In this document: positions 1 to 64,000 of the stretch, in pieces | Numbering within the stretch: the first letter of the stretch is position 1 | Layout of the letters: each line of letters begins with the position of its first letter | NCBI RefSeq assembly: GCF_000478825.2 | Contig: NZ_CP007542.1 | Coordinates: 806,001-870,000, forward strand | DNA from: Synechocystis sp. PCC 6714 | Lineage (GTDB): Bacteria; Cyanobacteriota; Cyanobacteriia; Cyanobacteriales; Microcystaceae | Length of the DNA: 64,000 nucleotides | Direction: 5' to 3' | Notes under the pieces: model-generated | Told to the model about the DNA's origin: nothing | Databases searched by the model: none | The model's input: only the letters and a program-made list of their open reading frames with translations | Position numbers and translations under genes: made by a program

Positions 1-1002
1 ATTATGCTGTCTTAGTAATCGAATTGCTTCACGATCAGTACTTGTTTTACTTCCTTTTCGTATATGCTTGAGGGTAGCTTCATCGGTATTTTCCATACCC
101 AACAAAAATCGCTCGACTCCGGCTTTATGATAAAGGTGCAAAATATCAGCATCCCGTACAATATCATCTGCTCGGGTTGAACCGATAATCGTTATGGATA
201 TATTTTCAGCAATGATTGCTTCGCAAAATTCTCGCCAAATAGTTTTATTTACCGTTGGATTTTCATCAGCCAAATTGAATAATTGCACACCATGAGTTCG
301 ATGGAGCCAAGCAATTTCTTGGGCAAATTTTTTAGGATCACGATGTCGCCAACGGGCCCAAAATCCCCTTTGTCCGCAATAGTTACACAAATGGGGGCAA
401 CCTCGGGAAAATTGGATAACTACGGCCTGTTTGCCGCCATAATAACTATATTTTTTCAAATCTACGAGTTCCCAGCCGACACGATAGGCATCAAGGTCTT
501 GAATCATGGGAGCAGGAGGCGTTTCAATGATCTGTTCGCCGCGACGGAAGGCGATACCTTCTACTCTACCTAAATCATTCTGGTTCTCAAGGGCGGCTAT
601 CAGTTTTGGCACAGTAGCTTCACCTTCGCCCCGAATAATAAAATCAATTTGGGATTCTTTGGTTAGGATGTCATGAAAATGATAAGTTGGAAAAACGCCA
701 CCATAAACAATTATCAAGCTTGGCAATCGTTTACGTAAAAGCAACGTTAGGCGGCAAACGATGGGGTGGGCGGAAGTTGACCCAGAATGCCCAATTAAAA
801 GTAATTGCGGGCAATGAGCATAAACTCGTTCTAAGATTTCATGATCCTTAAGCGGACCAAATTCAGCATCGAGGAGAGTAACATCATGACCAGCATCCAA
901 CAATGGGCCACCAATACTTAAAAGCCCCAGAGGTGGCAGTTGTTCCTTTGGGATTCGGCTACCAATGGCCGGGTGGGGTGGGTTTAAAATGAGAATCCGC
1001 AT
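1..1002 (-). CDS. BchE-like cobalamin-binding radical SAM protein, 5' part (runs off left edge)
   Basis: An open frame of 334 codons runs leftward from ATG at 1002 to the first base without a stop, so the C-terminus lies outside the window. The N-terminus (MRILILNPPHPAIGSRIP) and the segments IGGPLLDAGH, IGHSGSTSAHP and YGGVFPTYHF follow the B12-binding domain of BchE, the oxygen-independent Mg-protoporphyrin IX monomethyl ester cyclase. The radical-SAM cluster motif CPHLCNYCG (CxxxCxxC) follows at roughly residue 200, then GMENTDEATLKHIRKG. Cyanobacteria carry several BchE paralogues whose role is not clear; I know of no good evidence that they act as the main cyclase. Family membership is clear, the exact substrate is not. 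The gene faces away from its right-hand neighbours. Confidence 0.85.
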   Translation of the reverse strand, partial: MRILILNPPHPAIGSRIPKEQLPPLGLLSIGGPLLDAGHDVTLLDAEFGPLKDHEILERVYAHCPQLLLIGHSGSTSAHPIVCRLTLLLRKRLPSLIIVYGGVFPTYHFHDILTKESQIDFIIRGEGEATVPKLIAALENQNDLGRVEGIAFRRGEQIIETPPAPMIQDLDAYRVGWELVDLKKYSYYGGKQAVVIQFSRGCPHLCNYCGQRGFWARWRHRDPKKFAQEIAWLHRTHGVQLFNLADENPTVNKTIWREFCEAIIAENISITIIGSTRADDIVRDADILHLYHKAGVERFLLGMENTDEATLKHIRKGSKTSTDREAIRLLRQHN

Positions 1003-1149
1003 TATTTATTTTATTCACTTTTGTCAGTCAGGATTCAGAATAGAGGCGATCGCAAAAAAAAACAGGTATGAGCCATACTTTTCAGCAGATTTTACAAGAA
1101 AATTATGAACACCAGAACCCAAACAAAAATTATTCACGAAGGGAACCAT

Positions 1150-1323
1150 ATGGCAGAAATCGAAGTTGAGCTAACTTACACCGATCATGATTGGTCTCCC
1201 TACTTATCTCTTATAGAAGCGCAAAAACTTGATCAACTCAGGCTGACCCTGCGTAAAAATAATATTAAAACTGCTTCTCGTCTTGCTCGTATTTACCATT
1301 TGACCCCCGTTGTGGTCGCTTAA
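1150..1323 (+). CDS. Small conserved cyanobacterial protein of unknown function (57 aa)
   Basis: The frame opens at 1105, but the ATG at 1150 has an AAGGGA ribosome-binding site at a normal distance, so I prefer that start (protein begins MAEIEVELTYTDHDW). The product is short, acidic at the N-terminus and basic in the middle, with the phrases WSPYLSLIEAQKLDQLR and ARIYHLTPV. This pattern is familiar to me from unnamed small cyanobacterial proteins, some of them next to toxin-like genes, but I cannot assign a function. No membrane segment or metal site is visible. A second short frame starts at 1068 and overlaps the N-terminus in another phase; it ends around 1172 and may be a leader or noise. 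Confidence 0.55.
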   Translation: MAEIEVELTYTDHDWSPYLSLIEAQKLDQLRLTLRKNNIKTASRLARIYHLTPVVVA

Positions 1324-1352
1324 CAAAAGGTCAATTCAAATAGAGAAAAGCG

Positions 1353-1526
1353 ATGAACTACCATGGCAACAGTGAATTACAACGAAAAGGTAGGATGACG
1401 ATCGCCTTAGCGGGGTTGCAACGGAGATTATCTCAACTGATCAAAGATTTGCGCCATAGCTGTTTAAATATTCTGGCAGAAGTGGAGGCCCGCATCGATA
1501 AAATCATCTCCAAATATGAAAGCTAG
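1353..1526 (+). pseudogene. Relic fragment of mnmE (tRNA modification GTPase)
   Basis: A 57-codon frame from ATG 1353 to TAG 1526 contains about 36 residues (IALAGLQRRLSQLIKDLR followed by ILAEVEARID) that match the helical domain of MnmE just before its G domain; cyanobacterial MnmE typically reads ALAGLQGKL...ILAEIEARIDFEEDLPPLD here. The match stops abruptly after EARID, where an unrelated tail KIISKYES follows. The N-terminal formyl-THF domain and the whole GTPase domain are missing, so this is a fragment left by recombination rather than a gene. The match is from recognition of the family sequence; no alignment was run. Confidence 0.6.
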
Positions 1527-1581
1527 CTGAGCTAGGATTAATAAGCTAACTTTAGAGTGGCGTGATTAAGGGGTGCCGAGA

Positions 1582-2334
1582 ATGAGTTCAATGGCTGATA
1601 AAGTCGCAATTGTGACGGGGGCAAGTTCTGGTATTGGTCGTGCAACTGCGATCGCCTTCGGCAAGGCTGGGGCAAGCGTAGTAGTAGTGGCTCGCCGCGT
1701 AGACAAGGGAGAAGAAACCGTTAGACTCATCACAGAAGCAGGTGGCAAAGCCGTATTTGTTCAGGCAGATGTTACAAAAGCCTCTGACATTGAAGCAATG
1801 GTTCAAAAGACAGTTGAAACCTACGATCGGCTTGACTATGCATTTAATAATGCTGGTTCTGGAAGCTCTAGGAAAATTGTTGACTTATCGGAAGCAGATT
1901 GGGATTTTGAAATTAATGCCAATCTTAAATCCGTTTGGTTGTCAATGAAGTATGAAATTCCTGTGATGCAGAAATCAGGGGGAGGGGCAATCGTAAATAC
2001 GTCTTCTCAAGGCGCCCTCCTTGGCGTTGCAAATTATGGAGCTTATGGAGCAGCTAAAGCGGGAGTAATTGCCCTTTCTCGTACAGCAGCGGCCGAGTAC
2101 TCTTCTGATCGAATTCGGATCAACACCGTTAGTCCTGGCGCTGTAAAAACTGATTTGTGGGCAGGAGCACCTCCTGAAATGCTCGATCAAGTTGCGGCGG
2201 GGATTCCGTTACAACGCATTGGTGTACCAGAAGATATTGCTGAGGCCGTGGTTTGGCTTTGTTCCGATGGGGCGGCGTTTGTGACTGGGCAGAATTTAGT
2301 TATTGATGGTGGATTTACTGCTGTTCAAAGGTAG
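1582..2334 (+). CDS. Short-chain dehydrogenase/reductase (classical SDR)
   Basis: A 250-residue classical SDR with NAD(P)-binding TGASSGIG near residues 12-19, structural NNAG near residue 90, the catalytic serine in NTSSQ and the catalytic YGAYGAAK (YxxxK). The C-terminus has SPGAVKTD and ends VTGQNLVIDGGFTAV, typical of glucose-1-dehydrogenase/FabG-like oxidoreductases of broad or unknown substrate. A GTG at 1573 would add three residues, but ATG 1582 gives a standard N-terminus. The upstream intergenic DNA includes the mnmE relic. A TMEM175-type gene follows in the same direction after 49 bp, so the two may be co-transcribed. Substrate cannot be inferred. Confidence 0.85.
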   Translation: MSSMADKVAIVTGASSGIGRATAIAFGKAGASVVVVARRVDKGEETVRLITEAGGKAVFVQADVTKASDIEAMVQKTVETYDRLDYAFNNAGSGSSRKIVDLSEADWDFEINANLKSVWLSMKYEIPVMQKSGGGAIVNTSSQGALLGVANYGAYGAAKAGVIALSRTAAAEYSSDRIRINTVSPGAVKTDLWAGAPPEMLDQVAAGIPLQRIGVPEDIAEAVVWLCSDGAAFVTGQNLVIDGGFTAVQR

Positions 2335-2383
2335 CCTAATACTTTGAGAGGTATTCGTATATTCATATAGGCAAGATACAAGC

Positions 2384-3022
2384 ATGATGACACCGCTAGA
2401 TGAAAAAGAAACCGGACGAATTGAGGCCTTTAGCGATGGAGTCTTTGCAATCGCGATCACGCTACTGGTTTTGGAAATAAAAATTCCGACCCATAGCACT
2501 GTAGAAGCCTCTAGTTTAGCTTCAGCTTTGCTATCTCTCTATCCAAGTTATCTGGCATTTTTGACAAGCTTCGTCACAATTCTTGTCATGTGGGTAAATC
2601 ACCATCGAATTTTTAGTTTAGTTCGACGGAGTGACCACGCCTTTCTCTATTGGAATGGCCTATTGCTAATGTTTGTTACCTTTGTGCCATTTCCTACGGC
2701 ATTGCTGGCGGAGTATCTACTGCACCCAGAGGCGAAAATTGCTGCCGGTGTTTATGCAGGAACATTCTTAGTAATTGCCATTGTATTTGCCGGACTTTGG
2801 AAGCATGCTTCGAGGTTTGGACGGCTACTAGGCCAGGGAGCAAAACAAGAAGATATTGAGGGGATAACAAAACAATACCGTTTTGGAACACCGTTATATT
2901 CAATTGCCTTTGTACTATCATTCGTATCTGTGTGGCTAAGTGTAGGTCTGTGCGCTGTACTAGCTATATTTTTTGCGTTTCGAGGATTTTCGTTCAAACG
3001 CTTAAATGAAGACCCATATTAG
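2384..3022 (+). CDS. TMEM175/DUF1211 family membrane protein (putative K+ channel)
   Basis: A 212-residue membrane protein. The first helix carries the family signature RIEAFSDGVFAIAITLLVLEI, whose FSDGVFAIAIT segment lines the pore of TMEM175 potassium channels. Further hydrophobic stretches follow near residues 45-70, 80-110, 120-140 and 170-205, giving about six segments. Bacterial members are two-fold smaller than the animal lysosomal channel and work as tetramers. The ATG at 2384 could be replaced by the adjacent ATG at 2387. The SDR gene lies 49 bp upstream on the same strand; the downstream gene converges. Ion selectivity is inferred from the family only. Confidence 0.8.
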   Translation: MMTPLDEKETGRIEAFSDGVFAIAITLLVLEIKIPTHSTVEASSLASALLSLYPSYLAFLTSFVTILVMWVNHHRIFSLVRRSDHAFLYWNGLLLMFVTFVPFPTALLAEYLLHPEAKIAAGVYAGTFLVIAIVFAGLWKHASRFGRLLGQGAKQEDIEGITKQYRFGTPLYSIAFVLSFVSVWLSVGLCAVLAIFFAFRGFSFKRLNEDPY

Positions 3023-3242
3023 CTCTAGTCGCATTCTAGCCTAAGTCTGGGTCTGTCACAGTCGTCATGATGGATTAATTTCTTTGCAAATATGGCCAAT
3101 TCGATTAAGAGTGGGGACAGTATGACGGGCTCAAATACTTTTGGCAAAGGAATTATAGAAGATATCGTCATCTCAATCTTATTGCAAGCAATTATACATC
3201 GAATATACATCGAAAAAATGGGGAGAGCTGTAAGCTTTGAGA

Positions 3243-5843
3243 TTAATTAATGGCATCGGCGGATATTTTGATAACAGTTTCTAGCTTGGCAAGGCGACTT
3301 TGAAGATCTTGGTTTTCCTGTTGTAATTTCTCCAAGCCCGTTTGTAGATCTTTGATTTTTTCGTCACTGCCAATTTTGCCTTGGACCTTTTTCACCGCTT
3401 CTTCCGCCATGCGCCGTACCCGACCATCGGGGGTTTGGTTAGCCAAATTCTGCAAAATACCGATCGCCTTGGGGGTTTCCATCTGGCCGAGGGCGGAGGT
3501 GACTGAGACTTGGGTCAGGAAAAATTCTTCCCGGGCGATCGCCTTTAGTTGCTCCAGAATTTCCGTCAGCTTTTCCGGAGATTGACCAACGGAAACGGCC
3601 CCTAAAGCTCGAATGGAAGCGAGTCTCAGAGGTTGGGGCACACCATTGGCGGTGTAGGTCAAAATGTTATCCACTGCTTTGGGGGAAGTGGTCAATTGAC
3701 TCAGACCGGCGATCGCCCCACAACGGACCACTTCATTCCAACCGGCGCGGGTTTGCAAAACGGTGGTTAATTGTTCAATAATTTCCAGTTCTTTTTCCTT
3801 GAGCAGACCGGAGCCAAACCCACCGAGGCTAGTGGCCGCCGCTGCTTCAGCGTAGTAACTCGCTTCTCCCTGGGCAAGGCAATTTTTAATTGCTTGGTAA
3901 CTCGCTTCAGTTTTAATTTTAGCTAACGCGGCAATAATTGCCCGCCGCACCTTGGGATGGTCATTTTTGTCTAAACCCGTGATTAATGCCACCCCCGCTT
4001 GTTCTAGGTTAATTCCGGCTAATTGTTCGGTAATTTCTACCCGCACGCCCCAGAAAGGCTCTTTTTGTAATCTTTCGCCTAGAAATTCCACCGCTTCCAA
4101 ACCGCCTTGTTTGCCAATGGCGATCGCCGCTTGAATGCGGGAGATGGGATCGGGATCATGGATGCATTGCGCTTTTAACTCCGTTAAAGGATAGGCTAAT
4201 TCCATGGTTTTGAGAAAATTATTACCCTGGTCAAAGCTAATAAAATCTGGCTTGCGAGTTAAAGGAAAATAAAAAACCTGCTCCCGTTCTTTAAGTTGCA
4301 AAGGAATGATTTGATTGGTAATCTTTTCTCCGTCTAAAAAATTAAAGGCTACGGGGATTTTTAAGTTAAATAAATCTTTGTGGTCACTATCGGCTTTTGC
4401 TTGGGTTTGGGTCACAGTTAACTTGGCTAATTTATTGTCATTATCCCAACTGTAACTAACCTTAAATTCGGGATGGCCACCCCGGAAAACATACTGATCA
4501 AAGAGCCAAAGTAAATTGAACCCAGTGGCCTTTTCAATAGCCCGTAGTAAATCAATGGTTTCCACCGTGCCGTGGGCATGGTCGTTAACAAAGGTGTGGA
4601 CAGCTTTAAAAAATAGCTCATCCCCCAATACGGCCCGGATCATGTGGTAAACACAGGCTCCTTTTTCGTACAAATGGCGATCGTAAAGTTCGATGGCTTC
4701 CCGGTAAATATGGGTAACAATGGGACGGCGGTAACGGGAACTATCCTCTGCCAAGTAGTTACGGGCTTCTCCCAACAGGTAATACGCCGCTTCATCCTGG
4801 CCATATTCGTGGTCTGTCCACAAAACTTCAGCATAGGAAGCCATACCTTCCTTGAGCCAAGCATGGGACCAATGTTTAATAACAACTAAATCCCCAAACC
4901 ATTGGTGGGCCAATTCATGGGCCACTAAACTTTCCGTATTGCGGTTATCTAATGCCGCCCGTTCATCAAGTAAACACCGATCCATTAACAAGGTGGTGGA
5001 AGTGTTTTCCATGCCTCCGAAAATAAAGTCTGCTACACAGACTTGGTCATAGTTGGGATAGGGATAGGGGTAGCCGAAAGCCTGATTAAAAAACTCGATC
5101 ATACGAGGAGTTTTGTCCATGCTCCTCTGCCCATCCGCTTCCCGACCTTTTTCGACGTAGTAGCGCACCGGAATATCGCCATAATGATCTGTTATTTCGG
5201 CAAAATCCCCGATCGCCAAGGTCATCAAATAGGTAGGGTGAATTTCGGTTTGGGACCAATGGAAAATTTGTTCCGAGCCCAGATCTTTTTGCTCAATTAA
5301 ACTGCCGTTGGAGATGACTCGGTAGGGTTTTGCCACCTGTACCCGAATTTCCGATGTGGCCAATTGCCCCGGATAGTCAAAACAGGGGAACCAGTAACGG
5401 GAATCCTCATCCTCCCCCTGGGTCCAGACTTGCACTGGCTTATCGGGATAATGGCGATCGGGCTGGATAAAATAGATGCCCCGGCGGGGATTTTTCAATT
5501 GGTATTGAATTTCTAGGGTTACCGGTGCTGTGCCCAGGGGTTGCAATAGGTTAATGGTTAACTTTTCCCCGTCCTGATTAAAACTCTGACTTACCCCTTT
5601 AATTAAGACCCAGGCAATTTTCAAATCCACCGCATCCAACACCAATTGTTCAATGCCAGGGCGCACGGGGGTGAGGGTAAGACGACAGACCCCCTGAAGA
5701 TGCCGTTCTTCAAGATTGATTTTCAAGTCCAAAAAAATATGATTGACCTGCCCCGGGCGATCGGGGTTGTAGTGGGGCTTAGCACCGGGCAATTCAAAAC
5801 TTTTCCGTTGGTTGGACTCGGTATCAAAGGTTAAAAACGACAT
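3243..5843 (-). CDS. pepN: M1-family metallo-aminopeptidase with C-terminal HEAT repeats
   Basis: An 866-residue M1 aminopeptidase. The exopeptidase substrate-binding motif GGMENTST and the zinc site VAHELAHQWFGD (HExxH), with the third ligand glutamate in LKEGMASYAE, are all intact. The N-terminal beta domain covers about residues 1-210, the catalytic domain 210-460. The C-terminal 330 residues are helical, with HEAT-like units (RIQAAIAIGKQGGLEAVEFL, VRRAIIAALAKI) and a final coiled coil with a Q/L-rich heptad pattern. No signal peptide is visible, so a cytosolic role in peptide turnover is likely. It lies 183 bp upstream (leftward) of gap2's terminator region; both read leftward but a terminator separates them. 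Confidence 0.9.
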   Translation of the reverse strand: MSFLTFDTESNQRKSFELPGAKPHYNPDRPGQVNHIFLDLKINLEERHLQGVCRLTLTPVRPGIEQLVLDAVDLKIAWVLIKGVSQSFNQDGEKLTINLLQPLGTAPVTLEIQYQLKNPRRGIYFIQPDRHYPDKPVQVWTQGEDEDSRYWFPCFDYPGQLATSEIRVQVAKPYRVISNGSLIEQKDLGSEQIFHWSQTEIHPTYLMTLAIGDFAEITDHYGDIPVRYYVEKGREADGQRSMDKTPRMIEFFNQAFGYPYPYPNYDQVCVADFIFGGMENTSTTLLMDRCLLDERAALDNRNTESLVAHELAHQWFGDLVVIKHWSHAWLKEGMASYAEVLWTDHEYGQDEAAYYLLGEARNYLAEDSSRYRRPIVTHIYREAIELYDRHLYEKGACVYHMIRAVLGDELFFKAVHTFVNDHAHGTVETIDLLRAIEKATGFNLLWLFDQYVFRGGHPEFKVSYSWDNDNKLAKLTVTQTQAKADSDHKDLFNLKIPVAFNFLDGEKITNQIIPLQLKEREQVFYFPLTRKPDFISFDQGNNFLKTMELAYPLTELKAQCIHDPDPISRIQAAIAIGKQGGLEAVEFLGERLQKEPFWGVRVEITEQLAGINLEQAGVALITGLDKNDHPKVRRAIIAALAKIKTEASYQAIKNCLAQGEASYYAEAAAATSLGGFGSGLLKEKELEIIEQLTTVLQTRAGWNEVVRCGAIAGLSQLTTSPKAVDNILTYTANGVPQPLRLASIRALGAVSVGQSPEKLTEILEQLKAIAREEFFLTQVSVTSALGQMETPKAIGILQNLANQTPDGRVRRMAEEAVKKVQGKIGSDEKIKDLQTGLEKLQQENQDLQSRLAKLETVIKISADAIN

Positions 5844-5940
5844 GGGGTAAGTTTTGCCGGGTTGAGGAAAGGGTACTTTTCAAACCATAACCCTGAAAGT
5901 CTTTCCCTGACAAGCATGGAGACAAAATGGGCATAAACAA

Positions 5941-5969
5941 GAAAAATCCCCCTAGGGCAAGGAGGATTG
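5941..5969 (-). terminator. Rho-independent terminator of gap2
   Basis: Read leftward, an 8-bp stem AATCCTCC/GGGGGATT with one wobble pair and a short loop is followed by a run of T residues. It sits about 57 bp past the gap2 stop codon and upstream of the aminopeptidase gene, so it separates the two transcripts. Confidence 0.6.
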
Positions 5970-6025
5970 AGTAAAACTATGGGTTTATTATTTAGTCAAT
6001 TGTTACTGTTCGATGAGCCCAGAAC

Positions 6026-7039
6026 TTACTTCCAATTTTTAGCCACAATTTCAGCCAAGTCTACCACCCGTTGGGAATAGCCCCATTCGTTGTCGTACCA
6101 AGCAATGACTTTCACCATGTCACCTCCCATTACCATGGTCAGACTACCATCCACAGTGGAGGAACAGTCTGTACCCCGGAAGTCGCTGGAAACCAATTCC
6201 AAATCAGTGTAGTCCAAAATTCCCTTGAGGCTAGTGGCCGCGGCTTCCTTGAGCACCCCGTTAACCTGTTCGGCAATGGTGTTTTTCTCCACTTGCACCA
6301 CCAAGTCCACCACGGAAACGTTGGGGGTGGGAACCCGCAGGGCAATACCGTTCAATTTGCCTTGGAGTTCGGGGATAACGAGGGCGACCGCTTTGGCTGC
6401 ACCGGTGGAGGTGGGCACGATATTGACAGCGGCGGCCCGGGCCCGGCGTAGATCCCGGTGGCTAGCATCGAGAATCCGTTGGTCCCCGGTGTAGCTGTGG
6501 GTGGTGGTCATGGTCCCTTTGATGATGCCAAAATTATCGTTGATTACCTTGGCGATCGGGGCAAGGCAGTTGGTAGTACAGCTAGCGTTGCTAATTACTT
6601 GATATTCTTCGTGTTTGTATTCATGGGCGTTGACCCCTACTACATAGGTGCCAATGTTGGGGCCTTTACCAGGGGCGGTGATTAAAACTTTCTTGGCCCC
6701 AGCTTGGACATGTTTGGTGGCTCCTTCGTTGGTAACAAAAACGCCGGTAGCTTCGATGACTAGGTCTACGTTCCACTCCGCCCAGGGCAAATTGAGGGGA
6801 TTACGGTCAGAAACACACTTGATGGTTTTGCCATTGACGGTAATGGAGTTATCGTCGGCGCTGATGTCCGCGTCCAACTTGCCCAGCATGGAGTCGTAGC
6901 GCAAAAGGTGAGCATTGGTTCTAGGATCAGAGGTGTCGTTGATGCCGACTACTTCCAACTGGCTATCGGTGCGCCCCAACCAGCAACGGAGAAAATTGCG
7001 TCCGATCCGTCCAAATCCGTTAATTGCTACTCTAGTCAC
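6026..7039 (-). CDS. gap2: NAD(P)-dependent glyceraldehyde-3-phosphate dehydrogenase, Calvin-cycle type
   Basis: A 337-residue GAPDH that reduces 1,3-bisphosphoglycerate in the Calvin cycle and gluconeogenesis. Visible are the Rossmann motif NGFGRIGR, the catalytic cysteine in [10 protein letters not shown] and the C-terminal WYDNEWGYS. Two features mark the NADP-accepting GapB/Gap2 class: NDT after the second beta strand (Thr at about position 33) and [12 protein letters not shown] (Ser at about position 188), where NAD-only enzymes have Leu and Pro. No CP12-like or GapB C-terminal extension is present, as expected for cyanobacteria. It is divergent from murC across a 255-bp promoter region and followed by its own terminator. 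Confidence 0.95.
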
Positions 7040-7227
7040 GTTCGTCTTGCCCTCTCTGTTTTAGCTCAGTACATTTAAGGATTATTAATGACACCAATCA
7101 TATCCTATTGCCTGAACACTTAGATCCCGAATTTAAAAGGCGGGGTGGGGAATCTTTTTGCCTATCTCTACGTCCCCATTTACCGTCAACTCTAGGTTTC
7201 ATCTATGCCTGGAGGGGTAGTTTTTGC

Positions 7228-7233
7228 TATGAT
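7228..7233 (+). promoter_or_regulatory. Candidate -10 box upstream of murC
   Basis: TATGAT about 60 bp before the murC start fits a sigma-70 -10 element. No convincing -35 box lies at the usual distance, so the call is weak. Confidence 0.2.
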
Positions 7234-7294
7234 GTCGCTCAATTACAGGTGCGGTGAACCGGCAGGTGATTGTAGACGTTAACATTTCTGGCTT

Positions 7295-8812
7295 GTGAGG
7301 AGCGTTGCTGTGGGTGCTGTGGATTTTAGTGGTCGTCCTTTCCATTTCCTGGGAATTGGGGGCATTGGTATGTCGGCTTTAGCCTACGTCCTCGCAAAAC
7401 GCCATTTACCTGTGTCGGGTTCCGATCTGCGCCGCAGCCACATTACCGATCGCCTGGAGTCGGTGGGGGCAAAAATTTTCCAAGAGCAGGTGCCAGAAAA
7501 TCTAGAGTATTTCCAGTCCCTCCAAGTCAGTCCGGCGGTAGCTGTGTCCACGGGGTCCCCTGGTCTGGGATTAACCCTCGAGCAAATTGCAGAGTCCGCC
7601 AGCAATGGAGTGAATAGCAACGGCCATTACCAAACCCATTGTTTACCCCAGGTAGTCTGCTCCACGGCCATCAATGAAGGTAATTTGGAATACCAAGGGG
7701 CGATCGCCAGGAATTGTCCTATCTATCATCGCTCCGACATTTTGGCAGCTTTGATTGGTGAGTCCCGGGGCATTGGGGTGGCGGGTACCCATGGCAAAAC
7801 CACCACTAGCAGTTTAATTGGCTACGTTTTAAAAGAGGCTGGTTTGGACCCCACCATTGTGGTAGGAGGGGAGGTGGATGCTTGGCAAGGCAATGCCTAT
7901 CTTGGTTCGGGGGAATACTTGGTGGCGGAAGTGGACGAGTCCGACGGCTCTTTGACTAAGCATTATCCTGAAATTGGCATTGTCACCAACATCGAGTTGG
8001 ACCATCCTGACCATTACGCTACTCTGGCGGACGTAGTGGAAATTTTCCGCAGTTTTGAGTCCCATTGCCAAACGCTCATTGGTTGCCTGGACTGCGGGGT
8101 GGTGCGGCAACATCTTTCCCCTACCATCACCTACAGTTTGGAAAATCGCCCCGGGGCGGACTACCAAGCCCGACAAATTTATCGCCAGGCCCATGGCAAT
8201 GAGGTAGAAGTATGGGAGCGGGGAGTTTGTTTGGGCACCATGACTGTTACTTTGCCCGGTGACCATAACATTAGTAATGCCTTGGCCGCCGTGGCGGTGG
8301 GTCGTTTGCTGGGTTTGGATTTCCCCGTTATTGCCAAGGCGATCGCCAACTTTAATGGAGCCAAACGCCGCTTTGAGTGCAAGGGCTACTGTAACGGCAT
8401 TACCTTCATTGATGACTATGCTCATCACCCCAGTGAACTACTGGCAACCCTGGCCGCCGCTCGCCAAAAGGTAGCCCATGGCAAATATCAGCGGGTGGTG
8501 GCTATTTTTCAACCCCATCGCTACAGCCGCACCCACACCTTTTTGGCGGAATTTGCCACTGCCTTTAAAGATGCAGACCTAGTGGTTTTAACGGACATTT
8601 ATAGTGCGGGTGAGCAAAATCCCCACAATATTAAAGGAGAAGATTTAGCTAAAGCGGTGGGCCAACACCATGGCCATGTGGTTTACCAGCCCCAATTAAC
8701 GGAATTGCAAGAATTTTTACCGAAGATTTTACAAAGCGGTGACTTGGCCCTGTTTTTGGGAGCCGGCAACCTCAATCAACAAATTGGCCCTGTGCTGGCG
8801 GCCTGTGCCTAG
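7295..8812 (+). CDS. murC: UDP-N-acetylmuramate--L-alanine ligase
   Basis: A 505-residue Mur ligase that adds L-alanine to UDP-MurNAc, the first amino-acid step of peptidoglycan synthesis. It shows the N-terminal nucleotide motif GIGGIGMSALA, the ATP-binding GVAGTHGKTTTSS, the carbamylated-lysine region VAEVDESDGSL, NIELDHPDHY, and the C-terminal FQPHRYSRT. The frame opens at GTG 7295, but a second in-frame GTG at 7310 is preceded by GAGGAG at good spacing and would give a 500-residue protein; I keep the longer call but consider 7310 at least as likely. murB follows 70 bp downstream on the same strand, which makes a murCB operon. Confidence 0.95.
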   Translation: MRSVAVGAVDFSGRPFHFLGIGGIGMSALAYVLAKRHLPVSGSDLRRSHITDRLESVGAKIFQEQVPENLEYFQSLQVSPAVAVSTGSPGLGLTLEQIAESASNGVNSNGHYQTHCLPQVVCSTAINEGNLEYQGAIARNCPIYHRSDILAALIGESRGIGVAGTHGKTTTSSLIGYVLKEAGLDPTIVVGGEVDAWQGNAYLGSGEYLVAEVDESDGSLTKHYPEIGIVTNIELDHPDHYATLADVVEIFRSFESHCQTLIGCLDCGVVRQHLSPTITYSLENRPGADYQARQIYRQAHGNEVEVWERGVCLGTMTVTLPGDHNISNALAAVAVGRLLGLDFPVIAKAIANFNGAKRRFECKGYCNGITFIDDYAHHPSELLATLAAARQKVAHGKYQRVVAIFQPHRYSRTHTFLAEFATAFKDADLVVLTDIYSAGEQNPHNIKGEDLAKAVGQHHGHVVYQPQLTELQEFLPKILQSGDLALFLGAGNLNQQIGPVLAACA

Positions 8813-8882
8813 GCTGGACAGGCTAATCTAGGGTCAACTGTGATTGTTTTTCCTTGTTCCGCTAATTTTCCGCACTACCGCC

Positions 8883-9836
8883 ATGATTATTTCCTCCGCT
8901 ACCCGTCCCACCTCCATGGAAACTCCGGCGATCGCCCTGGCGGGGACAGCGACCATTATTCAACCCCAAACCTCCTTGGCGGAATTCACTACCTATCGGG
9001 TGGGAGGTAAGGCGGAATGGTATGCGGCACCCCGTTGCCCGGAGGACTTAACCGCTGTATTGGCCTGGTTTCAGGGTCAGGATTTACCGTTAACTTTTTT
9101 AGGGGCCGGGTCAAACCTATTAATTAGTGACCAAGGCTTGCCCGGCTTAGTGCTGAGCACCCGTTATCTGCGGCAAAGCAAATTTGAAGAGGAGCAGGGG
9201 TTAATTACCGTGGCCGCGGGGGAACCGATCGCCAAAGTAGGTTGGCAGTGCGCAAAACGGGGTTGGCAAGGATTGGAATGGGCTGTGGGAATTCCCGGTA
9301 CGGTGGGGGGAGCTGTGGTTATGAATGCTGGAGCCCATAATCAATGTACCGCCGAAACCTTGGTGAAAGCCACGGTAATGGCCCCCAATGGTAGTTTAGA
9401 AGTTTTAACCAACGAACAATTAGGTTTCACTTACCGCACATCGAATCTGCAAAAACATCTCGGCGATCGTCTTGTGGTGGACGCCACTTTCCAATTAACG
9501 CCGGGATTCACCAGGGAAGAAATCATGGCCCGCACCACCCGCAATTTACATCAACGCAAAAGTACCCAACCCTACGATAAACCCAACTGTGGCAGTGTGT
9601 TCCGGAATCCCACTCCCCTCTACTCGGCCCGTTTAATCGAAGAGTTAGGGCTGAAAGGTCACCGCATTGGTGGGGCAGAGGTATCCCAACGTCATGCCAA
9701 CTTCATCGTCAATATTGATAACGCTAAAGCCCAAGATGTGTTTAATTTAATCTTCCATGTGCAGGGGGAAGTGGAAAAACACTGTGGCATCCGATTAGAG
9801 CCGGAAGTGAAAATGTTGGGGGATTTCAATAGTTAA
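8883..9836 (+). CDS. murB: UDP-N-acetylenolpyruvoylglucosamine reductase
   Basis: A 317-residue FAD enzyme that reduces UDP-GlcNAc-enolpyruvate to UDP-MurNAc, just before MurC acts. Family motifs: TTYRVGGKAEW at the N-terminus, FLGAGSNLLISD (FAD binding), GIPGTVGGAVVMNAGAH, YRTSNL, and the catalytic-end segments PNCGSVFRNP and LEPEVKMLG. The reading frame extends to a TTG at 8844, but ATG 8883 is a better start; ATG 8916 is also possible and would remove a low-complexity leader. It is the type-II-like short form without an extra domain. Position directly behind murC supports joint transcription. Confidence 0.93.
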   Translation: MIISSATRPTSMETPAIALAGTATIIQPQTSLAEFTTYRVGGKAEWYAAPRCPEDLTAVLAWFQGQDLPLTFLGAGSNLLISDQGLPGLVLSTRYLRQSKFEEEQGLITVAAGEPIAKVGWQCAKRGWQGLEWAVGIPGTVGGAVVMNAGAHNQCTAETLVKATVMAPNGSLEVLTNEQLGFTYRTSNLQKHLGDRLVVDATFQLTPGFTREEIMARTTRNLHQRKSTQPYDKPNCGSVFRNPTPLYSARLIEELGLKGHRIGGAEVSQRHANFIVNIDNAKAQDVFNLIFHVQGEVEKHCGIRLEPEVKMLGDFNS

Positions 9837-9924
9837 CACCTGGACAGAGGGTTTTGCCGCAAGCCTAATTTGTGCAATAATCGGAGTTTGCGCATAAATT
9901 ACCGTATTCCTTCCTGCAACAGTT

Positions 9925-10122
9925 ATGGCTAAAAAAGGTAAGGGGGCACGCCTCGTCATCACCCTAGAATGCACCGAGTGCCGCAGTAACCCCGACAAAC
10001 GTTCTAATGGCGTTAACCGCTATACCACGATGAAAAATCGTCGTAACACCACCGCCCGGTTAGAACTGAAAAAATTCTGTCCCCATTGCAACGGACACAC
10101 CGTCCACAAGGAAATTAAATAA
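9925..10122 (+). CDS. rpmG: 50S ribosomal protein L33
   Basis: A 65-residue basic protein of the large ribosomal subunit. The sequence begins [16 protein letters not shown] and contains two zinc-type pairs, CTEC and CPHC, so this is the zinc-binding (C+) form of L33. [21 protein letters not shown] is the family core. rpsR follows 98 bp downstream on the same strand, the usual rpmG-rpsR pairing in cyanobacteria and chloroplasts. Confidence 0.97.
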
Positions 10123-10220
10123 TTTTTCCTGCTATGCAATTGCTCCCCCATAGTTCGGTATCCGCTTTGTAACCGAGATGCCCAAACTAGCAGCCCATCA
10201 AATCATCTTCGCTAATCTCC

Positions 10221-10436
10221 ATGAACTACTACCGTAAACGCCTTTCTCCCCTCCCCCCTAATCAGCCCATCGACTATAAAGACACAGAACTGTTGCGTAA
10301 ATTCATCACCGAGCGCGGTAAGATTTTGCCCCGACGCATCACCGGTTTAACTGCTAAGCAACAACGGGATTTGACCACCGCCGTGAAACGCTCCCGTTTG
10401 GTGGCTCTGTTGCCTTTTGTCAATAAAGAAATTTAA
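10221..10436 (+). CDS. rpsR: 30S ribosomal protein S18
   Basis: A 71-residue small-subunit protein with the family core [17 protein letters not shown], followed by the [14 protein letters not shown] and [12 protein letters not shown] segments. Length and sequence are normal for cyanobacterial S18, which binds next to S6 on the platform. It is very likely co-transcribed with rpmG upstream. Confidence 0.97.
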
Positions 10437-10549
10437 TTTTCCGTCTTTGGGGCAGGAATGGCTCCGCAATGGGGGCAATCAGGGGCAAGCAAATGCCTTC
10501 TGACCAACAAATTGACGGACAAAGGTGCTTCTAACTCCCCTGCCATTTG

Positions 10550-10711
10550 GTGGGGGATGTCTCTTTTGCTCGGAAATATGACTTTGGCGATCGCCGTTCG
10601 GTGCCCTCCATCTACTCCCCTGGGGCACATATAATTTACAATTGTTTAGATTGTGGCTGTTTCAAATGGGCCTCCTCTTTGGCCTGTCGTTGTGGAACCA
10701 AGTCCAATTAA
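10550..10711 (+). CDS. Possible small zinc-ribbon-like protein (53 aa)
   Basis: In the 372-bp space between rpsR and fusA a 53-codon frame starts at GTG 10550 (MGDVSFARKYDFGDRR). Its C-terminal half has five closely spaced cysteines, YNCLDCGCFKW and then ACRCG, a pattern that looks like a compact metal-binding knuckle. No homologue comes to mind and there is no good ribosome-binding site, so it could also be the end of a decayed gene. The overlapping leftward frame at 10433-10630 looks less like a protein. The rest of this gap (10437-10549 and 10712-10808) shows nothing else I recognise beyond the fusA leader. Confidence 0.3.
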   Translation: MGDVSFARKYDFGDRRSVPSIYSPGAHIIYNCLDCGCFKWASSLACRCGTKSN

Positions 10712-10808
10712 GGCACAGAACTCCGACCGGCAAACAACACCACCCCATAACCTATACATCCAACCGCCCCTATGTTTGCTGTTGGCTAAAATTTACACGT
10801 AAATTCCT

Positions 10809-12896
10809 ATGGAAAAAGATCTCACTCGTTACCGCAATATTGGTATTTTCGCCCACGTAGATGCGGGTAAAACCACCACCACCGAACGGATTTTGAAATT
10901 AACCGGGAGAATCCATAAACTCGGCGAGGTACACGAAGGCGAATCCACCATGGACTTCATGGAGCAAGAAGCGGAGCGGGGCATCACTATCCAATCGGCG
11001 GCCACCAGTTGTTTTTGGAAAGAGCATCAACTAAATATCATTGACACCCCTGGCCACGTGGACTTCACCATTGAAGTTTACCGCTCCCTCAAAGTACTGG
11101 ATGGCGGTGTGGGGGTATTTTGTGGTTCCGGTGGTGTGGAGCCTCAGTCGGAAACCAACTGGCGCTATGCCAACGATTCCAAAGTTGCTCGTTTGATTTA
11201 TATCAATAAGCTTGATCGTACTGGAGCAGATTTCTATCGGGTGGTAAAACAGGTGGAAACGGTGCTGGGGGCTAAACCCCTGGTGATGACTCTGCCCATC
11301 GGTACGGAAAATGACTTCGTTGGTGTGGTGGATATTCTGACGGAAAAAGCCTATATTTGGGATGATTCCGGCGATCCCGAAAAATATCAAATCACCGATA
11401 TTCCCGCTGACATGGTGGACGATGTGGCCACCTACCGGGAAATGCTGATCGAAACAGCGGTGGAACAGGACGATGAGCTAATGGAAAAATACCTGGAAGG
11501 GGAAGAAATTAGCATCGACGATATCAAGCGTTGTATTCGTATCGGTACCCGCAAGTTAGACTTTTTCCCGACCTATGGTGGTTCCTCCTTTAAAAATAAA
11601 GGGGTGCAACTGGTGCTAGATGCCGTGGTGGATTATTTGCCCAACCCGAAGGAAGTGCCGCCCCAACCGGAAGTGGATTTGGAAGGGGAAGAAACTGGGA
11701 AGTTTGCCATTGTCGACCCGGAAGCTCCCCTACGGGCCCTGGCGTTCAAAATTATGGACGACCGCTTTGGTGCTTTGACCTTCACCCGGATCTATTCCGG
11801 TACCCTGAGCAAAGGGGACACTGTGCTCAACACCGCCACCGGCAAAACGGAACGCATTGGCCGCTTGGTGGAGATGCACGCCGATTCCCGGGAAGAAATT
11901 GAATCTGCCCAGGCTGGGGACATTGTGGCGATCGTGGGGATGAAAAACGTGCAAACGGGCCACACCCTCTGTGACCCCAAAAATCCGGCCACGTTGGAGC
12001 CCATGGTCTTCCCTGACCCGGTAATTTCCATTGCCATCAAACCAAAGAAAAAAGGCATGGACGAAAAATTGGGCATGGCCCTGAGCAAAATGGTGCAGGA
12101 AGACCCCTCCTTCCAGGTGGAAACCGACGAAGAAAGCGGTGAAACCATTATTAAAGGCATGGGGGAATTGCACTTGGATATCAAAATGGATATTCTCAAA
12201 CGCACCCACGGTGTGGAAGTGGAAATGGGTAAACCTCAGGTAGCCTACCGGGAATCCATTACCCAACAGGTGTCGGACACCTATGTCCATAAGAAGCAGT
12301 CCGGTGGTTCTGGTCAGTATGCCAAAATTGACTACATCGTGGAGCCTGGGGAGCCCGGTTCTGGCTTCCAGTTTGAGTCTAAGGTTACCGGTGGTAACGT
12401 GCCCCGGGAATATTGGCCCGCAGTGCAAAAAGGTTTTGACCAGAGTGTGGTTAAAGGGGTTTTGGCCGGCTATCCTGTGGTAGACCTCAAGGTTACCCTC
12501 ACGGACGGTGGCTTCCACCCCGTGGACTCTTCGGCGATCGCCTTTGAAATTGCCGCTAAGGCTGGTTACCGTCAGAGCTTGCCCAAAGCCAAGCCCCAAA
12601 TTTTGGAACCGATCATGGCGGTGGATGTGTTCACCCCGGAAGACCATATGGGAGATGTCATCGGCGATTTGAATCGTCGTCGGGGCATGATCAAATCTCA
12701 GGAAACTGGCCCCATGGGGGTGCGAGTAAAAGCGGATGTGCCTTTGAGCGAAATGTTCGGCTACATCGGTGATTTACGCACCATGACTTCGGGTCGCGGT
12801 CAGTTTTCCATGGTGTTTGATCACTATGCTCCCTGCCCCACCAACGTGGCCGAGGAAGTAATCAAAGAAGCCAAGGAACGACAAGCCGCCGCTTAA
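10809..12896 (+). CDS. fusA: Translation elongation factor G (redox-sensitive cyanobacterial paralogue)
   Basis: A 695-residue EF-G, the GTPase that drives ribosomal translocation. G1 is [13 protein letters not shown]3 DTPGHVDF, G4 NKLD; domains II-V follow with normal length. Counting residues, cysteines fall at 105 (GVFCGS) and 242 (KRCIRIG). These are the positions reported for the EF-G of Synechocystis PCC 6803 (Slr1463) whose disulfide inactivates the factor under oxidative stress and is reduced by thioredoxin. Cys68 is a third cysteine. The gene is not in the rpsL-rpsG-fusA-tufA operon, which fits a second EF-G paralogue. A 95-bp repeat and then a strong terminator follow the stop codon. 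Confidence 0.95.
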
Positions 12897-12902
12897 TTCG
12901 CT

Positions 12903-12997
12903 TATAGTTAATTTAATTGAAAGTAAGACACTGACCGGAGCTAAAAGCCTCTTTGGTAAAGACCTTAGTCATCTCAACCTTACTTTGATTGACTATA
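12903..12997 (+). repeat. 95-bp inverted-end repeat, copy A (MITE-like)
   Basis: The element starts TATAGTTAATT and ends near-palindromically ATTGACTATA. It is about 87 percent identical (12 mismatches in 95 positions by eye) to the reverse complement of 17040-17134 and has the same length. It has no coding capacity. It sits between the fusA stop and its terminator, so it is transcribed with fusA. Confidence 0.8.
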
Positions 12998-13028
12998 ATT
13001 CTAAATTTGACTGTCCCAAATGTTTTCT

Positions 13029-13052
13029 GCCCCCATTTTCGGGGGCTTTTTT
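13029..13052 (+). terminator. Rho-independent terminator downstream of fusA
   Basis: GCCCCC/GGGGGC forms a perfect 6-bp stem with a six-base loop, followed directly by six T residues. It ends the fusA transcript after the 95-bp repeat. Confidence 0.85.
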
Positions 13053-13236
13053 GTTTTTGGGAGGGATAACTTGGACTTCCCCTCTGGCAAATCACAAAAG
13101 AGTAAAGCTTAGCATTTCTTTATAAATCCCCACAAACTAGGCCGGATAATAATTTTTCCCCTTCGGAAACTATGGAGTAACAATGGAAACTGTCTTGTCA
13201 GGGATCGGAGAATTGGCAAAGATGAAAAGCAACATC

Positions 13237-13262
13237 AAAATTTTTCCTTAAAATTTTTCCTT
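13237..13262 (+). repeat. Perfect tandem 13-bp repeat in the acsF2 leader region
   Basis: The 13-bp unit AAAATTTTTCCTT occurs twice in a row, about 70-90 bp upstream of the start codon of the low-oxygen cyclase gene. The position suits a regulator site or leader element. The rest of 13053-13329 is AT-rich intergenic DNA without another recognisable feature. Confidence 0.4.
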
Positions 13263-13329
13263 GGGTTTTTTTCCTAATTTGCTTTTAGGCTTTCCGCCGT
13301 ATCCTTGAACATTTTTCCGTTAATTAACG

Positions 13330-14406
13330 ATGGTATCCACCTCCCTCCCGACTCAGTTAGAAACCATTCGCCCCGGCATCAAAGCCCCTGTTAAAGAAAC
13401 CCTGCTCACCCCCCGTTTCTACACCACCGATTTTGATAAAGTTGCCAATATGGTGTTGACTCTCCAGGATGAGGAAATTGAAGCGGCGTTGGAGGAGTTG
13501 CGGGCGGATTACAATCGCCACCATTTTGTGCGTAATGATGACTTTAAACGTAGTTTTGATCACATTGATGGCACTACTCGCCTAGCATTTATTGATTTTT
13601 TAGAACGGTCTTGTACGTCTGAATTTTCTGGTTTTCTACTGTTTAAGGAATTATCCCGCCGTCTTAAGGGTCGTAGCCCCAAATTAGCAGAAGCTTTTGC
13701 CCTATTGGCTAGGGATGAAGCTCGCCACGCCGGTTTTATTAACAAGGCCATGGCGGATTTTGGTCTTTCCCTCGATTTACGTTATCTAACCCAGAAACGA
13801 ACCTATACTTTCTTTCCACCGGAATGGGTAATTTACACTGTTTATTTGTCGGAAAAAATTGGTTACTGGCGTTATATTTTAATGTTCCGCCATCTGGAAA
13901 AAAATCCTGATCACAATATTTATCCCCTGTTTAACTATTTTGAATGTTGGTGTCAAGATGAAAATCGCCACGGGGACTTTTTTAAAGCTTTACTCCGTTC
14001 CCAAACCGCCCTCTGGAAAACCTGGCAATCCCGACTCTGGGCTCGCTTTTTCCTTTTGACTGTATTTGTCACCCATACTTTGACCGTGTTTGAACGGACA
14101 GATTTTTATCAATCCGTCGGCCTAGACGCCAAGCAATACAACATTGATGTGGTGAAAAACACCAATGAGACCGCCGCTCGAGCTTTTCCAGAAGTTCTGG
14201 ACACGGATAATCCCCGATTTTTTCCCCGTCTAGAAGCCTGTGCCGCCGCCAATGAAAAACTAACGGCGATCGCCAATGGTGACTCCCCTAAATTAGTTAA
14301 ATTTTGCCAAAAATTGCCCTGGATTACTGTAATTATTTGGCAAATGCTCTGTATCTTTTTGCAAAAACCAGTCAATGCAGAAGCCCGTCGGGGTGTGGTG
14401 TGCTAA
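13330..14406 (+). CDS. chlAII: Mg-protoporphyrin IX monomethyl ester oxidative cyclase, low-oxygen isoform (ChlA-II/AcsF2)
   Basis: A 358-residue diiron oxygenase that forms the isocyclic ring of chlorophyll. Diiron ligands are seen in SEFSGFLLFKEL, RDEARHAGF and CQDENRHGDFF (two ExxH sites). In Synechocystis PCC 6803 the paralogue that is co-transcribed with ho2 and hemN (Sll1874) is induced under micro-oxic conditions by the MarR-type activator ChlR; the same gene order here identifies this copy as the low-oxygen form rather than ChlA-I. ho2 begins 141 bp downstream. The operon is bounded on each side by the 95-bp repeat. A C-terminal hydrophobic segment (WITVIIWQMLCIFL) suggests membrane contact. 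Confidence 0.93.
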   Translation: MVSTSLPTQLETIRPGIKAPVKETLLTPRFYTTDFDKVANMVLTLQDEEIEAALEELRADYNRHHFVRNDDFKRSFDHIDGTTRLAFIDFLERSCTSEFSGFLLFKELSRRLKGRSPKLAEAFALLARDEARHAGFINKAMADFGLSLDLRYLTQKRTYTFFPPEWVIYTVYLSEKIGYWRYILMFRHLEKNPDHNIYPLFNYFECWCQDENRHGDFFKALLRSQTALWKTWQSRLWARFFLLTVFVTHTLTVFERTDFYQSVGLDAKQYNIDVVKNTNETAARAFPEVLDTDNPRFFPRLEACAAANEKLTAIANGDSPKLVKFCQKLPWITVIIWQMLCIFLQKPVNAEARRGVVC

Positions 14407-14547
14407 TGGCTTTATTTTTTGAAAAGCAAATCAAAGTCTAACTAAATTTAACTAACATTTAACTAATAGTTTTAACTTTGCCTGACTAAATTTTACTCCT
14501 TTGGAATTCACTCCGATTTTTGCTCATCATTCTTTTTGGTAAAAACT

Positions 14548-15300
14548 ATGACTACCCTTGCCCAGAAACTTCGTCACGGTACCCAACAGTCCCACACCCT
14601 GGCGGAAAATACAGCCTATATGAAATGCTTCCTCAAAGGTATTGTAGAACGGGAACCCTTTCGTCAATTATTAGCCAATTTATATTACGTTTACAGCACG
14701 TTAGAGGGCGCATTACGACTAAATCGAGATAATGCAATTATTAGCGAAATTTATTTTCCTGAGCTGAATCGCACCGATAATTTGGCCGAGGATTTAGCCT
14801 ACTATTATGGTCCCAACTGGGAACGGGAAATTCAGCCAACCCCCTGCGGCAAAATTTATGTTGATCGACTTAAAGCCCTTGCCAAAGGCGACCCTAAATT
14901 ACTCATTGCCCATTGCTACACCCGATATTTAGGTGATTTATCCGGTGGTCAAAGCTTAAAAAATATTATCCGTTCTGCCTTGCAATTGCCGGAGGGAAAA
15001 GGCACCGCCATGTACGAATTTGATAGTTTGCCTACTCCGGTTGCGCGCCGTCAGTTTAAAGAAATGTACCGTGATGCTTTGAATAGTTTGCCCTTAGATG
15101 AAGCAACCATGGATTGCATTGTGGAAGAAGCTAATTATGCCTTTGCCCTCAATCGGGACGTGATGCATGACCTAGAAAGTTTAATCCGAACGGCGATCGG
15201 GGAACACACCTTTGACTTATTAACTCGTCAGGATCGTCCTGGTAGCACGGAAGCCCAAAGCACTGCTGGCCATCCTGTAGCCTTAATGGTGGGGGAATAG
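14548..15300 (+). CDS. ho2: Heme oxygenase 2 (low-oxygen isoform)
   Basis: A 250-residue biliverdin-forming heme oxygenase, which opens heme for phycobilin synthesis. The proximal histidine is at position 16 (LRHGTQQSHTLAEN) and the distal helix has YLGDLSGGQ. The frame extends 12 bp upstream to a TTG, but ATG 14548 gives the family N-terminus MTTLAQKLRHGT. In PCC 6803, Ho2 replaces Ho1 when oxygen is low. It lies between acsF2 and hemN on the same strand. A 238-bp AT-rich spacer with a long hairpin separates it from hemN, so hemN level may be adjusted separately. Confidence 0.94.
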   Translation: MTTLAQKLRHGTQQSHTLAENTAYMKCFLKGIVEREPFRQLLANLYYVYSTLEGALRLNRDNAIISEIYFPELNRTDNLAEDLAYYYGPNWEREIQPTPCGKIYVDRLKALAKGDPKLLIAHCYTRYLGDLSGGQSLKNIIRSALQLPEGKGTAMYEFDSLPTPVARRQFKEMYRDALNSLPLDEATMDCIVEEANYAFALNRDVMHDLESLIRTAIGEHTFDLLTRQDRPGSTEAQSTAGHPVALMVGE

Positions 15301-15324
15301 GTTAAACGGGGAGATTGAGAGAAT

Positions 15325-15379
15325 ATTGATTTTTGCTTAAATGCTCTCCATGACAATTTTTTCTAAGCAAAAAATCAAT
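15325..15379 (+). promoter_or_regulatory. Long imperfect hairpin in the ho2-hemN spacer
   Basis: Left arm 15325-15339 (ATTGATTTTTGCTTA) pairs along its full length with right arm 15364-15379, which carries one extra base, leaving a 24-base loop. The stem is A/U-rich and not followed by a T run, so it does not look like a plain terminator. It could stabilise the ho2 mRNA end, mark a processing site or bind a protein. The rest of 15301-15538 is AT-rich with no gene. Confidence 0.45.
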
Positions 15380-15538
15380 TAAATATAAACTCTGCTAGTC
15401 AAGTTTTATTACTTTCTTGATTTTGCAATTTGATATTCATTTCACCTAAGAAAAAAGCTAAAATATTCTTTCCATAATTAAAAAAAATAAATACTTTGAT
15501 AAAAATTTGTTTAAATAATTTCGATAATATCTAAATTT

Positions 15539-16939
15539 ATGAATACCGCATTTCCTGCCATCGAATTTAATGCTGAATTATTAAATAAATATAACCAAGG
15601 CATTCCCCGCTACACTAGCTATCCTCCAGCCACAGAATTGACTCCGGAATTTGATCTCAGTGATTTTAGGGCAGCCATCAACCTGGGCAATTATAAAAAA
15701 ACGCCCCTATCGCTCTATTGTCACATTCCTTTCTGTGCCAAAGCTTGTTATTTTTGCGGTTGCAATACCATCATTACCCAACATAAACCAGCGGTGGATC
15801 CCTACCTCAAAGCAGTGGAAAAACAAATTGCTATGGTGGCACCTTTACTAGATAAACACAGACCGGTCCAACAATTACACTGGGGTGGTGGTACACCTAA
15901 TTATCTCAGTTTGGAGCAAGCAGAATTTTTATTCACTACCATCACTAATGCTTTTCCGCTGGCAGAAAATGCTGAAGTTTCCATTGAAGTGAATCCCTGT
16001 TATATAGACAGAGATTATATTTTTGCACTGCGTCAATTGGGATTTAATCGCATTAGTTTTGGCATCCAAGATTTTAATCATCAAGTACAGGAAGCGGTTA
16101 ATCGAATTCAACCGGAAGCTATGTTATTTGAGGTAATGAATTGGATTCGGGAAGCTAATTTTGACAGCGTCAATGTCGATTTAATTTATGGTTTGCCCCA
16201 TCAAAACCTCGTTACATTCCGAGAGACTTTGCGTAAAACAGCTCAGCTTAATCCTGACCGCATTGCTGTGTTTAATTTTGCCTATGTGCCCTGGCTCAAA
16301 CCGGTACAAAAGAAAATGCCAGAGGCGGCCCTTCCCCCAGCAGCGGAAAAGCTAAAAATTATGCAAGCTACCATTACTGATTTAACTGAACAAGGCTACT
16401 TTTTCATTGGCATGGATCATTTTGCCAAACCTAATGACGAGCTGGCGATCGCCCAACAACAGGGGGAATTGCACCGTAACTTTCAGGGTTATACTACCCA
16501 ACCAGAATCGGATTTGTTAGGTTTTGGCATCACTTCCATCAGCATGTTGCAGGATGTATATGCCCAAAATCATAAAACATTAAAATCTTTTTATAATGCC
16601 CTAGACCGTCAGGAAATTCCCATTGAAAAAGGCTTTAAACTGAGTCAAGATGACTTGATTCGTCGTACTGTAATCAAAGAGTTAATGTGTCAATTTAAGC
16701 TCTCTGCCCAGGAATTAGAAGACAAGTATAACCTTGGTTTTGATTGTGACTTTAACGACTATTTCGCCAAAGAATTAACTGCCTTAGATGTCCTAGAAGC
16801 TGATGGTTTACTGCGTAGGTTGGGAGATGGGTTAGAAGTTACACCCCGGGGTCGGATTTTAATTCGTAACATTGCCGCTGTGTTTGATACCTATCTGCAA
16901 AGTAAGCAACAACAGCAGATGTTTTCCAAAGCTATTTAG
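15539..16939 (+). CDS. hemN: Oxygen-independent coproporphyrinogen III oxidase
   Basis: A 466-residue radical-SAM enzyme that decarboxylates coproporphyrinogen III to protoporphyrinogen IX without oxygen. The cluster motif is HIPFCAKACYFCGC (CxxxCxxC plus the extra CGC cysteine of true HemN), followed by HWGGGTPNYLS (SAM-binding), SIEVNP and NVDLIYGLPHQ. Length matches HemN rather than the shorter HemW. It is the third gene of the low-oxygen tetrapyrrole operon and supplies protoporphyrin when the oxygen-dependent HemF cannot work. Copy B of the 95-bp repeat lies 100 bp past the stop codon. Confidence 0.94.
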   Translation: MNTAFPAIEFNAELLNKYNQGIPRYTSYPPATELTPEFDLSDFRAAINLGNYKKTPLSLYCHIPFCAKACYFCGCNTIITQHKPAVDPYLKAVEKQIAMVAPLLDKHRPVQQLHWGGGTPNYLSLEQAEFLFTTITNAFPLAENAEVSIEVNPCYIDRDYIFALRQLGFNRISFGIQDFNHQVQEAVNRIQPEAMLFEVMNWIREANFDSVNVDLIYGLPHQNLVTFRETLRKTAQLNPDRIAVFNFAYVPWLKPVQKKMPEAALPPAAEKLKIMQATITDLTEQGYFFIGMDHFAKPNDELAIAQQQGELHRNFQGYTTQPESDLLGFGITSISMLQDVYAQNHKTLKSFYNALDRQEIPIEKGFKLSQDDLIRRTVIKELMCQFKLSAQELEDKYNLGFDCDFNDYFAKELTALDVLEADGLLRRLGDGLEVTPRGRILIRNIAAVFDTYLQSKQQQQMFSKAI

Positions 16940-17039
16940 TAAGCTTAATTAACCCGTATTTTTTTAAGGCAAACTAAGCTTGCTGATATAGCAAAGATTA
17001 GGAAGATTAGGACTAATAATCACTGAAACCCTTTCCAAA

Positions 17040-17134
17040 TATAGTTAATTCAAATAAGATTGAGATGACTAAAGTCTTTACCAAAGACACTTTTAGCTTT
17101 GGTCGATGTCTTACTTTCAATTAAATTAACTATA
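17040..17134 (-). repeat. 95-bp inverted-end repeat, copy B (MITE-like)
   Basis: Starts TATAGTTAATT and ends AATTAACTATA, a perfect 11-bp terminal inverted repeat. It is copy A (12903-12997) in the opposite orientation, with 12 differences. Internally GTCTTT-ACC-AAAGAC forms a small hairpin. The remaining part of 16940-17212 shows no gene. Confidence 0.8.
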
Positions 17135-17212
17135 AGAGTTTTAAAATTAAAAATTTCCTAAGCAGCCCACTTTTTTCCATAGTGAAAAAACGTACGTCTT
17201 TAAGGGAGAGTT

Positions 17213-18031
17213 TTATTTTACCTCCACTTCTATTTCTTCCTGGGATTGGAAAAAACGGGGGTAAATTTCTTCGCAGAAAAATAAAGTACCCGCGGTAACA
17301 CAAAAAGGAATAGTTACTAAGTTAACCAGAGGAATGCTGACCCAAACTAAACTTGCTAGGGCAAAGCCAGCACTCAGGGGTAAAGATTGAAAAATCAATA
17401 GTAACTTACGACGAAACCTGAGACGGCGGCGTTCGAGGGGAGGGTCAAAAAAATCTAAGCAAGTTAATAAAGATGTAGAACTAATGCCTACTAATGTGGC
17501 AAGGGGAGTACCAAATGCAGGCAGGAGGTTAGTGGAAAAACCAATAATGGTAAAAATAATTAATAAAACTATTTTTTTCAGTTCAAAAGCCAAAGCCCGT
17601 TTGATGTCCTGTAACAATCCCACTTCCTGAATGGTTAATTTACCTAGCAATTTTTTTTCCAGCTTTTCTGATAAGACGCTATACCAAGGGGAACCTAATA
17701 ATCCCCCCACTTGGGAAAGCAAAAATCCCGCAATAACTAGCAATAGTAAGCGTATTAGCCAGATATAAAGAAAAAAGATAAATTTTAGTATTGGTAAGAT
17801 ATAAGGCAGTATTTGAGGGATACGTTGGCTTAAAAGCTCAACCCAATCCTGGGCATAATCACGTAGTATATCAACACTATCATTGCCTAGATTTAATAGT
17901 TGCCAATAAAGTAACACACCTAGGCTAATATTAATAATTAAAGGAATAATAATATAAACTAGTAATCCTGGAGTTTCACGTAGAATTTTGAATGTGCGGA
18001 GTGGATAAGTAAAGCCTTTGAAAAATCCCAT
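17213..18031 (-). CDS. EI24/CysZ-like membrane protein
   Basis: A 272-residue integral membrane protein beginning MGFFKGFTYPLRTFK; I choose ATG 18031 because it lies six bases after the stop of the upstream TrpE-like gene, whereas the longer frame (to 18094) would overlap it. It has four or five long hydrophobic segments (LLVYIIIPLIINISLGVLL, FIFFLYIWLIRLLLLVIAGF and others) and a basic cytosolic loop (ERRRLRFRRKLLL), the layout of the EI24/CysZ family. CysZ imports sulfate in enterobacteria; cyanobacterial members have no proven role. It is the last gene of a leftward cluster with the TrpE-like enzyme and the ECF T-component. Confidence 0.7.
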   Translation of the reverse strand: MGFFKGFTYPLRTFKILRETPGLLVYIIIPLIINISLGVLLYWQLLNLGNDSVDILRDYAQDWVELLSQRIPQILPYILPILKFIFFLYIWLIRLLLLVIAGFLLSQVGGLLGSPWYSVLSEKLEKKLLGKLTIQEVGLLQDIKRALAFELKKIVLLIIFTIIGFSTNLLPAFGTPLATLVGISSTSLLTCLDFFDPPLERRRLRFRRKLLLIFQSLPLSAGFALASLVWVSIPLVNLVTIPFCVTAGTLFFCEEIYPRFFQSQEEIEVEVK

Positions 18032-18036
18032 ATTTT

Positions 18037-19437
18037 TTATACTCCCTCCAATGCTGCCAATAAAGCCTTGGCTTTTTGCAATGATTCTAACCATTCCTTA
18101 GTTGGATCACTATCGGCCACAATGCCCGCTCCTACTTGTCCTGTTACTTGTCCAGGGGTGAATAAAAGGGTGCGAATAAGAATATTTAAATCTAAGTTAC
18201 CCCGTTGATCCCAATAGCCGCAGGAACCATAAAACAAACTCCGTCGCACTGGTTCTAATTCTTCGATAATTTCTAGACAACGCACCTTGGGACAGCCAGT
18301 AATGGTGCCACCGGGAAAAAGGGCTTTGACTAAATCCACTCCGGTTTTGCCTGGTTGTAAAATTCCCCTTACGTTACTAACTAAATGGGACACATGGCTG
18401 TAACGTTCGATCGCCAATAGCTCATCTACTTCCACCGTGCCCCAGGTGCAGACCCGCCCGAGGTCATTGCGCTCTAAATCAACTAGCATGATATGTTCTG
18501 CCAATTCTTTTTTATTGACCAATAGTTCCCGCCGTAATTGTTCATCTTCGTCCAAATTTTTTCCCCTGGGCCTGGTGCCGGCAATGGGTCTGGTTTGGGC
18601 AATATTTTTCTCTAGTTTCACTAATCTTTCCGGTGAACAACTAACCACATCTCCCCACGGCGATCGCCAGTAACTAGCGAAGGGGGAAGGATTGATAGTT
18701 TGTAGATGTTCATAGACCTGCCAACTGTTGAGTTTTTGCTCACTTTTAGCAATGAAACGTAGTGTTAAATTAGCTTGGAAAATATCCCCCGCTTTAATGT
18801 ATTGTTTCGCTTGGTTGACCATGGCTTCATATTGATTTTGGTCAGTGGTGTAAGTCAAATTTAATGGGGGAAATTGGGGCTGTGAAATTAAGTTATCTTC
18901 CTCGGCTAACTGAGTTTGAAAAAGCTTAATTTGTCCCCGGTCGGTGGTGGCCAACCACAATAATTGTTCTTGGTGATCTAAAATCGCAAAATTTTCAGGT
19001 TCGTACCAATAAGCCACAGGAAAAGGTAAATCGTCAGCCTTTAAATAAGGTAATTTTTCTATGGCCCAGGCGGTATCGTAACCTAGCCACCCCAACCAAC
19101 CACCATGAAATGGCAGATGATCGGGAATATTTTCTGTCAAATTTACATTATGATTAAATCGAAAAAGTTGATTTAAGACGCTAAAAATTTCTTGCAACCT
19201 AGGGGTCAATAATCGACCCTTTCTTGGTGGGCCGGCACAGAGGGAATAACGCCCTAGATGGGGATAATCCGGCGAAGGGGGGTAGGGACTTTCCAGCAAA
19301 GTGGCAATGCTTCCCTCGCCAAACAATTTACTGAACACTGCACTGCCAGTACGACCTTGTAAGGGTAAACAATCCCAGTGCCAAGGTTGCGGTTCCTGCA
19401 GGGCCATCTCCCGGAGATCCGCTATAGGGTGCGCCAT
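18037..19437 (-). CDS. trpE: Anthranilate synthase component I-like chorismate-binding enzyme
   Basis: A 466-residue chorismate-utilising enzyme starting MAHPIADLREMALQ. The ATG overlaps the stop of the upstream CbiQ-like gene by one base (TAATG), showing translational coupling; the frame's 32 extra upstream codons are therefore discarded. It contains LLES near the N-terminus, the tryptophan feedback element of TrpE, and TRPIAGTRPRG, where TrpE has PIAGT and PabB usually PIKGT with a catalytic lysine. Chorismate-site motifs GGTITGCPKVR and DLERNDLGRVC follow. These point to anthranilate synthase rather than aminodeoxychorismate synthase, but cyanobacteria carry two such genes and a PabB role is not excluded. 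No amidotransferase partner is nearby. Confidence 0.8.
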   Translation of the reverse strand: MAHPIADLREMALQEPQPWHWDCLPLQGRTGSAVFSKLFGEGSIATLLESPYPPSPDYPHLGRYSLCAGPPRKGRLLTPRLQEIFSVLNQLFRFNHNVNLTENIPDHLPFHGGWLGWLGYDTAWAIEKLPYLKADDLPFPVAYWYEPENFAILDHQEQLLWLATTDRGQIKLFQTQLAEEDNLISQPQFPPLNLTYTTDQNQYEAMVNQAKQYIKAGDIFQANLTLRFIAKSEQKLNSWQVYEHLQTINPSPFASYWRSPWGDVVSCSPERLVKLEKNIAQTRPIAGTRPRGKNLDEDEQLRRELLVNKKELAEHIMLVDLERNDLGRVCTWGTVEVDELLAIERYSHVSHLVSNVRGILQPGKTGVDLVKALFPGGTITGCPKVRCLEIIEELEPVRRSLFYGSCGYWDQRGNLDLNILIRTLLFTPGQVTGQVGAGIVADSDPTKEWLESLQKAKALLAALEGV

Positions 19438-20312
19438 TAGGCCATGCCTCCCCACACTACCCGAGCGCCCCAAAATAGAACCAAGGTTCCCAGCACTAAC
19501 CAATCTGCCCGGACAATGCGTAATTGATGCCATTGCACCTGATGCTCATTGGGACTGGTAAAGCCCCGCACTTCCATGGCGATCGCTATCTGCTCTGCCC
19601 GCAGTAAAAGATTTTCTAGTAACCTTTCCACCACTAAAATCCAAATTTGAGCGCTGCGTTTAATGCCTAATTTTTTCCAATTAATGGCTCTGGTACGAAT
19701 GGATCGAAAAAGATTTTGAATTTCTTCCATTACTAAAGGAATAAAGCGTAGAGCCAAAGTCAGAATTAAGGTAATTTCTGTAATGGGCAATTTAAAACGT
19801 CGCAGGGGGGACATCAACTCTTCTAACCCCGCGGTAATTTCCTCCGGGGCAGTGGTAAGTAGATATAGGTTAGTGCTGTAAACTAGGGTAAAAATTAAGG
19901 TGCTAATGCGAATACCCAACTCCAAAGAGCGACGGGTTACTAACAGTTTGCCCCATTCAAACAAGACGTACTGATAGGGGGTGGTGGGAACAGTGATTTC
20001 ACTAGCTGGCGATCGGGGTTGCCCCAACACAGTAAAACCGTCGGGGCTGAAGGTGGTTAACAGAAAAATTAGACCGGAAAAAAACACCAATAGTCCCATT
20101 TGTTGCTTCCATACCCGCCAAGGAATACGAACCCCTAGGGTTAGGACTATTAAAAAAACAACAATGCCGATGCGCCAAACAGCGTTCGCTAGCACTGGGG
20201 CTAACAAAAAGCTCATCAGCCAAGCCAGCTTTACCCTGGGGTCAAGGCGGTGCAACCATGTCACCGGATTTTCCAAATATAAGCCGATGGGTAAAGACCG
20301 CATCAAGTCCAT
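19437..20312 (-). CDS. ECF-type transporter T component (CbiQ family)
   Basis: A 291-residue membrane protein of the energy-coupling-factor T-component family. It begins MDLMRSLPIGLYL, with the conserved HRLDPRVKLAWL near residues 20-32, several hydrophobic helices, and the coupling-helix motifs with alanine-arginine-glycine such as AIAMEVRGFTSP near the C-terminus. The T component links ECF ATPases to a substrate-binding S protein. No S component is adjacent; a CbiO-like ATPase lies 5 kb away at 25118-25804 in a different transcript. The stop codon overlaps the next start, so it is coupled to the TrpE-like gene. Substrate unknown. Confidence 0.8.
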   Translation of the reverse strand: MDLMRSLPIGLYLENPVTWLHRLDPRVKLAWLMSFLLAPVLANAVWRIGIVVFLIVLTLGVRIPWRVWKQQMGLLVFFSGLIFLLTTFSPDGFTVLGQPRSPASEITVPTTPYQYVLFEWGKLLVTRRSLELGIRISTLIFTLVYSTNLYLLTTAPEEITAGLEELMSPLRRFKLPITEITLILTLALRFIPLVMEEIQNLFRSIRTRAINWKKLGIKRSAQIWILVVERLLENLLLRAEQIAIAMEVRGFTSPNEHQVQWHQLRIVRADWLVLGTLVLFWGARVVWGGMA

Positions 20313-20364
20313 AGCAAGGCCTGCCCTACAAAGATTGGTTCCCTAGCATTTTGCCACAATCCCA

Positions 20365-21114
20365 TCAGCCCAGGGCTTTCCCCACTCCATCCCCGGCTTG
20401 ACTTAAACTCCGGGCTATTTTCGTCAACTGGCCACAGGCCCGCAAAGATCCTGAAATTAAATGACCCCCAGCAAGGGGACGGCTCAATAAGGCTTTGGCC
20501 AAAGGCAAAGGTTGCAAAACTCCTTGGGCATCAAAAGCCTTGCTCAGATCCGGCAAATCCTGATCCACTGTGTCGCTCACCACCCGCACAATAGCCACGG
20601 GGATTTGCATCTTTGCCCCAAAGGCTAACACCGCTGTATTTTCCATATCCACCACCTCGGCCGCCGATTGTTGCCCCAACAGTCGCTTTTCCTCCCCTCG
20701 GCAAACCACCTGGGACACTGTAATGCCTTTTACCAAAGGAATTTCCCACTGATTTCCCAATAGTTGATTAATTTGTTCCATCAATCGGCGATCGCCAACG
20801 TATTTTTGCTCGGAATTATTGCCATCGCGCCAAAATTGACATTCTTCCACCCAGACCATCTGGCCAATGCCGTAATGGGGAGATAAACTACCCGTGACTC
20901 CCATCACCAATAATGCCTGGGGTTTATTCTGCTCTGACCAGGTTCGACCCAGATTTTCCAAGAAGGATTGCACTCCATTGACCCCCGCTGGCATGGGTTG
21001 CAGATGTATATGGCCACTTTTTCCTAGCCCTTTGGCGATCGCCTGGGCTTCGGCCCCCCGGGGAGCCAGAATCAATAAAGAAACGGTTTGACCATTGAGA
21101 TTATCTGGAATCAT
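20365..21114 (-). CDS. Nucleoside phosphorylase/nucleosidase superfamily protein
   Basis: A 249-residue protein of the purine phosphorylase/MTA-SAH nucleosidase fold. Recognisable pieces are LILAPRGAEAQAIAKGL at the N-terminus, VMGVTGSLSPHYGIGQ, and VVDMENTAVLAFGAK, where VDMEN corresponds to the ribose-binding VDMET of MTA nucleosidase; IVRVVSDTVD follows. The C-terminal 50 residues add a glycine/alanine-rich tail. The substrate cannot be read from the sequence; homologues with HpnG-like roles in hopanoid synthesis exist. It is the first gene of the leftward cluster and divergent from futC over a 125-bp region. Confidence 0.65.
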   Translation of the reverse strand: MIPDNLNGQTVSLLILAPRGAEAQAIAKGLGKSGHIHLQPMPAGVNGVQSFLENLGRTWSEQNKPQALLVMGVTGSLSPHYGIGQMVWVEECQFWRDGNNSEQKYVGDRRLMEQINQLLGNQWEIPLVKGITVSQVVCRGEEKRLLGQQSAAEVVDMENTAVLAFGAKMQIPVAIVRVVSDTVDQDLPDLSKAFDAQGVLQPLPLAKALLSRPLAGGHLISGSLRACGQLTKIARSLSQAGDGVGKALG

Positions 21115-21132
21115 GTGTTAATCTTAATTCTT

Positions 21133-21151
21133 GCAAATGATTCTTATTTAA
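21133..21151. promoter_or_regulatory. Candidate Fur (iron) box between futC and the nucleosidase gene
   Basis: The 19-mer GCAAATGATTCTTATTTAA agrees with the Fur consensus GATAATGATAATCATTATC at about 11 positions, including the AATGAT core. It lies about 90 bp upstream of the iron-transport ATPase gene futC, where iron control is expected, but also close to the divergent nucleosidase start. Confidence 0.4.
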
Positions 21152-21239
21152 AGTTTGGTGTCAATCCCTGCTTTAAGTGGTTTAAAGCTGAGTTTTAAAC
21201 GGGATCAGCCCTGTAAAAATTGTTTCCGCACCGGTTTCT

Positions 21240-22346
21240 ATGACAGTAGCCTACTCCTCCCCCATTGCCCCCGCCTCCCTAGACCAATCTGTTTTAAGGG
21301 TACAGGACATAGGTAAAACCTTTCGAGGGCAATCGGCTCCGGTGCTCAAGAAAATCAGTTTTAGCTTAGCATCGGGGGAAATTCTCGGGCTTCTGGGACC
21401 ATCGGGCTGTGGCAAGACGACTTTGTTGAGAATCATTGCAGGCTTTGAAACCCCCACCAGTGGCACCGTTCATTTGGAGGGGGACTGTGTTTCTGGAGAC
21501 CATTGCCTGACCCCCCCCGAACAACGACAAACGGGCATGGTTTTTCAGGATTACGCCCTTTTTCCCCACCTCACCATTGCCGATAACATTGCTTTTGGTT
21601 TGCGTCACAGATCCCAAAACTTGAAACGTCAGCAGATCCAAGCCCGCATTGCCGAAGTGCTGCATTTAGTCGGACTTACAGGTTTGGAGAAACGCTATCC
21701 CCATGAACTGTCCGGCGGCCAGCAACAACGCATTGCCCTAGCCCGAGCCCTGGCACCAAAACCCAACTTAATTCTGTTGGATGAACCCCTGAGTAATCTG
21801 GATGTGCAGGTACGCCAAAGGTTACGACACGAAATTCGCCATATTCTCAAGGCTACAGGCACCGCCGCCATTTTTGTCACCCATGACCAGGAAGAAGCCA
21901 TGGCCATTTCCGACCGCATTGGGGTGATGTATCGGGGTAATTTAGAGCAAATTGGCACTCCGGAGGAAATTTACCGATCGCCAGCGTCCCGGTTTGTGGC
22001 GGAATTTGTCACCCAGGCTAATTTTGTCCCGGCCCGACGGGAAGGAGAATTCTGGTCTACGGAGTTTGGCCAATGGTCTTTATCTTTTCAGGATATCCAG
22101 CCGGAACTACCTTCAACGGGGGAGATTATGTTGCGGGAAGAGGAAATTGAGCTCAGCCCCGCCAGTGATGGGCCTGTGGTTATCAGCGATCGCCAATTTC
22201 TTGGTCGAGAGTATCGCTACTGTTTAGAAACTGCCGCTGGCCGGCAAATCCATGCCCGCACTTCTTTACAGACAGTAATTCCGGTGGGCAGTAAGGTTAA
22301 TTTAACCCTAACGAATCCTTCCCCCCCCATATTTGTCCATGCTTAG
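21240..22346 (+). CDS. futC: Iron(III) ABC transporter ATP-binding protein
   Basis: A 368-residue ABC ATPase of the Fe3+ (FbpC/FutC) class. Walker A is GPSGCGKTT, the Q-loop VFQDYALFPH, the signature LSGGQQQR, Walker B LILLDEPLSNLD and the switch histidine in FVTHDQEEAM. About 120 C-terminal residues form an OB-like regulatory domain (MLREEEIELSP). It hydrolyses ATP for import of ferric iron with the FutB permease and FutA binding proteins, none of which are in this window; in PCC 6803 the fut genes are likewise scattered. A Fur-like site upstream supports iron regulation. An 86-bp gap separates it from the next response-regulator gene. Confidence 0.88.
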   Translation: MTVAYSSPIAPASLDQSVLRVQDIGKTFRGQSAPVLKKISFSLASGEILGLLGPSGCGKTTLLRIIAGFETPTSGTVHLEGDCVSGDHCLTPPEQRQTGMVFQDYALFPHLTIADNIAFGLRHRSQNLKRQQIQARIAEVLHLVGLTGLEKRYPHELSGGQQQRIALARALAPKPNLILLDEPLSNLDVQVRQRLRHEIRHILKATGTAAIFVTHDQEEAMAISDRIGVMYRGNLEQIGTPEEIYRSPASRFVAEFVTQANFVPARREGEFWSTEFGQWSLSFQDIQPELPSTGEIMLREEEIELSPASDGPVVISDRQFLGREYRYCLETAAGRQIHARTSLQTVIPVGSKVNLTLTNPSPPIFVHA

Positions 22347-22432
22347 GGGAGTTTTAAGGAGAATTTAACTATTTGGGTGGCATTGGCTAGTGGACAGTCT
22401 AGAATGGGCGGTGTTGTGGCCCCACCATTGTC

Positions 22433-24118
22433 GTGAGTGACTCTCCCTTAACGATTTTGATTGTTGATGAAGATCCCGTGTTTCGCCTGGGATTGGTCAC
22501 CGCTTTGGGGAGGGAGCCTGATATACAGATACTGGGAGAGGGGGAAGGACTAGATAATCTACGCCAACAACTGGAAACTTTAGCACCAGATACTTTGCTG
22601 ATTGATCCCCAGTTTCCCCGCCGTGCCCAGTCCGGTTGGCCCCTAGTGCGTCAATTGCAAACCGCCTATCCCCAGGTCAGCATTTGTTTGCTCACCGCCA
22701 GCCTAGAATATGATCAACTCCTGGCCGCCAAAACCCAAGGCATTGAGGCCTACTTTCCCAAGGGAACGGCGATCGTCGACTTGGTAGCTGGGTTAAAACA
22801 GGTCCGCGCTGGACAAACCCGTTGGCCCAGTTTACAAACCGTCCATACACCTCCCCTAAGCCCGTGGGAAAAGTTGATTTGGCCAATGTTCCGGGATGGA
22901 CTTAGGCAAATTGAGCAGGGACTCCAGCAAACCCAAGCTAGTTTACAAATACCATTCCTATCGGATTTTGACCGACTTTTTTGGCAGGGTAGACAACGGG
23001 AACTCAAATTTGCCCGGTGGTTGGTGCGGAGTTTATTGCCCCATCGCCTCAAGACCTGGCATAAAGCCGCCAACGTTCTCGCTCCTTCTTCTTCTCTCCC
23101 CAGCCCAACCCCCACTCCCCGCCGCTCCGGGGTTAAAGCCATCACCCTACGCCCCCCTGGTAATTTGGCTCCCCTGGGACAAATTCTTCAGCAACTCCCG
23201 TTACAGGTGGAAAACCTTACCTCCATCCCCCTAGAGTTAGATATCCTCCAGCCCCTCAAGCGTCAGGAACTTCTTTCCCTGGCGCAACAGCAACTAGAAA
23301 CCACAATTAAAGAACTCCAAGCCCTCCGGATTACACCAGCCCAGTTACCGGACAATTGTCTATCCATTGTGGGGGAAATGTGGCGGTCTTTGAGCCTCAC
23401 TTTTTTTGGTAAATACTGTCAGCCTAAAAGTGAATTCACTCTGGAACAAATCCAATCTTTGTTGGAAATTTATCAACCGATTATTAGTCAGGAAAAATTA
23501 ACTAAAATTCCTTTTGTGGTGCCCCTTTTTCATCACCTCCTCTTTGCCGAGCCCTTAATGGTGAATCAAAAAGAATATGCTGTGGAATCCTCCGAAGCAA
23601 GGCAATATAGCGATTTATATGCCCAAAACTTAGTTATTCAATTGGCCAACAGCACTATGGTTTTTATTTTGAACTATTTTGCTGATTATGAAGCAATTAA
23701 AATTGCTCTTTATGAACAGTCAATGCTTTCCTCACGGCAGGTAGCAAGATTTCGCAATGATTTGGCTTGGTACTATCAATTTAGTCGCTATTGGCTCCAT
23801 CCCAAGCAAATTTTTGAGAGTCAACACACCCTCTTTTACCTTACCCCCACAGGCATTATGACCACCCAGGTCTATGCTCCCCGGCAACGGGAATTGGGCC
23901 AACTCCGGGCAATTCCCTGGTTTGTTACCATTGTTTTAGAGTGTCGAGATGCCCTTTCTCCCCGCTTGAGGGCCGTGGTGGAGTTTTTAGGCAATGGTGT
24001 GGTGTTTCTCCTCACCCAAGTGGTAGGCAGGGCGATCGGGCTAGTGGGCAAGGGCATTATCCAGGGCATTGGCAATACCTGGCAGGAGAGCCGTAGTCAA
24101 CAAAAGCGGCCCAATTGA
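22433..24118 (+). CDS. Response regulator receiver domain fused to a DUF3685 cyanobacterial domain
   Basis: A 561-residue protein from a GTG start at 22433. Residues 1-125 form a receiver domain with the acidic pair in IVDEDP, phosphoacceptor Asp58 (LLIDPQ), Thr88 (LLTAS) and Lys110 (YFPKGT), so it can be phosphorylated. There is no DNA-binding domain. The rest is a cyanobacteria-specific region (DUF3685 type) with a P/S-rich linker near residues 215-230, several helical stretches and a hydrophobic C-terminal segment (VEFLGNGVVFLLTQVVGRAIG) that may bind membrane. Output function is unknown. No histidine kinase is adjacent. It converges on the HD-GYP-type regulator. Confidence 0.75.
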   Translation: MSDSPLTILIVDEDPVFRLGLVTALGREPDIQILGEGEGLDNLRQQLETLAPDTLLIDPQFPRRAQSGWPLVRQLQTAYPQVSICLLTASLEYDQLLAAKTQGIEAYFPKGTAIVDLVAGLKQVRAGQTRWPSLQTVHTPPLSPWEKLIWPMFRDGLRQIEQGLQQTQASLQIPFLSDFDRLFWQGRQRELKFARWLVRSLLPHRLKTWHKAANVLAPSSSLPSPTPTPRRSGVKAITLRPPGNLAPLGQILQQLPLQVENLTSIPLELDILQPLKRQELLSLAQQQLETTIKELQALRITPAQLPDNCLSIVGEMWRSLSLTFFGKYCQPKSEFTLEQIQSLLEIYQPIISQEKLTKIPFVVPLFHHLLFAEPLMVNQKEYAVESSEARQYSDLYAQNLVIQLANSTMVFILNYFADYEAIKIALYEQSMLSSRQVARFRNDLAWYYQFSRYWLHPKQIFESQHTLFYLTPTGIMTTQVYAPRQRELGQLRAIPWFVTIVLECRDALSPRLRAVVEFLGNGVVFLLTQVVGRAIGLVGKGIIQGIGNTWQESRSQQKRPN

Positions 24119-24134
24119 TCTACTAATTTCGCCA

Positions 24135-25115
24135 TTATCCCATTTGACTTTTGCTAATAAAATTAACAAATTTATCCACCATATCGGGGTTGCGCCAGCC
24201 TCGTTTGGCCTCCTCCTGTAAAATCTCCACAGCCTGGACTGTGTTCACCGCTTCTTTGTAGCGACGGTTATTGGTCAGGGCAGTGAAAATATCAATAATT
24301 TGGAAAATCTGTGCCAACAATGGTATTTGCTTTCCCTTCAGTCCATCGGGGTAACCACTGCCATCCCACCGTTCATGGTGATAAAGCATAATTTCCCCCA
24401 CCGCCCTCCGTCCAGCTAAGGGTTCAAAAATCGTTGCCGCCACCCGGACATGGTCCCTAACACAATCCAATTCTGGGGGACTGAGGGGCCCCTGCTTAAG
24501 CATAATTTCGTCGGGCACCTGAAGTAAGCCCAAATTGTGGAGACGGGCGGCGAACATCAGATCATCAATTTGTTTTTGCTCTAGCTGGAGAAATTGGCCA
24601 AAACCCTGCACCAATTGGCTACAGGTAATTTGAGCTTCCCCCACAGCATAGCGTTCTTCCACCACCGCTGCTAGGCGAAACAGAACCTGTTCAATCTGGG
24701 TAACGGATTCCGCCAACTTCTTCTTCTGAATCAATAAATCTACCTGGTTGAGTAGTTCCACCCGTTCTAGGGGTTTGAGCAGATAGGCATCGGCCCCACT
24801 GGCCCGGCTGAGCAGACGACATTGGGGGTCGTCCATGGCATTGGTGAGAATGATGGGAATTTTTTGGCCGAGGGGGCTGTGCTTGATTGCCTGACATAGT
24901 TCAATGCCATTGTGATGGACTAAATTGACATCCATCAACACCAGGTCCGGGGCAACTTTTCCCACCTGTTCCACCACCTGGTCACAATCCCCTGTCTGGG
25001 GGGTCTCCCCTTCAATAATTTGGTAATTGTTCAAACGCAAAAGGTCGACGGTGGCGACACGACTGTAGGGGTGGTCATCCAGCAGAAAAATACGGAGGGG
25101 AGATGACTGGTTCAC
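24135..25115 (-). CDS. Response regulator with a degenerate HD-GYP domain
   Basis: A 326-residue two-domain protein. The receiver (1-125) has the acidic pair LLDDH, phosphoacceptor Asp62 (LMDVNL), Thr91 and Lys114 (LLKPLE). The second domain is HD-GYP: HHERWDGSGYPDGLKG carries the late histidines and the GYP signature. However, the name-giving HD is HN here (RLHNLGLLQVPDE, residues 193-194), and the lysine that follows in the usual HDIGKIG is missing. A metal-ligand Asp is thus replaced by Asn, so c-di-GMP phosphodiesterase activity is doubtful. It starts two bases after the stop of the CbiO-like gene, hence in one operon with it. Confidence 0.85.
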   Translation of the reverse strand: MNQSSPLRIFLLDDHPYSRVATVDLLRLNNYQIIEGETPQTGDCDQVVEQVGKVAPDLVLMDVNLVHHNGIELCQAIKHSPLGQKIPIILTNAMDDPQCRLLSRASGADAYLLKPLERVELLNQVDLLIQKKKLAESVTQIEQVLFRLAAVVEERYAVGEAQITCSQLVQGFGQFLQLEQKQIDDLMFAARLHNLGLLQVPDEIMLKQGPLSPPELDCVRDHVRVAATIFEPLAGRRAVGEIMLYHHERWDGSGYPDGLKGKQIPLLAQIFQIIDIFTALTNNRRYKEAVNTVQAVEILQEEAKRGWRNPDMVDKFVNFISKSQMG

Positions 25116-25117
25116 GG

Positions 25118-25804
25118 CTAGAGGGGGTTAAACGTAGTCTGTTTCGTCATTCTCTGTCTAAGGGGTTTGGGATCTCCCTGGGCCACAATTTTGCCGTCTT
25201 CCAACAGAAAAGCTCCGTCGCAGTAGCTTAGCTCGTCTAAACGATGGGTCACCCATAGGGCTGTGATGCCTCTTTGTTGAACCAACTTTTGCACTTGCAA
25301 GACTAATTCCTGTTGGCTTTCCCGGTCTAGAAGGGCCGTGGGTTCATCCAGTAACAGGACAGAGCAATGTCTGGCGATCGCCCCGGCAATGGCAATGCGT
25401 TGCTTTTGACCGCCGCTGAGGGCATAGATGGGACGACGGGCCATGTCAGCTAAGTTAACCGCCTGGAGAGCTTCCCCCACCCGCACCTGTACTTCATGGT
25501 GGCTGAGTTTTTCTTTGACTAAACCAAAGGCAATATCAGCTCCCACCGTGGGCATGACTAATTGATGATCAGGATTTTGGAAGACAAAACCCATGGGTTC
25601 CGCCAACTTAACTAGGCCCGAGTGGGGGGTGAGCAGACCAGCCAGCAGACGTAACAGGGTTGATTTCCCACTGCCATTGGTACCTAACAGCATCCAGAAT
25701 TGTCCCCGCGGCACTGCCAAACTACAGTCCTGTAGGCCAGGACGGTCTGGAGACCACTGAAAACTTAGATCCTGGGCAACGATTGCAGGGACATGGGAAG
25801 GCAT
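25118..25804 (-). CDS. ABC transporter ATP-binding protein (CbiO/ECF-like)
   Basis: A 228-residue ATPase similar to ECF/cobalt-type CbiO. Walker A LGTNGSGKSTLL, the Q-loop VFQNPDHQLVMPTV (the PDHQ form is typical of ECF ATPases), signature LSGGQKQRIAIAGA, Walker B VLLLDEPTALLD and switch WVTHRLDEL are all intact. Short length and lack of a C-terminal extension agree with ECF ATPases. Its natural partner could be the CbiQ-like T component at 19437-20312, but the two are in separate transcripts. The response regulator follows two bases downstream, so they are co-transcribed. Confidence 0.82.
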   Translation of the reverse strand: MPSHVPAIVAQDLSFQWSPDRPGLQDCSLAVPRGQFWMLLGTNGSGKSTLLRLLAGLLTPHSGLVKLAEPMGFVFQNPDHQLVMPTVGADIAFGLVKEKLSHHEVQVRVGEALQAVNLADMARRPIYALSGGQKQRIAIAGAIARHCSVLLLDEPTALLDRESQQELVLQVQKLVQQRGITALWVTHRLDELSYCDGAFLLEDGKIVAQGDPKPLRQRMTKQTTFNPL

Positions 25805-25932
25805 GAAATCCGAATGGGATGGACTATAACCATTTTAAGGCACCCAAGAAGATCACGTTAATCGAACATTAACATTGAAGAACGTTAATGCGAAGAAAAT
25901 AATCTTATCCAAGCTTTGTTTTATACTATTAT

Positions 25933-26742
25933 TCAAAATTGGGGAGCGACAAAATTTAAGTAACTGGCAATTATTTTCTCCCCCCAAAAGAGACTGACCA
26001 TTGCCCCGATCGCCAAAAAAGGGCCAAAGGGAAAACTCTGTCGTCGTTGCAATGTGCCCAAAAGTAGCTTCAAACCGCCGTAAATAGAACCAATTAAACA
26101 GGCGATAAAAGTGGTCAAAAGTAGCGATTGCCAACCTAACCAGGCCCCCACCATGGCCGCCAATTTGGGATCACCGTCCCCCATGCCCTCTTTGCCCAAC
26201 AGAAAACTGCCTCCCATACGGATTAGATCAAACAGCCAAAGCCCTAATACCGCCGAGGCGATCGCCTCTATTAAAGGAGCAATGAAGTTACCGCTTTGCC
26301 AACCTAGAAGCAAATGAAACAGTAAGCCCACCACTAGGCCCGGTTTAGTCAACCTATTAGGCAAAGTCATCGTGTCCCAATCAATTAGGGTCAGGGCAAT
26401 CAAAAAACTAATTAACGTCCAGTAGCCCAGGGTCTCCCATTGCCAGCCAAAATGCGAAAATATCAACGCAAATAAAAGCCCAGTGGTTGCTTCCACCAAT
26501 GGATACCGCGGGGAAATCCGGGTTTGGCACCAACGGCATTTACCTCTTAACCAAAGCCAGCCCAGCACCGGTACATTTTCCTTGGGGCCAAGAGAATGGC
26601 CACAGTGGGGACAACGGGAAGGGGGATGCACGAGGGATAGACCTGCGGGTAAGCGATAGGCGACCACATTGAGAAAACTACCCACAGCACAGCCGAAGGC
26701 AATAACAAAAAGCAGAACAATGGGAACAAGGAGGGAATCCAT
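25933..26742 (-). CDS. pilD: Type IV prepilin peptidase/N-methyltransferase
   Basis: A 269-residue polytopic membrane enzyme that cleaves and N-methylates type IV pilin precursors. The N-terminal methyltransferase part has two zinc-type cysteine pairs, CPHCGHSL and CRWCQTRI, about 25 residues apart. The aspartyl protease residues are seen in [10 protein letters not shown] and in the [11 protein letters not shown] loop. About eight hydrophobic helices follow. Length equals the HofD/PilD protein of PCC 6803. It would serve motility, natural competence (see dprA in this window) and adhesion. Neighbours have unrelated functions. Confidence 0.92.
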
Positions 26743-26857
26743 GCTGATCTTGGCAAAGGAAGGACAGTCAGAAAGCTAGATTAAATGTAGTCCGTTTTGC
26801 TCAAGAACCACTAAGGGCATGTGGGCCCCTCCCCGGCGTGTATAGTTTTAATGTTCG

Positions 26858-27517
26858 TCAGAGTTTTGCTTCGGAGTAACTGAGCATTGATTCCAGAGCT
26901 TTCCTAGGGTTCAAACACCAGTCTTCTCCCCGTAGATAGCCTATATTGCCTCCTGGGCAAACGGCTCTGAGGGGAAGATTATTTTCATTGAGATAGCGAT
27001 AAATTTTTGCTAGACTAGCCTGCTGACGGAGCCAATGAAACGTTTTTGCTTGTTTGATGGTCCTTAAATTTCCTTCTCCATCGGGCAGTAAATGACGACC
27101 AGTGAAAAGAATGCCCCCTTCTTCCCCCCAGTAATAGCAGCTAGAACCAGGGGAATAACCGGGAGTCCAAAGGGCAGTGAGGGATGGGGTGATGGCCAGT
27201 TGTTCCCGAAAAGGATCAATCTTTACTCCCGGCAGAAGATATGCTTCTTGTTCCTGCACTACCACCTGACAACCTAAACTTCTCTGGATGGCTTTTACTT
27301 TTGGGCCATGGCCGTCTCGATGGGTCAGACAGAGCCAACGCACAGGGCCTTGTTTCTCCAACCATAATTCATTGTCTTCATGCCAAGCAGGGCAATCGAT
27401 CAATACATTTCCCTCCTCAGTAATTAATAAGTAAGCAGTGCCCCCTAGGGTGTCTCGGTTGGGAGCAAAACGATACAGGTTGGGCAGAATTTGACGAGGT
27501 AATTTGGCGATCGCCAT
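26858..27517 (-). CDS. Metallo-beta-lactamase-fold protein with degenerate metal site
   Basis: A 219-residue protein of the MBL fold. The strand-turn motif is present, but the metal ligands are mostly lost: the HxHxDH site reads THRDGHG (residues 65-71), the next ligand His in TPGHSPGS is Tyr121 (TPGYSPGS), and the bridging Asp of FTGD is Arg141 (FTGRHLL). Such a protein probably no longer binds two metals, so hydrolase activity is unlikely and a binding or structural role more probable. No signal peptide is seen. The gene stands alone between pilD and a small membrane-protein gene, all leftward. Confidence 0.75.
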   Translation of the reverse strand: MAIAKLPRQILPNLYRFAPNRDTLGGTAYLLITEEGNVLIDCPAWHEDNELWLEKQGPVRWLCLTHRDGHGPKVKAIQRSLGCQVVVQEQEAYLLPGVKIDPFREQLAITPSLTALWTPGYSPGSSCYYWGEEGGILFTGRHLLPDGEGNLRTIKQAKTFHWLRQQASLAKIYRYLNENNLPLRAVCPGGNIGYLRGEDWCLNPRKALESMLSYSEAKL

Positions 27518-27606
27518 GGAAAAATAAGTTACGTGTAGGGAAGGATTTGGAGGACAGACAAAAATCTTGTCAACGGGTTAGAGATACCGACTAATCCCAA
27601 ACCCAA

Positions 27607-27828
27607 CTACTTTAGCTCCTCAAGTTGTTTTTCCCTCATCTCACTGGGTTTTTTAATATCTGGTTGCGGGGCCATCTCCATTAATTTTTGGTTGATTTGC
27701 TCCCTAGTGTTCTTGCTGTAGCTAGCCCAGGGATCTGGCAAGAACATGTCACCGATGCTAATAAAAGCCAAGCCAGCAATCACCACCGGAATAGCAAGAG
27801 AGCGCAAAATTTTGAATAGACTCGCCAT
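27607..27828 (-). CDS. Small single-pass membrane protein (73 aa)
   Basis: Starting at ATG 27828 the product is 73 residues; a TTG 18 bases upstream is less likely. Residues 8-27 (LRSLAIPVVIAGLAFISIGD) form one transmembrane helix, followed by FLPDPWASYSKNTREQINQ and a lysine/glutamate-rich cytosolic tail. This resembles unnamed conserved cyanobacterial proteins. Function unknown. It is divergent from vipp1, whose start is 226 bp away. Confidence 0.65.
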   Translation of the reverse strand: MASLFKILRSLAIPVVIAGLAFISIGDMFLPDPWASYSKNTREQINQKLMEMAPQPDIKKPSEMREKQLEELK

Positions 27829-28053
27829 AACGCTATGCCCCAACAATCAAACATTGATTGGATTACCTATTTTTCCATTGTAGGATAGGCACCATGGCAG
27901 TACCGGCCAAAACCCACTGCAAGGCTGTCTAGTGTCTGCGGGCTTGGTTTAAACTGGATCAACATAGGTCCAACTCCTTAGTCCCCCTTATGCGGACTTC
28001 TGTACAGACCCCCATTCGTTAACCCCCAGCGATTTTGAGAGGATAAGTAAGAC

Positions 28054-28857
28054 ATGGGATTATTTGACCGTCTAGGCCGCGTCGTCCGGGCTAACCTCAA
28101 CGACCTCGTCAGCAAAGCCGAAGATCCGGAAAAAGTGCTGGAACAGGCCGTTATTGATATGCAAGAAGACCTGGTGCAACTCCGCCAGGCCGTTGCCCGC
28201 ACCATCGCCGAGGAAAAACGAACTGAACAGCGCCTCAAACAAGATACCCAGGAAGCAAAAAAATGGGAGGATCGGGCGAAGTTGGCCCTCAGTAATGGGG
28301 ATGAGAATTTAGCCAGGGAAGCCCTAGCTCGCAAAAAAAGTCTGACGGATACGGCAACGGCATACGAGGCTCAGCTGGCCCAGCAAAGGACGATGTCCGA
28401 AAACCTGCGCCGCAACCTAGCAGCTCTGGAAGCAAAAATTTCCGAAGCTAAAACCAAGAAAAATATGTTGCAGGCCAGGGCTAAGGCGGCTAAGGCCAAT
28501 GCTGAGTTACAACAAACCCTAGGGGGCCTAGGCACCAGCAGTGCCACCAGTGCCTTTGAAAGGATGGAAAATAAGGTATTGGATATGGAAGCCACTTCCC
28601 AAGCCGCCGGGGAGTTGGCCGGTTTTGGCATCGAAAACCAGTTTGCCCAGTTGGAATCCAGTAGCGGAGTGGAAGATGAATTGGCTGCTCTGAAAGCTTC
28701 CATGGCCGGTGAAGCTTTGCCGGGCACTTCTGCGGCTACCCCCCGACTGGAAGCATCCCCGGTGGATTCCTCTGTTCCAACCAGCAATGCCAGCCAAGAC
28801 GATGCTGTGATTGACCAGGAGTTGGATGATCTCCGCCGTCGTTTAAGGGAAATTTAG
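28054..28857 (+). CDS. vipp1: Vipp1/IM30 membrane-remodelling protein (PspA family)
   Basis: A 267-residue ESCRT-III/PspA homologue needed for thylakoid formation and membrane repair. The amphipathic helix 0 is MGLFDRLGRVVRANLNDLV; long coiled-coil helices cover about 25-155 and 165-215 (AEDPEKVLEQAVIDMQEDL is the family signature). After a P/S/T-rich linker the Vipp1-specific C-terminal helix (DAVIDQELDDLRRRLREI) is present, which separates it from PspA. In cells it assembles into large rings and rods on membranes. The gene has its own 207-bp upstream region and converges on the UXS gene. Confidence 0.96.
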   Translation: MGLFDRLGRVVRANLNDLVSKAEDPEKVLEQAVIDMQEDLVQLRQAVARTIAEEKRTEQRLKQDTQEAKKWEDRAKLALSNGDENLAREALARKKSLTDTATAYEAQLAQQRTMSENLRRNLAALEAKISEAKTKKNMLQARAKAAKANAELQQTLGGLGTSSATSAFERMENKVLDMEATSQAAGELAGFGIENQFAQLESSSGVEDELAALKASMAGEALPGTSAATPRLEASPVDSSVPTSNASQDDAVIDQELDDLRRRLREI

Positions 28858-28946
28858 CAGAAAGTTGTCCTTAGGACGAAGTTTTATTCTTCCGGTGACA
28901 GCACAGATTCAGACTCAATCCTCTCCCGCCAAGAATGATCAATCTC

Positions 28947-29879
28947 CTAGGGGCTTTTTTGGCGGGCCCGAAAATCTGCAATGGTCATTGCCAAACCTTG
29001 ATCCAAGGGAATGGTGGGTTGCCAATCTAGATATTGGTTCGCCAAAGTTATATCCGGTTGGCGCTGTTTGGGGTCATCTTCCGGCAGAGGCTTATAGGTC
29101 AACTCAGTGTTGGGGTTGATCCGCTGCTGGATTTTTTCCGCCAGTTCCAAAATAGTATATTCGCCAGGATTGCCCAAATTAACGGGACCAATATAATCGC
29201 CGTTCATTAAACGGATTAGACCCTCTACCAGATCTGACACATAGCAAAAACTGCGGGTTTGGGAACCATCACCAAAAACCGTTAGGGGTTGGCCTTGTAA
29301 TGCTTGCACGATAAAGTTACTCACTACCCGACCATCGTTTTCCAGCATACGTGGTCCATAGGTGTTGAATATCCGTGCCACCCTTATGTCAACCTTGTGC
29401 TCTCGATAGTATTCAAAGGCTAAGGTCTCTGCCACCCGCTTTCCTTCATCGTAACAAGCACGCGGACCAATTGTATTAACATTACCCCGGTAGCTCTCCG
29501 GTTGGGGGTGAACATCGGGATCACCATACACTTCAGAGGTGGATGCCAGCAAAAACCTGGCTCCGACCCGTTTGGCCAAACCCAACATATACAAAGTTCC
29601 CATCACATTGGTTTTGATGGTCTTAACGGGGTTGAATTGGTAATGGACAGGGGAGGCTGGACAAGCTAGATGATAAACCTGGTCGACTTCCAGGCGAATG
29701 GGCTCGGTAACATCATGGCGGATTAGTTCAAAATTGGAATTATCTAACCATTTGACGATGTTGCGTTTGGTGCCAGTGTAAAAGTTATCAAGGCAGAGAA
29801 TTTCGTGGCCCTGGGCCATCAGGCGATCAATGAGATGGGAACCGATAAAACCTGCTCCCCCTGTGACCAAAATCCGCAT
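28947..29879 (-). CDS. UDP-glucuronate decarboxylase (UDP-xylose synthase) / NAD-dependent sugar epimerase
   Basis: A 310-residue extended SDR. It has NAD-binding [21 protein letters not shown], the catalytic ACYDEGKR (YxxxK), and [12 protein letters not shown], which together are the signature of UDP-glucuronic acid decarboxylases that make UDP-xylose for surface polysaccharides. In PCC 6803 the homologue is often labelled RfbB (dTDP-glucose dehydratase), but [15 protein letters not shown] and RHDVTEPI fit UXS better. It converges on vipp1; an inverted repeat (CCCGCCAA at 28925 and TTGGCGGG at 28959) spans the junction and could end transcription. rimM lies upstream in the same direction. 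Confidence 0.85.
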
Positions 29880-30026
29880 TGTTCCCCCGAGCTGTTCTAT
29901 TCAAATGGGATCAGTGTAGCATTTTGGCAATTTCTGAGCACTGACCAAACCGATATTTTGCCCCTGGAAAGACGATATTATAAATACGAATTGTTATTGA
30001 TTAGTACGAAAATAGGGTTTAGAAAA

Positions 30027-30572
30027 TTAATCCAATAGCCCTGGAATAGTTTTAATTTCCAATCGCTGCTCTGTTAGCTCAACGATGGGGACAATCGCTT
30101 CCACAAAGGGAATTAATACCTCTTTGTCTGGATTTTGATCCAAAGTTACCCCAAGTAAATCATTGCCAAGACTGTAGAAATCCGTGACTACTCCGAGGCG
30201 ATCGCCTTTGTCATGGTCGTAAACGATTAGACCGAGCAAATCAGTAACATGGAATTCCCCCGGCTCCAGCGGCAGGCGATCGGTGGCGGGCACCAACAGT
30301 TGGCAATTGACTAAAGCTTCTGCTTGGTTGCGGTCGATGATTTCGGCAAAACGCAAAATGTAAAGGTTTTTTCCGGGAATTTGTTTGCCTTTTTTCAACG
30401 TCAAGGGTTGGGGGCAATCCCCTTCATTTTTTCTAATCCACCGCTGACCCTTGGTTAAAAATCTGGCGGGAAAATCGGAAGCAGATAAAACCCGCACTTC
30501 CCCTTGAATGCCCTGGGGAGCAACAATGGTGCCAATTTCTAGCCAGCTTTCTTTTTCCGTGGTGTCAGTCAT
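30027..30572 (-). CDS. rimM: Ribosome maturation factor RimM
   Basis: A 181-residue protein that binds S19 and helps mature the 30S head. The N-terminal RimM barrel begins WLEIGTIVAPQGIQGEVRVL, and the PRC-barrel follows with FHVTDLLGLIVYD, LGVVTDFYSLGNDLL and VLIPFVEAIVP. Length is normal. The UXS gene lies 147 bp downstream; upstream is the left end of the IS605-type element. Confidence 0.94.
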   Translation of the reverse strand: MTDTTEKESWLEIGTIVAPQGIQGEVRVLSASDFPARFLTKGQRWIRKNEGDCPQPLTLKKGKQIPGKNLYILRFAEIIDRNQAEALVNCQLLVPATDRLPLEPGEFHVTDLLGLIVYDHDKGDRLGVVTDFYSLGNDLLGVTLDQNPDKEVLIPFVEAIVPIVELTEQRLEIKTIPGLLD

Positions 30573-30814
30573 ATTTTTTCTGGTCCTGTTCCTTGTGCCA
30601 TCGGCTGAATCTCAAAATCCTTGGCTTGGGTGTGTAGTTTCCCTTTCCGACATCGTAGTTTAGCTTAGCAAAGTGCTAATAGTTTAGGAGCGCAGCATCT
30701 TGATAGAAAATTTCATCAGAAGAATGGATCTGAAACCCCGCCTTTCAAGGCGGCTTTGTGCTGGGATTTTAGCATGGTAGGCATTATCACATTACGTGAG
30801 CTAGAATGTGGTGC

Positions 30815-31987
30815 ATGGAAAAAGCTTACCGCTACAGGTTTTACCCAACACCGGAACAGGAAAATGTCCTGCGCCGCACGTTGGGCTGTGTGCGGTTGGT
30901 GTACAACAAGGCTCTCCATGAGCGGACCCAAGGTTGGTACAACCGCCAAGAGAGAATTGGGTATGTTTAAACTTCTTCGATGTTGACAGCATGGAAGAAA
31001 GAGGAAGAACTCGATTTCTTAAATGAGGTGAGTTGTGTTCCCCTGCAACAGGGGTTACGCCATCTTCAAAAGGCTTTCACTAACTTCTTTGATGGCCGGG
31101 CAAAATATCCCAACTTCAAAAAGAAACACCAAGGAGGTAGTGCGGAATTTACCAAGTCGGCGTTCAAGTACCGGGATGGGCAAATCTATCTGGCAAAATG
31201 CCTTGAACCATTGGACATTCGTTGGTCAAGACAACTACCCAAAGGATGTAAACCATCTTCAGTGACGGTGCGATTACACCCATCAGGACGCTGGCACATC
31301 TCTGTTCGTTTTGATGACCCAACCATCAAACCCTTACCAGTCACAAACAAAGCTGTAGGGATTGATTTGGGAGTAACAAGCTTGATTGCTACCAGTAATG
31401 GTGACAAGGTTACCAATCCAAAACAATTTAAGAAGCATCACCGTCGTTTACGGTTGGCTCAAAAACGCCTTGCCCGGAAAGAAAAGGGGTCTAAGAATAG
31501 GGAAAAGGCACGACGTAAAGTTGCCAAAATTCATCTTAAGATTACTGACTCCCGAAAAGACTTTCTCCATAAATTGACCACTCAACTGGTGCGTGAAAAC
31601 CAAACCATCACCGTTGAGGCCTTGATGGTCAAAAATATGGTCAAAAATCCAAAGTTAGCCCTCTCCATTAGTGATAGTGGCTGGGGTGAGTTTGTGCGTC
31701 AATTGGATTACAAGTGTCGTTGGTATGGTAGGAATTTGGTCAAGATTGACCACTGGTTTCCTTCCTCCAAACGGTGTAGTTCCTGTGGGCATATCCTCGA
31801 TAAGATGCCCTTAAATATTCGTTCCTGGCAATGTCCAAGTTGTGGAACAACCCACGATAGGGATACCAATGCCAGTAAAAACATTTTGGCCGCTGGACTA
31901 GCGGTGTCTGTCTGTGGAGCGACCGTAAGACCTGAGCAGAGTAAGTCTGTGAAGGCAGGTGCTATGAAGCAGAAACCTGGACCGTGA
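30815..31987 (+). pseudogene. tnpB: tnpB (IS605 OrfB, RNA-guided nuclease family) with one in-frame stop
   Basis: From ATG 30815 the frame reads MEKAYRYRFYPTPEQENVLRR, the usual TnpB start, and is broken by TAA at 30968-30970 (codon 52, IGYV-stop-TSSML; one base from AAA Lys). The same frame then stays open for 339 codons to 31987. The RuvC core is complete: GIDLGV (Asp), TVEALMVKNM (Glu), zinc finger CSSCGH with CPSCGTTH, and the last Asp in DRDTNASKN. An internal ATG at 30980 could give a 335-residue protein without the N-terminal part of the WED domain. Without tnpA the element cannot move by itself. A sequencing error or readthrough would restore a full 390-residue TnpB. Confidence 0.85.
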
Positions 31988-32028
31988 GGTCTGGGAATCC
32001 CTTTCGTTCACGGAAGGGAGGATGTCAA
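31952..32028 (+). ncRNA. Probable omega-RNA scaffold at the tnpB 3' end
   Basis: TnpB omega-RNAs come from the 3' end of the gene and the right end of the element. Here an 8-bp stem CCTGGACC/GGTCTGGG with a GTGA (GNRA) loop encloses the tnpB stop codon, followed by a second hairpin CCCTTTCG/CGGAAGGG and the end GATGTCAA. The same segment is conserved with compensatory changes at 50889-50967. Guide sequence would start after about 32028. Boundaries are inferred. Confidence 0.6.
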
Positions 32029-32178
32029 CAGCAAAATATTCCGCCGTTGTGGATAGGTCCATCTCGGTTAAAGAAGATGGTGATAGTGGCTTGTATTAAC
32101 CGTTACCCCAAAGCTCAAAATCAAACACAACTGCTACCATGGGGCCTGGTAATCACCAATTATTTTTAGTAAGGTTTT

Positions 32179-32694
32179 ATGAGCGATCTAATTGTTATCG
32201 GCTACGACGACGAATATAAGGCGGAAGAGGTACGCCTTGCCCTGGCTAAACTGCAGGTGGAGCATTTGATTGAAATGGAAGATGCCGCCGTTGTCGTCAA
32301 AGACCAAAAAGGTAAAGTAAAGCTCAAGCAGGCCATCAATCTCACCAGTTCCGGGGCGGTTAGTGGTGGTTTTTGGGGCCTATTGATCGGCATTTTGTTT
32401 TTCTCTCCCCTCTTGGGGGCCGCGGTGGGGGCTGCTAGTGGTGCATTGGCCGGTGCTCTTAGTGACATTGGTGTGGATGATAATTTCATGCGGGAGTTGG
32501 GTGAAACCATGTGCCCTGGTACATCCGCTCTATTCGTTCTAGTTAAAAAAGTTACCCCCGATAAAGTCTTGGCCGATGTAAGTAAATACGGGGGTAAGGT
32601 GCTGAGAACTTCCCTGTCCCAGGATGAAGAGTCTCAATTGCAAGCAGTACTAGATCGCCATGGCCTATTGGATGGTGGTCCCGCTGGAGAATAA
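32179..32694 (+). CDS. DUF1269 family membrane protein
   Basis: A 171-residue protein with the family start LIVIGYDDEYKAEEVRLAL, then KVKLKQAINLTSSGAVSGGFWGLLIG. A glycine-rich hydrophobic core (about 60-95, with GAAVGAASGALAGAL) resembles a glycine zipper membrane pair. The C-terminal half (CPGTSALFVLVKK, LRTSLSQDEE) is soluble. Function unknown; members are often stress-linked. A TAAGG ribosome-binding site lies before the ATG. It is downstream of the IS605 element and 229 bp upstream of the permease gene. Confidence 0.75.
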   Translation: MSDLIVIGYDDEYKAEEVRLALAKLQVEHLIEMEDAAVVVKDQKGKVKLKQAINLTSSGAVSGGFWGLLIGILFFSPLLGAAVGAASGALAGALSDIGVDDNFMRELGETMCPGTSALFVLVKKVTPDKVLADVSKYGGKVLRTSLSQDEESQLQAVLDRHGLLDGGPAGE

Positions 32695-32923
32695 TTCTCC
32701 CAAGCAAAACAGAATATTGCCCTGAGCATAGTCGTTGATTCCAGTACATTTGATTTGGTCTATGGTGAGGTCAAATTATCCAACAGCATGGTCTTGGCTA
32801 ATCCTAGTCAAAGAATAATATTTAAATTTTGTTTACTCCCCGTCTTGGCTGGCCTTGGTGGGGATTTTAGTTTTGCCTAAAATTGTGTTGGATCATATTG
32901 GTCATTTCGTTGGGGAGGAAATT

Positions 32924-33700
32924 ATGGTTAATATTTTCAGAATTTGGGCGATCGCCGCCAATGGTTTTCGGGAAGTAATTCGGGATCGAATTCTCTACAT
33001 AATCGGTTTTTTTGCCATTTTGATGGCCCTGGCCCTACGCATACTGCCAGAGATTTCCGTAGGGGCCGACGGCAAAATTTTCCTTGACCTGGGTTTGGCC
33101 GCTACATCCCTATTGGGGGCGATCGTGGCTATTTTTGTTGGCACCGGGCTAATTAACAAAGAAATTGAGAAACGGACTGTGTTAGTGCTGATTCCCAAGC
33201 CCCTCAGCCGCAGTGAATTAATTATTGGTAAACATTTGGGCTTATCTGGGGTACTGGCGGCCATGCTAGCGATTATGACCAGCATTTACCTGGCTATGTT
33301 GGCCTGGGCTAAAATTCCTTTTTCCCCCACAGCCATTCTCATTTCCCAGGCTTTTCTCCTATTGGAGTTGGCCGTCCTGACGGCGATCGCCATTTTATTT
33401 GGGGTATTTACGAGTTCTATTTTGGCCACCCTGCTCAGCTTTGGAGTGTACTTTATGGGCCATATAAGTCGGGATTTACTTAAATTGGGGGAAATTACCA
33501 AAAATGCCAATATCGAAACCCTGACCAAATATCTTTACTTGGTGTTGCCCAATCTAGAAAGATTTAATCTCAAGAATGAGGCGGTCTATGGAATTTTGCC
33601 TTCCAGCAGTGAACTGTGGGCTGACCTACTCTACGGCATTCTTTACATTATTTTGATGCTTACGTTGGCTAACCTGATTTTTGCCCGAAAACAGTTCTAA
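32924..33700 (+). CDS. ABC-2 type transporter permease
   Basis: I start this gene at ATG 32924, which follows a strong GGGGAGGAA ribosome-binding site; the frame extends to 32855 but the extra residues look untranslated. The 258-residue protein has six hydrophobic segments (IIGFFAILMALALRIL, AATSLLGAIVAIFVGTGLI, LSGVLAAMLAIMTSIYLAML, ILISQAFLLLELAVLTAIAIL, and two more) and the ABC-2 phrase INKEIEKRTVLVLIPKPLSR in the first cytosolic loop. It likely pairs with an ATPase encoded elsewhere. Stop codon overlaps that of the convergent methyltransferase gene by four bases. Confidence 0.75.
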   Translation: MVNIFRIWAIAANGFREVIRDRILYIIGFFAILMALALRILPEISVGADGKIFLDLGLAATSLLGAIVAIFVGTGLINKEIEKRTVLVLIPKPLSRSELIIGKHLGLSGVLAAMLAIMTSIYLAMLAWAKIPFSPTAILISQAFLLLELAVLTAIAILFGVFTSSILATLLSFGVYFMGHISRDLLKLGEITKNANIETLTKYLYLVLPNLERFNLKNEAVYGILPSSSELWADLLYGILYIILMLTLANLIFARKQF

Positions 33701-34656
33701 GAAATTGTCAGATTGTCATTCAAGACCCGGGCAATTTCTCGCACATGCCTAAGGTCTGAACCGCAACAAGCGCCAAAAACATTAGCGGTAGGAACTTTTT
33801 GTTTAAGCATCCAATAGGAGTGAGCCAATTCCACCGGGTTACCAATGTCGAGAAAATCTGCTTCATCTAACTCAGCATGACTGCGACGGGAGGGATTACA
33901 ACGGAACCCCCCCAATCGATGGGTCCAAACATCCTCTGTAATTACCCCAGAAAAGTGGTCTGGATGGGCACAGTTGACCATAAAATAGGCTGCTCCTTGG
34001 TTGGTAGCTTCATCAACCCTGGCGATCGCCTCTGACAAAGGAATACCCATAGGCAAATGGCCATTGGTTTCCAGGGTGAAAGAGATGGATACGGGCAGGG
34101 AAAATTCTTGGCTAGCCCGGACAATGCCGATGGCCTCATTAACACTAGTGAGGGTAAATGCGCCCACAATATCCACACCGGCTTCTGCCAACCAACTGAT
34201 TTGTTGTCGATGATAGGCCTGGGCCGATGCCGCATTACTGAAATGTTCACCACCATAGGCATCACCACAGGGACCGACTAGGCCGTTGATCAGTAGGGGC
34301 TGAATTTGGTCAGCATAAGTCTGTTTTAATCCTTGGACAAACTCCACCGCCTCAAAGTTGGCCCGCCGAATTTCGTCCAGGGTCGCTCCCAATTCTTCCG
34401 CAAAAAATGTTTGGGCCCGCCAGGTGGGGGCATCGAGCAAAAAGCCAAACTGCTTTTCTCGAGCTAAATCTAAAAAGCCGTGGAAATAACTGGTTAATGC
34501 CTCCCGACCAACGACATCGAACAGTAAGGTATGGGCGGCAAAAGCGGGCAAATTAAAGCCCCGATTAAAAATCATGTCCGTCTCCAGTCCACCGTCCAAG
34601 AGAAAAATTTGCTCACATTGATGGGGAAGATTACTCATTTTTGGGAGCCAACTCAT
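33697..34656 (-). CDS. Homocysteine S-methyltransferase family protein
   Basis: A 319-residue protein of the pterin-independent homocysteine methyltransferase fold (BHMT/MmuM type). It begins with FLLDGGLETDMI, like the family's DGGMGT motif. Zinc cysteines are found in VNCAHPDHF and GACCGSD, which correspond to NC and GGCC of the family. Substrate (S-methylmethionine, betaine or another methyl donor) cannot be determined. An internal ATG at 34638 is a possible alternative start. Convergent with the ABC-2 permease; neighbour upstream is the P-type ATPase, same strand, 95 bp away. Confidence 0.8.
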   Translation of the reverse strand: MSWLPKMSNLPHQCEQIFLLDGGLETDMIFNRGFNLPAFAAHTLLFDVVGREALTSYFHGFLDLAREKQFGFLLDAPTWRAQTFFAEELGATLDEIRRANFEAVEFVQGLKQTYADQIQPLLINGLVGPCGDAYGGEHFSNAASAQAYHRQQISWLAEAGVDIVGAFTLTSVNEAIGIVRASQEFSLPVSISFTLETNGHLPMGIPLSEAIARVDEATNQGAAYFMVNCAHPDHFSGVITEDVWTHRLGGFRCNPSRRSHAELDEADFLDIGNPVELAHSYWMLKQKVPTANVFGACCGSDLRHVREIARVLNDNLTIS

Positions 34657-34751
34657 ATCTGCGGATTACTTGCGTTCCTATTATGCTTGTTGGGTCTAGT
34701 CATGACGATTCTGATACCTAGAGCAAACGGCAAAGTCGCTGATTGCTGAAA

Positions 34752-37613
34752 CTACCTAATTAACCGAGTAAATAACTTCTCCAATTCCACCCAGACGAAC
34801 ATTAAGCTGCTAAAGCCAAAGCAGACTAGTAGTTGATGGGGACTGAGCCAATCGGTGCCAAAGAAATGTCTGAGGGGTTCAAAGTAAACTAAGGACAACT
34901 GGAGAATGGTGGTAATAATTACTGCTCCCCAGAGGTAGGGATTAGTCAAAGGATTCATCTCTATGGTTAAGCGATGGCTGGAGCGTACCGCAATGGCGTG
35001 GCCCATTTGGGCAATACAGAGGGTGGTAAAAACCATAGTTTTCCAACTGCCGGGCACACCGGCTAGCTCAGCGCTGTGATAGGCCCAGACCATGAGGGTG
35101 ACGGTAACTACGGCAAAAACTAGCCCAATGCGGATAATGTAGGCTCCTAGTCCCCTGGAAAAAATACTCTCCTGGGGGTTAAAGGGGCGGCGCTGCATAA
35201 TGTTTGGTTCCCCTGGTTCCATGGCTAAAGCTAGGGCTGGTAAACCGTCGGTGACGAGATTCATCCAGAGAATTTGTAGGGGGGTTAGGGGAACTCCGGA
35301 TAAGCCCAGTAGGGGAGCAGAAGCAATGGTGATTACTTCCCCCACGTTACTGCCCAAAATATATTTAATGAAGCTACGAATATTGCTATAAACTACTCGT
35401 CCTTCCTCGGCGGCGGCCACAATGGTGGCAAAGTTATCGTCCAATAGAACCATGTCGCTGGCTTCTTTGCTCACATCGGTGCCGGTGATGCCCATGGCAA
35501 TGCCAATGTCCGCTTGCTTGAGGGCCGGGGCATCGTTAACCCCATCCCCCGTCATGGCCACAAAACGATTACAGGCTTGGAAAGCTTTGACAATGCGTAG
35601 TTTATGTTCGGGGGAAACCCGGGCAAACACACTGACTTCTTCCACCTGGGCTTCCAGGTCCTTTTGGGATAGCTGTTCTAGGGTCTGACCTGTCAAAAAC
35701 CGATCGCCGGCTTGGTTAATGCCCAAATCCTTGGCGATCGCCAAGGCGGTGAGGGGATGGTCCCCGGTAATCATCACGGTGCGGATGCCGGCAGCGAGGG
35801 ATTTTTCTACCGCTAGGCGTACTTCTGGTCGGGGCGCATCTAGCATACCCACCATACCCAACCAGATCAAATTATCCTCGGCGGCAATTAAATCTGGAGT
35901 ACTGGGAATTTGGCGGAGGGATTTACAGGCAAAGCCCAATACCCGTAAACCCCGACTGGCCATGAGATTGTTGTCACTCAAAATTTGTTCTTGGTGCTGG
36001 GGGGCGAGGGACACGGCATGGCCATCGATGTGGATTTGCTTACACTGGTGCAGAAGTAGCTCCGGTGAGCCCTTGGAGAAAATTAGGTAGGGAGCGGGGG
36101 ACAAAGCCAAGCTATGTAAAATTTCTTCCAAATCTCCCGGGAATGCTCCCCACTGGGACGGTACAGCCACCACTACCCCCATGCGTTTTCGCTCCGAGGA
36201 AAAAGGAAATTCCCCCCGACGGGTAAACATTGGCCGCAATTGCCCTTGGTTAAAACCAAATTTACCCGCTAAGGCCAGCAATGCTCCTTCGGTGGGATCA
36301 CCAATAACTTGGCACTGGGGATTATCTGGGTCACAGTTAAGATCGGAGTCGTTACAGAGAACAGCGTTAAGACAAAGTAGTTGCACCGCCAGGGACCAAG
36401 CTTCCCCAGTGGATTTCGCTCCACCATCCGCTAAGTCGATAATTTTTCCTTGGGGTTGGTAGCCTTCTCCACCAATGCCGAGGCGATCGCCGTGGGTCAA
36501 CACTTCCCGCACTACCATTTTGTTTTGGGTCAGGGTGCCGGTTTTATCGGAACAAATCACATTGACGGAACCGAGGGTTTCCACCGCCGGTAATTTGCGA
36601 ATCAGGGCATGGCGTTTAACCATACGTTGGGTGCCCAGGGCCAGGGTAACGGTAATCACCGCCGGCAGTCCTTCCGGTACCACTGCCACTGCCATGCTGA
36701 GGGACGTTTCCACCAATTGCCGTAGTTGCCCCCAACCACTCTGCCAAACCCCAAGGATAATAACCAGGGTCACCATTAGGAGAGAACCGGACACCAAGAC
36801 CCCGGCTAAGTTTGCCATCCGTTTTTGTAGGGGAGTAGGTTCCGGGGCCACCGCCTGCAACATCTGGGCGATTTTTCCTAATTCTGTGGCCATGCCGGTG
36901 TTGGTCACCACCACTTTGCCCCGACCCTGGACTACCTCCGTACCGGAAAAGACCATATTCTGGCGATCGCCTAGGGGAGTATGGAGAGGTAAACCTGTGT
37001 TGCTAACTATTTTTTCCACTGGTTGGGCTTCCCCGGTCAGGGCCGATTCCCGCACTAGTAAGTTAGCCGCTTCGATAAGTTGACCGTCGGCACAGAGTTG
37101 ACTACCGGCCTCTAGCAAAATGATGTCCCCTGGCACTAAGCTGGCCGCCTTGACCTCCTGGCGATCGCCATCCCGCAGTACCTGGACTTTTGGGGAAGCC
37201 ATTTTCTTCAAAGCTGCCAAAGCTTTTTCCGCCCGACTTTCCTGGAAATAACCTAATAGACCGTTAAGGATAACAATGGCAAAAATGGCGATCGTGTCCT
37301 TAAAGGGAAAACCCTCAATGGTTTCTTCCCCCAACCGCAAACTGATCAGATCTAGCACCCCAGAAATAATTGCCACCCCGATCAACATCAAGAGCATTAC
37401 ATTGGTGAACTGATCGAGCAAAATCTGCCAATTATTACGTCCGGCGATCGCGGTGATCTCATTCAGCCCATAGGTGCGCTGTCGTTCTACCACAGTCTTT
37501 TCCACCAATCCCCAACTGGGGGCGGTGGTCAACTGGCGCAGGGTCTTTTCAATGCCGTAGCTATACCAAGCCTCCGCCTTTCCTGGAGATGCGGGCACAT
37601 TTGGGTCAAACAT
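34752..37613 (-). CDS. pacL: P2A-type Ca2+-transporting ATPase
   Basis: A 953-residue P-type pump. Seen in order: actuator ESALTGEAQPVEK, TM4 VPEGLPAVIT (the ion-binding PEGL of SERCA), phosphorylation site CSDKTGTLTQ, hinge MTGDGVNDAPALKQADIGIAMG, and TM6 WMNLVTDGLPALALAMEP with Asn and Asp of Ca2+ site II. About ten membrane helices are present. The motif set is that of SERCA/PMR1-like Ca2+ (or Mn2+) pumps; no heavy-metal CPC motif exists. Expected role: export of Ca2+ across the plasma or thylakoid membrane. A 19-bp palindrome just upstream of the start could be an operator. Divergent from rpe. Confidence 0.9.
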   Translation of the reverse strand: MFDPNVPASPGKAEAWYSYGIEKTLRQLTTAPSWGLVEKTVVERQRTYGLNEITAIAGRNNWQILLDQFTNVMLLMLIGVAIISGVLDLISLRLGEETIEGFPFKDTIAIFAIVILNGLLGYFQESRAEKALAALKKMASPKVQVLRDGDRQEVKAASLVPGDIILLEAGSQLCADGQLIEAANLLVRESALTGEAQPVEKIVSNTGLPLHTPLGDRQNMVFSGTEVVQGRGKVVVTNTGMATELGKIAQMLQAVAPEPTPLQKRMANLAGVLVSGSLLMVTLVIILGVWQSGWGQLRQLVETSLSMAVAVVPEGLPAVITVTLALGTQRMVKRHALIRKLPAVETLGSVNVICSDKTGTLTQNKMVVREVLTHGDRLGIGGEGYQPQGKIIDLADGGAKSTGEAWSLAVQLLCLNAVLCNDSDLNCDPDNPQCQVIGDPTEGALLALAGKFGFNQGQLRPMFTRRGEFPFSSERKRMGVVVAVPSQWGAFPGDLEEILHSLALSPAPYLIFSKGSPELLLHQCKQIHIDGHAVSLAPQHQEQILSDNNLMASRGLRVLGFACKSLRQIPSTPDLIAAEDNLIWLGMVGMLDAPRPEVRLAVEKSLAAGIRTVMITGDHPLTALAIAKDLGINQAGDRFLTGQTLEQLSQKDLEAQVEEVSVFARVSPEHKLRIVKAFQACNRFVAMTGDGVNDAPALKQADIGIAMGITGTDVSKEASDMVLLDDNFATIVAAAEEGRVVYSNIRSFIKYILGSNVGEVITIASAPLLGLSGVPLTPLQILWMNLVTDGLPALALAMEPGEPNIMQRRPFNPQESIFSRGLGAYIIRIGLVFAVVTVTLMVWAYHSAELAGVPGSWKTMVFTTLCIAQMGHAIAVRSSHRLTIEMNPLTNPYLWGAVIITTILQLSLVYFEPLRHFFGTDWLSPHQLLVCFGFSSLMFVWVELEKLFTRLIR

Positions 37614-37627
37614 CCAGTAATTATCTT

Positions 37628-37646
37628 AAATTTGAGATTCAAATTT
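37628..37646. promoter_or_regulatory. Perfect 8-3-8 palindrome upstream of the Ca2+ ATPase gene
   Basis: AAATTTGA-GAT-TCAAATTT lies 15-33 bp upstream of the pacL-type start codon, in the leader or promoter. It has the geometry of a dimeric repressor site but no regulator can be named; it may also be a chance AT-rich palindrome. Confidence 0.35.
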
Positions 37647-37779
37647 TAATGCGAATTTTTTTAGTAGTTCAATTTCTATTCTAAAGCCCAGCTTTTGGGG
37701 GCCTACTACAATCGACCGTAATTGTTTACACTGAACTTCAAGCCTTGTTCATGCGTTGAAATACCTAGAGAACCCTTCC

Positions 37780-38472
37780 ATGCCCAAAAATATCGTCGTT
37801 GCTCCCTCCATTTTGTCAGCGGATTTCAGCCGTTTAGGTGAAGAAATCAAAGCCGTAGACCAAGCTGGGGCTGACTGGATCCACGTTGATGTGATGGATG
37901 GCCGCTTTGTGCCCAACATCACCATTGGCCCCCTGATTGTCGATGCCATCCGCCCTTTAACCCAAAAGCCTCTGGACGTTCATTTGATGATCGTTGAGCC
38001 GGAAAAATATGTGGAAGACTTTGCCAAGGCCGGCGCTGACATTATCTCCGTTCATGTGGAGCACAACGCTTCTCCCCATTTGCACCGCACCCTTTGTCAG
38101 ATCCGGGAATTGGGCAAAAAAGCTGGGGCTGTGCTCAACCCCTCCACTCCCTTGGATTTTCTGGAATACGTGTTGCCAGTTTGCGACCTAATTTTGATCA
38201 TGAGCGTCAACCCTGGTTTCGGCGGCCAAAGTTTTATTCCTGAAGTCTTGCCCAAAATCCGCTCCCTCCGTCAGATGTGTGACGAACGGGGTCTAGATCC
38301 GTGGATTGAAGTGGATGGGGGGCTCAAACCCAATAACACCTGGCAAGTCCTCGAAGCTGGGGCCAATGCCATTGTGGCCGGTTCTGCTGTGTTCAATGCC
38401 CCCGATTACGCCGAGGCGATCGCCGGAGTTCGCAATAGCAAACGCCCAGAGCCCCAATTAGCAACGGTGTAA
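37780..38472 (+). CDS. rpe: Ribulose-phosphate 3-epimerase
   Basis: A 230-residue TIM-barrel enzyme of the Calvin and pentose-phosphate cycles, converting xylulose-5-P to ribulose-5-P. Start at ATG 37780 ([15 protein letters not shown]) gives the standard N-terminus; a TTG 24 bases upstream is ignored. Metal and catalytic residues: [29 protein letters not shown] and VAGSAVF. It has its own strong terminator downstream. Confidence 0.95.
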
Positions 38473-38590
38473 ATTAATGCAGAAAATCCGCACGAAAACG
38501 ATTTAGACACCGGGAAACGAGAGATTATAGGGTTAGAGCCCCATTGCTCCCACAACAAAACCCCCGGAAAAACCTTCTGGAACACAAACG

Positions 38591-38616
38591 AGGTGGAGAT
38601 TTAATCCACCTTTTTT
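38591..38616 (+). terminator. Rho-independent terminator of rpe
   Basis: AGGTGGA and TCCACCT form a perfect 7-bp stem with a seven-base loop, followed by six T residues (one shared with the stem end). It lies about 120 bp past the rpe stop codon. Confidence 0.85.
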
Positions 38617-38644
38617 CTTTGCTTGATTAAGTTTCAGGCGATCG

Positions 38645-38920
38645 TTAGCCCCCGGCCACTGCGGGCACAATGCTTACCTCATCCCCCGCGCTCAGAGCCG
38701 TATCCGTACCTTGCAAAAAGCGAATATCTTCCTCATTAACATAAAAATTGAGAAAGCGGCGGGGCTTACCTTCCTCGTCACATAGGCGAGCCTTAATCCC
38801 TGGGCAATTGGTTTCCAGGGCATCGATCAACTGCCCCACATCAGCAGCTTCACAGTCAATGGTGGCTTGACCACTAGTGAACTTTTGTAGCGGAGTGGGA
38901 ATAAGAACTTTAACCGTCAT
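38645..38920 (-). CDS. MoaD/ThiS-family ubiquitin-like sulfur carrier
   Basis: Started at ATG 38920, the product is 91 residues ([15 protein letters not shown]); the longer frame to 38977 adds an unlikely leader. It has a beta-grasp pattern and ends AVAGG, the di-glycine tail that is adenylated and thiocarboxylated in MoaD, ThiS and CysO. The segment [18 protein letters not shown] matches the CysO/MoaD-like group, which serve cysteine, molybdopterin or thiamin sulfur transfer. No E1-like partner gene is nearby, so the pathway is open. Downstream it converges on rpe. Confidence 0.8.
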
Positions 38921-39044
38921 GATATTTACGAAAAAAAGAGGACTGCTCAACCGGGACAACACCGGAGAAGCCACCACATCGATTAGAACGCTAAAGTCCC
39001 TTCAACGTCAAGTTGGTTATCCAATCTCTAAAAGATTTTAAGTA

Positions 39045-40199
39045 CTAATAAAGTTCGTACTTCAGCAGAGTGCAGGGCAAACCGCCATTATTGACGGGAA
39101 AACGGGCGGAGGTTCTCAATCCAATCCTTTTTGTCAAAGCTTTATTGCCACTGAGAATAAAGGCAGTCCAGCCCTTAAATCTCTGTTTGAGCACATCGCC
39201 TATTTGCTGATAAAAGTCCCCCAACGCTTCTTCTTGGCCAATGCGCTTCCCATAGGGAGGATTGCAAATCAGCATCCCTTCTGCGGCTGGCGGTTCAACC
39301 TCGGCAAAATCAAGCCATTGCCAATCAATTTTTCCTGCCAACTGGCATTGTTGGGCATTGCTTTTTGCTTCCTGAATTGTCTCCCGATCGCCGTCACTGC
39401 CCCACAGGGGAGCAGGAAGAGTATCTTTCTCCTTAGCCCTAGCTTCATCAAGGAGGCACTGCCAGAGGTCTGGATCAAAATCGGGCCATTGTTGGAAACA
39501 AAAACCAGGCTGAAATTTACCAGGGGCAATGTTTAAACTCGCCATGGCTGCCTCTAACAGAAAAGTACCGGAGCCACAGAGGGGATCATAAAGGGGTTGC
39601 TCAGGGGTCCATTCCGCCATGGCTAACAAAGCAGAAGCGAGGGTTTCCTTGAGGGGGGCCTGACCCATGGCCGGGCGATAACCCCGACGGTGCAAACTAA
39701 ACCCAGTACTATCCAAACTCAATTGGCAATGGTTTTGGTGAATGTGGGCATTGATGACAATGTCCGGTTGACTAAGGTCAATGCTAGAACGGCGTTGGTG
39801 GCGATCGCGCTGTTGATCCACAATGGCATTTTTTACCTGGAGGGCGGTGAAATGGGTATGGTTAAGCTGGGGATTTTTGCCAGTGCAATTAATTTGTAGG
39901 GTTTGCTCCGGACTGAGATATTCGTCCCAATCTATTTTTTTGATACTGCGGTGTAAATCCTGGGCGTTAAAAGCTTTAACGGTGGCAATGGGCATCAACA
40001 CCCGGTAAATTAGGCGAGACCAAAGGTTAATGCGGTATAACAAAGCCCGATCGCCGGTGAAAGCCACCCCTGCAAATTCCGGTTTTACTTGTTCTGCTCC
40101 CAATTGGCTCAATTCTTGGGCAGCGATCGTCTCTAATCCCCGGGCCACAGTGGCGAAATAGGGCCTGGTTGTTGCGGAAAGGGAACGGGAATCTGCCAT
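39045..40199 (-). CDS. THUMP-domain 23S rRNA N2-guanine methyltransferase (RlmL/RlmK-N type)
   Basis: A 384-residue SAM-dependent RNA methyltransferase. The N-terminal THUMP domain begins YFATVARGLETIAAQELSQLG; the catalytic half carries DPLCGSGTFLLEAAM (SAM site) and the amine-methylating motif CNPPYGKRIG (NPPY). This matches the N-terminal module of E. coli RlmL (m2G2445), which exists as a stand-alone protein in cyanobacteria. Length is complete. It is followed leftward by the MoaD-like gene. Confidence 0.85.
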   Translation of the reverse strand: MADSRSLSATTRPYFATVARGLETIAAQELSQLGAEQVKPEFAGVAFTGDRALLYRINLWSRLIYRVLMPIATVKAFNAQDLHRSIKKIDWDEYLSPEQTLQINCTGKNPQLNHTHFTALQVKNAIVDQQRDRHQRRSSIDLSQPDIVINAHIHQNHCQLSLDSTGFSLHRRGYRPAMGQAPLKETLASALLAMAEWTPEQPLYDPLCGSGTFLLEAAMASLNIAPGKFQPGFCFQQWPDFDPDLWQCLLDEARAKEKDTLPAPLWGSDGDRETIQEAKSNAQQCQLAGKIDWQWLDFAEVEPPAAEGMLICNPPYGKRIGQEEALGDFYQQIGDVLKQRFKGWTAFILSGNKALTKRIGLRTSARFPVNNGGLPCTLLKYELY

Positions 40200-40332
40200 G
40201 ATCTAAGGGGAAACAGTGGGGAAGTTAGGGACAATATTGGTAGCGAGAGGGAAATACTGATCAGGACTCGAAACCCAGATTGCGAGAGTATTGCAACCTC
40301 AAATTAGTTAGCCCCAATCCTGTTACGAAAGA

Positions 40333-42285
40333 TTAAATTTGCAAAATCCCCTCTGGCATCACCGTTAATAATTCCCGCCGTTGCAAACCTTCTTGGTGAC
40401 AAATGGCATTGGCGGACAGTAAGCCACTGCTGATGGCCCGCTCCATCAAACCACAGGGAAAAGGCATTTTTACCCAATCCCCTGCAAAAAATAGGTTCGC
40501 CACTGGAGTTGCGGTTTCCGGGCGATCGCCGTAGCTGTTGGGGGGAAAACCGGAGAAATTTTTCTGGTTAACCAATTCCCGGTGCAACAGGTTGGCCGTA
40601 GCCAAGGAAGGGACAATTTCATACAATTCCTGCTCAAAGGTGGCTAGCAAATCCCCTTGGGTGGGAAATTCTTTTTCTTTGTAGCAATAGGCGTGTAACT
40701 CCACCACACTGCCCCCGGTGCGCTCGGCCCAGGCGATAAATTGATTTTGGATGCGGTGATAGAGGGTAATACTGTCGGTGAGACGATAGCCGGATAGGGA
40801 AGCGAAGTTACTGTGGGGCCAGTCAAAGTCTTGGTCAAACCAGAAGCGAGCCACCGCAAAGGGATCAGCCACTGCTAGATTTTTCACCTGCTGGACAAAT
40901 TGGGGGTTAACATCTCCATCCAGGCGATCGGCCAGGTTTTTCATACCCACCACGTCCGCTGCCAACACATAATAATCCGCCTTTAACGTTGTCGTCGGTG
41001 GTTTATTTTGGGTGCGGGAAACTAACTGTACTTCTTCTCCATTACCCCCCGGTTGAATGGCAAACTTGGCCAAATTTCGCTTAGCCGGGCCCTGGACTAC
41101 TTTTCCATCGCTGTCATACACGGCGCCGTGGCAGGGACAGACAAATTGACCATTTTCCTGTTTGGCAACGGTGCAACCCTGGTGACTACAGGTGAGGGAT
41201 AGAGCCTCTTTTCCTTCTGGCTTAGCCCAATAAACCCGATCGCCAGCGCCGTAATAAACATTATCTCCGGGATTAGCCCGGGCCAACAGGTCGTTACGAG
41301 TTACTGTGAAAGGCACATCGCTAACTGGATCATCCCCCTGGACATATTGAAGGGATTGGATTTTCCCCTGGTCACAATTAATGGCACTGACGGTGGCTTC
41401 GGTGATAATTTCCCCACCGTTAGCTTGAATCGATTGCACCATGGGCATCACCAAACTGGTGACCATATCGTCCTTGGTGCCGTTGAAAGCCAGGCCTTCG
41501 GGATTACCGAAAAAGTAGAAATGGAAAAATTGCATCAATTCCCCCGCACTCAAAACATCGGGGGCATTAAGGCTAGATTTAGCAAAGGGCAAAAAGTAGA
41601 GATCATATAAGCCCTTGGGAAATCCTTTGGCTACCCAATCGCTCACTGTGATACTGTCTAGCTGATCATAGCTTTTGGGAATCTGGAACCCCGTAATAGC
41701 CCGGAATACCTGCCAATGGGATGGCTTGGTTAAATTAATGCCCCAGCGCAGACGATTGGGGGAAGAAATGGTCAGGTCAACAATGTTCCAGGGAAAGGCA
41801 GAATGACTGGGACGAAACACCTCCGGCTCGTAGCCTTCTTTAAACACCAGGGAGTAGAAATCCAAAGACCGGAAATTGTCGGCGATCGCCAACTCATTCA
41901 CAATGCTTTTTAGATTGTAATATTGGGGAAAAAAACCGTGGAAACCGTGCTCCATCTGGAAAGTTTCTTCCCCCACCTGGATGGGCCAACCCGCCACCTT
42001 GCCTCCCAAATTCGGGGACTTCTCCAACAGGGTGACCTTAAAACCCCGTTTACTCAGTTCATAGGCCGAAGCTAAACCCGCTAAACCGGCCCCCACCACC
42101 ACCACCGACTTGGGCTGGGACAAATATTGGGGCAAATCCAGGCGATCGGTGTCGTACCGGGCAGGTTGGGGCTTAGCTAAGCGGGAATAACCAATGGCGC
42201 CCCCCAGGGTACCTACCCCTAAAAGTTTTAGCGCAGTGCGACGGGAAACAACGGTGGAATTAGGATTGGGGGATGGTTCAGTCAT
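40333..42285 (-). CDS. Tat-targeted FAD oxidoreductase with inserted Rieske domain (carotenoid desaturase/cyclase family)
   Basis: A 650-residue protein. It has a twin-arginine signal (SRRTALKLLGVGTLGG), then FAD-binding VVVVGAGLAGLASAYELSKRG and LLEKSPNLGGKV, as in phytoene/zeta-carotene desaturases. Inside the FAD domain a Rieske module is inserted: ligands Cys366, His368 (TCSHQGC) and Cys383, His386 (CPCHG), with Cys371 and Cys385 placed for the disulfide seen in cytochrome b6f Rieske proteins. The C-terminus has FFAGDWVKMPFPCGLMERAI. The PCC 6803 homologue (Sll0254, as I recall) has been linked to carotenoid end-group modification; CruE/CrtU-type chemistry is possible. Function remains inference. 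Confidence 0.85.
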   Translation of the reverse strand: MTEPSPNPNSTVVSRRTALKLLGVGTLGGAIGYSRLAKPQPARYDTDRLDLPQYLSQPKSVVVVGAGLAGLASAYELSKRGFKVTLLEKSPNLGGKVAGWPIQVGEETFQMEHGFHGFFPQYYNLKSIVNELAIADNFRSLDFYSLVFKEGYEPEVFRPSHSAFPWNIVDLTISSPNRLRWGINLTKPSHWQVFRAITGFQIPKSYDQLDSITVSDWVAKGFPKGLYDLYFLPFAKSSLNAPDVLSAGELMQFFHFYFFGNPEGLAFNGTKDDMVTSLVMPMVQSIQANGGEIITEATVSAINCDQGKIQSLQYVQGDDPVSDVPFTVTRNDLLARANPGDNVYYGAGDRVYWAKPEGKEALSLTCSHQGCTVAKQENGQFVCPCHGAVYDSDGKVVQGPAKRNLAKFAIQPGGNGEEVQLVSRTQNKPPTTTLKADYYVLAADVVGMKNLADRLDGDVNPQFVQQVKNLAVADPFAVARFWFDQDFDWPHSNFASLSGYRLTDSITLYHRIQNQFIAWAERTGGSVVELHAYCYKEKEFPTQGDLLATFEQELYEIVPSLATANLLHRELVNQKNFSGFPPNSYGDRPETATPVANLFFAGDWVKMPFPCGLMERAISSGLLSANAICHQEGLQRRELLTVMPEGILQI

Positions 42286-42444
42286 GCAAAGGGCAGACGG
42301 TAAAAGTGAGAGCTAGGGGGGCATTAAATAGTTCAGCCCTGATTCTAATCGCTCTACCCCAAAACTTTCTACCCAAAAATTAATTTTGAATTTAGTGGAG
42401 GTGAGCGGTAAACCCTACGCCTTGACCCTTAATTCGGCAGTGGA

Positions 42445-42615
42445 ATGAAGAGGAACACCGACCTTAATTTGTACTTTAGGTCCATTGTCCTGATAACTAA
42501 CTCAGACAAATTAGGGGCTTGGCAATCAATCGTCGGATTGGATGATTTCGGAGAAGCACTATCAGATTCTACTAAAGTATTGGATCTGGAAAAATATCCA
42601 GGGGAACTGAGATAA
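42445..42615 (+). CDS. Possible small protein upstream of the DUF4253 gene (56 aa)
   Basis: A 56-codon frame (MKRNTDLNLYFRSIVLITNS...) with protein-like composition ends 48 bp before the DUF4253 gene in the same direction. It has no clear ribosome-binding site and no homologue I recognise; it may be the remains of a related gene. The rest of 42286-42663 contains only another short overlapping frame (ending at 42448, LTLNSAVE) and no other feature. Confidence 0.25.
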   Translation: MKRNTDLNLYFRSIVLITNSDKLGAWQSIVGLDDFGEALSDSTKVLDLEKYPGELR

Positions 42616-42663
42616 TAGTTAGTGGTGATGGTTTTGCTGCAATCCTAGCCCATCAGTTGTTTT

Positions 42664-43062
42664 ATGCTCGACCTAACAGCAATTATTGATCAGCAAACCA
42701 ATGGTATCAATTACGATATCACCACGGAAGATTTGATTGTCAAACTTCGAGAGTGGGATAAGCAATATGGCATTGAAATCAGTGAAGTTTCCTTTGACAG
42801 TCTCATAGTCCGCTTTGAGAACTTACCGGGGGATTTAGAAGCCCTAGCTCGGGAAATCTATGAGTTTTGCCCTGACGTCATTGACCAGGGGTTTGGCTGT
42901 TTTGACGATGCCCTCCCGATGATGATGGCTTCTGGCCAGGAAGTTCCCCCAGAAACCGAGGCTTTGCTGACAGGAGTGGATTGGAATGATCCCGATTTTG
43001 GCCTAACCATATTGAAAAATTCTCTACATCAAGACCGAGCAGTTTTCCTGTGGTGGGATTAG
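42664..43062 (+). CDS. DUF4253 domain protein
   Basis: A 132-residue acidic protein starting MLDLTAIIDQQTNGINYDI. The C-terminus (VDWNDPDFGLTILKNSLHQDRAVFLWWD, with the terminal WWD) is typical of the DUF4253 family; the middle FENLPGDLEALAREIYEFCPDVIDQG is shared as well. Related domains appear in polymorphic-toxin immunity-like and cell-wall contexts, but no function is proven. It is cytosolic and free of cysteine clusters or membrane helices. Confidence 0.7.
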   Translation: MLDLTAIIDQQTNGINYDITTEDLIVKLREWDKQYGIEISEVSFDSLIVRFENLPGDLEALAREIYEFCPDVIDQGFGCFDDALPMMMASGQEVPPETEALLTGVDWNDPDFGLTILKNSLHQDRAVFLWWD

Positions 43063-43346
43063 GTTCAGTTATTTGGAGGCGATCGCCTGACGGATATGGG
43101 GTTAAGGGGTGTTGAAAAAACGAATATTTATAGTATTAGTGTTTTGATTAATGAAGCTTTTTCCTATACAATTACTAAAGTAAGCACTAAAAAATAATGA
43201 AATAAAAATGAAGAGAAAATGAAAAAATTATGAATTAATTTGGAGTAAATGATTGACAGAAAAGTTTGATTTTTCTAAAGAGAAACAGCTTAGTTTATGA
43301 TAAATTGAGCAGTGGTTCACCGTGTCGATATGCCATTGGGCAATTT
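43063..43346 (+). other. AT-rich intergenic region before mnx
   Basis: No gene is seen in this 284-bp AT-rich space. TTGACA at 43253-43258 with TAAAGA 17 bases later could be a promoter for the downstream manganese exporter gene, with a second TATGAT-like box near 43297; both are weak predictions. I looked for a yybP-ykoY (manganese) riboswitch and did not see its conserved bases. Confidence 0.3.
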
Positions 43347-43967
43347 ATGCTAACTGCTTTTACTGCCGGTTTATTGTTGATAACTATCTCGGAATTAGGG
43401 GATAAAACTTTTTTTATTGCCATGATTTTAGCCATGCGCTATCCCCGCCGTTGGGTGTTAGTCGGAGTAGTGGGAGCATTGGCCACAATGACCATTTTGT
43501 CAGTGTTAATGGGACAAATTCTTACCTTTCTGCCCACTAGATATATCAACTATGCCGAGGTAGCTCTTTTTTTGATTTTTGGCACAAAGTTATTGTGGGA
43601 TGCTTATTGGATGAAAGCCACGGCAAATCTAGAGGAAATGGAAGATGCGGAAAAAGCCATTGCCTCCGGCGAGAAAAAGCTGAAAATCGTACCCCGGGGA
43701 TGGGGCATTGTGGTGGAAAGCTTTGCCCTCACCTTTGTAGCGGAATGGGGCGATCGCACTCAAATTGCGACCATTGCTTTGGCGGCGTCCAATAACGCTT
43801 GGGGAGTATCGGCAGGGGCCATTCTTGGTCATACCATCTGTGCGGTGATTGCGGTGATGGGAGGAAAATTTGTGGCAGGGCGTATTTCTGAGAAAACAGT
43901 GACTTTGATCGGTGGTCTTTTATTTTACTTATTTGCTGCGATTTCCTGGTGGACCAAGGTTGCTTAG
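43347..43967 (+). CDS. mnx: UPF0016/Gdt1-family thylakoid manganese exporter
   Basis: Starting at ATG 43347 (MLTAFTAGLLL), the product is 206 residues, the length of Mnx (Sll0615) of PCC 6803; the longer frame from 43266 adds an untypical leader. Two inverted repeats of three helices each carry the family signatures ELGDKT (near residue 16) and EWGDRT. Mnx moves Mn2+ from cytosol into the thylakoid lumen and protects against Mn toxicity. secA follows 189 bp downstream on the same strand, as I remember from PCC 6803. Confidence 0.9.
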   Translation: MLTAFTAGLLLITISELGDKTFFIAMILAMRYPRRWVLVGVVGALATMTILSVLMGQILTFLPTRYINYAEVALFLIFGTKLLWDAYWMKATANLEEMEDAEKAIASGEKKLKIVPRGWGIVVESFALTFVAEWGDRTQIATIALAASNNAWGVSAGAILGHTICAVIAVMGGKFVAGRISEKTVTLIGGLLFYLFAAISWWTKVA

Positions 43968-44156
43968 GGCTTGGATTCGTTGACCAACCATTACCACTGA
44001 TGGAATCAAATTCCTCTACCGACCGGAACGATACGGAATGTTAAGATAGGTCGTTGAAGGATTGCTCCCTTCTTGGCAAAAAGTCGAGAGAACGGCGATC
44101 GCCAGACCATTAAATTCCCCATTTAGACTGCCCATCGGTTCCCTACCCCAAGTCCC

Positions 44157-46955
44157 ATGTTTAAAACCCTCTTTGGTGATCCCAATACCCGCAAACTGAA
44201 AAAGTTTCAGCCCTACGTGGCGGAGGTCAATCTCTACGAAGAGGACATTGAAAAGCTGTCTGACGAAGAGTTGAAGTATAAGACCGTCGAGTTTCGGGGA
44301 GCGTTGGATAGGGCCCGCACCGATGCGGAAACAGAGGAAATCTTGGATGAAATTTTACCCGAAGCTTTTGCCGTAGTGCGGGAAGCGGGCAAGCGGGTAC
44401 TGGGTATGCGTCACTTTGACGTGCAACTGCTGGGGGGCATCATTCTCCACAAAGGGCAAATTGCGGAAATGAAAACCGGGGAAGGGAAAACGTTGGTGGC
44501 CACTCTGCCTTCCTATCTGAACGGTTTAACGGGGAAAGGGGTCCATGTGGTGACGGTGAACGATTACTTGGCCCGGCGGGATGCGGAATGGATGGGGCAA
44601 ATTCATCGCTTTTTGGGCTTGACAGTGGGTCTAGTACAATCTGGTATGACTCCGGAGGAACGGAAAAAGAATTACGCCTGCGACATCACCTACACCACCA
44701 ACAGCGAACTAGGCTTTGATTATTTGCGGGACAACATGTCCACCGCCATGATTGAAGTAGTACAGCGTCCCTTTAACTACTGCATCATCGACGAAGTAGA
44801 CTCGATTTTGATTGACGAAGCCCGTACTCCTTTGATTATTTCTGGTCAGGTGGAACGGCCCACGGAAAAATATTTGCAGGCGTCGGACATTGCCGCCCAG
44901 CTAGAGCCGGAAATCCATTATGAAGTGGATGAAAAACAGCGTAATGTACTGATGACCGATGAAGGATTTGAGAAGGCGGAACAATTACTAAAAACCACTG
45001 ATTTGTTTGATAAAAATGATCCCTGGGCCCACTACATTTTCAATGCGATCAAAGCGAAGGAATTATTCCTCAAGGATGTGAACTACATTGTCCGTAATGG
45101 GGAAGTGGTAATCGTGGATGAATTCACCGGCCGGATTATGGTGGGACGCCGTTGGAGTGACGGTCTGCACCAGGCGATCGAAGCGAAGGAACGGGTGGAA
45201 ATTCAAAAAGAAAGTCAGACTTTGGCTACCATTACCTATCAAAATTTCTTTTTGCTTTATCCCAAACTTTCTGGCATGACGGGGACCGCCAAAACGGAAG
45301 AAACGGAGTTGGAAAAGGTTTATAACCTCCAGGTGACCATCACCCCCACCAATCGTCCTTCTAGCCGTCAAGATTGGCCCGATGTGGTCTATAAGAACGA
45401 GGAAGCGAAATGGAAAGCGGTGGCGTTGGAGTGTGAAGAACTCCATCGGCAGGGTCGTCCCATCCTGGTGGGTACCACCAGCGTGGAAAAATCAGAAGTT
45501 ATTTCTCGGTTGTTGCAGGCCAGTGGCATTCACCATAACTTGCTCAATGCCCGGCCAGAGAATGTGGAACGGGAATCGGAAATTGTTGCCCAAGCAGGAC
45601 GTAAGGGGGCGGTGACCATTGCCACCAACATGGCTGGTCGGGGTACGGACATTATTCTGGGGGGGAACTCGGACTATATGGCTCGCCTTAAGGTGCGGGA
45701 ATATTTGATGCCGAAAATTGTCCGTCCCGAAGATGATGAGTTGGGAGTTGGGGTAACAGGTTGGGTGAGCGGCCGGGAAAAACCCCAGGGCTTTGGCAAT
45801 CAAAATGGCAAGAAAAAGGTGAAAACCTGGCAGGTATCCCCGGACATTTACCCCACCACCATTAGCCAGGAAACGGAGGAATTGCTCAAAAAAGCAGTGA
45901 AGTTTGCGGTGGACCAATACGGACTGCAAAGTTTGACGGAACTGGAAGCGGAAGATAAATTGGCGATCGCCTCGGAGAAGGGTCCCACCGATGATCCGGT
46001 CATTCTCAAACTGCGGGAAGTGTACAACCAAATTCGTCGAGAGTACGAAGTATTGACCTCGGCGGAACATAAAGAAGTGGTGGAATTGGGAGGATTACAC
46101 GTAATTGGTACGGAACGCCATGAATCCCGTCGGGTAGATAACCAACTGCGGGGGCGGGCTGGTCGCCAAGGGGACCCCGGTTCCACTCGCTTTTTCCTGA
46201 GCCTGGAAGATAACTTACTCCGCATTTTTGGCGGCGATCGGGTGGCGGGACTGATGAATATGTTCCGGGTGGAAGAAGATATGCCCATCGAGTCGAAAAT
46301 GCTCACCGGCTCCCTAGAAGGGGCCCAGAAAAAGGTGGAAACCTATTACTACGACATCCGTAAGCAGGTGTTTGAGTATGACGAAGTAATGAATAACCAA
46401 CGGAAGGCCATCTATGCGGAGCGCCGTCGGGTGCTGGAGGGTTTGGATCTAAAAGAACAGGTATTGGTCTATGCCGAAAAAACCATGGATGAAATTGTCG
46501 ATGCCTACGTCAATCCGGAATTACCCCCCGAGGAATGGGACGTGGAAAATATGCTTGATAAGGCTAAACAGTTCGTTTATTTGCTCGAAGATCTAACAGT
46601 GGAGGATCTGGGGGATATGACCGTGTGGGAAATGAAAACCTTTTTCCACGAAGAAGTCCGCAAAGCCTATGACCTCAAGGAAAACCAGGTGGATAAGGTG
46701 CGTCCGGGGCTAATGCGGGAAGCAGAACGGTATTTTATCTTGCAACAGATCGACAATCTCTGGCGGGAACATCTCCAGTCCATGGAGGCTCTCCGGGAGT
46801 CCATTGGACTACGGGGTTATGGGCAAAAAGATCCATTGATTGAATACAAGCAGGAAGGTTACGAAATGTTCCTGGAAATGATGATCGACATTCGTCGCAA
46901 TGTGGTTTATTCCCTCTTCCAGTTCCAACCCCAGCAACAACCCCAAACTGTTTAA
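44157..46955 (+). CDS. secA: Preprotein translocase ATPase SecA
   Basis: A 932-residue motor protein that pushes preproteins through SecYEG at plasma and thylakoid membranes. Walker A lies in [16 protein letters not shown]-like [17 protein letters not shown], and motif [14 protein letters not shown], then [11 protein letters not shown]. It has the long insert typical of cyanobacterial SecA. The C-terminal zinc tail of proteobacterial SecA is missing and the protein ends [10 protein letters not shown], which is normal for cyanobacteria. It meets the LOV-GGDEF-EAL gene tail-to-tail with 26 bp between them. Confidence 0.97.
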
Positions 46956-46981
46956 TAAACCTAGGTTTGCCTATCTAGATG

Positions 46982-49900
46982 CTATTCAGCCACAGCCGGA
47001 ATCAGCCACTGGGGCATTTGGAGTGCTAAAAAATCGATTAACTTCTCTGAGGGAATGGGTTGGGCAAAATAATAACCCTGCCCCCCGTCACACCCCAGCC
47101 AGTGCAGTTGGGTCAAATGTTTTTCCGTTTCAATGCCCTCAGCAATTACGTCCAATCCTAGGGTGTGGGCTAGGGTAACAATGGTGTGGACAATGGCGGT
47201 GTTTTGGTCGTTGGGCTCCATGGCGTTAACAAAGGAGCGGTCAACTTTAAGGGTCGTAATGGGAAAACGGTGTAGATAACTGAGGGAAGAATAGCCAGTG
47301 CCAAAATCATCGAGGGAAATTTGAATATTTCTGCGTCGCAGATTCAAGAGTACGTCGGCAGCTAGATCTAAATTGTCAATCAATAAACTTTCTGTAATTT
47401 CCAGTTTGAGGTCCTGGGGAGCCAAATTGGTGGTGGCTAGAATTTCGTCCACCGTTTGGATAATTCGCTGATCTCGTAGTTGACGCACGGAAACATTGAC
47501 ACTCACCTGAAGGTAGGGCAGCCGGGGGAAATGCTGCTTCAGTTTCAGTATTTGCTGACTCGCCTCCCAGAGAATCCAGTCCCCCATGGGCACAATCAAC
47601 CCTGTTTCTTCGGCGATCGCCACAAATTCCCCGGGCAAGAGTAAACCTTCTTCGGGATGTTGCCAGCGCAAAAGGGCTTCCACTCCTTGCAACTGCCCTG
47701 TTTTTAGGCACACAATCGGCTGGTAATGTAACCTCAACTCATGGCGATCGATCGCCCGACGCAAATCATTCTCCCGCTGGAGCCTCTGGACAGCATGGTG
47801 GTGCATGGTCTGGTTAAAAATGGCATAGCGGCCCTTCCCTGCGGCTTTGGCTCGATACATAGCGGTGTCCGCATCCCGCAAAATATCCTGGGGATGACGG
47901 TAGTAGGCATGGTTAAGGGCAATGCCAATGCTGGTATTGGTAAAAATTTCCTGGCCCTTCAGGTTAAAGGGTTTTTGTAGTACGTAGTGAATTCTTTGGG
48001 CAATGGCCACCACATCTTCGGGACAGGTGATGTTTTCAATCAACATGGTGAATTCGTCCCCCCCCAACCGAGCCAGGGTATCTTCCGGGCGCAAACATTG
48101 ACGCAGGCGGTGGGCAATGCCCTGGAGTAGTAAATCTCCGCAGCTGTGCCCCAAACTATCGTTAATAATTTTAAATCCGTCCAAATCCAGGAACAGCACC
48201 GCAAAACGAAACTCCTGACGGCGTAAATTCCTTTGTAGAGCATGGCCCAGGCGGTCGAGAAAGAGTAGCCGATTGGGCAAATTAGTTAGGGGATCGTGGT
48301 TGGCGTTGTAGTGGAGTTTTTCCGCCGCTGATTTCCGTTCGGTAATGTCGCTGTCAATGCCATCGATGCGGATGGGACGGTCTTGGTTATCCCGCACCAA
48401 TTGGCTACGGCGAAAGAGCCATCTTTCCTTGCCCGCCGGTTGAATAATACGATACTCCAATTCCGTGTGGCCCTTTTCCATCAGCAATTGCAGATGACAT
48501 TCCAACAAAGGGCGATCGCCGGGATGGACCCCTTCAAACCAAAAATTCTTACTCTGGTAACAGGTTTGGAGGCACTGACCATAGACAATGGCTGTGGCAG
48601 GGTTGAGATAAAGGGTGGCAAAACTGACCGCATCCGCTGACCAAACCACATCTTGGATAGAACCTAAAATGCCTTCTAGGCGTTGCTCACTGGCGGAAAG
48701 GGCCTGCTCCACAGATTTCCGGGCGGTGATATCTGTTAACATGACCAACTCGCCCCGATAGTTGCCCCATTCGTCATACCAAGCACTGCGGGACACTAAA
48801 CCCCAGAGCACACTGCCATCCCTCCGTTGGAGTTGTACATCATAAACCTGGTAATGGTTCGGCAACACGCAACTGGGAAAAGATTGGAGGCATTCCTGAT
48901 GCTCCTGTTCTGACTCCGGCAAATGGTGGATGGCCAGCACAAAGGCAGTGATGTTTTTATCTAAAATCTCCTGCACCGAATATCCCAACATATCGGCCAA
49001 CTGTTGGTTAGCAAAGATAGTTTGCTGCTCTTGGTCTAAAATCCAAATGCCCTCGGAAGTCAGCTCTACAATGTGGCGGTATTTTTTCTCACTTTCGGCC
49101 AGGGCATGGCGGGCTTGGTATTGTTCTGTAATATCCCGTAGGGAAACCAAAAATGCTTTGCCCTTTTGCCAATGGATGGAAGAAACTCGCATTTCCGCGA
49201 CCACCAAACTACCGTCGGGGGGAGTGAGGGTAATTTCGGTAACTTGATTGGCCACAAAAGGTATGCCAAAGGGTTGTTGGAGTAGTTCATGCTCCCGCCG
49301 TTTAAACATCTCTTTGGCAGCCGGGTTGACAAATTGGATAATTCCCTCTTGATCGACAATTAATAGCCCATCGGTGATGGTGACAATCATGCTACTGAAG
49401 AATTCTTCACTGGCCCGTAGCTGTTGCTCTGCTAATTTTTGTTGGGTAACATCGGTTTGAATACCGATGAAATTAACGAGGAAGTTTTGCTGATTATAGA
49501 TAGGGGAAAGGTATAAATGATTCCAAAAAAATGCGCCATCTTTGCGATAGTTTTTCAGCACTACTTCGCACTCCTGTCCGTGGGCGATCGCCGTGCGGAG
49601 TTTTTCTAGTTGTTTATTTTGTTCCCCTTGGCGGTCTTCATTGAGCAGAAAACGACAGTTTTGCCCAATCACTTCCTCCCGATTAAAACCGGTAATAGTT
49701 TCAAAGCCTTGGTTAGCATAGACCACCAAATTATCTGAGCCCAGGGCATCGGCGATCAAAATGCCGTTAGAACTGGCATCAATGGCCTGTTGCAACAGCA
49801 ATAATCTCTCTTCGTACTCCTGGCGGTCGATGGCCGCGGCAAGGATATGGCTAGCCACCGTCAAAAACTCAATTTCTTCCTCAGTAAATTTACGAATAGT

Positions 49901-50602
49901 CAGACTGTAGACGCCCAAAACCCCAAACGCAGTCCGGGGCCCCGCCACCATTAAATTTATGCCGCTGATAATACCGAGGTTATGTAGTAAAGGAGAAGCT
50001 CGAAACTTTTGACTTATCCTTAAATCTAGTTCAATAATAGGCTCATACTCTTCCACCCGGCGATCGCCATTATGTTGAATGGTATAGCCAGCATAGGAAC
50101 GATTAGTGGCATCAATGGTATAGTTGCCCACCAAAGACTCCTCCCAACCATTCCCGGCGCAGAGCAATAGGGCTGAACGATTTGGCAACAATTCCCAGAT
50201 GCCGCAATAATCCACCCCTAGAGTGGCACAAATCAACTCTGTAGCTTGGTCAAAAAACTCGTACAAATCCCGGCTCAGCATGCCCCACTGTCCCAAACGG
50301 GCTAGGGCTCTCTGTAGACCAGAGGCATGGGACGGGGACGACGGCAATCTCTGTCTATGGTATTGGCTCAGTTCCTGGGCTAATTCTTCCCTGGCCGCCT
50401 CCGTTGCTGCTAACCGTCGTTTGAGATGCTCAATTTCCCGTTGTTGTGGATGCTCCAAATTAGTGGCAATCTGTTTTTGTTGATGTTGATGAGTTTGCCC
50501 AAGGGTCCAAAAACCATGGGAAAGGGGCGACTCTACCAAGCTTCTCTGTTTAGCAACCCACCAAGGCACCGGAGGAAACTTGAAAAGAGACCAAATATTC
50601 AT
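46982..50602 (-). CDS. GAF-LOV-PAS-GGDEF-EAL protein: predicted blue-light-controlled c-di-GMP enzyme
   Basis: A 1206-residue protein: coiled coil (about 45-85), GAF (110-260), PAS/LOV (270-390), three further PAS domains (395-770), GGDEF (775-935) and EAL (945-1195). The second sensor has the LOV signature GQNCRFLL with flavin-adduct Cys316, plus NYRKDGAFFWN and FIGIQTDVT, so it should bind FMN and sense blue light. The cyclase site RLGGDEF is intact, with the inhibitory RxxD (RPED) at the usual spacing; the phosphodiesterase has EALLRW and DDFGTGYSSL. PCC 6803 has a similar LOV-GGDEF-EAL protein (Slr0359, from memory). No membrane helix is seen. Net activity is unknown. Confidence 0.88.
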   Translation of the reverse strand: MNIWSLFKFPPVPWWVAKQRSLVESPLSHGFWTLGQTHQHQQKQIATNLEHPQQREIEHLKRRLAATEAAREELAQELSQYHRQRLPSSPSHASGLQRALARLGQWGMLSRDLYEFFDQATELICATLGVDYCGIWELLPNRSALLLCAGNGWEESLVGNYTIDATNRSYAGYTIQHNGDRRVEEYEPIIELDLRISQKFRASPLLHNLGIISGINLMVAGPRTAFGVLGVYSLTIRKFTEEEIEFLTVASHILAAAIDRQEYEERLLLLQQAIDASSNGILIADALGSDNLVVYANQGFETITGFNREEVIGQNCRFLLNEDRQGEQNKQLEKLRTAIAHGQECEVVLKNYRKDGAFFWNHLYLSPIYNQQNFLVNFIGIQTDVTQQKLAEQQLRASEEFFSSMIVTITDGLLIVDQEGIIQFVNPAAKEMFKRREHELLQQPFGIPFVANQVTEITLTPPDGSLVVAEMRVSSIHWQKGKAFLVSLRDITEQYQARHALAESEKKYRHIVELTSEGIWILDQEQQTIFANQQLADMLGYSVQEILDKNITAFVLAIHHLPESEQEHQECLQSFPSCVLPNHYQVYDVQLQRRDGSVLWGLVSRSAWYDEWGNYRGELVMLTDITARKSVEQALSASEQRLEGILGSIQDVVWSADAVSFATLYLNPATAIVYGQCLQTCYQSKNFWFEGVHPGDRPLLECHLQLLMEKGHTELEYRIIQPAGKERWLFRRSQLVRDNQDRPIRIDGIDSDITERKSAAEKLHYNANHDPLTNLPNRLLFLDRLGHALQRNLRRQEFRFAVLFLDLDGFKIINDSLGHSCGDLLLQGIAHRLRQCLRPEDTLARLGGDEFTMLIENITCPEDVVAIAQRIHYVLQKPFNLKGQEIFTNTSIGIALNHAYYRHPQDILRDADTAMYRAKAAGKGRYAIFNQTMHHHAVQRLQRENDLRRAIDRHELRLHYQPIVCLKTGQLQGVEALLRWQHPEEGLLLPGEFVAIAEETGLIVPMGDWILWEASQQILKLKQHFPRLPYLQVSVNVSVRQLRDQRIIQTVDEILATTNLAPQDLKLEITESLLIDNLDLAADVLLNLRRRNIQISLDDFGTGYSSLSYLHRFPITTLKVDRSFVNAMEPNDQNTAIVHTIVTLAHTLGLDVIAEGIETEKHLTQLHWLGCDGGQGYYFAQPIPSEKLIDFLALQMPQWLIPAVAE

Positions 50603-51252
50603 TCAATACATTTGAGCGAAAAAAATCTTCCCCGGGGCCATCATACCTGCGGGGAACATAACTAAATTATAGGTCTTGGCTCCTCCCCCCATGGGGATCA
50701 GGGGTGGTTTAGCAACAAATTGTGATGTTTGCTACCAAACATTTAGGGTGAACTAGGAGTCGGTTTTGGGCAGTCCTGGAAAAGCCCCAAGTTTCCCTCC
50801 CAAAACTCGGTAATTTGGTTGACATCAGGAGGAGTTTCCCCGAATCCAATCCACCCAGGCTAGGAAGGTTAATCCGGTATCCACTCAGTTGACATCATCC
50901 CTTCCGTAAAGTAGAGGCATTCCTAAACCTCACGATTTAGGTTGCTGCTTCGTAGCAACGGCCTCTACTCTCCAGGGGTTTTATCGCCTTACGTTTGCGA
51001 GCCAGACTGTCCCCCCAAGCCCTGGGGTTCTTGGGTGTCGATTTTTAACAAAAAGACTGTTATTGGTTGATTCAAGGGATGGACTGCCCATTGCCCCATC
51101 CTTTTTTCCCAGTCTACCCATTTGTCTGCGCCGCCAGCTTTACTGGAATCCGCTTGTTAGGTTGTCCGAATCCATCGCCTCGGGGGGGGGGTCCGTCACC
51201 ACTGCCACCGTATCTCGTCAAGCCGTCCTTTTGGACCCATTCTCTTGATAAA
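50603..51252. other. 650-bp non-coding region with IS605 relic
   Basis: No credible gene is present. Besides the omega-RNA-like segment (50888-50990) it has a second GTTGACATCA at about 50818, a hairpin CCCAAG/CTTGGG at 51014-51035, and a run of ten G at 51182-51191 close to the leuA 3' end. The promoter of the LOV-GGDEF-EAL gene should lie just right of 50602. Confidence 0.5.
50888..50990 (-). ncRNA. Orphan omega-RNA-like segment: relic of the 3' end of an IS605 tnpB element
   Basis: Read leftward, this stretch matches the tnpB 3' end at 31952-32029 for about 75 bases without gaps and with about 15 differences. It forms stem CCTAAATC/GGTTTAGG with the same GTGA loop, an inner stem GTTGCT/AGCAAC, an outer stem GTAGAGGC/GCCTCTAC, and ends GATGTCAAC. 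A remnant of the TnpB C-terminus (VEAVATKQQPKS then stop) is still readable in register, but the gene upstream is gone. It is either a decayed element, a non-autonomous derivative, or a guide RNA that survives without its nuclease. Confidence 0.6.
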
Positions 51253-52854
51253 TTACAGGGAAGCCACCACTGGAGGATTTTGCTGGGACTTCTGCAGTGC
51301 CGCATAGAGACGGTTTAGTGCCCCCAAATAAGCCCGGGCCGAAGCGACGATAATATCGGTATTGGCCGCATAGCCAGTATAAATCACCCCGTTATGGCGC
51401 AGACGAACGCTCACTTTCCCCAGAGCATCAATACCTTCGGTGACGGAGGTGACGGAATATTCCAGTAACTCATTGGGTAATTGCACAATTTGATTAATGG
51501 CCTTATAAACTGCGTCCACAGGGCCCGTTCCGATCGCCACAGCGGTTTCTTCTTCCCCGGCAGGGGTACGGATGGTTAGGGTGGCGGTGGGCACAGAAGG
51601 CTCGCCACAGGAAACCTGTACCCGTTCCAAACGGAAGAGTTCGGGGGGTTGGCGAATTTCATCGTTAACAATGGCCTCTAGATCCCAATCGGTAATTTCT
51701 TTGCGTTTATCCGCCACTTCCTTAAAGCGAATAAAGGCGTTATTTAATTCCGTATCGCTCAGGTCAAAACCCAATTCCTTCAAGCGAGTACCGAAGGCAT
51801 TGCGGCCGGACAGCTTACCCAACACAATTTGGTTATTGGTTAAACCGATGGATTCCGCATCCATAATCTCGTAGGTGAGCTTATTCTTCAGCACCCCATC
51901 CTGGTGAATACCGGACTCGTGGGCAAAGGCGTTGGCCCCGACAATGGCCTTATTGGGTTGGACCATCATCCCCGTTAACTCGGACACCAAGCGGGAAGTG
52001 GCGTAAATATGCTTGGTGTCAATGTTGGTCAAAGGTTCGGTGGAATCGGCGGGGCGACCTAAAAAGGGGTTGAAATAACTGCGGCGCACATGCAAAGCCA
52101 TGACCAATTCTTCCAAGGCCGCATTGCCAGCCCGTTCGCCAATGCCATTGATGGTACATTCCAGTTGCCGAGCGCCATTTTTCACCGCTTCCAGGAAATT
52201 AGCCACCGCTAAGCCCAAATCATTATGGCCATGGACGGAAATAATTGCCTGGTCAATGTTGGGCACGTTATCGGCAATGCCTTTGATTAAAGCCCCATAC
52301 TCCGCGGGGGTCGTGTAACCCACCGTATCAGGGATATTAATGGTGGTGGCCCCAGCGGCGATCGCCACTTCTAAAACTTGGTAAAGAAATTCGGGATCAC
52401 TGCGCCCCGCATCCTCCGGGGAGAACTCAATGTCATCGACTAAGGATTTGGCATAGCTCACCATTTCCGGCACGATCGCCAACACTTCCGCTCGGGTTTT
52501 CTTTAACTTGTGCTCCAAGTGAATATCCGAGGTAGCTAAGAAGGTGTGAATACGGTGTTTAGCCGCCGGTTTTAACGCTTCCGCCGCCGCTTTGATATCT
52601 TTTTGGGTGGCCCGGGCCAAGCCACAAATCACCGGACCAGTTTCTGTTCCTACGGTTTGGGCAATTTTTTGCACCGCCTCAAAATCCCCAGGACTAGCAA
52701 AGGGGAAGCCCGCTTCGATAATGTCTACCCCTAAACGGGCTAGGGCCCTGGCGATCGATAGTTTTTCTTCCACGGTCAGGGTGGCTCCGGGGGACTGTTC
52801 CCCATCCCGAAGCGTGGTGTCGAAAATCAAAATGCGATCGGCAGGACTACTCAT
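51253..52854 (-). CDS. leuA: 2-isopropylmalate synthase
   Basis: A 533-residue enzyme for the first committed step of leucine synthesis (acetyl-CoA plus 2-oxoisovalerate). The catalytic TIM barrel begins with [14 protein letters not shown]; metal ligands are in [11 protein letters not shown] (HxH), and [12 protein letters not shown] and [10 protein letters not shown] follow. The C-terminal regulatory domain (390-520) has the repeat that binds leucine for feedback inhibition. Length equals the PCC 6803 enzyme. Upstream is divergent from yvcK. Confidence 0.95.
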
Positions 52855-53038
52855 AATAAACGCACCTTTTCAAGGGTGAAAAAGACACAAATAGAACCCC
52901 ATTCTATCTTGTCTATCTAGACGTTGGCATGGGGAGAGGGGGTAAAATCGGTAGCGATTGGTTTCCCCTAATGCGTTAAGGAGTAATTTGCTTCACCGTC
53001 CCATTGCTGTTTTTTCTCCCCATCTGCTTCCATAGCCC

Positions 53039-54427
53039 ATGAGCCATAGCCGTTTCAAGTCCGCTAAGTCCGCCATGCGAAAGTTCAAGACCGAACAACG
53101 GAAGTTGGGCAATCGGGTTTCCCAGCGGACTCCCCCTAGGGTTAATCGTTGGTTTAAATGGATGGCTCCGGGATTGTTTGTCAAACGTTGGATGGTGATC
53201 AGCGCCGTTGGTTTGACTCTAATATTTTTGGGCTTAGCCATCTGGGTTAAGTTGACCCCAATTTTTCGCATTACGGAATTTGTTTCCGACACCCTCGGCT
53301 TTTTGACCAATCTTTTGCCCAATTATGTGTCTGGCCCGCTAATTTTGGCCTTAGGGCTTTTTTTTGTCTTTTGGGGCCAAAGCCGCACCGTTGGATACAT
53401 TTCGGAGGTGTTGCAACCGGACAATGACCAGGAATTGGTGGATGTGCTGTTGGCCCACCGTCGCCTTAACAAAGGAGCAAAAATCGTGGTGGTGGGGGGC
53501 GGCACGGGTTTGTCTACCCTACTGCGGGGCCTGAAACATTACAGCGCTAACATTACTGCCATTGTCACCGTGGCCGATGACGGCGGTTCCTCCGGGCGTT
53601 TGCGGCGGGAAATGGGCATGTTACCCCCAGGGGATATTCGCAACTGCATTGCCGCTCTGGCGGACGAAGAAAAGTTACTAACGGAACTATTTCAATACCG
53701 TTTTAGGGCGGGAGATGGGCTTTCAGGCCATAGTTTCGGCAATTTGTTCATCACTGCCATGGCGGAAATTACCGGCGATTTGGAAATGGCGGCGATCGCC
53801 TGCTCGAAGGTGTTGGCGGTACGGGGGAAGGTGCTACCGGCCACCCTAGAGGATGTCAAACTCTGGGCAGAAATGGAGGACGGCCGCTATGTGGAGGGGG
53901 AATCCAACATCCCCGAAGCCCAAGGACGCATTCGTCGCATCGGTTGTTTACCGGAATCCCCTAGGGCCCTACCAGCGGTGCTCAAGGCCATTCGGGCGGC
54001 GGACTACATTATCATCGGCCCGGGCAGCTTATACACCAGTATTCTGCCCAATTTACTTATCCCCGAAATTCAAACGGCGATCGCCAAGGCCCAGGTGCCC
54101 CGCATTTATATTTGCAATGTGATGACCCAACCAGGGGAAACAGATAATTACACCGTCTCAGATCACTTAACGGCGATCGACCAGGTATCTCCGGAAAAAC
54201 TATACGACGCAGTGTTGGTGCAAAGAAACCCTCCTTCTGCGCCGGTGTTGGAGAAATATGCCGCTGAAAATTCCCATCCTGTGTATCTTGATCGGGAAGC
54301 AGTTATCCAAAAAGGATGTCGCATTGTACTGGCCAATGTGATGCAGGAAGACGAAAAAAGTCATCAGGTACGCCATGACCCCCAAAGGTTAGCAAGGGTA
54401 TTAATGCGCTGGTATGGCGGTCAGTAA
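53039..54427 (+). CDS. yvcK: YvcK/CofD-like gluconeogenesis factor
   Basis: A 462-residue protein. The first 125 residues contain a basic start ([17 protein letters not shown]) and two membrane helices ([19 protein letters not shown] and [20 protein letters not shown]), an N-terminal addition seen in cyanobacteria. The YvcK/CofD domain begins [19 protein letters not shown] and has [40 protein letters not shown] and [12 protein letters not shown]. In Bacillus, YvcK controls growth on gluconeogenic carbon and cell shape and binds UDP-sugars. The enzymatic role here is unknown. dprA is downstream on the same strand. Confidence 0.88.
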
Positions 54428-54489
54428 GTTCAGGCAAGACTGGAAAGTTCTAACTGTTTGTGGAACAGGAAATCCCTAGAGTGATTCTG

Positions 54490-54495
54490 TATAAT
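54490..54495 (+). promoter_or_regulatory. Candidate -10 box (TATAAT) before the small ORF and dprA
   Basis: A consensus TATAAT lies 32 bp before a short frame with a GGGAG ribosome-binding site, upstream of dprA. The -35 side is poor. If real, transcription of dprA starts here. Confidence 0.35.
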
Positions 54496-54526
54496 TCCTG
54501 TCTGTAACCTTTTTAGCACTGGGAGT

Positions 54527-54670
54527 ATGCCAATATTAGTAAAAGGTTTTAAACTATTCTCTAGGGCGGTCAAGTTGCAGGGATATTCACCTTTCTTTAC
54601 CGAGGCGGAAAACAGGTCTGACATGGCAAATCTTTTAACAGAGCTTTTAGTTGACTATGGCAAATTCTGA
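54527..54670 (+). CDS. Small ORF overlapping the dprA start (47 aa)
   Basis: A 47-codon frame (MPILVKGFKLFSRAVKLQG...) with GGGAG five bases upstream and a consensus -10 box at 54490. Its last 14 bases overlap the start of dprA, an arrangement typical of translational coupling. I do not recognise the protein. It could be a genuine small protein, a leader peptide controlling dprA, or chance. Confidence 0.35.
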   Translation: MPILVKGFKLFSRAVKLQGYSPFFTEAENRSDMANLLTELLVDYGKF

Positions 54671-55880
54671 ACGGGCCTACTGGTTAGCCTGGAGTCAAAT
54701 TAAGGGGGTCGGGCCGATCCTACTCAAACGTCTGGCCCAACACTTTGAGTTACTGGAAAATGCCTGGAAAGCTAGGCCGATTGCCCTGGGGGAAGTGGAG
54801 GGTTTTGGCCATAAACTAATTGACAAAATTCTTGAACAAAGACATAAATTAGACCCATTTGAATTCTTAGAACAGCATCAACAAAAAAATTCCCAATTTC
54901 TCACCCCCGCCGACCCTGATTATCCCCAATTACTCTGGGAAATTCCCAGTCCGCCGCCGGTTTTGTACTATCTTGGCCGTCTTGATGGCCAGGAAAGTCG
55001 GGGGCAAATTCCCGGGGTAGGTATTGTGGGTACCCGTTACCCCACCGAGCATGGTAGCCGCTGGACCAGAAAAATTAGCCAGGCATTGGCAAAATCAGGC
55101 TTTACAGTTATTTCCGGTTTGGCCGCTGGCATTGATGCCGATGCCCACAGTAGTTGCCTCCGGGCCAATGGACGCACGATCGCCGTTTTAGGCACTGGGT
55201 TAGATTTAGTTTATCCGCCCCAAAATAGGCAATTGTTCGAGCAAATTGCCGCAGAAGGACTAATTTTAAGTGAATATCCCGTGGGAACGAAACCAGAACG
55301 GGGTAATTTTCCCGCCCGCAACCGCATCATCGCCGGGTTAAGTCGAGCAATATTAGTTATGGAAGCTCCTCCCAAATCTGGAGCATTGATTACGGCAGAT
55401 TATGCCAACGACTTCAACCGGGATGTGTTCAGTTTGCCCAACTCCCCCGATATTCAAGAGGCCCACGGCTGTTTGCACCTACTCCACAAGGGGGCAGAAG
55501 TAATTCTGTCAGAAAATCAATTGTTGGCCAGCTTGGGAGCGATACCTTTACTGGATCAGTCGTCGGATCAAGCCAATGTCAATGGCAGACAACACAGTCC
55601 AAAATCCCAAGAGTCCTGGCAAAGTCAAGAGTATTTTTCCGCCGCAACCCTTGCCAGTCCCCATGGCAATGTGACTAATAAATCTTTTACCGAACCCCCC
55701 AAGGATCTAGACCCCAAGCTAAAAATAATTCTGTCCGCAGTGCAGGGTGAATCTACGGCCCTAGACCAAATCGTCAGCGTCACCGCCCTGGGCATCGGGG
55801 AAGTTTCTGCGGGATTGTTACAGTTGGAAATTATCGGTCTGATCAGTCAACAGCCGGGTATGCGTTATCAAAGAAGGTGA
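54657..55880 (+). CDS. dprA: DNA processing protein A (natural transformation)
   Basis: A 407-residue protein; ATG 54657 is chosen, two codons after a TTG. DprA loads RecA onto incoming single-stranded DNA in natural competence. The N-terminal SAM-like helices (YWLAWSQIKGVGPILLKRLAQHF) precede the Rossmann core with GIVGTRYPTEHGSR, SGLAAGIDADAHS, TIAVLGTGLDLVYPP, SEYPVGTKPERGNFPARNRIIAGLS and SGALITADYA. A C-terminal winged-helix domain (LDQIVSVTALGIGEVSAGLLQLE) follows a divergent linker. A 47-codon ORF overlaps its start. Confidence 0.93.
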   Translation: MANSERAYWLAWSQIKGVGPILLKRLAQHFELLENAWKARPIALGEVEGFGHKLIDKILEQRHKLDPFEFLEQHQQKNSQFLTPADPDYPQLLWEIPSPPPVLYYLGRLDGQESRGQIPGVGIVGTRYPTEHGSRWTRKISQALAKSGFTVISGLAAGIDADAHSSCLRANGRTIAVLGTGLDLVYPPQNRQLFEQIAAEGLILSEYPVGTKPERGNFPARNRIIAGLSRAILVMEAPPKSGALITADYANDFNRDVFSLPNSPDIQEAHGCLHLLHKGAEVILSENQLLASLGAIPLLDQSSDQANVNGRQHSPKSQESWQSQEYFSAATLASPHGNVTNKSFTEPPKDLDPKLKIILSAVQGESTALDQIVSVTALGIGEVSAGLLQLEIIGLISQQPGMRYQRR

Positions 55881-55914
55881 GTACCCAGAAGCACCAAATT
55901 AGGTTGGGTTGAGA

Positions 55915-56241
55915 TTAATCGACTGTTACCGCTGTTCCCGTTGCGGTGATTAACAACAATGCTCCCCGGTCGTCAATGTTGATTGTTCCGGTGTTTACTG
56001 CCACCCCAATGACCCCATTGGCTCCCAATTTTTGGGCCCTTTCAGTCAATTCGGCGATCGCCTCTCGATGGCCTTTTTCAAAAATTTGTTCGTAGCTACC
56101 GGTTCTACCGCCAATTAAATCCCGAATGCCTGCAAAAAAATCCCGCAAAGCATTGGTGCCATATACCACTTCGGCGGTGACAATGCCATGGTAGCGAGCA
56201 ATGGTCCGGCCTTGAACAATATCCGTTGTGGAAGTCAGCAT
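55915..56241 (-). CDS. YbjQ family (UPF0145) heavy-metal-binding-domain-like protein
   Basis: A 108-residue protein with the family start MLTSTTDIVQGRTIARYHGIV, then TNALRDFFAGIRDLIGGR and EKGHREAIAELTERAQKLGANGVIGV, as in YbjQ. These proteins form pentameric rings related to dodecin-like folds. Cellular role unknown. It converges on dprA and diverges from the DUF4160 pseudogene. Confidence 0.85.
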   Translation of the reverse strand: MLTSTTDIVQGRTIARYHGIVTAEVVYGTNALRDFFAGIRDLIGGRTGSYEQIFEKGHREAIAELTERAQKLGANGVIGVAVNTGTINIDDRGALLLITATGTAVTVD

Positions 56242-56287
56242 AGTTTTAAGATTTTGTTTTAATAATTTTTAACCTCAAGGTTTATTA

Positions 56288-56807
<520 letters not shown>

Positions 56808-56990
56808 GGCGATCGCCTTACCCTAGACTAACTGGGCAGGTCTTGTTGATCAGGTCAATGATTTTTGCGCCAATGCCAATCTTTTCCTGACAATTTTGCG
56901 TTTTCTAACAATTCGTCGAAATTCTGTATCTAATATGGCAGTATGATCGAAGAAGATCCCCATTTTGCATTGTATTAGGAACTATCTGTT

Positions 56991-57626
56991 ATGGCCTTAC
57001 AACTCGGTGATGTTGTCCCCGACTTTACCCAAGAATCCAGCCAAGGCCCCATTTCTTTCCATGAGTGGGCCGGCGATAGCTGGGTTGTTTTATTCTCTCA
57101 TCCTGCGGATTACACTCCGGTTTGTACCACTGAATTGGGCACCGTAGCTAAGCTTAAGCCGGAATTTGATAAGCGCAACGTTAAGGTAATTGCCCTAAGT
57201 GTGGACGACGTAGAATCCCACAAAGGCTGGATTTGTGATATTGACGAAACCCAAAACACCACTGTTAATTATCCAATCTTGGCCGACGGCGACAAAAAGG
57301 TGTCGGATCTGTACGGCATGATCCACCCCAATGCCCTCAATAATTTGACGGTGCGTTCTGTCTTCATCATCGACCCCGCCAAAAAATTACGCTTAACTTT
57401 CACCTATCCCGCTAGCACTGGCAGGAACTTTGATGAAATTTTGCGAGTAATTGACTCCCTCCAGTTGACCGACTATCACCAAGTAGCCACTCCGGCTAAC
57501 TGGCAAGATGGCGACAAATGCGTGGTAGTGCCCTCCATTTCCACCGAAGATGCTAAGGTTAAATTCCCCAAAGGGGTGGAAGAAATCAAACCTTATTTAC
57601 GTCTGACCCCCCAACCCAACAAATAG
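56991..57626 (+). CDS. 1-Cys peroxiredoxin (Prx6 type)
   Basis: A 211-residue thiol peroxidase that reduces peroxides. The peroxidatic cysteine lies in [14 protein letters not shown] (near residue 46); no resolving cysteine is located as in 2-Cys enzymes, and the C-terminal domain ([27 protein letters not shown]) is the Prx6 arm. It corresponds to the 1-Cys Prx next to mutL in PCC 6803 (Slr1198, from memory). A 183-bp upstream region separates it from the DUF2442 gene. mutL follows on the same strand. Confidence 0.92.
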
Positions 57627-57723
57627 GTCTCAATTAGGCCAATGCTTTGGTATTTTCGGCTTTCAACACATTACTAACAAGCTTTTGAGCGGAGAGGGAG
57701 AAAAATCATCTACCCTCTTTTTT

Positions 57724-59415
57724 ATGGGCATTGCAGAAAATTCGATGATTCAGGTTCTCGATCGCCAATTGGTGGACTTAATTGCGGCGGGGGAGGTGAT
57801 AGATTCTCCGCTGGCGGTGGTGCGGGAGTTGGTGGAAAATGCCTTGGATGCCGGGGCTGACAGGATTTTGATTCGTCTTTGGTGGGAGCAATGGCGCTTG
57901 GAAGTGTTGGACAACGGCCAGGGCATGGAGTTGGCGGAATTAAAAACTAGTGTTTTGCCCCACGCCACCAGCAAAATTAGTACCCAGGAAGATTTACAAA
58001 GGATTAAAACTTTGGGATTTCGCGGAGAAGCCCTCCATAGCCTGGCCCAAGTGGCCCAGCTGACCATCAGTAGTCGTAGTCTGGCCGCTCCGGATTGCGG
58101 CTGGCGCATTATCTACAGCCCCCAGGGTCAACCAGAGCAGATTGAGCCGGTGGCGATCGCCGTAGGTACACGGGTAGAAGTGGGGGAACTGTTTGCTGAA
58201 TTTCCCCAACGCCGGCAGGCCTTTGCCAAAAGTCAACAATTTTGGCGACCGATGGTTAACTACCTCCAACAAATGGCCCTGTGTCATCCCCAGGTAACCT
58301 GGCAACTGTGGCAGGACGAACGGTTACGGCTAAATATTAGTCCCAGTCCCAATCCCAAAGCTATTTTGTTGCAATGTCTTAAATCCCTCCGCAGTGGCCA
58401 CCTTGGTTACACTAAGCAATCCCTGCCCCTCCCCCTTGATCTGGAAAATCAGGCAACATCGGCCCAGTTAAGCGTAACTTTTGGCTATCCTGACCGCTGT
58501 CATCGTCCCCGCCCAGATTGGTTAGTTATTGCCATTAATGGTCGACCGGTGAATGTACCGGAATTAACCCAGGTCATCATGGCCAGTTTTCACCGCACCC
58601 TACCCCGGCAGCGTTATCCCCTCTGTTTTGTCCATTGGCAATTGCCGCCCCAGTGCATTGATTGGCATCGTCACCCCGCTAAAACAGAAATTTATCTCCA
58701 GGATTTACCCCATTGGCAAGGGCAACTTAAAGCCCTTTTGCACCAGAGTTTGGCCGTTGTAGATAATGGTGCCACTCCCCGCCTGAATCAATTACTCAAG
58801 GCCGCTGAACCCAAGGGAGTGTATCAGCTACAAGCTTCCACCTCTCTCACGGAAACGGTGCTGGGCCATGCCAATGTTTTTAAGGCGATCGCCCAGGTTT
58901 GTCAAACCTACATCCTAGTGGAACATAAACGGGGAATATGGTTAGTGGAGCAACATGTGGCCCATGAAAGGGTTTTGTTTGAGCAGTTGCAACGACATTG
59001 GCAGTGTTTGCCTCTAGATCAACCTTTGGTGTTGCAAGGGTTTAACCCAGAACAGGTGGAACGGTTGCAAAATTTAGGGCTGGAGATAGACCCCTTTGGG
59101 GAAGATATTTGGGCTGTGCGGAGTTTGCCGGCCCTATTGCAAGGACAGGCGGAAATTATTCCCATTCTCCAAGAACTAAGTCAGCTATCTTCCCTCTCCA
59201 CCGCCCAAGCGGCGATCGCCTGCCGTAGTGCCATTAAAAATGGTACGGAATTGGACCGTAGTGCCATTAATAAATTAATTGAGCAATGGCAACAATGTGA
59301 TAATCCCCACACCTGTCCCCACGGCCGACCCATTTACTTAGCTTTGGACGAATCCTCCTTGGCTCGTTTTTTCCGCCGTAATTGGCTGGTCAGCCCCAAA
59401 GCTTCTGGTCCCTGA
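57724..59415 (+). CDS. mutL: DNA mismatch repair protein MutL
   Basis: I use ATG 57724 (563 residues); the frame extends to a TTG at 57685, and ATG 57745 ([18 protein letters not shown]) is the start closest to the family norm. The GHKL ATPase has [15 protein letters not shown] and TLGFRGEAL. The C-terminal domain has the endonuclease-type motifs: [12 protein letters not shown] in place of DQHAxxExxxxE, ACRSAIKNG, and CPHGRP. MutL therefore likely nicks DNA itself, as in organisms without MutH. The first residue of the metal motif is Glu instead of Asp. Confidence 0.92.
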
Positions 59416-59598
59416 ATGGCCATCAATCATTGGTGGTTTGGCTTGCTCTTGGTATCACCGATAACAAATTTATGGAACAGAGCAAGGTTAACTATAGAGG
59501 CTAACCTGGTTTTCCCCACAGCATTTTCGGCCTGAGCATCGGAAATGGTGGGTTTGAGCCTGGATTAGGCCCACTTTTCTCCAATTCTAGAAAACATT

Positions 59599-60765
59599 GT
59601 GTCAGTACTCCTAGAAGGCATTTTTAACGGTTTAAGCACAAGTTCAGTGTTACTGATTGCCGCCCTGGGGTTGGCGATCGTCTTCGGTCTGATGGGGGTA
59701 ATTAACCTGGCCCATGGGGAGTTGATGATGTTGGGGGCCTACAGCACCTTTGTGGTGCAGAACATTTTCCAGGGTTTTGGTGACCCCTGGTTTGACCTCT
59801 ACATTTTTGCCGCTTTGCCCATTGCTTTCCTGGTGGCGGCCATCGCCGGTTTAATTTTGGAAAAGCAGGTTATTCGTTATCTCTACGGTAGACCCCTGGA
59901 AACGTTACTGGCCACCTGGGGGGTGAGCCTGATTTTGCAACAGTTTGTCCGCAGTGTGAACTGGATTATGGTTTTGGTGGTGGGTCTATTTTTGCTCTTA
60001 TATTTCGGCGGCACTTGGTTAATTAAGCGGCAAGCCGGGGATAAACCCTGGCTAGGCAAAGCCCAGGTCATTCTTTTCTTCCTCTCAGCGGCGATCGCCG
60101 GCATTGGTGGTTTTGTGGTGGCCCAGGCCAATTCTCCCCTGTGGAATCGGGCTTGGTTTGGGGCCAGAAACGTCAACGTCAGCGCCCCCACTTGGTTACG
60201 GGGAGGGTTTGCCATCGGTACTTTCCAGGTACCCTACACTCGTATTTTCATTATTTTTCTGACTCTACTCTGTTTACTGGCGGTGTATCTGATTTTTTAT
60301 CGCTCCAACTGGGGCCTAAGAATCCGGGCGGTGACCCAAAATCGGAGCATGAGTGCCTGTTTGGGCATTCCCACAGGCCAGGTGGATGCTTTGACCTTTG
60401 CCCTTGGTTCCGGCCTAGCGGGCATTGCGGGCTGTGCCATTAGTTTTCTGGGGGCGGTGGGGCCCAACATTGGCCAAAACTACATCATCAACACCTTCAT
60501 GGTGGTGGTGGTAGGGGGCGTAGGTAACCTGCTGGGGACAATCATTGCATCCTTGGCGATCGGTGTATCCAGTGACTTGATCGGCAGTGGCACCCTGATT
60601 CGTCTGTTTCCCCCAGAGGGAGCATTGCAACCCCTGTACGAATTCTTTACCTTTTTTGCTACCACAAGTATGGCCAGGGTTTTAGTCTTTGCCCTGATTA
60701 TTCTTTTTCTGCAAATCAAGCCAGCGGGTATTTTTCCTCCTAAAGGCAGGACGGCGGAATTATAA
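59599..60765 (+). CDS. urtB: Urea/branched-chain amino acid ABC transporter permease UrtB
   Basis: A 388-residue LivH-type permease from a GTG start. Family elements are ALGLAIVFGLMGVINLAHGELMMLGAY at the N-terminus and SGLAGIAGCAISFLGAVGPNIGQNYIINTFMVVVVGG near the end, with eight to ten helices. Length is over 80 residues above LivH, the larger size typical of UrtB. urtC follows after 105 bp. The urea-binding protein UrtA and the ATPases UrtD/E are not in this window; in PCC 6803 they are encoded elsewhere too (from memory). Urea uptake under nitrogen limitation is the expected role. Confidence 0.88.
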   Translation: MSVLLEGIFNGLSTSSVLLIAALGLAIVFGLMGVINLAHGELMMLGAYSTFVVQNIFQGFGDPWFDLYIFAALPIAFLVAAIAGLILEKQVIRYLYGRPLETLLATWGVSLILQQFVRSVNWIMVLVVGLFLLLYFGGTWLIKRQAGDKPWLGKAQVILFFLSAAIAGIGGFVVAQANSPLWNRAWFGARNVNVSAPTWLRGGFAIGTFQVPYTRIFIIFLTLLCLLAVYLIFYRSNWGLRIRAVTQNRSMSACLGIPTGQVDALTFALGSGLAGIAGCAISFLGAVGPNIGQNYIINTFMVVVVGGVGNLLGTIIASLAIGVSSDLIGSGTLIRLFPPEGALQPLYEFFTFFATTSMARVLVFALIILFLQIKPAGIFPPKGRTAEL

Positions 60766-60870
60766 TCCTCCGGGGAGAACGGAAATTCTTCTTTCGCCCG
60801 ATTTTGTCTGGACTTACTCTTTGACCTAATCAATAACTAAATTTAGCTTCAGCAACCTCTGATTTTCCCT

Positions 60871-62103
60871 ATGCAAAATTCTGCCCCTCCTTCTGGTTCT
60901 CCCCTGGCCAAACTGCTGAAAAAGTTGGGTTGGAGCGACTATGCCCTGTTTGGGGCGGTGCTAGTTTTTGCTTGTATTCCTCTGATCATCGCCCTTTTAT
61001 CTTTGTCGGACGGGGTTTTGAGTGAGTGGTTATTAAAAAATTTCCCCTTTCTAAGGTTGCGGCTGATGGGGCGTTTCCTTTCCCTCGCCATTATTGCCCT
61101 GGGCATTGATTTAATTTGGGGCTACACAGGATTACTAAGTTTAGGCCATGGCATTTTCTTTGCCTTGGGGGGTTACGCCTTTGCCATGTACCTCAACCTC
61201 CAGTTGCCGGAGGGCCAATTGCCGGAATTCTTCGGTCTCTATGGGGTGGACAAATTACCCCTTGTCTGGCAACCATTCCATTCCCTACCGATAACTCTGC
61301 TGGCCATGGTGTTGGTGCCAGGGGCGATCGCCGCCCTGTTGGGCTATCTAATTTTCCGGAACCGTATTAAGGGAGTATATTTTTCGATTTTGACCCAGGC
61401 GGCCCTGTTGGTGTTCTACAACTTTTTCAACGGACAACAGAAACTAATCAATGGCACCAATGGCCTAAAAACCGATACGGAAAGAATCTTTGGCTATCTC
61501 GCCAGTTCCGATGGAGCCCAACTGGTATTTTATGAATTGACAGTATTAGCGTTGTTACTCGTTTATCTTCTCTGTCGTTGGCTCACCAGTGGGCGCTTTG
61601 GCCGTATCCTCATAGCCATTCGGGACGATGAAACCAGGGTAAGATTTACGGGCTATGATCCCACCGGCTTCAAGGTATTGGTATTTGGCATTTCCGGGGC
61701 GATCGCCGGTCTGTCGGGGGGGCTATACACAGTGCAAACGGGGATTATCACTCCAAGCATTATGGATGTGGCATTTTCCATCGAAATGGTCATTTGGGTT
61801 GCCGTCGGGGGCAGGGCCACCCTCGTGGGGGCTGTGTTGGGAACCCTGTTGGTGCGCCTAGCCCAGAGCAGTTTGAGCGAGCAGTTTCCCGAGGTTTGGC
61901 TCTTTTTCCAAGGGGCTTTGTTCCTGATTGTGGTTACTGTTCTTCCCAACGGCATTGTGGGTTGGTGGCAAGAACGGGGTATCGTGCAATTACGGAATTT
62001 GTTCCGGGGTAAACCCCAGTTGGCAACTTTTCCTAGTTTGGAAGAAGATCCTTTGGTACAGGAAGAGCGCAAACAGTTTGAAGGAGAGCCAAAGGAGCCG
62101 TAG
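60871..62103 (+). CDS. urtC: Urea/branched-chain amino acid ABC transporter permease UrtC
   Basis: A 410-residue LivM-type permease. Recognisable are LIWGYTGLLSLGHGIFFALGGYAFAMYL, LINGTNGLK, IAIRDDETRVRFTGYDPTGFKVLVFGISGAIAGLSGGLYTVQTGIITP, and IEMVIWVAVGGRATLVGAVLG. Extra residues between helices and a soluble acidic tail (LEEDPLVQEERKQ) match UrtC. It forms the membrane dimer with UrtB and is likely co-transcribed with it. Confidence 0.88.
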   Translation: MQNSAPPSGSPLAKLLKKLGWSDYALFGAVLVFACIPLIIALLSLSDGVLSEWLLKNFPFLRLRLMGRFLSLAIIALGIDLIWGYTGLLSLGHGIFFALGGYAFAMYLNLQLPEGQLPEFFGLYGVDKLPLVWQPFHSLPITLLAMVLVPGAIAALLGYLIFRNRIKGVYFSILTQAALLVFYNFFNGQQKLINGTNGLKTDTERIFGYLASSDGAQLVFYELTVLALLLVYLLCRWLTSGRFGRILIAIRDDETRVRFTGYDPTGFKVLVFGISGAIAGLSGGLYTVQTGIITPSIMDVAFSIEMVIWVAVGGRATLVGAVLGTLLVRLAQSSLSEQFPEVWLFFQGALFLIVVTVLPNGIVGWWQERGIVQLRNLFRGKPQLATFPSLEEDPLVQEERKQFEGEPKEP

Positions 62104-62337
62104 GCTTTTCGAGCTTGGGTAAACCTTAGAGCTTGTTTTAAAAGTTATGACCTTCCCCTAAATTTCCTTTCTAAAGCTCCGGCAAGTTTGGGGGACTATG
62201 AAGATTTTTCCTCTGGAATTGGAGGGCCAGGGGGTCTTTTCCAGGCAACCATTGCAACCGTAATTTTTCCATCTAGGCAACGGGTCAAGCCATGGCAATG
62301 GGTATGTTAACCTGGTCTAGTTTTATCCCGTTTTCCT

Positions 62338-63234
62338 ATGACCGCTTCTGGGTCCGATCGCCAATGGCCTAGGGGAGCCACCCCCTACCTGTTTTTGTTA
62401 CCTGCTTTACTCCTGCTGGGAGTGACCGTTTTTTTGCCAGCATTACAGGCTTTTTCCCTCAGTTTTACCCAATATGAACTGGATTTGACCAAAGTACCAG
62501 CTTGGGTGGGACTGGCTAATTTTGAGCGGCTCTGGCGGGATAAAGTTTTCTGGCTGACCTTTCGTCACACTTTGCTTTACCTGGTGGGGGTAGTACCCTT
62601 ACTGATCATGTTGCCCCTGGGATTAGCCATTTTGGTCAACCAAAAACTGCGAGGCATCACCTGGTTCCGCATGGCCTATTACACCCCAGTGATTATCTCC
62701 ATTGTGGTGGCGGGCATTGCCTGGAAAGCACTCTATGCCTCCAATGGTATCCTTAATCAAATACTATCCCTCGTGGGTTTTAGCAAGGGAATTCCCTGGC
62801 TCACCAGCCCCAATTTAGCCCTCTGGAGTGTGATGGTGGTGACGGTGTGGAAAGGATTGGGGTATTACATGGTCATTTACCTGGCGGGACTCCAGGCTAT
62901 TCCCCAGGAACTCTATGAAGCCGGGGCAATTGATGGAGCAGACGGTTGGCGAAAACATTGGGACATCACCATTCCTCTCATGCGGCCCTATTGTTTCTTA
63001 GTCGGGGTTTTATCTTCCATTTCTGCCCTTAAGGTTTTTGAAGAAGTCTATATCATGACCCAGGGCGGCCCCCTCAACGCTTCCAAAACTGTGGTTTACT
63101 ACGTTTACGAGCGGGCCTTTCAGGACTTGGAAATGAATTATGCTTCGGCGATCGGGCTGGCGTTATTTTTGGTCATTTTTATTTTTTCGGTGATTAATCT
63201 AAAACTTTCCGGTGGTAACCTGCCGGCCCGCTAA
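62338..63234 (+). CDS. Sugar ABC transporter permease (MalF/UgpA family)
   Basis: A 298-residue permease with six helices and the MalF-type EAA loop EAGAIDGADGWRKHWDITIPLMRP, which contacts the ATPase. N-terminus LFLLPALLLLGVTVFLPALQAFSLSFTQY and VFEEVYIMTQGGPLNASKTVVYYVYE are typical of UgpA/MalF. The binding protein and MalG-type partner are not adjacent, so the substrate (sugar or glucosylglycerol-like solute) is not known. A 234-bp gap separates it from urtC. Confidence 0.85.
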   Translation: MTASGSDRQWPRGATPYLFLLPALLLLGVTVFLPALQAFSLSFTQYELDLTKVPAWVGLANFERLWRDKVFWLTFRHTLLYLVGVVPLLIMLPLGLAILVNQKLRGITWFRMAYYTPVIISIVVAGIAWKALYASNGILNQILSLVGFSKGIPWLTSPNLALWSVMVVTVWKGLGYYMVIYLAGLQAIPQELYEAGAIDGADGWRKHWDITIPLMRPYCFLVGVLSSISALKVFEEVYIMTQGGPLNASKTVVYYVYERAFQDLEMNYASAIGLALFLVIFIFSVINLKLSGGNLPAR

Positions 63235-63305
63235 AGCTATTAGGAGACATAATTAATAATTGATTGACCCTGACTGAAAAAAATGGACACATCCAGGAGG
63301 ACATT

Positions 63306-63359
63306 ATGATGGAATTCCCCGATGTCGTAGTGGAAGAAAAGGAAGTGCAAAAAGCATGA
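63306..63359 (+). CDS. Very short ORF coupled to the DUF29 gene (17 aa)
   Basis: ATGATGG with a perfect AGGAGG ribosome-binding site five bases upstream opens a 17-codon frame (MMEFPDVVVEEKEVQKA) whose TGA overlaps the ATG of the DUF29 gene (ATGA). It may be a leader peptide, or the remaining tail of a deleted first gene of a two-gene cassette. The strong site suggests it is truly translated. Confidence 0.4.
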   Translation: MMEFPDVVVEEKEVQKA

Positions 63360-63793
63360 CAACACTATATGAAACCGACTTCAACCTGTGGATAGAGCAG
63401 ACCGTCAACCAACTCAAAAGCGGTGACATCAAGCGCTTAGACTTGGACAACCTCATTGAAGAAATAGAATCCATGGGACGGAATAACAAAAGGGAAGTAC
63501 GAAGCCGGTTAATTATCCTCATGACTCACCTACTGAAATGGCAACACCAACCCGAAAAACAGAGCAATAGCTGGATCTACACCATCAAAGAGCAACGCTT
63601 ACAACTCAAGCTAATCCTGCAAGACAGCCCTAGCTTGAAGCCTTTTTTGCAACAGGTCCTAGATGATTGTTACCAAGATGCCCGAAAGGATGCAGCCCAG
63701 GAAACCAAATTAGCCCCCGACAACTTCCCCAAAGAATCCCCATACACCCAAACTCAGCTCCTAGACCCCGACTTTTTCCCCGAATCAGAATAA
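63356..63793 (+). CDS. DUF29 family protein
   Basis: A 145-residue protein with the DUF29 layout: LYETDFNLWIEQTVNQLKSGDIKRLDLDNLIEEIESMGR, then RSRLIILMTHLLKWQHQP and SWIYTIKEQRLQLKLIL. DUF29 proteins are abundant, multi-copy cyanobacterial proteins of unknown role; they tend to sit in variable regions. Here it starts in a 4-base overlap with a 17-codon ORF and lies between two similar short sequences (63274-63291 and 63829-63844). Confidence 0.75.
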   Translation: MTTLYETDFNLWIEQTVNQLKSGDIKRLDLDNLIEEIESMGRNNKREVRSRLIILMTHLLKWQHQPEKQSNSWIYTIKEQRLQLKLILQDSPSLKPFLQQVLDDCYQDARKDAAQETKLAPDNFPKESPYTQTQLLDPDFFPESE

Positions 63794-63898
63794 ATACAAA
63801 AAAGCTTTCTAAAACAATGACCTTGTCCTGAAAAACTGACACAAAAATTTCATATTGTCGTCACAGCCCTGCCATACCCGTCCCCTACATTAATAAAT

Positions 63899-63947
63899 GT
63901 CAGCCCAAGCCGTTTTCCCAATTGCTCCTCACCGGGCTGACTTTTTT
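63899..63947 (+). terminator. Rho-independent terminator-like hairpin downstream of DUF29
   Basis: GTCAGCCC and GGGCTGAC form a perfect 8-bp stem with a 27-base loop, followed by six T residues. The loop is long for a terminator, but stem and T run are strong. No gene is seen between 63794 and the right edge. Confidence 0.65.
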
Positions 63948-64000
63948 CCCCAGATTTGTTTTCAGCAATAGTTCAGCCAATAAGTGCCATCAAGCCATGA

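Follow-up and report, generated by a model that had tools for sequence, protein, structure and literature searches.

A protein-free IS200/IS605-type element of Synechocystis sp. PCC 6714 and other cyanobacteria ends in a TnpB omegaRNA-like scaffold

Introduction

In IStrons, an element-borne RNA ends in an omegaRNA, and PATEs are said to be discussed in Meers 2023. The omegaRNA, or reRNA, of TnpB is the subject of PMC8612924 and PMC10278001, and the Rfam family RAGATH-18 (RF03064) is identified in a passage of PMC11061315 as the guide scaffold of IS607 TnpB. PATE-like derivatives of IS200/IS605 elements are reported for Halanaerobium (PMC7290912) and Haloquadratum (PMC3119063), and 70 copies of a DGR-like ncRNA are reported for Nodularia in a passage of PMC3610870. 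A literature search found no published account of the element described below, although an earlier mention in Meers 2023 or Altae-Tran 2023 is possible; in passages from the main text of the PCC 6714 transcriptome paper (PMC5386190), neither IS200 nor tnpB is mentioned.

The locus analysed here lies in a 64,000-nt stretch of Synechocystis sp. PCC 6714 (contig NZ_CP007542.1, positions 806,001 to 870,000; hereafter the window), in which an initial annotation had placed an orphan RNA-like stretch, resembling the 3′ end of a tnpB element, at 50888-50990. We identified it as the right end of a small mobile DNA element without a protein gene. Because the element specifies a conserved RNA that ends in a guide-RNA scaffold and has no protein gene, it may depend on a DNA-cutting enzyme supplied from elsewhere in the cell.

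Results

The element in the window

The likeness of 50888-50970(-) to the 3′ end of the tnpB element, from which the initial annotation had started, was recovered by BLASTN (80.5% identity over 77 bases against L009, the locus with the window's tnpB). Both copies carry an eight-pair stem closed by GTGA, namely CCTAAATC-GTGA-GGTTTAGG in the orphan and CCTGGACC-GTGA-GGTCTGGG in the other copy, and the four pairs that differ between them still pair, as had been described. However, both bases have changed in only one of the four (A-T to G-C) and a single base in each of the rest, so that the two copies alone are weaker evidence of covariation than had been implied. As judged by eye, AGTAGAGGC on the upstream side of the stem could also pair with GCCTCTACT behind it to give a nine-pair helix round the scaffold stem, a feature of the window copy only.

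A covariance model, R2, was then used that had been built from 13 tnpB-borne 3′ ends, including that of the window's tnpB, and from no standalone element, with a remnant (L039) and a locus in which no end was found (L116) omitted from the training. Over the window and up to E=5, R2 matched two places only: the 3′ end of the window's tnpB at 31884..32028(+), a member of the training set (154.2 bits), and the orphan at 50889..51033(-) (65.4 bits, E=1e-17), which upholds the earlier view of an omegaRNA-like scaffold distant from tnpB. The latter stretch ends in TCAA and corresponds to the final codons of tnpB together with the right end. Its homology to tnpB-borne 3′ ends extends over 145 nt up to the right-end cut, which is a feature of TnpB omegaRNAs, and tblastn with 13 TnpB proteins placed the tail at about the last 36 codons of TnpB plus the right end, with E values down to 1e-10. 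In the window's tnpB, the frame is interrupted by an early stop, its open part spanning 30980 to 31987.

The repeat reported at 50888-50990 is therefore real but was drawn too short. From the alignment of copies, the whole tnpB-less IS200/IS605-type element occupies 50889..51247(-), 359 bp that run from the C after TTAT through TCAA, between a leuA-like gene (stop at 51253) on one side and the gene at 46982-50602 on the other. Its left end lies at 51205..51247(-), the right limit being approximate; the element's first ~48 nt resemble the left ends of tnpB elements and, more faintly, those of TnpA+TnpB elements. Next, at 51065..51199(-), comes a 5′ RNA domain with no likeness to TnpB, as matched by the 5′-domain model R1 (G000:C1:857065-857199), and then the scaffold described above. 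The left-flank target motif TTAT at 51248..51251(-) is common to all five copies scored; the left-flank motif of the family is T[TC]AT and not the TTGAT-like motif named in the initial annotation. The right flank at 50869..50888(-), which adjoins TCAA, is the putative guide position, and no second match to it with up to three mismatches occurs within the window besides the copy itself.

No open reading frame for the Y1 transposase TnpA is present in the 359-bp element, and TnpA is encoded elsewhere in the genome (three PF01797 matches, two of them within 146-aa open frames); the element is therefore non-autonomous, which fits one of the options of the initial annotation. The genome also encodes a 395-aa TnpB frame bearing the same scaffold (L008). 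As the alignment of copies shows that 13 nt of the left-end hairpin are gone and that the -10 box is degenerate, the window copy is probably an inactive member of a live family.

Copies, ends and mobility

The term orphan is correct for the site, which is away from any tnpB, but not for the genome, in which the R1 model found six copies: five with both ends (L001, the window copy, and L002, L003, L004 and L005) and a sixth, L022, whose right end is missing. BLAST in this genome had picked up repeats both of the orphan and of the sequence upstream of it, and further copies were found in other cyanobacteria. L004 carries an inserted repeat of ~95 nt with TATAGTC.../...GACTATA-like ends, and the same repeat adjoins the right flank of L022.

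The ends are of the IS200/IS605 type, with T[TC]AT on the left and TCAA on the right. Of 55 other elements, 52 have T[TC]AT at most one base away from where it was expected (TCAT in 45, TTAT in 7; three elements without the motif) versus 7% at random places in the same loci, and TCAA closes 69 of the 70 elements scored. Among the 70 right flanks, the first 12 bases take 67 different forms, with repeats confined to three pairs of loci; because the right flanks vary in this way from copy to copy, the suggestion that the locus is a domesticated guide is unsupported.

A precise empty site, TTAT|ATGTT, was found in G001 and G003, both of the window's genus, where the left flank of L002 meets the right flank of L003. 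This site, which comes from one rearranged copy pair, shows no target duplication and an insertion 3′ of a short fixed motif. L002 and L003 are inversely oriented, and their flanks are swapped relative to G001 and G003, as after inter-copy recombination; in our reading, a later rearrangement between the two copies would be superimposed on the empty site. At the window site, the element is absent from G001 and G003, and the window's genome has ~145 extra bases to the right of the element, so that a clean empty site is not available for the window copy. These bases beside the element, at window 50819-50888, include a second TGATGTCAACC motif. We regard the structure and the mobility of the element family as demonstrated.

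Distribution among genomes

Family-level and order-level searches found the element in other genera. Among 388 genomes of the order, 146 match the element query, many only in the stretch common to tnpB genes, and at least about 56 match over almost the whole query, by a hand count among the matches listed, no more than two candidates having been scored for each genome. Under strict filters, the R1 model matched 27 of 386 genomes of the phylum, one of which (G407) is outside the order; a full copy was found in none of the four other genomes of the window's genus examined.

An exact 19-nt probe was searched in the genomes of 84,980 species and gave 89 sites. The element HMM matches 85 of them, all in cyanobacterial records, and 62 match almost its full length from the left to the right end (model start <20, end >360); the four sites without an HMM match belong to two Chryseobacterium and two Chloroflexi records and are probably chance. 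A whole TnpB inside the element was seen at none of the 89 sites, 63 of which have at least 1 kb on both sides. TnpB-like frames are near 19 sites, 18 of these being frames of 25-49 residues on the same strand, in the scaffold tail, while L242, from Crocosphaera watsonii WH 8501, is the only site with long TnpB-like frames nearby, ~1 kb off and on the opposite strand. The exact probe had no match in viral_contigs, and nine plasmid records match part of L075, none reaching 80% coverage.

With R2, the five full copies of the window's genome scored 65-78 bits and have common changes in the scaffold motif CUGUGGAG, whereas 22 loci in other genomes scored 94-124 bits and L146 scored 76. Matches resembling tnpB occur in 371 of the 388 order genomes, and since tnpB is almost ubiquitous, its co-occurrence with the element is no test. 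A single weak PF07282 match was seen in each of G044 and G045, whose copies L080, L119 and L081 scored 32, 40 and 61.5 bits with R2; L145 of G407, a genome outside the tnpB search, scored 57.6 bits.

Among orthologous pairs, L094/L102 and L107/L111 are more similar within the element than in either flank; the identities are 99.7% for the element and 100% for the flanks in L089/L088, and 81.9% for the element and 63.3% and 95.3% for the flanks in L080/L081. At L091:1407-2024, a partial element lies head to tail against a full one.

RNA structure and the 5′ domain

Alignment A2 comprised 32 elements, drawn from L072-L112 with an HMM match, four copies from the window's own genome and L119; same-place repeats, partial copies and near-identical orthologs were omitted, as was L088, which is nearly identical to L089. 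Throughout A2, a 5′ RNA domain of ~135 nt precedes the omegaRNA scaffold. RNAalifold gave -114 for A2 versus -62 ± 5 for 20 column shuffles, with a contribution from the end hairpins, and 92.4% of cells pair in the chosen 50-pair structure. Two-sided changes were found in 22 of the 50 pairs versus 11.2 ± 2.1 expected (0/500 shuffles) and, in the 5′ domain, in 8 of 19 pairs versus 2.3 ± 1.2 (0/500 shuffles); because the structure was derived from the same alignment and the shuffles ignore relatedness, these values are strong hints of covariation and not probabilities. The earlier proposal that structure has been kept by compensatory pairing is thus borne out by the relatives of the element. Subterminal hairpins at both ends correspond to helices 1, 2 and 13 of A2, which are changed on both sides, the left one being damaged in the window copy. 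A -10-like box (T89 A95 n A82 A82 T94, in percent, over 73 copies) precedes GGTC at a near-constant distance.

These helices bear on whether the element is an ordinary PATE or MITE, moved by TnpA in trans, with a structure that serves only DNA-level transposition and a guide RNA that goes unused. Such a reading would be in line with the PATE-like elements with a tnpB tail and right end reported in passages of PMC7290912 and with the covariation of the end hairpins too, but the helices with two-sided changes in 8 of 19 pairs lie mid-element, remote from the ends, and the -10 box is conserved; we regard it as unlikely.

Similarity to TnpB stops short of the 5′ domain, where tblastn of the 13 TnpB proteins had a best E of 0.25 (tail: 1e-10), and R1 had no match below E=0.5 in 19 tnpB loci. 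According to the initial annotation, the scaffold had outlived its tnpB here; plain decay, one of the options given there, would make it a fossil left after loss of the gene. Against this stand the recurrence of the same tnpB-less layout with its 5′ RNA domain across cyanobacteria, from left to right end at those 62 of 89 probe sites, the lack of the 5′ domain in the 19 tnpB loci and the covariation of the helices. Even with a degraded window copy and with two decayed tnpB remnants that retain the scaffold in this genome (L006 and L007), plain decay is very unlikely.

In Rfam searches, zero above-threshold matches were found in the window, and for the element in eight other loci, searched up to E=2, the only match was RAGATH-18 in L098 (E=1). 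RAGATH-18 fits one and the same motif below threshold in both L098 and the window's tnpB, with 25.0 bits (E=0.016, stretch alone) and 27.3 bits (E=0.0037), respectively, for a gathering score of 44.9. The archaeal ncRNA HgcC (RF00062) likewise gave a sub-threshold fit to the 3′ end of the window's tnpB at 31939-32041 (23.5 of 50 bits, E=0.0016), which was not seen in L098; HgcC may itself be an omegaRNA.

Four candidate readings were rejected. The multi-copy tnpB-less layout and the 5′ domain missing from tnpB loci argue against recent local decay of tnpB as the whole story, and the tblastn values in the 5′ domain versus the tail against a degraded tnpB as the source of the whole interior. Evidence against a small conserved protein comes from frame-breaking indels and early stops, both seen by eye in the alignments, and against a known Rfam RNA from the lack of any above-threshold match in the window or the eight element loci.

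Distant relatives of the 5′ domain

In 8 of 9 loci of distant relatives examined (L135-L141 and L149), the 5′ domain leads into a different 3′ terminus, TACTTCAC instead of TCAA, and on this basis the domain seems to be a portable module. The tails of these relatives scored at most 15.9 bits with R2, no tie of their TTCAC-ended 3′ part to a TnpB was found, and TTCAC-type queries had no match among plasmids.

In L139, L140, L149, L154, L157, L159, L244, L248 and L256, a small ribbon-helix-helix gene faces away from the RNA, whose -10 box lies in between. Such a divergent gene was present in 9 of the 21 distant-relative loci examined, and two of three tested proteins had DUF6364 or RHH_1 above the Pfam cut-off. 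It is possible that the gene and the 5′-domain RNA form a repressor/RNA pair.

The same genes would suit a decoy or regulatory RNA, a transcript that binds TnpB or another protein for control and not for guided cutting, as would the element's own promoter and a 5′ domain missing from tnpB-borne scaffolds. Yet in 69 of 70 elements the scaffold extends precisely to the TCAA cut, which is a guide RNA's need, though also that of transposition, and we consider a decoy or regulatory role quite unlikely.

Discussion

The explanation to which we lean, with modest confidence, is a non-autonomous IS200/IS605-type element that TnpA would move in trans and whose own guide RNA would serve TnpB in trans. 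TnpA from elsewhere in the cell would insert the element 3′ of T[TC]AT, and a promoter just within the left end would drive transcription of an RNA consisting of the 5′ domain and the TnpB omegaRNA scaffold. Read-through beyond TCAA would append a guide from the insertion site; TnpB from elsewhere would bind this RNA and cut the sister DNA that lacks the element, and repair after the cut would copy the element back. The use of TnpA, transcription, binding to TnpB and flank-guided cutting are what we infer from sequence comparison.

A guide-RNA element best accounts for the precise TCAA terminus, the retained scaffold and the -10 box. Since the left and right ends are also required for transposition, conservation of the ends alone is no argument for guide use. 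Several observations count against the explanation: the window copy is damaged, the five local copies are altered at CUGUGGAG, the empty site comes from one rearranged pair, and the 5′ domain is also found joined to a 3′ part that R2 fails to match.

More tentatively, and with doubt somewhat outweighing belief, the elements may form a standalone family of cyanobacterial guide-RNA transposons, parasitic on TnpA and TnpB, in which the portable, non-tnpB 5′ domain would aid the use of TnpB in trans. The Nostocaceae-like relatives, with their other 3′ end and often a ribbon-helix-helix gene, would then hint at a regulated RNA system wider than TnpB.

If the explanation holds, guide RNAs of TnpB systems can spread as independent protein-free mobile elements, and the spreading RNA includes a domain matched by no Rfam family in the searches made. 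The family would then also provide a natural test of TnpB retaining elements in trans, and of what the extra 5′ RNA domain contributes to the guide RNA.

Among described systems, the TnpB omegaRNA or reRNA shares with the element the homologous 145-nt scaffold terminating at TCAA, whereas the element has no tnpB in cis, an additional 5′ domain and its own -10 box. IStrons resemble it in their element-borne RNA with an omegaRNA end; the element differs from them in having no tnpB, and Rfam searches covering the window region and the eight element loci found no intron family. The PATE-like derivatives cited above likewise have no protein gene, retain both the left and right IS605 ends and are presumed to be mobilised by TnpA in trans; the passages of PMC7290912 describe one Halanaerobium element, which also has a tnpB tail. 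The cyanobacterial element thus has both ends and no protein gene, but it is not essentially ends only, as a covarying 5′ RNA domain lies between them. What sets it apart from the PATE-like elements already known to keep a tnpB tail is this interior, an RNA cargo with covariation and a -10 box whose conservation extends over many genera.
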